IMG/VR virus record: IMGVR_UViG_3300036719_003235
Coordinates: 1 to 21,521 of that record
Length of the DNA stretch: 21,521 bases
Direction: 5' to 3' (one strand)
DNA from: a virus
Positions 1 to 21,521 of this stretch are shown here, piece after piece (the first letter of the stretch is position 1; each line of letters starts with the position of its first letter). The notes under the pieces were generated by a model. The model was not told where the DNA came from, did not search any database, and worked only from the letters and a program-made list of their open reading frames with translations. The translations under genes and the position numbers were made by a program.

Positions 1-282
1 ATTACGTTTGATGGGTCGTACGTCAACAACCCGCAGGTTACGTTTACCCTGCGTCCACGGCAGAACCCTGGTGCCAACTACAGCGCCGCAGGTACGCCCA
101 CTGTGACCAGCACGCAGAACTATCAGGCCCAGCGAAACTACACGGTACAACAGTTCACCCAGATTGTTTACACGCGCATCCGTGGCAGGCAGATGGCGTT
201 TAAGGTCAGTTCTGACGGCCTCGGGGTCAACTGGCAGTTGGGTGTCCCGTCGCTCGACGTACGTCCTGACGGAAGGCGTTAA
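1..282 (+). CDS. C-terminal fragment of a phage virion structural protein
   Basis: An open frame runs in from the window edge and stops at TAA 280-282, giving 94 residues. The start is outside the window. The visible part is rich in Gln, Asn, Thr and Tyr, and ends with the segment MAFKVSSDGLGVNWQLG followed by a DVRPDGRR-like tail. From memory, this type of ending occurs in phage tail or head-completion structural proteins, so a virion role is inferred. The stop abuts the ATG of the next gene (TAAATG), which fits one co-transcribed structural operon. The exact function cannot be assigned from this fragment. Confidence 0.7.
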   Translation: MTFDGSYVNNPQVTFTLRPRQNPGANYSAAGTPTVTSTQNYQAQRNYTVQQFTQIVYTRIRGRQMAFKVSSDGLGVNWQLGVPSLDVRPDGRR

Positions 283-630
283 ATGACCCTGATCGTCACA
301 TCAGAGTTTGAACTCAACCGAGTCGTTGCGCCTCGTTTGCCGACCGCGCCCACGGAGTATGAGAAGCGGTACCACGATCAGTTTGCTGACGTTCTGCGCC
401 TGTACTTCAACCGACTCGATAACATTGTTGGGCAGCTCGGCACATCAGAAATAACTCCCGCAACTGCCAGCTACACCGTAGCTACCCTACCCAGTGCAGC
501 CACAGCCGGGGCTGGAGCGCGTACCTTCGTGACAAACGCCCTGACTCCTACCTTCGGCGCTACCGTTGTAGGCGGCGGCGCTGTTTTCACCCCAGTTTAT
601 TCTGACGGCACTAACTGGAAGGTTGGCTAA
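283..630 (+). CDS. Small phage structural-type protein (115 aa)
   Basis: The 115-residue frame starts at ATG 283, directly after the upstream stop, with GGAAGG at 271-276 as a plausible ribosome binding site. The N-terminal half contains RLPTAPTEYEKRYHDQF and VLRLYFNRLDN, a helical segment I associate with short proteins in tailed-phage structural modules. The C-terminal half is Ala/Gly/Thr-rich and ends in FTPVYSDGTNWKVG, an ending typical of small beta-rich domains in phage structural or fibre-associated proteins. A virion-associated role is inferred from this and from the neighbours. The precise role, for example head-tail joining or decoration, is unknown. Confidence 0.75.
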   Translation: MTLIVTSEFELNRVVAPRLPTAPTEYEKRYHDQFADVLRLYFNRLDNIVGQLGTSEITPATASYTVATLPSAATAGAGARTFVTNALTPTFGATVVGGGAVFTPVYSDGTNWKVG

Positions 631-670
631 AAACACCCCCCATGATAGACTCGATCAACCCCTTTCTCGT

Positions 671-674
671 GAGG
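671..674 (+). promoter_or_regulatory. Ribosome binding site deciding the start at 680
   Basis: GAGG at 671-674 lies five bases before ATG 680. The longer reading of the same frame would begin at a TTG at 623 inside the previous gene, with no comparable site. This supports 680 as the start. Confidence 0.6.
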
Positions 675-679
675 CCCCA

Positions 680-2569
680 ATGAGCCTGCAAGTTCTTGCC
701 CAAGATATGGCTGCCCGTGGTCGGGGGCCGGACACACAGCTTATCCACATGAGCCCACGCGAAGTCGCAGGGCTTCAGGCGCTGGCAATGGCCCACGGTG
801 GGTCTCTAAGTATTAACCCTGATACGGGCTTGCCTGAGGCGGGGATCTTGGACAACTTGCTGCCGATGATCCTGGGTGTGGGGGCGATGGCACTCACAGG
901 TGGGGCAGCAGGCGCGGCTATGCCTGGGCTCTTTGGGCTCGGCATGCCCGCAACCATCGGCCTTGGGGTCGGGGCGCTACAAACGGCGCGTACGGGTGAT
1001 CTGGGCAAGGGCTTGATGGCCGGTCTTGGTGCCTACGGCGGTGCCGGTCTTGCGGGCGGCTTGATGGCTGCTGGCGGTGCTGGTGCTGCTGGTGCTGGAG
1101 CCGCAGAGGCTGCAAATACCGCCGCTATGGAATCTATGGGGTCGGCTCTGGCGCGGGATCAAGCCGCCGCCGCTGCATTGCCTAGCGGGTTGGGTACAGG
1201 TTCTTTTGGTGTTTCACCCGTTGCACCGATGCCTGAGTTTTTCAGCCAGTACCCTGCAATTAACGCGGGCACACAGGTAAATGCGTTGGGAGCGCCCAGC
1301 ATTCCGCTTTCTCCGCCGGTTGCTCCACCGACAACGCCACCGCCTTCTGCTTTTGGACAAAACCTGTCTCAAATGGGACGCGGACTGACAAATCTTACCG
1401 AAGCCGGTGGGCGCGAAGCGTTCATGTCCGAGGCGGGAGTTGGAGGCGGCATGGGGCTTCTCAAGTATGGCGCTGCGGCGGGGCTGCCTATGCTGCTCGA
1501 TGAAGGGGAAGACAGCGCACCGGCCCCGGTGGATCGGGAGCAGATGCGCTTTGCTTACAACCCCGGGCGTGTTGAAAATCCTATGGCGGGATATCCGGCG
1601 GACTATCGCGGAGAGTATGCATATTTCCGTCCGACATTTACCCGCATGGCAATGGGCGGCCCCGTAGAAGACATGTCGGCTGCCAACGTCTACGACATGC
1701 AAAACGCCCGTGGCGGTGTCTCTGACATGGGTGTGGATATGTCTACCGGGATGCAGCGCATGGCTGACGGGGGGCTTTCTGGTTTTAAACCCCTGTCTGG
1801 GTACGGGGATGAAACGCGGAACGGTTACACCTATGACCCTCTGACGCAGTCATACAAAAAGGTTGAGCCGCAAAAACTGACAAAAGCCACGGGAATGGGC
1901 TCTGACCGTATGTTGGAGTCTGGTGGTATGGGCGGTGATATGGCCGGTGGAAAATCCAGTTCCAACGATTTTGGTATGGGGGCGATTGGGTTTGGACAAG
2001 GCTTGGCTGGTCTGGGTTTGACTGGCTTGGGTAATGCTATTGCGGGGCCCGGAATTAATGCGCTTGGCGCAGCAGAAGCGGCGGCTGCACAAGGCGTGTC
2101 TGATCATGCCGCAGACTCGGCGGCAAATGCAGCGGGCATCGGAGCCGCTTTTGGCAACGCCGACTCTACTTCTGATTCTGGCGTGGGAGTTGGCGCAAGC
2201 GATGCTGGCCCAGGCGAAGCTGATGGTGGGCTGCTGCGTAAACGAGTTGGCGGCCTTGCAGCTATGGCTGGCGGCGGGTATTCTCACCTTGGCGACTACT
2301 CTGATGGCGGCAGGCTGCTGCGCGGTCCCGGCGATGGGGTGTCTGACTCAATCCCTGCCACGATTGCAAATAAACGTCCCGCCCGTCTGGCCGATGGTGA
2401 GTTTGTGATCCCGGCCCGCATCGTTTCTGAACTGGGCAACGGCTCGACAGAGGCTGGTGCGCGTAAGCTCTACGCCATGATGGACCGTGTGCAACGGGCT
2501 CGTGGCAAAACCACCGGCAAAGGCAAGGTGGCCAAGGATACTCGCTCTGATAAATACCTGCCAGCATGA
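680..2569 (+). CDS. Gly/Ala-rich virion protein with ADGG motifs (629 aa)
   Basis: The start at ATG 680 is preferred over an in-frame TTG at 623 because GAGG sits five bases upstream and SLQVLAQDMAARGRG is a natural N-terminus. Residues about 55-135 are a hydrophobic, Gly/Ala-rich stretch with possible membrane-interacting helices. The middle is Pro- and Gly-rich with repeated Met-Ala-x-Gly-Gly elements (MAMGGP, MADGGL, MAGGGY). The C-terminus, from about residue 548, carries GPGDGVSDSIPATI, then RLADGEFVIPARIVSELGNG and ARKLYAMMDRVQ, a block I recognise from many uncharacterised phage structural proteins. A virion or ejection role is inferred. The end overlaps the next gene by ATGA, indicating translational coupling. 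No enzymatic motif is visible. Confidence 0.85.
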   Translation: MSLQVLAQDMAARGRGPDTQLIHMSPREVAGLQALAMAHGGSLSINPDTGLPEAGILDNLLPMILGVGAMALTGGAAGAAMPGLFGLGMPATIGLGVGALQTARTGDLGKGLMAGLGAYGGAGLAGGLMAAGGAGAAGAGAAEAANTAAMESMGSALARDQAAAAALPSGLGTGSFGVSPVAPMPEFFSQYPAINAGTQVNALGAPSIPLSPPVAPPTTPPPSAFGQNLSQMGRGLTNLTEAGGREAFMSEAGVGGGMGLLKYGAAAGLPMLLDEGEDSAPAPVDREQMRFAYNPGRVENPMAGYPADYRGEYAYFRPTFTRMAMGGPVEDMSAANVYDMQNARGGVSDMGVDMSTGMQRMADGGLSGFKPLSGYGDETRNGYTYDPLTQSYKKVEPQKLTKATGMGSDRMLESGGMGGDMAGGKSSSNDFGMGAIGFGQGLAGLGLTGLGNAIAGPGINALGAAEAAAAQGVSDHAADSAANAAGIGAAFGNADSTSDSGVGVGASDAGPGEADGGLLRKRVGGLAAMAGGGYSHLGDYSDGGRLLRGPGDGVSDSIPATIANKRPARLADGEFVIPARIVSELGNGSTEAGARKLYAMMDRVQRARGKTTGKGKVAKDTRSDKYLPA

Positions 2570-3015
2570 ACATCGACGAAGGCAAACTTGAGTGGTTCGG
2601 AGGGAACCAAGACGCCCTGAATATGTTTCGGGCGTTTATCTTTTTGTCGCATGCTTGGGATGACATGGTGGACAAGGATAAGGATGTATCCGATGACACC
2701 ATTAACCAAGCCTTCCTGACCGCGCTTGTTTATCTTCCGGCCAACCCGTTTTACCGCAGCATCCAAGACGCCATCTTGCCAATGTGGTTGGTTGTAGTTT
2801 CTTCGTTTGAAACTGCAAATACTTTTGAGCGAAACAAAGACCCGCATGGGATTGAGATTGCGCATAGTCTGCGGTACGCTGCTGGCAATATCGTGGCTTA
2901 CGCCGTACATGTTTGTGTTGGCCCAGAGAAAGCGAAAGAGATTCTTCCAGATGTCTGGAAAGCTGTGTTTTATGAGCGGTTTGACGACTACCGCAAGGAG
3001 CATCTAAATGTTTAA
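2566..3015 (+). CDS. Helical 149-aa protein with DDMVD motif, function unknown
   Basis: The frame starts in an ATGA overlap with the upstream stop and ends 8 nt inside the next gene, so it is embedded in the structural operon. It has no good ribosome binding site and probably depends on coupling. The protein looks entirely helical. Residues 23-36 read AFIFLSHAWDDMVD, followed by a VSDDTIN segment at 41-47. The DDMVD matches the DDxxD pattern that binds magnesium-diphosphate in class I isoprenoid synthases, but the protein is much shorter than those enzymes and no clear second metal motif is evident. It carries no Gly-rich virion repeats, unlike its neighbours, and its base composition is lower in GC (about 46% by hand count over 2761-2880). 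Function is unknown. Confidence 0.8.
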   Translation: MNIDEGKLEWFGGNQDALNMFRAFIFLSHAWDDMVDKDKDVSDDTINQAFLTALVYLPANPFYRSIQDAILPMWLVVVSSFETANTFERNKDPHGIEIAHSLRYAAGNIVAYAVHVCVGPEKAKEILPDVWKAVFYERFDDYRKEHLNV

Positions 3016-4096
3016 GCTTTGGAAGTGGTTGTTCAACCCCGACTGGTTTATTCTGAGTATTGGCGGCGGCGGCGGTGGCGGTAGCTCAGCCCCTGCTTCT
3101 CAAACACAAGTTTCTGATCTGCCAGAGTGGGCCAAGCCGTACGCCAAAGAGACTCTTGGCAAAGCTTCTGCGCTGACAGACATTAATCAAAACCCATATC
3201 AGACGTACGGCGGTGAGCGGACCGCTGGTTTTACGCCAATGCAGCAACAGGCTCAATCGGCAGCCGCACAACTGCAGCCCTCTCAACTTGGGCAATACGC
3301 AGGGCAGCTAGCCGGTGCTGCTACGTACGGGGCCTTGGGCACAACGTATGACCCGTACCAAATGGGGCAGTTTACAAGCCAAGCCGCCGGTCAGTACATG
3401 AACCCGTTCACTGAACAAGCAATGGCTCCCCAGCTTCGGGAGGCGCAGCGGTCTTCTGAAATGCAGCGGATGGCTGATCAGGCGCAAGCGGTTCGCTCCG
3501 GGGCTTTCGGCGGTTCACGGCAGGCAATTATTGAGGCAGAGCGCCAGCGCAATTTGGGTATGCAACAAGGCGACATCCGCGCTCGTGGGTATCAAGCTGC
3601 GTTTGATCGAGCCCAAGAGCAGTTTGCCCGTGAGCAGCAGCTTCGTGAGCAGTCCCGCCAGTATGGTGCTGGCCTCGGCTTGCAGGGATTGCAGACTGCA
3701 CTCCAAGGTGCAGGTCAGATGGGGCAGTTGGGTCAGACAGAGTTTGGTCAGCGCAAAGATATTATGGGCCTACAGTCCCAGTTTGGCGAGCAGCAACAGC
3801 AGCTAGAGCAGCAACGCCTTGGCCAGAGATACCAAGACTTCCTCGACCAGCAGCGGTATCCGTACCAGCAGTTGGAGTTCATGTCGAACATCCTGCGTGG
3901 CACGCCGATGGGCACTGTGCAAACCATGTACCAAGCACCGCCAAGCATTGGCTCGCAGATCGCAGGTCTTGGTCTTGCAGGCGCAGGTGCATACGGCCTG
4001 ATGAACCGCAGGGCCAAAGGCGGGGCGATCAAAGATGAAGACAAGAAGACACGCGCTGGTCTGAACGAGCTGGCGTTGATGAAGATGGGGGTCTGA
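3008..4096 (+). CDS. Gln-rich virion or ejection-type structural protein (362 aa)
   Basis: ATG 3008 is preceded by AAGGAG at 2995-3000 with seven bases of spacing, an excellent start signal although the ORF overlaps the previous stop. Residues 1-18 are aromatic and hydrophobic, followed by seven consecutive glycines (19-25). The body has LPEWAKPYAKETLG (38-51), YGGERTAGFTPMQQQA (67-82), YMNPFTEQ (130-137) and SGAFGGSRQAIIEAERQRNL (164-183). These are elements I recognise from a widespread family of tailed-phage structural proteins. Residues about 190-290 are Gln/Arg-rich and probably helical. A hydrophobic Gly-rich stretch (314-331) precedes a basic end with RAKGGAI. A virion role is likely. 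The specific part, such as internal or neck protein, is unresolved. Confidence 0.85.
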   Translation: MFKLWKWLFNPDWFILSIGGGGGGGSSAPASQTQVSDLPEWAKPYAKETLGKASALTDINQNPYQTYGGERTAGFTPMQQQAQSAAAQLQPSQLGQYAGQLAGAATYGALGTTYDPYQMGQFTSQAAGQYMNPFTEQAMAPQLREAQRSSEMQRMADQAQAVRSGAFGGSRQAIIEAERQRNLGMQQGDIRARGYQAAFDRAQEQFAREQQLREQSRQYGAGLGLQGLQTALQGAGQMGQLGQTEFGQRKDIMGLQSQFGEQQQQLEQQRLGQRYQDFLDQQRYPYQQLEFMSNILRGTPMGTVQTMYQAPPSIGSQIAGLGLAGAGAYGLMNRRAKGGAIKDEDKKTRAGLNELALMKMGV

Positions 4097-4097
4097 G

Positions 4098-6110
4098 ATG
4101 CTCAACGTCAATCAAATCACTTCGATGCTTCGTCGGCTGCAGCCGGACACGGCGTTGCAGGAGTACGCAAAGGCAAACAAGGACAACCCCTACATCATGG
4201 CGCTGGCCTTGTCGGAGGCCAAACGCCGGGAAAAAATGAAGATCGCTGCTCAGGCCAACGCCCCTGAGCAGCCCAAAGTTGTTGACCAAGCGATCCAAAG
4301 CATGGCCGCCCCCATGCCCGAGGACATCGGCATCGCACAACTCCCCGCAGGTGACATGAACTTTGCCGACGGCGGCATCGTCGCATTTGACGAGGGCGGC
4401 CCGGTTGAGCGGTATCAAAGTGGCGGGCAGTTGGGTTCTGCGTTTTCTACTTTTTTGAAAAATACTGGCCAAGTTTCGGCGTACGCAAACGGAACGCCCG
4501 CACAGAAGGCGGCAATTGAAGCAGCGTTTCGTACAGCAGTGCAAGGACCGTTTGTACCACCCGCCGGGGCAGCGCCTGGGGCGGCTCCTGCTGCGGCGGC
4601 TCCTGCTGGGGCAGCGCCTGCTGCATCAAATCCAGAAGGTTGGTACCGGAGACTTTTAGCGGGGAAACCTCTTCCAAGAGTATTGAGTGGAGGGGCAGCT
4701 CTTGATATTGCGGGCCTTCCTCTAGTTGGGGCGTCGGCGCTGACAGCGGCAATGCAAAATATGCGAGATCAGGGGTACACAGCAGACCCACGGGGTGAGT
4801 TTGACCTTGGAGAGGGCACGGCTGCACAGCTTACATTTGATGAAGACCGCCGTCGGAGAGCTATTACCGCCATGTCGAGGGAAGATCGTTTGCGCAAGTT
4901 TGGTACGGCAGACGTAAACTTAGCAATGGCTGGCGGTGCATCTTCGCCCGCAGGAAGGGAAGCTGCGCAACGCGCACAAAGCGCCGCCCCTTCAAGAGCC
5001 GCTCCAACGGCAGCAGATGTTCAGCAATTTATGGACGCCGGCACTAGAGCCGCGTCCAATGCGGGTACTGGCGGTCCCCGTCGCAATGTAGGTACTGGCG
5101 CACCCCGTTCTGATGCGGGCGGTCCTGAGCTTCTTGGCGGTCCTGGGACAACTGCTGGTGCAGCAGGTATAGCCGGTCTGCCGACCATGCAAAGCCCCTT
5201 ACAGATGTACGAGGCGGCATTGTCGGCTGTGCCGTTGGTGGACCCCGCTGCTGGGCAGAGAGAAGCGTTGGGCAGCGAAATAGTTGGTGGCGCAGAGCGC
5301 CGCGCCAGGACGCTCAAAGAAGACATTGCAAAAGAAGGCGATGTGTTTGCCGGTCGTGGCGAGCGCATTAGTCAGCGCGAAGCAAAACTTAAAGACTACG
5401 AGCGCACAAACCAGAGCTTGTCTCTTCTTAACGCCGGTCTGGCGGTAATGTCAACTCCTGGCGGACTAGCTACGGCCCTTGGTAAAGGTGCCCGTGTTGG
5501 TACCGAGCAGTACGCTGCAGGTCTTGACAAAATTCGCGCTGCTCAAGAGCGGATTGAGGACGCCCGAGACAACCTTGACGCGCTGCGCTTGAACCGCGCC
5601 GACATGAATAGGAAAGAAATTCGTGCAGCGGAAGCGGACATTGACCGCGCCAAAACGGATGCCAAAAAGCTTGGTATTGAGGGCCTCATGGCAGCTTCTG
5701 ACTTGCGGCACAAGCAAGCTTCGGAGTTGTTCAAAGGTACGCTGGAGCAGGCCAAAGCCGTGTATGCCGGGGAAGTTGATCTCCGTGGACGGCGAATTGC
5801 AGCCGACGCATCACTTGCTGCAGCACGCGCTTCAGCCGGGGCGCAGCGCAATTTGTTTGAGGCCCTTGGCAGCGCCGACCCCAACAGCCCGTTGCGCAAA
5901 GGCTACGAGATGTTTAAGCAAGAAGGGCAAATTCCGCGCCTGTATGCTGAGTACACGAAACTCGCGTCTGACCCGACCAATGGCGCTGCTTTTGAGCAGA
6001 AGTACCCGACTTTTGAGGCATTTATGGCCTCGATGGGGGGCGCTCGCGCCCCCGGGTTTGTTACCCCACCGGCAAACGCTACTGTACTAAAACCCCCGGG
6101 TACCCGATAA
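4098..6110 (+). CDS. Virion-associated coiled-coil protein with FADGGIVAF motif (670 aa)
   Basis: The start is ATG 4098, one base after the upstream stop, with a G-rich run just upstream. The N-terminus contains LRRLQPDTALQEYAK and NPYIMALALSEAKRR, then PKVVDQAIQSM and NFADGGIVAFDEGGPVERY (residues 88-106). I know this arrangement from uncharacterised phage structural proteins of tape-measure-like or internal-virion type. Residues about 154-178 are a low-complexity Ala/Pro/Gly stretch. Residues about 395-590 are long charged helices likely to form coiled coils, interrupted by a hydrophobic Gly/Ala patch near 447-463. The C-terminus has EQKYPTFEAFMASMGG and a Pro-rich tail. It lies directly before the giant protein gene, and both may be ejected with the DNA, which is inference. 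Confidence 0.85.
   Translation: MLNVNQITSMLRRLQPDTALQEYAKANKDNPYIMALALSEAKRREKMKIAAQANAPEQPKVVDQAIQSMAAPMPEDIGIAQLPAGDMNFADGGIVAFDEGGPVERYQSGGQLGSAFSTFLKNTGQVSAYANGTPAQKAAIEAAFRTAVQGPFVPPAGAAPGAAPAAAAPAGAAPAASNPEGWYRRLLAGKPLPRVLSGGAALDIAGLPLVGASALTAAMQNMRDQGYTADPRGEFDLGEGTAAQLTFDEDRRRRAITAMSREDRLRKFGTADVNLAMAGGASSPAGREAAQRAQSAAPSRAAPTAADVQQFMDAGTRAASNAGTGGPRRNVGTGAPRSDAGGPELLGGPGTTAGAAGIAGLPTMQSPLQMYEAALSAVPLVDPAAGQREALGSEIVGGAERRARTLKEDIAKEGDVFAGRGERISQREAKLKDYERTNQSLSLLNAGLAVMSTPGGLATALGKGARVGTEQYAAGLDKIRAAQERIEDARDNLDALRLNRADMNRKEIRAAEADIDRAKTDAKKLGIEGLMAASDLRHKQASELFKGTLEQAKAVYAGEVDLRGRRIAADASLAAARASAGAQRNLFEALGSADPNSPLRKGYEMFKQEGQIPRLYAEYTKLASDPTNGAAFEQKYPTFEAFMASMGGARAPGFVTPPANATVLKPPGTR
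4551..4630 (+). repeat. Ala-Pro-Gly low-complexity coding repeat
   Basis: Short GC-rich units such as GCGGCTCCTGCTG and GGGGCAGCGCCTG recur in the 670-aa gene and encode a run of Ala, Pro and Gly near residues 154-178. It is probably a flexible linker between the N-terminal motif region and the rest of the protein, and such DNA is prone to slippage. Confidence 0.7.
5061..5114 (+). repeat. Imperfect 27-nt tandem repeat, two units
   Basis: Units at 5061-5087 and 5088-5114 share GGTACTGGCG and CCCCG at the same register and encode AGTGGPRRN and VGTGAPRSD. A third, diverged Gly-rich stretch follows. This lies in the linker region of the 670-aa structural protein. Confidence 0.6.
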
Positions 6111-6137
6111 TCGGTAAACAGTGCGCTAAAACAGCGC
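6104..6137. other. Short palindromes in the gap before the giant gene
   Basis: CCGAT-A-ATCGG (6104-6114) spans the stop of the 670-aa gene, and GCGCT-AAAAC-AGCGC (6123-6137) follows in the 67-nt gap. Each has a five-base-pair stem and no T-run, so neither is a convincing terminator. No clear promoter is seen in the gap. Confidence 0.3.
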
Positions 6138-6177
6138 CGCCCATCGCACAGGCGGCAGACAATTCGATTGACAGGCG

Positions 6178-9100
6178 ATGGCAAACTACATCCAACTTCC
6201 CAATGGATCGTACTATCAAGCTGCGGAGGGCCAGTCCTATCTGGACGCCATCCGAGACGCACGTAAGTACTACCCGGATGCTTTTGGTGTAGTTACGCAG
6301 ACCGCGCCGCCAGAGACGGGTTTCATCCCGTCCATCAAACGCGGTTTCGCGCAGACGGGCATGTTGCTTGGGGATGTTCTCCCCGCTATGGCGGCTCGTG
6401 CGGTTGGTGCAGATGAGTACGCCAACAGGCAGCTTGCAGAAGCCGCCGCCACACAAAAAGAAATCCAAGAGAAGTACCCCGCAGCGGTCCCGTCTTTCAC
6501 GGACATTAAGAGCCCTGGAGACGCATTTCGGTACATAACCGAAGCCATTGGCGAGTCCATCCCTTCTCTTATCCCGGCCTTGTTCACAGGCGGTGCTGCC
6601 GCCGTTCTTGCGCGTCCTGCTACAGCAGCGGCTATGGAGGCGGCAAAGCAAACCGCAGCGCAACAAGTCGCGCAGGCTGCAGCCAAGGGGGCGTTGTCCG
6701 CCGAAGCAATTGAAGCAATTAAGCAAGCTGCGTTGGCGCAAGGAACCAAAGCCGCACAGAACATCGCGCTTAAATATCAAGCTGCCGGTGCCATAACAGG
6801 CTCCGCTGCACAAAACGTCCCCGAGGTGTATCAAAATATCCTTGAGGAAACAGGCAAGGAAGAGCTGGGGGCAGCACTTGTAGGCGGCGGCTTCAACGCC
6901 GTATTGGACGCCATCACACCTATCAACCTGCTGCGCAAAGCGCGAGCAGCGGGCATCCCCAGCCAGGAGATTGTTGGCGCTTGGTACAAACGGGCGGGCA
7001 GGGGTGTGGCAGAGGGCTTCCTCACCGAAGGTGCCACCGAAGCTGTGCAGGAGATGTCCAGTGCTGCGGCCGTCAAGTTTGTGGACGAGAACAAGGACTT
7101 CTTCACCAAAGAAAACTTCGTCAAGTTTCTGGACGCAGGACTGCGCGGTGGTATCGGTGGCGGTGCGGTAACCGGGGCAGCAAACGTCGCGTTTGGCACG
7201 AAAGAAAGCCCGTCCGCACTGGCCGCTCAGCAGCAAGCCGCTCAACAGGCTGCGGCAGCCGAAGAAGCCGCACGCAATCAGCCTGCGGCGTTGAACCAAC
7301 TGTACGACCAATACCAAGCCCTGAATCAACAGAAAGCGCAACTCGACGAACAGGTTGACGCACTCAGGCCAAAGAAGGGCTCCACTGCTGAAGAGAAACA
7401 AGCGTTTCAAAACGCCAAAACGCAGCGCGACGAGTTTGTCAAGACGCAATTCAAGCCGGTTGAGCTGGAGTACAACAAACGCAAGGGCGCTATTGACCAG
7501 ATGTTTGCCCAGCGGCAAGCGGACCTTGAAGCGCAAGCAGCAGCGACACAGCCAGCGGCAAAGTTAATTGCGCCGAGTGATTTGCCCGGTGCACAACCCT
7601 TCCAACTTGCCCCTGTGCCGCGTTTGATGGGCACCTACGGCGACTTGCGCACGCAGCTCAATAACATTCAAACACAGCTAGCAGCAGGGCCTGATACCGC
7701 TACACACGCCGCACTAGAGACGCAGCGGCAGCAGCTTGCCGCGCAGATGGGTGAGCTGGCCCCAATCATCGAGGCGCGTGGCGGCACAACTGATACGCTG
7801 GAAGAACTCGACAAGAAAATAAAAGCGGTTGAGAAAGAACGCATCAAGTTTTTGGAGCAGGGGGATTTTGATGCTGCGGCGCAGCAGATTGAGAAGCTCA
7901 AAGCATTGCAGCTCAAGCTGCCTATGCTGGAGGAAGCGCGGCTTACCCGAGAGCAAGCTGGCCAAACCAGAGAGCTGTTTAAAGCGGAGCCCCCGCAACC
8001 GCAAGCGCAAGGCATTAAGTATGTGAGCCCGGCTGGCGCACCGCTTTCTACCGTAGCAGAAAAGCCAGAAGACGCGGCAGTGGTGCCGGTTGATGTCATT
8101 CCGCCCAAGCAGCTTGAGAACGTCGATTCCGCAAAGACCGCTGTCCGCCAAGCCGAACAAGCGTTGGCGGATGCCGCCGCATCTAAAAACACCGAAGTTA
8201 TCTACAAAGCCGTAGATACGCTCAATCAAGCAGAGTATGCGTTGGCTCGGGCAAGAGAAAGCGTAGGACGCCCCGCGCTCAAGCCAGTTGTATTGGACAT
8301 TTTTGATCCGTACAACGTGATGCAGGAAGCTCTGCGTCGGGGGGACAGGAAGCTGCTCAACGACTTGGCGCGGCAGGTCAACAGCACAACGCTCCGGCAG
8401 TCGCTTGATGAGAAAGCCAGTGAGCGCAACCGGCTGATGAACGTGGTGCAAGGCCGCCTTGATGCGGAGGGCACAAAGCGCGAGCGCGCAGATTTGTTCA
8501 GTCAAATTTATGACGCGCAGCAGCAAGCGCGTTTTAAGAACGGCACGTACCCTGACAAAGAGTTGCAGGAGATGTACGACCGGGGCGGCGCAGAGCTTGT
8601 TGAGAATGCGTGGGTTGCCGATCAAATCAAGCCGCTGATGGCCAAGGTCACGACTCCGCAAGGCAACGCCAAGAAGTCGCTCTACCAGATGTTGGTTGAA
8701 ACCGCTGCGGAGCATGCACGGCTTACCGAGCAAATGGAGTCTGGAGTCGCCACGCCCACTATGGGCGAGAAGGTAGCTGGCGTGCAGGCCAAGCTGGGCA
8801 AAGGCGAAGCCCCGGCAGAGCGCATGATGGACGCGGCAGAGCGGTATCAGCTACAGCGCAAAATTGACGGGCTGCTCAACAAGTACCGCATGATCGAGGG
8901 CAAGATTACGCCCATCCGCGATCAGATTCTGGCAATTCAAAACAGCCTGTACAAAACTACGCCGCTCAAGAAGCCGAGTGTGGAGCGGGCTGAGAAGCAA
9001 GCCGCTTCGACTGAAGCGGCCAAAGGACGCAAAGCAAAATCACGCACGGCAGCAACGGCAGCGCGTATTGCCAAAGGCGATGTGCGCAAAGAGGCCGAGG

Positions 9101-12100
9101 CTTCACAAAAGCTGCGCGATTTGGCGCTTGAGTTGGGCATGCGTGAGCCCGCATACGCCAAGTTGGAGAAAGACGCAACCAAACGCATGACCGCTCTTGA
9201 GGAGCGGTACGGTGACGATGACCCCCAGGTGCGGGCATATCGCAAGCAAGTTGCTGAAGAACTGCCCGAGAAAGCACGGGCGCTGGGCCGTCAGACGCCA
9301 GAGTACAAAGCCACGCTTAAAGAGCAGATAGCGTACTTCCAAGAAGTGCTGCCAACCGCAGGCAAACAGGAAGTACCGACCAAGCGCACGACACAGGTCA
9401 CACGCAAGCAGACGGCAGCGCCCAAACGGATGGTGACCTCGTCCGCAGAAAGCAAGGCAGCAACAGCGCGTGAGCAGCAAGCGTACACAAAATACCGTGG
9501 CTCGCTCAAAGACATGCAGGAGGCTTTGGAGGCCGAAAAGCAAGGGCGTGAGGACGAGCGTTTTGCTCGGGGTGTTGAGGTTGAGAGCCCTAACCTGACA
9601 CCTACGCAGGTTCAGGCGTTGGAAGAAAACGATCTGACGGCGGCGTTGGCGGACATTGCAAACAATAAAAAGAACACGCCACTCAACCGTGCGGTTGCGC
9701 AGCGGCTCTCTGTTCTGTTGGATGCAACAGATGTGCAGCTTGATGACAAGCTGGTTTTTGATGGCGAGGAAGTGCTTGGCGCAGCTACCAGCAAACTGGT
9801 ACAGCTTAGCCGCGACGGCGGTCTTTCACAAGAAGTGTTGTTGCACGAAGGCACTCACGCAGCGGCTGAGCGCGTAATTGTCCAGTACGAGAAAGACCCC
9901 AGCAAGCTTACAGAGCAGCAGCGCGTTGCTGTTCGTGAACTCAAAGCTATTTTTGAGGCCGTCAAAAAAGACCCCCGCATCACCAGCGTCAACGCCAAGA
10001 GCAGCCTGTCTGAGTTTGTGGCAGAGGTGATGTCCAACAGCAAGTTGCAAGAGCAACTGCGTGAGAAGCCGTGGCGCATGTCTGACATGCTACGCGCCAT
10101 TAAGAGCGTAATCCTGCGCATGGTTGGCATCAAGCCAAGCGAAGTAGAGACCATGCTTGGCGCTTCGATTACGGCAGTTGATGCGCTGTTCATTCCGTCC
10201 AGCACACGTTTGGGCACTACGGAGCAGCGAGTCACACGCCAGCTTTCTGCCAAAGATATTGCCGCGCTACACGACGGTAGTAACTCAATGCAGCAGTTTG
10301 CAGATCAGTTTGGTCCGTTGATCAAACAGGCAGACCGCACGCCGCAGGATGTTGAGCGGATTGCAATGGACTACATCTATCAGATGGAGACCAACCCTGA
10401 AAAATACATTCCGCAGGCAGCCCCCGACAAACTGGACTACACATCAAGCACCACCATGTCTGACGGCAAGCCGTACGATGCAGACAACCCGTTGCACTAC
10501 GTCGAAGCTACGCCTGTTACTTTTGCAGCACTGGAAGCGCAGACGGACCCCGCTTTGCGGCAACGCGAAGCCCGTGAGATCAATAGTCAGCGTACGAAAG
10601 ATTTTCGGTCGCTTATCAAGTTGCTACAAAAAAACCCCAGCTACACACTGGCAGAGCAGGCGCTTGTCATCAAAGCCGCTTCGCAGTACGGGGTTGTGTC
10701 TGACAAAAACGGGCGGCTCAAGATGGCGGTGCTGGACGACAACAACCGTCACGGCATTGCGGTGGTGAGCCAGGAAGCTGCCGACGCGGTGATCCGCGAG
10801 TTGCGTGCGGGCAAGAGTTTGAAGAAAGCGTTTCTTGAGGGGCTGCAGGCCAACGCTGATGCCAGCGCCAAAGTCAACGGCCGCAAAAACGGTTGGCAGA
10901 AGTTTGAGCAGGCGCAAGATGAGTTTTTACCAAATCTTTATTCTGACGAAGAGATTGACGCCGCAACCAAAGCCGCAGGAGTCACTGACCAAGATTTTGT
11001 AGACAACGGTTGGGACAAAGAAACTTATATTGGGTGGCTTATTGAAAACGGCTACTTAAAGGAGCGCGGCGGGGCAATAGAACAAGCCGCTGTTGCATTG
11101 AACGCAGGCGCTGCGGGCACGCCTTGGTGCACTGGTGGGTCTGTAAGCACTGCGCGAACGCAGATTGAACAAGGCGACTTTTACATCTACTACAAAGACG
11201 GCAAGCCGGAAGTTGCCGTGCGTATGAACGGCCAAGACGAGATTGGCGAAGTGCGCGGCAACAACCCTGATCAGGCACTCGATGCAGAGCAGCAAAAGAT
11301 AGCGGCGGACTTTTTATCGAGCAGCGGGTTTGCTGGCGCAGACAAATACCTTGAAGAGTTTGCAACTAAACAAAAGCTGATTGATATTGCCAAAGGTGAC
11401 GCTCAATTTGATTTGAATGATTTGCTGCGTCTTGGGCGCAATCCCGTAGAAGACGATGGCGGTGTTAACTATAAGAACGTCAAACGGTTGTTTAAATTTA
11501 GGGCCGTCGATGGCTACAGCAATCGCCCCGACCCATCTGATGCCGTGGTCAACTTTTTTGGTCAAGAACTAAAAGACGCGGTATTTGAGCAGTACGCTAA
11601 AAACGCGTTTATCTACAGCTCAGTTGATGTGCCAGGAAAAGGCAAAATAGACTACAGCGGCCGACCTGTCAAGGTTGATCAAAAAATTGAAGTTGAGTTA
11701 GGTGGCCAGACTTTTGAAGCCACTCCTGACACGCTTGTGGCGGCGGACAAGCTTAATTTTTCAGCACACAACGGCGCGCGCTTTTCTTTGCCACGACTTA
11801 CCTACGCTGGAGAAATCGATGTCTTTGCCAACGACCTTCGCCCAAAGATATCTATTGACCTGCCGTCGGTAAAACTGATTGAAGGTATTATTACCTTTAC
11901 CGAAGTACCCGATTTTGCTGTTGTGACACTGCCAAGAGATGCAGTGGTGAAAGAGCTGCGGGGCTATGCCGCTCACTCAACCTACATTGAGGTTCGCGGT
12001 CCTCGGCGTATTAACGCTGTGCGCGTAGTGGGCTACGGCGACGACGCCAAGCCTTTACACGCATACTTGCCCGACACACAGTACTTTAAGGCGCTTCGAC

Positions 12101-14793
12101 TACCGCTCAGCGGTGAAGAAACAATCAAGGCCCCCAACTTTATTGCGCCTGTACCGCCCATTGACACGCTCACTGAAGTGCCGGAGACACCGCGTTTTGC
12201 TCCCAAGGATGTTGGCGCGGTTGAAGAAAAGCCGGGCGTCTTTGGTTTCAAACGCCAGCGTACGCAGACCAGCTCTGTGGTTGGCCGCGAACCTGGGTTC
12301 ATCGACACGTTCTTTGGCAATTTCTTTGGGCTGGCGGGTCGTGTGCAGTACGTTGACCGCTGGGGCGCGCTGCGCGCCGCCATCAAGGAGGGCATGAGCG
12401 CGGGGCAGATCGACTCTTTGGAAGCCACAAACGCCGAGTACCTCATCAACTTCGGCCAGCAGACCAGCCAATACGCGCAGCAAACCCTGGTCAATGGTCC
12501 GACACGCCTTGAGCTGACAAAGAAAGACGGCTTTACGCAGAGCTTGTTCCGCAGCACCAAAGGCGTCAACATGCTCGATGTAGCCGAGACCTTGAACGCA
12601 GCCAAGATTGCTGCGCCTGCAGAGCTGGAGAACATGTTCACGGTCTATCTGGCTGGTGAACGGGCCAAGCAGGTTGGCTGGGAGAAGTTGAACTTTGAAA
12701 ACCCCGGCAAAGCTAAGGCCGAGTACGACGGCATCATTGCGCAACTCAACGCCGACAAGCAGGCAAAAGAGGTTTTTGAAAAAGCCAAGAAGCTGTACCA
12801 GCAGTACAACGCAAACCAGCTCGATCTGCTTGTGCAGACGGGTGTGATGACGCCGCAGAAGGCTGCGGAGCTGAAGTCGATCAACTACGTTCCTTACTAT
12901 CGCGTCAGCAAGAACGGTGAAGTCCAGTTGATGATTGACAAGGAGACGCCTGTACGCATCTCCAACATCAAGGACGAGCCGCAGTTGCAGTCGCTTGTGG
13001 GCGGCAATGAATACATATTGCCGATTTTTACCAGCGCGGTGCAAAACACCTACATGCTCACGCACATGGCGCTGCGCAATCAGACGGTCAAGGAAATGGC
13101 TTTCCTGCTGCAAAAGTTGGGCATTGCAAGCCGCTTGAGCGAGGGCGCTGGGCCTGCCGGTCCTGACGTTGTGCGGTTTAAGAAGAGTGGCAAGGACTAT
13201 CACGTTGTCATTGATACGGACCTGTATGGCATCCCTGCCGATCTGATCATCAAGGGCATGGAAGGTATCAAAACCACGATGCCGGGCATCGTGCGGCTGA
13301 TGGGCTACCCCGCTGATATCTTGCGCACGTTTGTCACGCGCATGCCGACGTATGCCATACGACAGATGATCCGTGATCCGCTCAATGCCTGGATGACCAC
13401 TGGCACAGATGCGATGCCTGTGCTGTCCTCAATGAAGGAGCTGGCCACCATGATGGCCGGGCGCAATGAGACCCAGCGCAAGCTCATGGAAACTGGCGCC
13501 ATCAGCAGCAACGTGTTCAGTGGTGATGAACGCGACATGGCCAAGTTCATCAAGGACATTTCTGCTGGTAAATCGTTGTGGGCCAAGACGCTGGCCAAAG
13601 CCGACGCGCTTGCAATGCAGGCCGACGCTGCAACCCGTGTGGTGGTGTACAAGGACTCGTTGGCCAAAGGGATGTCTGAACAAGAGGCGCTTAACCGAAC
13701 CCTGGAGTCAATGAACTTTGGTCGTCGCGGTGTGTCCCCCAGCATGCACTGGCTGTCCGTGATGATCCCGTTCTTCAACGCGCAGATTCAGGGCCTGGAC
13801 GTTATCTATCGCGCATACAAAGGCGATATGCCGTACAGCGAGCAGCTCAAGATCAAAGAGAAGCTAATGGCACGCGGCGCTATGATGGCAATGGGTACGC
13901 TTGCATATGCCGCGCTGATGAGTGACGATGAGGCGTACAAACGCGCCAAGCCGGAGGAGCGGTTTGCCAACTGGTTTGTGTACATCCCAGGCGTCTCTGA
14001 GCCTGTGCGTGTTCCGATCCCGTTTGAATTGGGCTTCTTGTTCAAGGCGCTGCCAGAGGCGGTATACGGGTTGGCCTTCAATGACGAGAAGGCTGGCAAG
14101 ACGCTCAAGGGCTTGGGCAAGCTTGTGGATCAGAGCAACCCGTTCTCGCTGCCGCAGGCCATCAAACCCCTCACTGAAGTTGTGTTGGGACGCTCGTTCT
14201 TCCAAGGCGACATTGAGTCCGCACGGGAAAAAGAGCAGATGACCGCAGACAGATACCGTGCAAACACTACGGAGGTTGCTAAGCTGCTTGGCCAAGTCAC
14301 GGGCAAGGTCGGCGTATCCCCCATCGAGATTGACTACCTGATCCGTGGCTACTTTGGCGGCTTGGGCATCGCCATCACGCAGCTTGCCAACCCGATACTA
14401 ACGATAGACCAGAAGGAAGCCGCACAGCCGTCAACCAAGCCCAGCAAGCTGCCATTCATCGGCGGCCTGTTCCAGCCGGTGGAAGGTCGGGGGACGCTCG
14501 ACGAGGCGTATGACCGGATGCAAGAGATCAAACAGGTCAAGGGCACGTACAACAAGCTGATTGAAGACGGCAAGAGGGCAGAAGCGCAAGCGTTTGTGCA
14601 ACGCTACACCAATGATCTGGCGCAAGCCTCTGTGTCGGGTCGCGTGCAGAAGCAACTGGGCGAGCTTGCCAAGCAAGAGCGCATCATCAAAGCGCACCCA
14701 ACGATGCCGACGGAAGAAAAGGACAGGCGTTTGGAACAACTGGACAAGATCAAAGTCCAACTCGCCCGTCAGTTCTTGGCGGTAGCTCGGTAG
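6178..14793 (+). CDS. Giant phage large polyvalent-type protein (2871 aa) with HEGTH peptidase motif
   Basis: The start is ATG 6178. The N-terminus MANYIQLPNGSYYQAAEG fits the usual beginning of such proteins, although the upstream ribosome site is weak. Residues 1-340 contain several hydrophobic, Ala/Gly-rich helices (for example SIPSLIPALFTGG and GGIGGGAVTGAANV) that could insert in or cross membranes. Charged coiled coils cover about 343-610 and 870-1180. A zinc metallopeptidase motif HEGTH sits at 1223-1227, with a likely third ligand in SEFVAE (E1279 or E1283). Residues about 1427-2000 form a distinct insert with TPWCTGG (1648-1654), GDFYIYYKDGKPEVAVRM and EVRGNNPDQ, reminiscent of PcfJ-type domains, then a beta-rich repeat-like stretch. 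From about 2041 to 2530 the sequence, including RQMIRDPLNAW (2395-2405), resembles the LPD38 domain of large polyvalent proteins. The C-terminus has a hydrophobic helix near 2566-2581 and a charged helical end. Such proteins are believed to be packaged and delivered with the genome. Domain names are by recall. Confidence 0.9.
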   Translation: MANYIQLPNGSYYQAAEGQSYLDAIRDARKYYPDAFGVVTQTAPPETGFIPSIKRGFAQTGMLLGDVLPAMAARAVGADEYANRQLAEAAATQKEIQEKYPAAVPSFTDIKSPGDAFRYITEAIGESIPSLIPALFTGGAAAVLARPATAAAMEAAKQTAAQQVAQAAAKGALSAEAIEAIKQAALAQGTKAAQNIALKYQAAGAITGSAAQNVPEVYQNILEETGKEELGAALVGGGFNAVLDAITPINLLRKARAAGIPSQEIVGAWYKRAGRGVAEGFLTEGATEAVQEMSSAAAVKFVDENKDFFTKENFVKFLDAGLRGGIGGGAVTGAANVAFGTKESPSALAAQQQAAQQAAAAEEAARNQPAALNQLYDQYQALNQQKAQLDEQVDALRPKKGSTAEEKQAFQNAKTQRDEFVKTQFKPVELEYNKRKGAIDQMFAQRQADLEAQAAATQPAAKLIAPSDLPGAQPFQLAPVPRLMGTYGDLRTQLNNIQTQLAAGPDTATHAALETQRQQLAAQMGELAPIIEARGGTTDTLEELDKKIKAVEKERIKFLEQGDFDAAAQQIEKLKALQLKLPMLEEARLTREQAGQTRELFKAEPPQPQAQGIKYVSPAGAPLSTVAEKPEDAAVVPVDVIPPKQLENVDSAKTAVRQAEQALADAAASKNTEVIYKAVDTLNQAEYALARARESVGRPALKPVVLDIFDPYNVMQEALRRGDRKLLNDLARQVNSTTLRQSLDEKASERNRLMNVVQGRLDAEGTKRERADLFSQIYDAQQQARFKNGTYPDKELQEMYDRGGAELVENAWVADQIKPLMAKVTTPQGNAKKSLYQMLVETAAEHARLTEQMESGVATPTMGEKVAGVQAKLGKGEAPAERMMDAAERYQLQRKIDGLLNKYRMIEGKITPIRDQILAIQNSLYKTTPLKKPSVERAEKQAASTEAAKGRKAKSRTAATAARIAKGDVRKEAEASQKLRDLALELGMREPAYAKLEKDATKRMTALEERYGDDDPQVRAYRKQVAEELPEKARALGRQTPEYKATLKEQIAYFQEVLPTAGKQEVPTKRTTQVTRKQTAAPKRMVTSSAESKAATAREQQAYTKYRGSLKDMQEALEAEKQGREDERFARGVEVESPNLTPTQVQALEENDLTAALADIANNKKNTPLNRAVAQRLSVLLDATDVQLDDKLVFDGEEVLGAATSKLVQLSRDGGLSQEVLLHEGTHAAAERVIVQYEKDPSKLTEQQRVAVRELKAIFEAVKKDPRITSVNAKSSLSEFVAEVMSNSKLQEQLREKPWRMSDMLRAIKSVILRMVGIKPSEVETMLGASITAVDALFIPSSTRLGTTEQRVTRQLSAKDIAALHDGSNSMQQFADQFGPLIKQADRTPQDVERIAMDYIYQMETNPEKYIPQAAPDKLDYTSSTTMSDGKPYDADNPLHYVEATPVTFAALEAQTDPALRQREAREINSQRTKDFRSLIKLLQKNPSYTLAEQALVIKAASQYGVVSDKNGRLKMAVLDDNNRHGIAVVSQEAADAVIRELRAGKSLKKAFLEGLQANADASAKVNGRKNGWQKFEQAQDEFLPNLYSDEEIDAATKAAGVTDQDFVDNGWDKETYIGWLIENGYLKERGGAIEQAAVALNAGAAGTPWCTGGSVSTARTQIEQGDFYIYYKDGKPEVAVRMNGQDEIGEVRGNNPDQALDAEQQKIAADFLSSSGFAGADKYLEEFATKQKLIDIAKGDAQFDLNDLLRLGRNPVEDDGGVNYKNVKRLFKFRAVDGYSNRPDPSDAVVNFFGQELKDAVFEQYAKNAFIYSSVDVPGKGKIDYSGRPVKVDQKIEVELGGQTFEATPDTLVAADKLNFSAHNGARFSLPRLTYAGEIDVFANDLRPKISIDLPSVKLIEGIITFTEVPDFAVVTLPRDAVVKELRGYAAHSTYIEVRGPRRINAVRVVGYGDDAKPLHAYLPDTQYFKALRLPLSGEETIKAPNFIAPVPPIDTLTEVPETPRFAPKDVGAVEEKPGVFGFKRQRTQTSSVVGREPGFIDTFFGNFFGLAGRVQYVDRWGALRAAIKEGMSAGQIDSLEATNAEYLINFGQQTSQYAQQTLVNGPTRLELTKKDGFTQSLFRSTKGVNMLDVAETLNAAKIAAPAELENMFTVYLAGERAKQVGWEKLNFENPGKAKAEYDGIIAQLNADKQAKEVFEKAKKLYQQYNANQLDLLVQTGVMTPQKAAELKSINYVPYYRVSKNGEVQLMIDKETPVRISNIKDEPQLQSLVGGNEYILPIFTSAVQNTYMLTHMALRNQTVKEMAFLLQKLGIASRLSEGAGPAGPDVVRFKKSGKDYHVVIDTDLYGIPADLIIKGMEGIKTTMPGIVRLMGYPADILRTFVTRMPTYAIRQMIRDPLNAWMTTGTDAMPVLSSMKELATMMAGRNETQRKLMETGAISSNVFSGDERDMAKFIKDISAGKSLWAKTLAKADALAMQADAATRVVVYKDSLAKGMSEQEALNRTLESMNFGRRGVSPSMHWLSVMIPFFNAQIQGLDVIYRAYKGDMPYSEQLKIKEKLMARGAMMAMGTLAYAALMSDDEAYKRAKPEERFANWFVYIPGVSEPVRVPIPFELGFLFKALPEAVYGLAFNDEKAGKTLKGLGKLVDQSNPFSLPQAIKPLTEVVLGRSFFQGDIESAREKEQMTADRYRANTTEVAKLLGQVTGKVGVSPIEIDYLIRGYFGGLGIAITQLANPILTIDQKEAAQPSTKPSKLPFIGGLFQPVEGRGTLDEAYDRMQEIKQVKGTYNKLIEDGKRAEAQAFVQRYTNDLAQASVSGRVQKQLGELAKQERIIKAHPTMPTEEKDRRLEQLDKIKVQLARQFLAVAR
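9844..9858 (+). other. HEGTH zinc-binding motif in the giant protein
   Basis: Codons 1223-1227 encode His-Glu-Gly-Thr-His, flanked as VLLHEGTHAAAE. The E of SEFVAE about 55 residues later is a plausible third metal ligand, as in polyvalent-protein metallopeptidases. The spacing fits that family by memory. Confidence 0.65.
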
Positions 14794-14972
14794 AACCACA
14801 CGCCAAGCCTGCCGTTCCTGATGCGGGTACTGGCTTGGGCGTCGAAGACACGGCAGCGCAGGGCTTCCTTGAGCCCTGCTTGCCGCACTTCTTCTGTGTT
14901 CAGGCAGGGCACAAAGAACCCGTGCTTACGGTCAACGGATCGCCACGGGAACAAGCGGCTGTAGGATGACAT
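14769..14972 (-). CDS. Conserved small phage protein (67 aa), overlaps genes at both ends
   Basis: The frame starts at ATG 14972 within the last 41 nt of the primase-helicase gene and ends with TGA at 14769. It therefore overlaps the 3' end of the convergent giant virion gene by 25 nt. The protein reads YSRLFPWRSV, then HGFFVPCLNTEEVRQAGLKE, and RIRNGRLGVWFYRA. I recognise this pattern (PW, GFFVP, GL-A-R, G-GV-F-R) as a small uncharacterised protein family found in phage replication modules, so it is more than a shadow. No ribosome binding site is clear, so translation is probably coupled to the upstream gene. It fills what would otherwise be a 138-nt gap. The function is unknown; the compact basic build would suit nucleic-acid binding, which is a guess. 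Confidence 0.7.
   Translation of the reverse strand: MSSYSRLFPWRSVDRKHGFFVPCLNTEEVRQAGLKEALRCRVFDAQASTRIRNGRLGVWFYRATAKN
14851..14885. terminator. Two-part hairpin at the convergence of the two arms
   Basis: An inner stem GCAGGGCT (14858-14865) pairs with AGCCCTGC (14872-14879) around a six-base loop. An outer stem CGGCA (14851-14855) pairs with TGCCG (14881-14885), separated by a small asymmetric internal loop. Thirteen base pairs in total sit between the convergent genes, where a terminator is expected. No strong T-run follows on either strand, and the hairpin lies inside the 67-aa gene, so termination is only a possibility. Confidence 0.4.
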
Positions 14973-17892
14973 CGTCTATGTCGTCGGCGCGTCGTGTGAT
15001 CTTGACGGCGTTGACCCGCATGGGCGGCCCGTCCGTCTTGGCCATCATGTCCTTGCGCTGCATGAAGCTGGTGATGAACTGCTTGGATATCTGCTCGCGG
15101 AAGGTGTTGTAGCTAAAGCTCATGGCCGAGCAGTACGCCCGCAGCAGCCTCTCCTCGATGTAGAAGTCCACGCCGCCACCACCGACGCCGTGCTCGACGC
15201 GGCCCATGATCTCAGCGCGTGTGGTGTTCTTGCCAACGATGGAGCCGTCGCTGAACGCCGCCAGGACGCCGGTCTTCTCGCCAAACTTGACCACCACAAA
15301 CTTGCCCTGGTACTCCTGAATGTAGGCGTTGAGCACATCCTCGGCGGTGCGCTTGCCGCTCAAGATGCTCTGGCGCTGGCTGACAAACGTGTCGTTGAGC
15401 ACCTTGATGATCTCTTGCAGCGGGATGTCGGCAAGCCCTGTGTGCTGACTGTTGCACAGGATGCCAGCAGCGACGATGACCCCGGCACCGGCCATCCAGA
15501 ACCGCTCATCGTTGGGGGCGTTGAACTCCTTGTACATCTGCGCCACGGTCTTGGGCACGAGCTTGCTGATGTAGTCCAGATTGTTGACGAAGTAGCGGCT
15601 CAGCACATCACCGGCAACGGCGTAGTTGTGCTGCAAGGACTTGATGATCTCGATCTCAGCGGCGTCCCAGTGCAGCTTCTCGTCCATCGAAATCTCGATG
15701 AGGCGGCGCAACTCGCCCTCAGATGAGTGCTGCCGCACGCTTGTCAGGTAGTCCACGGCTGGCCGGTTCGATGACATCAACGCAAACGCTGCCCAGGTGG
15801 ACAGGTTCAACCGCTCGCGGTTGGTGCCCGACTCCATCCGCTCTTTGCCGCGCCCCTCGGACATACTAAAGAGGAAGGCTGGGAACCACTCAAAGTCGTT
15901 GCGGTTGTTGGTCGTGATCTCGTCGGTGACAAGCGGCAGGCTGCGCAGGTGCCCCAGGCGCTGCTGCATGGCCACGGCTGATGTGCCAGAGCCTGTGCGG
16001 TAGTGGATCGGGTGGCCCCAGATAGAGGCGGCTGTGTCCAGCGCCAGCGACTTGCCAGTACCCGACTCGGCCGAGGCACAGTGCATGGTGACGCCGAACA
16101 GGCCCGTGAAGCGCATCAGGGGTGACGACATGCCAGCCAGGAACGCCGTCAGGTGCTTCCACAGCTTGCGGCGCACCATCATGTTGATGACTTCTTTCCA
16201 CGCATCGAGCGAGCCGGTGGGCTTGGTGTTGTTGACGATGTTCTCCAGCCCCGGGATAGGCACGGGCACGGGCTCGGCACCGGCCTTGTAGATGGCGCTG
16301 TTGAACACGAAGCTGTCGTCATCCTGCCAGCCGTAGGCGCTGGGGATCACTACGGGTAGTTTTTCGGTACTCATTTTCTCCACGCTTGCGCGTACGTATT
16401 CGTAAAGGTTTTTGTCATTGCCCGAGCCGAACGCGGCCAAGATGTTCTGGCTGGCCAAGTGCTTGAGCGTGTCGTCTCTGGCTGCGATGCTTTTCTGGGG
16501 GACAAGCACCTCCTGTATCTTTTCCTTGCGCACGGCCAGCATATGGACCTCGTGCACGCCGTTGTTGTTCAAAATGTCCACGGGAAACAGGTCATACGGC
16601 AGCAGCATGTGCTGGCGCTTTATTGTGTTGCCGTCGCCATCCTCTTCTTCCTTCTCGATGAACACCCCGCCGTACCTGCCAAACGCATAGCCGCGTGGCG
16701 GCTCTGGGCGGTAGAGTTTCTGTGCTGGCGCGTCTTCGACTTGGACTTCAATCTGCGTAGCCTCAGTGACCGCGTTGATCTCGCGGCCCCAACCCAGCGG
16801 GTTGGTGAATTTGCCACGGTGCGGGCAGCCGCCGCACACGCCGGGGTTGGCATCGTCCATCGCTTCGCACGAGTACGGGCCTTTGATCTCAGCGAGTTTG
16901 CGGTGCATCCGGTCATGATCGTACGGGTGCAGGTCGCTGAGCCAGACCGCCGCCTTGTCACCATCGACGCAGACCTTGGCCCAACTGAGCAGGCCACGCC
17001 ACAGCGGCTCCATGCCATCCTCGGCTGCGTTCTCCACGTAGTGCTTGAGTTGACCGCAGCCGCTGCCGTCTTTGGTCTTGAGCAGGATTTTTTTGAACCG
17101 CGTAACGCTGTTGCCGATGATGGCCTGCGCTGTTGCAGAAAGAGGGTTGACACTGGTCGGCCTCTGCCCGGGCAGAGCCAGGGCGCTTGAGGGACGGGGG
17201 CGTACAAAGTCCTTGCCGAACCCCTGGGCTGTCAGCACAGCATCGATGTCGTCCACGGCGAAGCGGTCGCCCTGGGATATGAACCGCACCTTGGTTGCGC
17301 CGCGTACGGCTTTGCCGTTCTTGATGCCGGTATTGGTCGTGTCGAACACGCGCAGCACGCGGGAGGCATCGCCCGTCACAGCCGCGTCGATCTGCAGCCC
17401 GTGCTTGAAGCACATCTCCTTGAACCGCTTGGCCAGGGGGAACCAGTCCTCCTTGTACATCATGTCCGTGAGCGGCCAGTATGCGTGTATGCCGCCGCCT
17501 GAGTGGACGAGCCAGGGGTCGCCTATGGACGACAGCCCAGAGTCTTCGCAGAATTTGTGCAGTGCAGCAGCGGCAGCCCTGGCGCTGGGGTACGACTTGG
17601 TCTTGATGACGCCGTTCTCGTCGGGGATATCCTTGGGGTGGTTGCAGTCAAGGTCTACGGCCAGCACTTGGCTGGCGTGCATGTTCTCCTTGGTGCGGTC
17701 CTTGTTCGTGCCAAACGTGCCCAGCGCGAAATATGTGTCGTAGCCCTGCTTTGCCCACTTCTCAATGGTGGGCATGATCTCTTCTAACGTCTCCCCATAA
17801 ACGTGTGACTTCTTGTTTGTAAGCTCAGCCGCGCAGTAAAACCCGTTACCCGGCGACGGCAGAACCTCCGCTAGAAACTCAAGCGGTGTCAT
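14932..17892 (-). CDS. Primase-helicase fusion: AEP-type primase with DUF927-like/SF3-like ATPase (986 aa)
   Basis: This probably primes and unwinds phage DNA during replication. The N-terminal primase half has VLAVDLDCNHP (D80 and D82, the metal-binding pair), LVHSGGGIHAYWPL (S131-H136, the nucleotide-binding histidine motif) and IDAAVTGDASRVLRV (D169, D175, R178), in the order expected for archaeo-eukaryotic-type primases. Cysteines 342, 353 and 356, perhaps with C279, could bind zinc. From about residue 400 a DUF927-like region begins (GYAFGRYGGVFIE). The ATPase has Walker A SAESGTGKS (607-615) and Walker B SLPLVTDE (651-658), followed by NRPAVDYL. ATG 17892 is preceded on the minus strand by AAGGAG with four bases of spacing. 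The gene follows the 53-aa gene closely and its end overlaps the 67-aa gene. Family assignment by motif is strong; exact polymerase activity is inferred. Confidence 0.92.
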   Translation of the reverse strand: MTPLEFLAEVLPSPGNGFYCAAELTNKKSHVYGETLEEIMPTIEKWAKQGYDTYFALGTFGTNKDRTKENMHASQVLAVDLDCNHPKDIPDENGVIKTKSYPSARAAAAALHKFCEDSGLSSIGDPWLVHSGGGIHAYWPLTDMMYKEDWFPLAKRFKEMCFKHGLQIDAAVTGDASRVLRVFDTTNTGIKNGKAVRGATKVRFISQGDRFAVDDIDAVLTAQGFGKDFVRPRPSSALALPGQRPTSVNPLSATAQAIIGNSVTRFKKILLKTKDGSGCGQLKHYVENAAEDGMEPLWRGLLSWAKVCVDGDKAAVWLSDLHPYDHDRMHRKLAEIKGPYSCEAMDDANPGVCGGCPHRGKFTNPLGWGREINAVTEATQIEVQVEDAPAQKLYRPEPPRGYAFGRYGGVFIEKEEEDGDGNTIKRQHMLLPYDLFPVDILNNNGVHEVHMLAVRKEKIQEVLVPQKSIAARDDTLKHLASQNILAAFGSGNDKNLYEYVRASVEKMSTEKLPVVIPSAYGWQDDDSFVFNSAIYKAGAEPVPVPIPGLENIVNNTKPTGSLDAWKEVINMMVRRKLWKHLTAFLAGMSSPLMRFTGLFGVTMHCASAESGTGKSLALDTAASIWGHPIHYRTGSGTSAVAMQQRLGHLRSLPLVTDEITTNNRNDFEWFPAFLFSMSEGRGKERMESGTNRERLNLSTWAAFALMSSNRPAVDYLTSVRQHSSEGELRRLIEISMDEKLHWDAAEIEIIKSLQHNYAVAGDVLSRYFVNNLDYISKLVPKTVAQMYKEFNAPNDERFWMAGAGVIVAAGILCNSQHTGLADIPLQEIIKVLNDTFVSQRQSILSGKRTAEDVLNAYIQEYQGKFVVVKFGEKTGVLAAFSDGSIVGKNTTRAEIMGRVEHGVGGGGVDFYIEERLLRAYCSAMSFSYNTFREQISKQFITSFMQRKDMMAKTDGPPMRVNAVKITRRADDIDDVILQPLVPVAIR

Positions 17893-17912
17893 AAGGCTCC
17901 TTGGCGCTGGGG

Positions 17913-18074
17913 TTAGTGGGTCTGGCTTTTCAGTTGTACTTTGAGCTCGGCATTCTCATCGAGCAGTCGGGCAATGCGTGCGCACATCTCTTGCACCAGG
18001 GCATCGTCGTTCTCCATGTACGCGTAACGCAGGAGCTCCTCGTCTGTCATGTTGGCAAGTTGTACTCGTGACAT
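17913..18074 (-). CDS. Small acidic coiled-coil protein (53 aa)
   Basis: A 53-codon frame starts at ATG 18074 and stops at TAA 17913, filling the space between the helix-turn-helix and primase genes. The start has a good ribosome site on the minus strand (GGAG about seven bases before ATG). A second in-frame ATG at 18050 forms an ATGA overlap with the upstream stop and would give a 45-residue protein beginning MTDEELLRYAYMEND. The C-terminal half, CARIARLLDENAELKVQLKS, is a short leucine-zipper-like coiled coil. The length, overlap and context all suit a real phage gene. The function is unknown; it may dimerise or bind a neighbouring protein. Confidence 0.7.
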   Translation of the reverse strand: MSRVQLANMTDEELLRYAYMENDDALVQEMCARIARLLDENAELKVQLKSQTH

Positions 18075-18325
18075 ATTTTTCTCCATGCCTCATCAGCGGT
18101 GCGTGAGGACTTCATGATTGTTAGTAGCAACTCCACGCGATTTTGATACGCGACGAAAACGTCTTTGCCCATGAACCAGTTGTACACGGTCTGCCGGGTG
18201 ACGCCAAGTGCTTGCGCGATTCTGGTCACGGGAAAGTCAAGGTGGATGGCCCATCGCCCGAGCTGGTTGCCCGGGGTCTTGGGTGCTGCTAGGACAGCGT
18301 CGATTGTTTTTTGTGAATAGCTCAT
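18047..18325 (-). CDS. Helix-turn-helix DNA-binding protein (92 aa)
   Basis: The core FPVTRIAQALGVTRQTVYNW (31-50) is a clear helix-turn-helix: helix, LGVTR turn, and QTVYNW recognition helix. It is flanked by an N-terminal SYSQKTIDAVLAAP and a C-terminal ADEAWRKICHEYNL. The size suits a small phage regulator that binds DNA as a dimer. It sits in the middle of the replication operon rather than divergently from another regulator, so it may tune this operon or act on replication itself, which is inference. It follows a 142-nt leader with alternative inverted repeats and has no clear ribosome site right before ATG 18325. Its 3' end overlaps the 53-aa gene. Confidence 0.85.
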   Translation of the reverse strand: MSYSQKTIDAVLAAPKTPGNQLGRWAIHLDFPVTRIAQALGVTRQTVYNWFMGKDVFVAYQNRVELLLTIMKSSRTADEAWRKICHEYNLPT

Positions 18326-18334
18326 AGTTTGTTA

Positions 18335-18460
18335 TGGGGCGGGGAGTAGCGGGTGACACATTTAAAACACCAGAGGAAACGCTTCGTGGGGATGTTTGTG
18401 CTTCTAACGAGGTAGGAAAGGCCCCGCCCCACGCAGAACGACCGCTCCTGCTACTCCCCG
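18335..18460 (-). repeat. Competing inverted repeats in the leader of the HTH gene
   Basis: CGGGGAGTAGC at 18340-18350 is an exact inverted copy of GCTACTCCCCG at 18450-18460 (11 bp, 99 bases apart). TGGGGCGGGG at 18335-18344 is an exact inverted copy of CCCCGCCCCA at 18422-18431 (10 bp). Both pairings use bases 18340-18344, so they exclude each other. In the minus-strand transcript the shared arm lies about 10 bases before the start codon of the helix-turn-helix gene. The leader might be an RNA switch, an operator or the footprint of a terminator. No T-run is seen. Confidence 0.55.
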
Positions 18461-18467
18461 AAACTCC

Positions 18468-19442
18468 TTACTCGTCGTCCCAGTCGCTGACAATATCAGC
18501 GAGCTTGGACTTCTTGGCGGGGACAGCGGTCTCCTTGGACGGAGCCTTGCGCACTTCTGGCTCGTCGTCCTCAGACGCCACCGGCTTGGCCTTGGGAGCC
18601 TTGGCTTTCGGTGCCGGAGCCTCGTCCTCATCCTCTACAACCTCGACCTTTAGCAAGGCATTGGCCTGCGTCGGCTTGCCGGGGATATCCATCGGCGCTG
18701 CCTTGGGCTTGACCCCATCGGCCTGGGCCACCGTCATGACAACGGCGCGTTTGGCATCGTCGCTCTCAGCCTGCCGCGTGACAGACTCGTACTCGGCATC
18801 CTCCAACCAGCGCACGGGCGTGAAGAACAACTTGGGGCTCTCGGCCTTGGTGTCGAACTTCATGCGGGTGACGATCTGCTCGGGGTTGACCGGAGGGGTC
18901 TGCGCAGCCAGGAACCGTGCATACGCTTGCAGCGGGCGCTTGTCGCCGTCTTCCTTGCCGAAGATCGACGTTGCGGGCAGCGTAAGCTGCAGCACATCAC
19001 CCTCGGGGTTGTTGGCCAGCACAACAGCAAGGCGCTGTTGGAAGCGGCAGGCGCGGCTGTTGCCGTTGCCCGACCCTGCTTCGTTCTGGGGGCAACCCAT
19101 GCAGGTCTTGTTCTGCGGCTCCTTGATCGAAGCGTCGGGCTTCTCGCCGTCGTTGCTCCAGCAGTCGGGACCGGCGATCTTGTCTGGGTCGTACGCACCT
19201 GCGTAGAAGATGCGGCTGACTTTGGGCGCTGCCTTGACGACAACCACATCGAGGTGGCGGTCATCAATCGACGCGATCTCCTTGCCACCAGAGACAAGGC
19301 GAAACACGCCGCCCTTGATGGAGATGCGCTTGGTCGAGGCACCAGCGCCGCCGCCCGTCAGGGCTTTGGCAGTTTCAGACAGCTCGTTGTTGCGAGCGAA
19401 GGCGGGGACATTGGAGGCGTTAAAAAGCGTGATATTGCTCAT
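18468..19442 (-). CDS. Putative ssDNA-binding replication protein with four-Cys site (324 aa)
   Basis: I recognise this as a common uncharacterised protein of phage replication modules. It has a mixed alpha-beta core (residues about 35-240) with FRLVSGGKEIASIDDRHLDV and LQAYARFLAAQTPPVNPEQI. Four cysteines (94, 114, 117, 132) in the arrangement C-x19-CxGC-x14-C suggest a zinc-binding site. The C-terminal third is low-complexity and Lys/Ala/Pro/Glu-rich. It ends in the acidic segment KLADIVSDWDDE, which resembles the acidic tails of single-stranded DNA-binding proteins that recruit partners. Neighbours are a helicase upstream and a primase downstream, which supports such a role. Seven bases separate it from the upstream gene. 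The SSB function is inferred, not proven by a motif. Confidence 0.85.
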   Translation of the reverse strand: MSNITLFNASNVPAFARNNELSETAKALTGGGAGASTKRISIKGGVFRLVSGGKEIASIDDRHLDVVVVKAAPKVSRIFYAGAYDPDKIAGPDCWSNDGEKPDASIKEPQNKTCMGCPQNEAGSGNGNSRACRFQQRLAVVLANNPEGDVLQLTLPATSIFGKEDGDKRPLQAYARFLAAQTPPVNPEQIVTRMKFDTKAESPKLFFTPVRWLEDAEYESVTRQAESDDAKRAVVMTVAQADGVKPKAAPMDIPGKPTQANALLKVEVVEDEDEAPAPKAKAPKAKPVASEDDEPEVRKAPSKETAVPAKKSKLADIVSDWDDE

Positions 19443-19449
19443 GGTTAAC

Positions 19450-19860
19450 TCACTTGGACTTGGTTACACGAATTTCGAACTCGGTGTGCGAGTTCAAACC
19501 GGGTGGAACAACACCCGGGTTCTCTGACAGGAAGGTCGCCATGTTCGTCTGTGCGATGCGCTTCTCCAGCAGATCAACGACCTGATGCTCAAGAATAAAT
19601 TTCTTGAACGAGTCCCAGTCCTGCGTGTTGTAGCGCACCTTAGTCGAGAGGGAAACCGTCCCGTAAGATGTGTTGACAGACTTGAGCCCGAGGGCTTTCA
19701 TCTTGTCTTTGATGGCAAAGCGCACCTCGTCTTGCTGAGCCTTGAGCTGCTCCACCGCAGTGTCGTACTCTTTGGTCAGCGCGTCGATGCGCGATTTGAT
19801 CTTGGTGTGGATTTTCACGAGGCGGTCGATGGGGACCACCTCATCTTCAGTGTCGGTCAT
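19450..19860 (-). CDS. Conserved phage coiled-coil protein of unknown function (136 aa)
   Basis: ATG 19860 has a strong ribosome site (AGGAGA, six bases upstream on the minus strand). Residues about 8-60 are a charged helix likely to form a coiled coil (KIKSRIDALTKEYDTAVEQL). A beta-type segment with GLKSVNTSYGTVSLSTKVRY follows. The C-terminal part has DLLEKRIAQTNMATFLSENP and PPGLNSHTEFEIRVTK. I have seen this pattern in phage early or replication regions where it stays unannotated. A nuclease-inhibitor or DNA-end-binding role similar to Gam proteins is conceivable from the coiled coil alone, but no motif supports it. It lies between the helicase and the possible ssDNA-binding protein in one operon. 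Confidence 0.85.
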   Translation of the reverse strand: MTDTEDEVVPIDRLVKIHTKIKSRIDALTKEYDTAVEQLKAQQDEVRFAIKDKMKALGLKSVNTSYGTVSLSTKVRYNTQDWDSFKKFILEHQVVDLLEKRIAQTNMATFLSENPGVVPPGLNSHTEFEIRVTKSK

Positions 19861-19894
19861 GTGCTTTCTCCTGTTGTTTTGTCAAGCGTTGGAC

Positions 19895-19922
19895 AGTTTA
19901 CACGGGTTTTTGGCTTTTGCAA
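19895..19922 (-). promoter_or_regulatory. Weak sigma70-like promoter candidate before the 136-aa gene
   Basis: On the minus strand TTGCAA (19922-19917) is followed, 16 bases later, by TAAACT (19900-19895). Each matches four of six consensus bases. It lies in the 72-nt gap after the helicase gene and would give a short leader. Chance occurrence is quite possible. Confidence 0.25.
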
Positions 19923-19925
19923 GTG

Positions 19926-19932
19926 CCTCCTT
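19926..19932 (-). promoter_or_regulatory. Perfect AAGGAGG ribosome site without a normal start codon
   Basis: The minus strand reads AAGGAGG directly after the helicase stop, but no ATG or GTG follows at normal distance. A TTG three bases on opens a 21-codon frame whose TGA overlaps the ATG of the 136-aa gene. It may be a relic, or a coupling peptide site. Confidence 0.4.
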
Positions 19933-21492
19933 TCATGATCTGATCTCCGACTCAAACATGGCCGTGAGCAGGTCGTTGTCATCGACGCGGGCCGCCAGCG
20001 CCTTGAACATCTTGCGCTCGATGGGGGAGCTCTGGATGTGCACCACTGTGACCTTGTCGCTGGTCTGGCCCTTGCGATCAGCGCGTGCGATGCACTGGAT
20101 GTATTGCTCAACAGACATCAACGGGCCGTAGAAAACCACCGTGTCGGCTGCGGTAAGGGTAATCCCGTGTGCCGTTGCTTGCGGCTGCATGATAAGCACC
20201 CTGGGGTTGGGCTGCGTCTGAAACCTGTGGATGATGTCGCCGCGCTTGGTCGCGCTCACACTGCCGTGGATGACCTCGGCCGCAACACCCTTCTTGGTCA
20301 GGTAGTTGTGGATGGTGTCGATGCTGGAGCGGAACATGGCGAAGATGATGACCTTGCGCTCGGTCTCCTCCAGCACCTCCTCGATGACGCCAAGGCGTGG
20401 GGCAGCATCGAACTCGACCACTTCTTTCTCGTCCGTGTAGGCCGCACCGCAACTGATCTGTAGGAGTTTGCTTACACCAGCAGCGGCGTTGACCGCTGTG
20501 ATGGTCTCCCCTGCGGTGTGCACCAGCATCTGTTCCTTGAGCAAGTTGTAGTACTTGTTCTGCTGTGGGGTCAGCGGAGCCTCGCGTGTGAGCGTCATCA
20601 CAGGCGGCAGGTCCAGGCACTGCTCTTTGGTGAAGCGGATGGCTGGCTGCAGCGCGTTGTACACATCGTCCTTGGCCGTGGGCTTGGGGGCCCACTTGAA
20701 CATCGTGAGCTTGTACATGACCTGATCGCGCCAGCCCGTGAAGAACTGCGGCACTCCTGTCGGGTTGACCAGCTTGGCCAGACCGTACGCATCAGCGGGC
20801 GACTGCGATGCTGGCGTGCCCGTCATCATCCACAGGTACGAGTCCGGGCGCACAATCGACTTGAGCGTCTTCCACCGCTTGGTGGTCATCGTCTTGTATG
20901 CGTTGGCCTCATCGACGATGATGAGGTCGAACCTGCTGTCTGCGTTGATCTCTTCTGCGATCAGGTTGAGCCCGTCGTAGTTACAGATCACAAACTCATA
21001 GTCCGACTGGATCATCTCGATGCGCTTGGCAGCTTGCGCGTGGTGCGCGACGATGGCAGAGCGATGAATGATTGAGTTGTTCAGGTCGCCCATCCAGGCG
21101 CTGTGCATGATCGACAGCGGGCACAAGATAAGCGCACGCCGCACAAGCCCACGCTGCATCAGGTAGTCTGCAGCCCACAGCGCCGACAGTGTCTTGCCCG
21201 TGCCCGGGTCGTTGAACACGAAGGCTTTGCGGTGCACTGTCAGGAACGATGCAGTGTCGATCTGGTGCGCCATAGGCTTGTAGCGCCCTGGCCAGTTGTA
21301 GCGCCGTGTGATGGGCGAAGGCACATCCTTGACCCCCAGGTTGCGCAGCACCCGCACCTCATCGAGCCCCCAGTACACGGCGATCTTGTAGGTATCACCG
21401 TCTTGGTCAAGCACCTTGTGCTTGGGGATGATCTGGTACTTGTCTGGGTTACGCGTCCTGAAGACGACTGCCTTGTCCTCAACTATCTCCAT
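19933..21492 (-). CDS. SNF2-type superfamily 2 DNA helicase (519 aa)
   Basis: This is an ATP-driven DNA translocase or helicase. The motifs appear in order: YKPMAHQ (71-77, Q-motif region), Walker A NDPGTGKT (94-101), IIVDEAN (191-197, motif II with Asn replacing the usual His), MMTGTPAS (222-229, motif III), then the second RecA-like lobe with KVIIFAMF (380-387), QATAHGITLTAAD (438-450, motif V) and QYIQCIARADRKGQ (463-476, motif VI with arginines 470 and 473). This compact length without extra domains is typical of phage SNF2-like helicases. ATG 21492 is preceded by AGGAGA at six bases. The 29 bases left upstream contain a TAA that may end another gene. It heads the visible replication operon and probably assists replication or recombination. 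Confidence 0.93.
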   Translation of the reverse strand: MEIVEDKAVVFRTRNPDKYQIIPKHKVLDQDGDTYKIAVYWGLDEVRVLRNLGVKDVPSPITRRYNWPGRYKPMAHQIDTASFLTVHRKAFVFNDPGTGKTLSALWAADYLMQRGLVRRALILCPLSIMHSAWMGDLNNSIIHRSAIVAHHAQAAKRIEMIQSDYEFVICNYDGLNLIAEEINADSRFDLIIVDEANAYKTMTTKRWKTLKSIVRPDSYLWMMTGTPASQSPADAYGLAKLVNPTGVPQFFTGWRDQVMYKLTMFKWAPKPTAKDDVYNALQPAIRFTKEQCLDLPPVMTLTREAPLTPQQNKYYNLLKEQMLVHTAGETITAVNAAAGVSKLLQISCGAAYTDEKEVVEFDAAPRLGVIEEVLEETERKVIIFAMFRSSIDTIHNYLTKKGVAAEVIHGSVSATKRGDIIHRFQTQPNPRVLIMQPQATAHGITLTAADTVVFYGPLMSVEQYIQCIARADRKGQTSDKVTVVHIQSSPIERKMFKALAARVDDNDLLTAMFESEIRS

Positions 21493-21521
21493 TTACTTTC
21501 TCCTGTGCTTAGAAGTTCTTG

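Follow-up and report, generated by a model that had tools for sequence, protein, structure and literature searches.

Giant gene and the limits of its cassette

The window, which is the whole stretch of DNA analyzed in this study, is a single stretch of 21,521 bases registered as an IMG/VR virus record, and carries a giant open reading frame (ORF) with a DNA-ejection-protein-like gene upstream of it (Table 1). LPD38 was the sole domain recognized by Pfam in the giant protein (E 3.2e-31), and is reported to be confined to polyvalent proteins of the phage type (PMC5512222). PHROG 9854 and 18222 matched residues 2198-2868 of the protein, and PHROG 2206 (virion RNA polymerase, peptidase part) matched residues 1216-1402. 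Both the HExxH motif and the conserved Glu in the next helix, by which zincins are recognized, were found in the peptidase region: HE-x-x-H (HEGTH at 9844-9858 in the window) occurred in all four rows of alignment A7, followed by the invariant SLSEF-AE. As several unlike domains, namely LPD38, the peptidase region, and the WCT domain and solenoid described below, are combined in one giant protein, we regard it as a polyvalent protein. Such proteins were proposed to be injected and cut by their own zincin-like peptidases (PMC5512222). Because of this proposal and the adjoining ejection-protein-like gene, the giant protein is considered to enter the host probably with the phage DNA.

Table 1. 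Positions of the giant gene, its parts and its upstream neighbor in the window.
Feature	Position	Strand	Basis or remark
DNA-ejection-protein-like gene	3008..4096	+	PHROG 4287, E 1.2e-16; upstream of giant ORF
Giant ORF, 2871 aa, LPD38-type polyvalent protein	6178..14793	+	one intact open frame
Zincin-like metallopeptidase region	9562..10191	+	own profile A7, PHROG 2206, HExxH position
Optional cassette, ~667 aa	~10204..12204	+	limits from relatives without cassette, accurate to a few codons only
N-terminal helical part, KDIAALHDGSNSM... to ...AKVNGRKN	10255..10887	+	AlphaFold model m35f46635c3a5, residues 1-211; conserved in alignment A4
WCT domain, predicted GNAT-like fold, residues 1571-1728	10888..11361	+	model residues 212-369; homologues; alignment A8
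Nested variable-length insert, GWQKFEQ strand to AVALNAGAAGT helix	10909..11076	+	length comparison among relatives
TPWCTGG, residues 1648-1654	11119..11139	+	read in giant frame
Strands GDFYIYYK, PEVAVRM, IGEVRG, then NNPDQ	11173..11274	+	sequence and model
Predicted beta-solenoid, residues 1801-1975, GC-poor	11578..12102	+	model residues 442-616
Low-confidence linker preceding LPD38 part	12103..12183	+	pLDDT <50
LPD38 domain	13927..14460	+	Pfam

The cassette sits in frame between the HEGTH peptidase and the LPD38 part. An initial reading made from the sequence alone had pointed out a separate in-frame module at this place, and the relatives without the module support it, albeit the limits given there (10454-12120) turned out to be too narrow. 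The motifs by which the module had been noticed were all located in the giant frame, i.e., TPWCTGG, GDFYIYYKDGKPEVAVRM (11173-11226), EVRGNNPDQ (11248-11274), and IDVFANDLRPKISIDLPSVK (11815-11874).

Distribution of the cassette and its WCT domain

Scans of IMG/VR with the module detected 4, 23, and 51 loci, from which ~45 distinct ones remained after the repeats were removed. Where the relatives encode a giant protein of the LPD38 type, the module is part of one open frame and is placed between HExxH and the LPD38 part. A scan with the LPD38 part retrieved 80 close loci. Among 94 non-redundant rows, the module was present in 41 and another N-terminal half in 32; three rows retained this peptidase but had no intact module, and the remaining 18 were too short to tell. 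When related phages were compared, as the sequence-only reading had suggested, the segment was cleanly absent in L245 and L249 and reduced in L187. The L238 and L245 proteins were aligned at 1-1440/3-1462 (62%) and 2278-3164/1458-2344 (86%), and ~837 aa were cleanly missing in L245 against its sister L238/L130, the peptidase and LPD38 part being kept. L249 represents a second empty site in which the peptidase and LPD38 part are retained. L187 retains the first ~90 and the last ~30 aa of the module, for which a deletion within the module is the best reading.

In a quick LPD38 tree, the cassette was scattered, and at least 10 changes between its presence and absence were mapped on strongly supported branches. 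As the root of this tree was not inferred, gain and loss of the cassette cannot be told apart for the window genome from these sequences. The identity of the cassette correlated only weakly with that of LPD38 (Spearman 0.26), and the modules have therefore moved between backgrounds, in many cases along with the peptidase half. The mean pairwise identity of the cassette (0.50) was near that of LPD38 (0.52), implying that the cassette is under constraint. Judging from the number of distinct phage versions, the cassette is old. It is located at the same junction in dozens of divergent phages.

Thirteen positions of the WCT domain were invariant in 103 sequences. W1650, C1651, and T1652 of TPWCTGG belong to these positions, but the invariance of WCT and that of G, D, F, and Y in GDFY were partly built into the search patterns. 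None of A1680, R1682, E1691, R1693, G1694, and Q1699, which were also invariant, was required by the patterns. The spacing between GWQKF and TxWCT varied from 23 to ~197 aa among relatives, with a nested insert of 0 to ~170 aa (L002, L012, and L017). On the basis of its sequence, WCT is a conserved domain family, for which the module and its relatives as queries found no confident match in four family libraries (Pfam, NCBIfam, PHROGs, and PADLOC). The matches of the WCT stretch to INPHARED phages and PLSDB plasmids were at the level of chance, and the PDB searched by sequence yielded nothing useful for the module.

A first scan of genomes with phage-only sequences detected no relatives. The productive query was a consensus of the bacterial type, which was confirmed subsequently by viral matches. 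The scan, with a mixed alignment, retrieved 181 stretches (80 kept), mostly of metagenome assemblies; the majority were of Patescibacteria and the rest of some Bacilli, Tenericutes, and others. The profiles of the phage and bacterial WCT sequences matched each other with a probability of 99.6% over 155 columns, by which the cassette is homologous to the bacterial WCT proteins. All of the phage WCT sequences formed a single clade except L029, a bacterial-type sequence with which the window shares 42% identity. L029 (IMGVR_UViG_3300033402_000781) is a record of a viral collection that carries a Saccharibacteria-like WCT gene, and is either a Patescibacteria phage or a host contig deposited as a virus. 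The distribution of WCT in bacteria was patchy: 14 of the 192 sampled genomes in the phylum of L044 possessed it, and among 199 genomes in the phylum of L107 it was found in the seed genome only. The bacterial WCT genes were surrounded by housekeeping genes, e.g., glyA-like and gyrase-like ones as named by eye from the sequence, and this neighborhood does not by itself suggest a function in attack.

Repeats were observed downstream of WCT in other proteins as well. In L026 (1-7362) and L124, WCT resides in an LPD39 giant protein and is followed by a long array of SFPVLKTA-type repeats of ~18 residues, with the peptidase downstream of, and not upstream of, the WCT module. L160:6155-17707 encodes a phage giant protein of 3851 aa with Kinase-PolyVal and WCT, soon after which Toastrack DUF4097 is found. 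A Clostridia WCT protein (L107:1534-3867) carries eight DUF4116 repeats after WCT.

Predicted folds and the proposed function

The whole module was modeled by AlphaFold2 with a pLDDT of 85.3 and a pTM of 0.76. For a relative, L020, the WCT domain was modeled by itself with values of 86.6 and 0.78. In the fold search with the whole module, residues 212-369 matched GNATs and residues 442-616 matched beta-solenoids. The best match of the latter was ChiW (5gzt_B; Z 9.7, 128 residues, rmsd 3.6), and a beta-solenoid is thus predicted for the beta-rich stretch, in agreement with the sequence-only reading; this stretch of the window has no sequence relation to a named family detectable by Pfam. For the WCT domain alone, the 50 PDB rows listed by VIA-align were all of the GNAT fold (Z 4.8-6.6). 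In BFVD, the top match of this domain was a long unnamed phage protein and GNATs were ranked 5, 10, and 14. Foldseek with the whole model of 643 residues found a single match below E 0.001, which was to an unnamed phage protein, and none in PDB. The order of the elements in the L020 model agreed with the GNAT core (beta1-alpha1-alpha2-beta2-beta3-beta4-alpha3). On the other hand, motif A of GNATs, R/Q-x-x-G-x-G/A for acetyl-CoA, is absent from the conserved WCT sequence, in which the consensus between beta4 and alpha3 is EVRGxxPxQNL. Likewise, beta5 splayed from beta4 is absent in the predicted model, which has two helices after beta4. Altogether, a GNAT-like core is predicted for the WCT domain, albeit the scores are modest and Z scores below 8 could reflect a common arrangement alone.

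We tentatively favor, at slightly less than even odds, that the region is an old optional in-frame cassette, in which a GNAT-like WCT domain is preceded by a helical lead-in and followed by a beta-solenoid, and that it works as an ejected effector. The giant protein would pass into the cell along with the DNA, and the upstream peptidase would release the cassette by cleavage. The solenoid might then recognize a host molecule, on which the WCT domain would act, perhaps as a transferase of the acyl or aminoacyl type. Its active site would differ from the acetyl-CoA site of known GNATs. Catalysis by WCT is putative, as neither the acetyl-CoA motif nor the strand beta5 after the helix was seen. 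The association of WCT with a repeat domain in four unrelated settings (the LPD38 giants, L026/L124 with LPD39, L160 with the polyvalent kinase and Toastrack, and the bacterial proteins) supports a pair of catalytic and recognition domains. Phages may gain, lose, and exchange the cassette because it is useful on some hosts only. The case shows a phage polyvalent protein that swaps a whole effector-like cassette in frame, and the natural relatives with and without the cassette allow a direct test. WCT itself is conserved, common to Patescibacteria and phages, and bears a candidate active site.

The strongest competitor, to which we assign about one chance in four, regards the cassette as a structural or binding part of a virion protein, i.e., a spacer or scaffold, in which the GNAT-like part merely binds a ligand. 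The missing acetyl-CoA motif and beta5 would fit with this idea, as would a tailspike found among the weaker fold matches of the module, and solenoids often serve as structural parts of phage particles. Nevertheless, the polar invariants C1651, T1652, D1667, R1682, E1691, R1693, and Q1699 resemble an active site or a ligand site, and close relatives do without the whole cassette.

The sequence-only reading regarded the WCT region as PcfJ-like, and this claim survives only as a suggestion of distant relationship. We consider it improbable that WCT is a PcfJ-type domain, i.e., a member of this family, which occurs in conjugative elements and phages, with the function of PcfJ whatever that be (no useful paper on the latter was found in the literature). 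The Pfam model of PcfJ (PF14284) matched none of the window protein, five relatives, and the WCT-bearing genomes, while the controls and true PcfJ genes did match. A PcfJ alignment built from the Pfam-matched members and their relatives was collinear with WCT, but the hhalign E of 0.008 was for a single pair and the probability was only 5%. The profile score was 21 against a decoy mean of 12, and ~3 of 200 column-shuffled decoys scored as high (empirical p ~0.02). In motifs, PcfJ has EGxTLHHCV followed by three strands, and EGKTLHHCVGGY..G.TTILFIR..P...T.E..I.Q.HG is collinear with GTGWCTAG..GDFYVYY..P.VAIRM..I.EVRG, but HC-V of PcfJ is replaced by WC-T. When structure prediction was applied as the sequence-only reading had recommended, the WCT part appeared to be GNAT-like, with PcfJ-like proteins of high TMq ranked 8, 9, and 11 in BFVD (E 0.15-0.17, prob 0.51-0.77). 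Thus, the motifs, the weak profile score, and the fold ranks are suggestive of a distant origin shared by WCT and PcfJ, and an ancestor common to both above the level of the family is likelier than membership. It is conceivable, although we regard it as unlikely, that the two are branches of an unrecognized superfamily that derives from GNATs and has a Cys/Arg/Glu active site of its own, and whose members would work as cell proteins in Patescibacteria and as an injected, solenoid-aimed, exchangeable effector in phages.

Base composition and likeness to known systems

The GC content was 46.4% over 11401-11760 and 51.8% over 10454-12120, against 55.7% for the gene, and the dip to ~46% counted by hand in the sequence-only reading was reproduced. 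The scan of GC and codon usage across the giant gene, which that reading proposed, found that the lowest 120-codon window of GC3 starts at codon 1722. Codon shuffles (2000 draws) reached the observed minima of GC and GC3 in 0.2% and 0.1%, respectively. The dip affects the solenoid stretch (GC3 0.48) more strongly than the WCT motif stretch (0.56). At the four-fold degenerate sites of the window gene, GC4 was 0.51 in the solenoid and 0.65 in the remainder; as the dip persists at these sites, the amino-acid make-up was ruled out as its cause. Separately, GC3 was higher in the C-terminal LPD38 half of the giant gene (~0.72) than in the N-terminal half (~0.6).

Both GC and GC3 of the solenoid were below those of its own gene in all 37 module-bearing sequences including the window, which are related and hence not independent. 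The mean deficits over these sequences were -0.086 in GC and -0.14 in GC3, and those of the window (-0.068 and -0.15, respectively) were ordinary among them. Among 28 relatives of very different background GC, again related rows, the solenoid was lower than the rest at four-fold degenerate sites in 27 and ranked lowest among the 250-codon windows of its gene in 22. Together with the junction shared by dozens of phages, the dip in all 37 sequences implies that the composition belongs to the module itself and does not mark a new arrival; the persistent dip may reflect selection at synonymous sites or recurrent replacement with sequence from AT-rich DNA. A recent insertion of a foreign AT-rich element marked by lower GC, as read initially from the dip and compatible with the relatives without the cassette, is largely refuted and very improbable, as the dip recurs across many background GC values, the nearest cassettes are only ~60% identical, and the phage cassettes group in a single clade separate from the bacterial sequences with the single exception mentioned above.

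The LPD38 polyvalent proteins already described (Iyer et al. 2017, PMC5512222) are giant phage proteins with an HExxH peptidase and LPD38, same as the protein in the window. In the main text of that work, PcfJ and WCT are unmentioned, the GNATs described are of the RimI type, and no named counterpart of the WCT cassette was found. The predicted core fold of WCT is alike to that of the GNAT superfamily, including RimI, GCN5, VipF, and the aminoacyl-tRNA transferases MprF and ATE1, with 77-104 residues aligned, but WCT differs in the acetyl-CoA motif and beta5, and the Z scores stay under 8. The PcfJ family has a Cys motif and a three-strand pattern that are collinear with those of WCT, and PcfJ-like proteins rank near the top of the BFVD fold matches, but the family is set apart by the Pfam result, HC-V, and the weak profile score. 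The ChiW segment and Toastrack DUF4097 are right-handed beta-solenoids, the fold predicted for the C-terminal half of the cassette, and DUF4097 in L160 occupies the same place as the solenoid of the window. Lastly, the nearest clear relatives of the cassette, the WCT proteins of Patescibacteria (e.g., L044 and L032) and of some Bacilli MAGs (L105), are free-standing and chromosomal and have neither the peptidase nor LPD38. Most are 600-750 aa long, and their WCT lies near residue 270. Nevertheless, their domain is the same by sequence, and WCT is often followed by beta-type LxxAExLxLP repeats, as by the beta-solenoid in the phage cassette.
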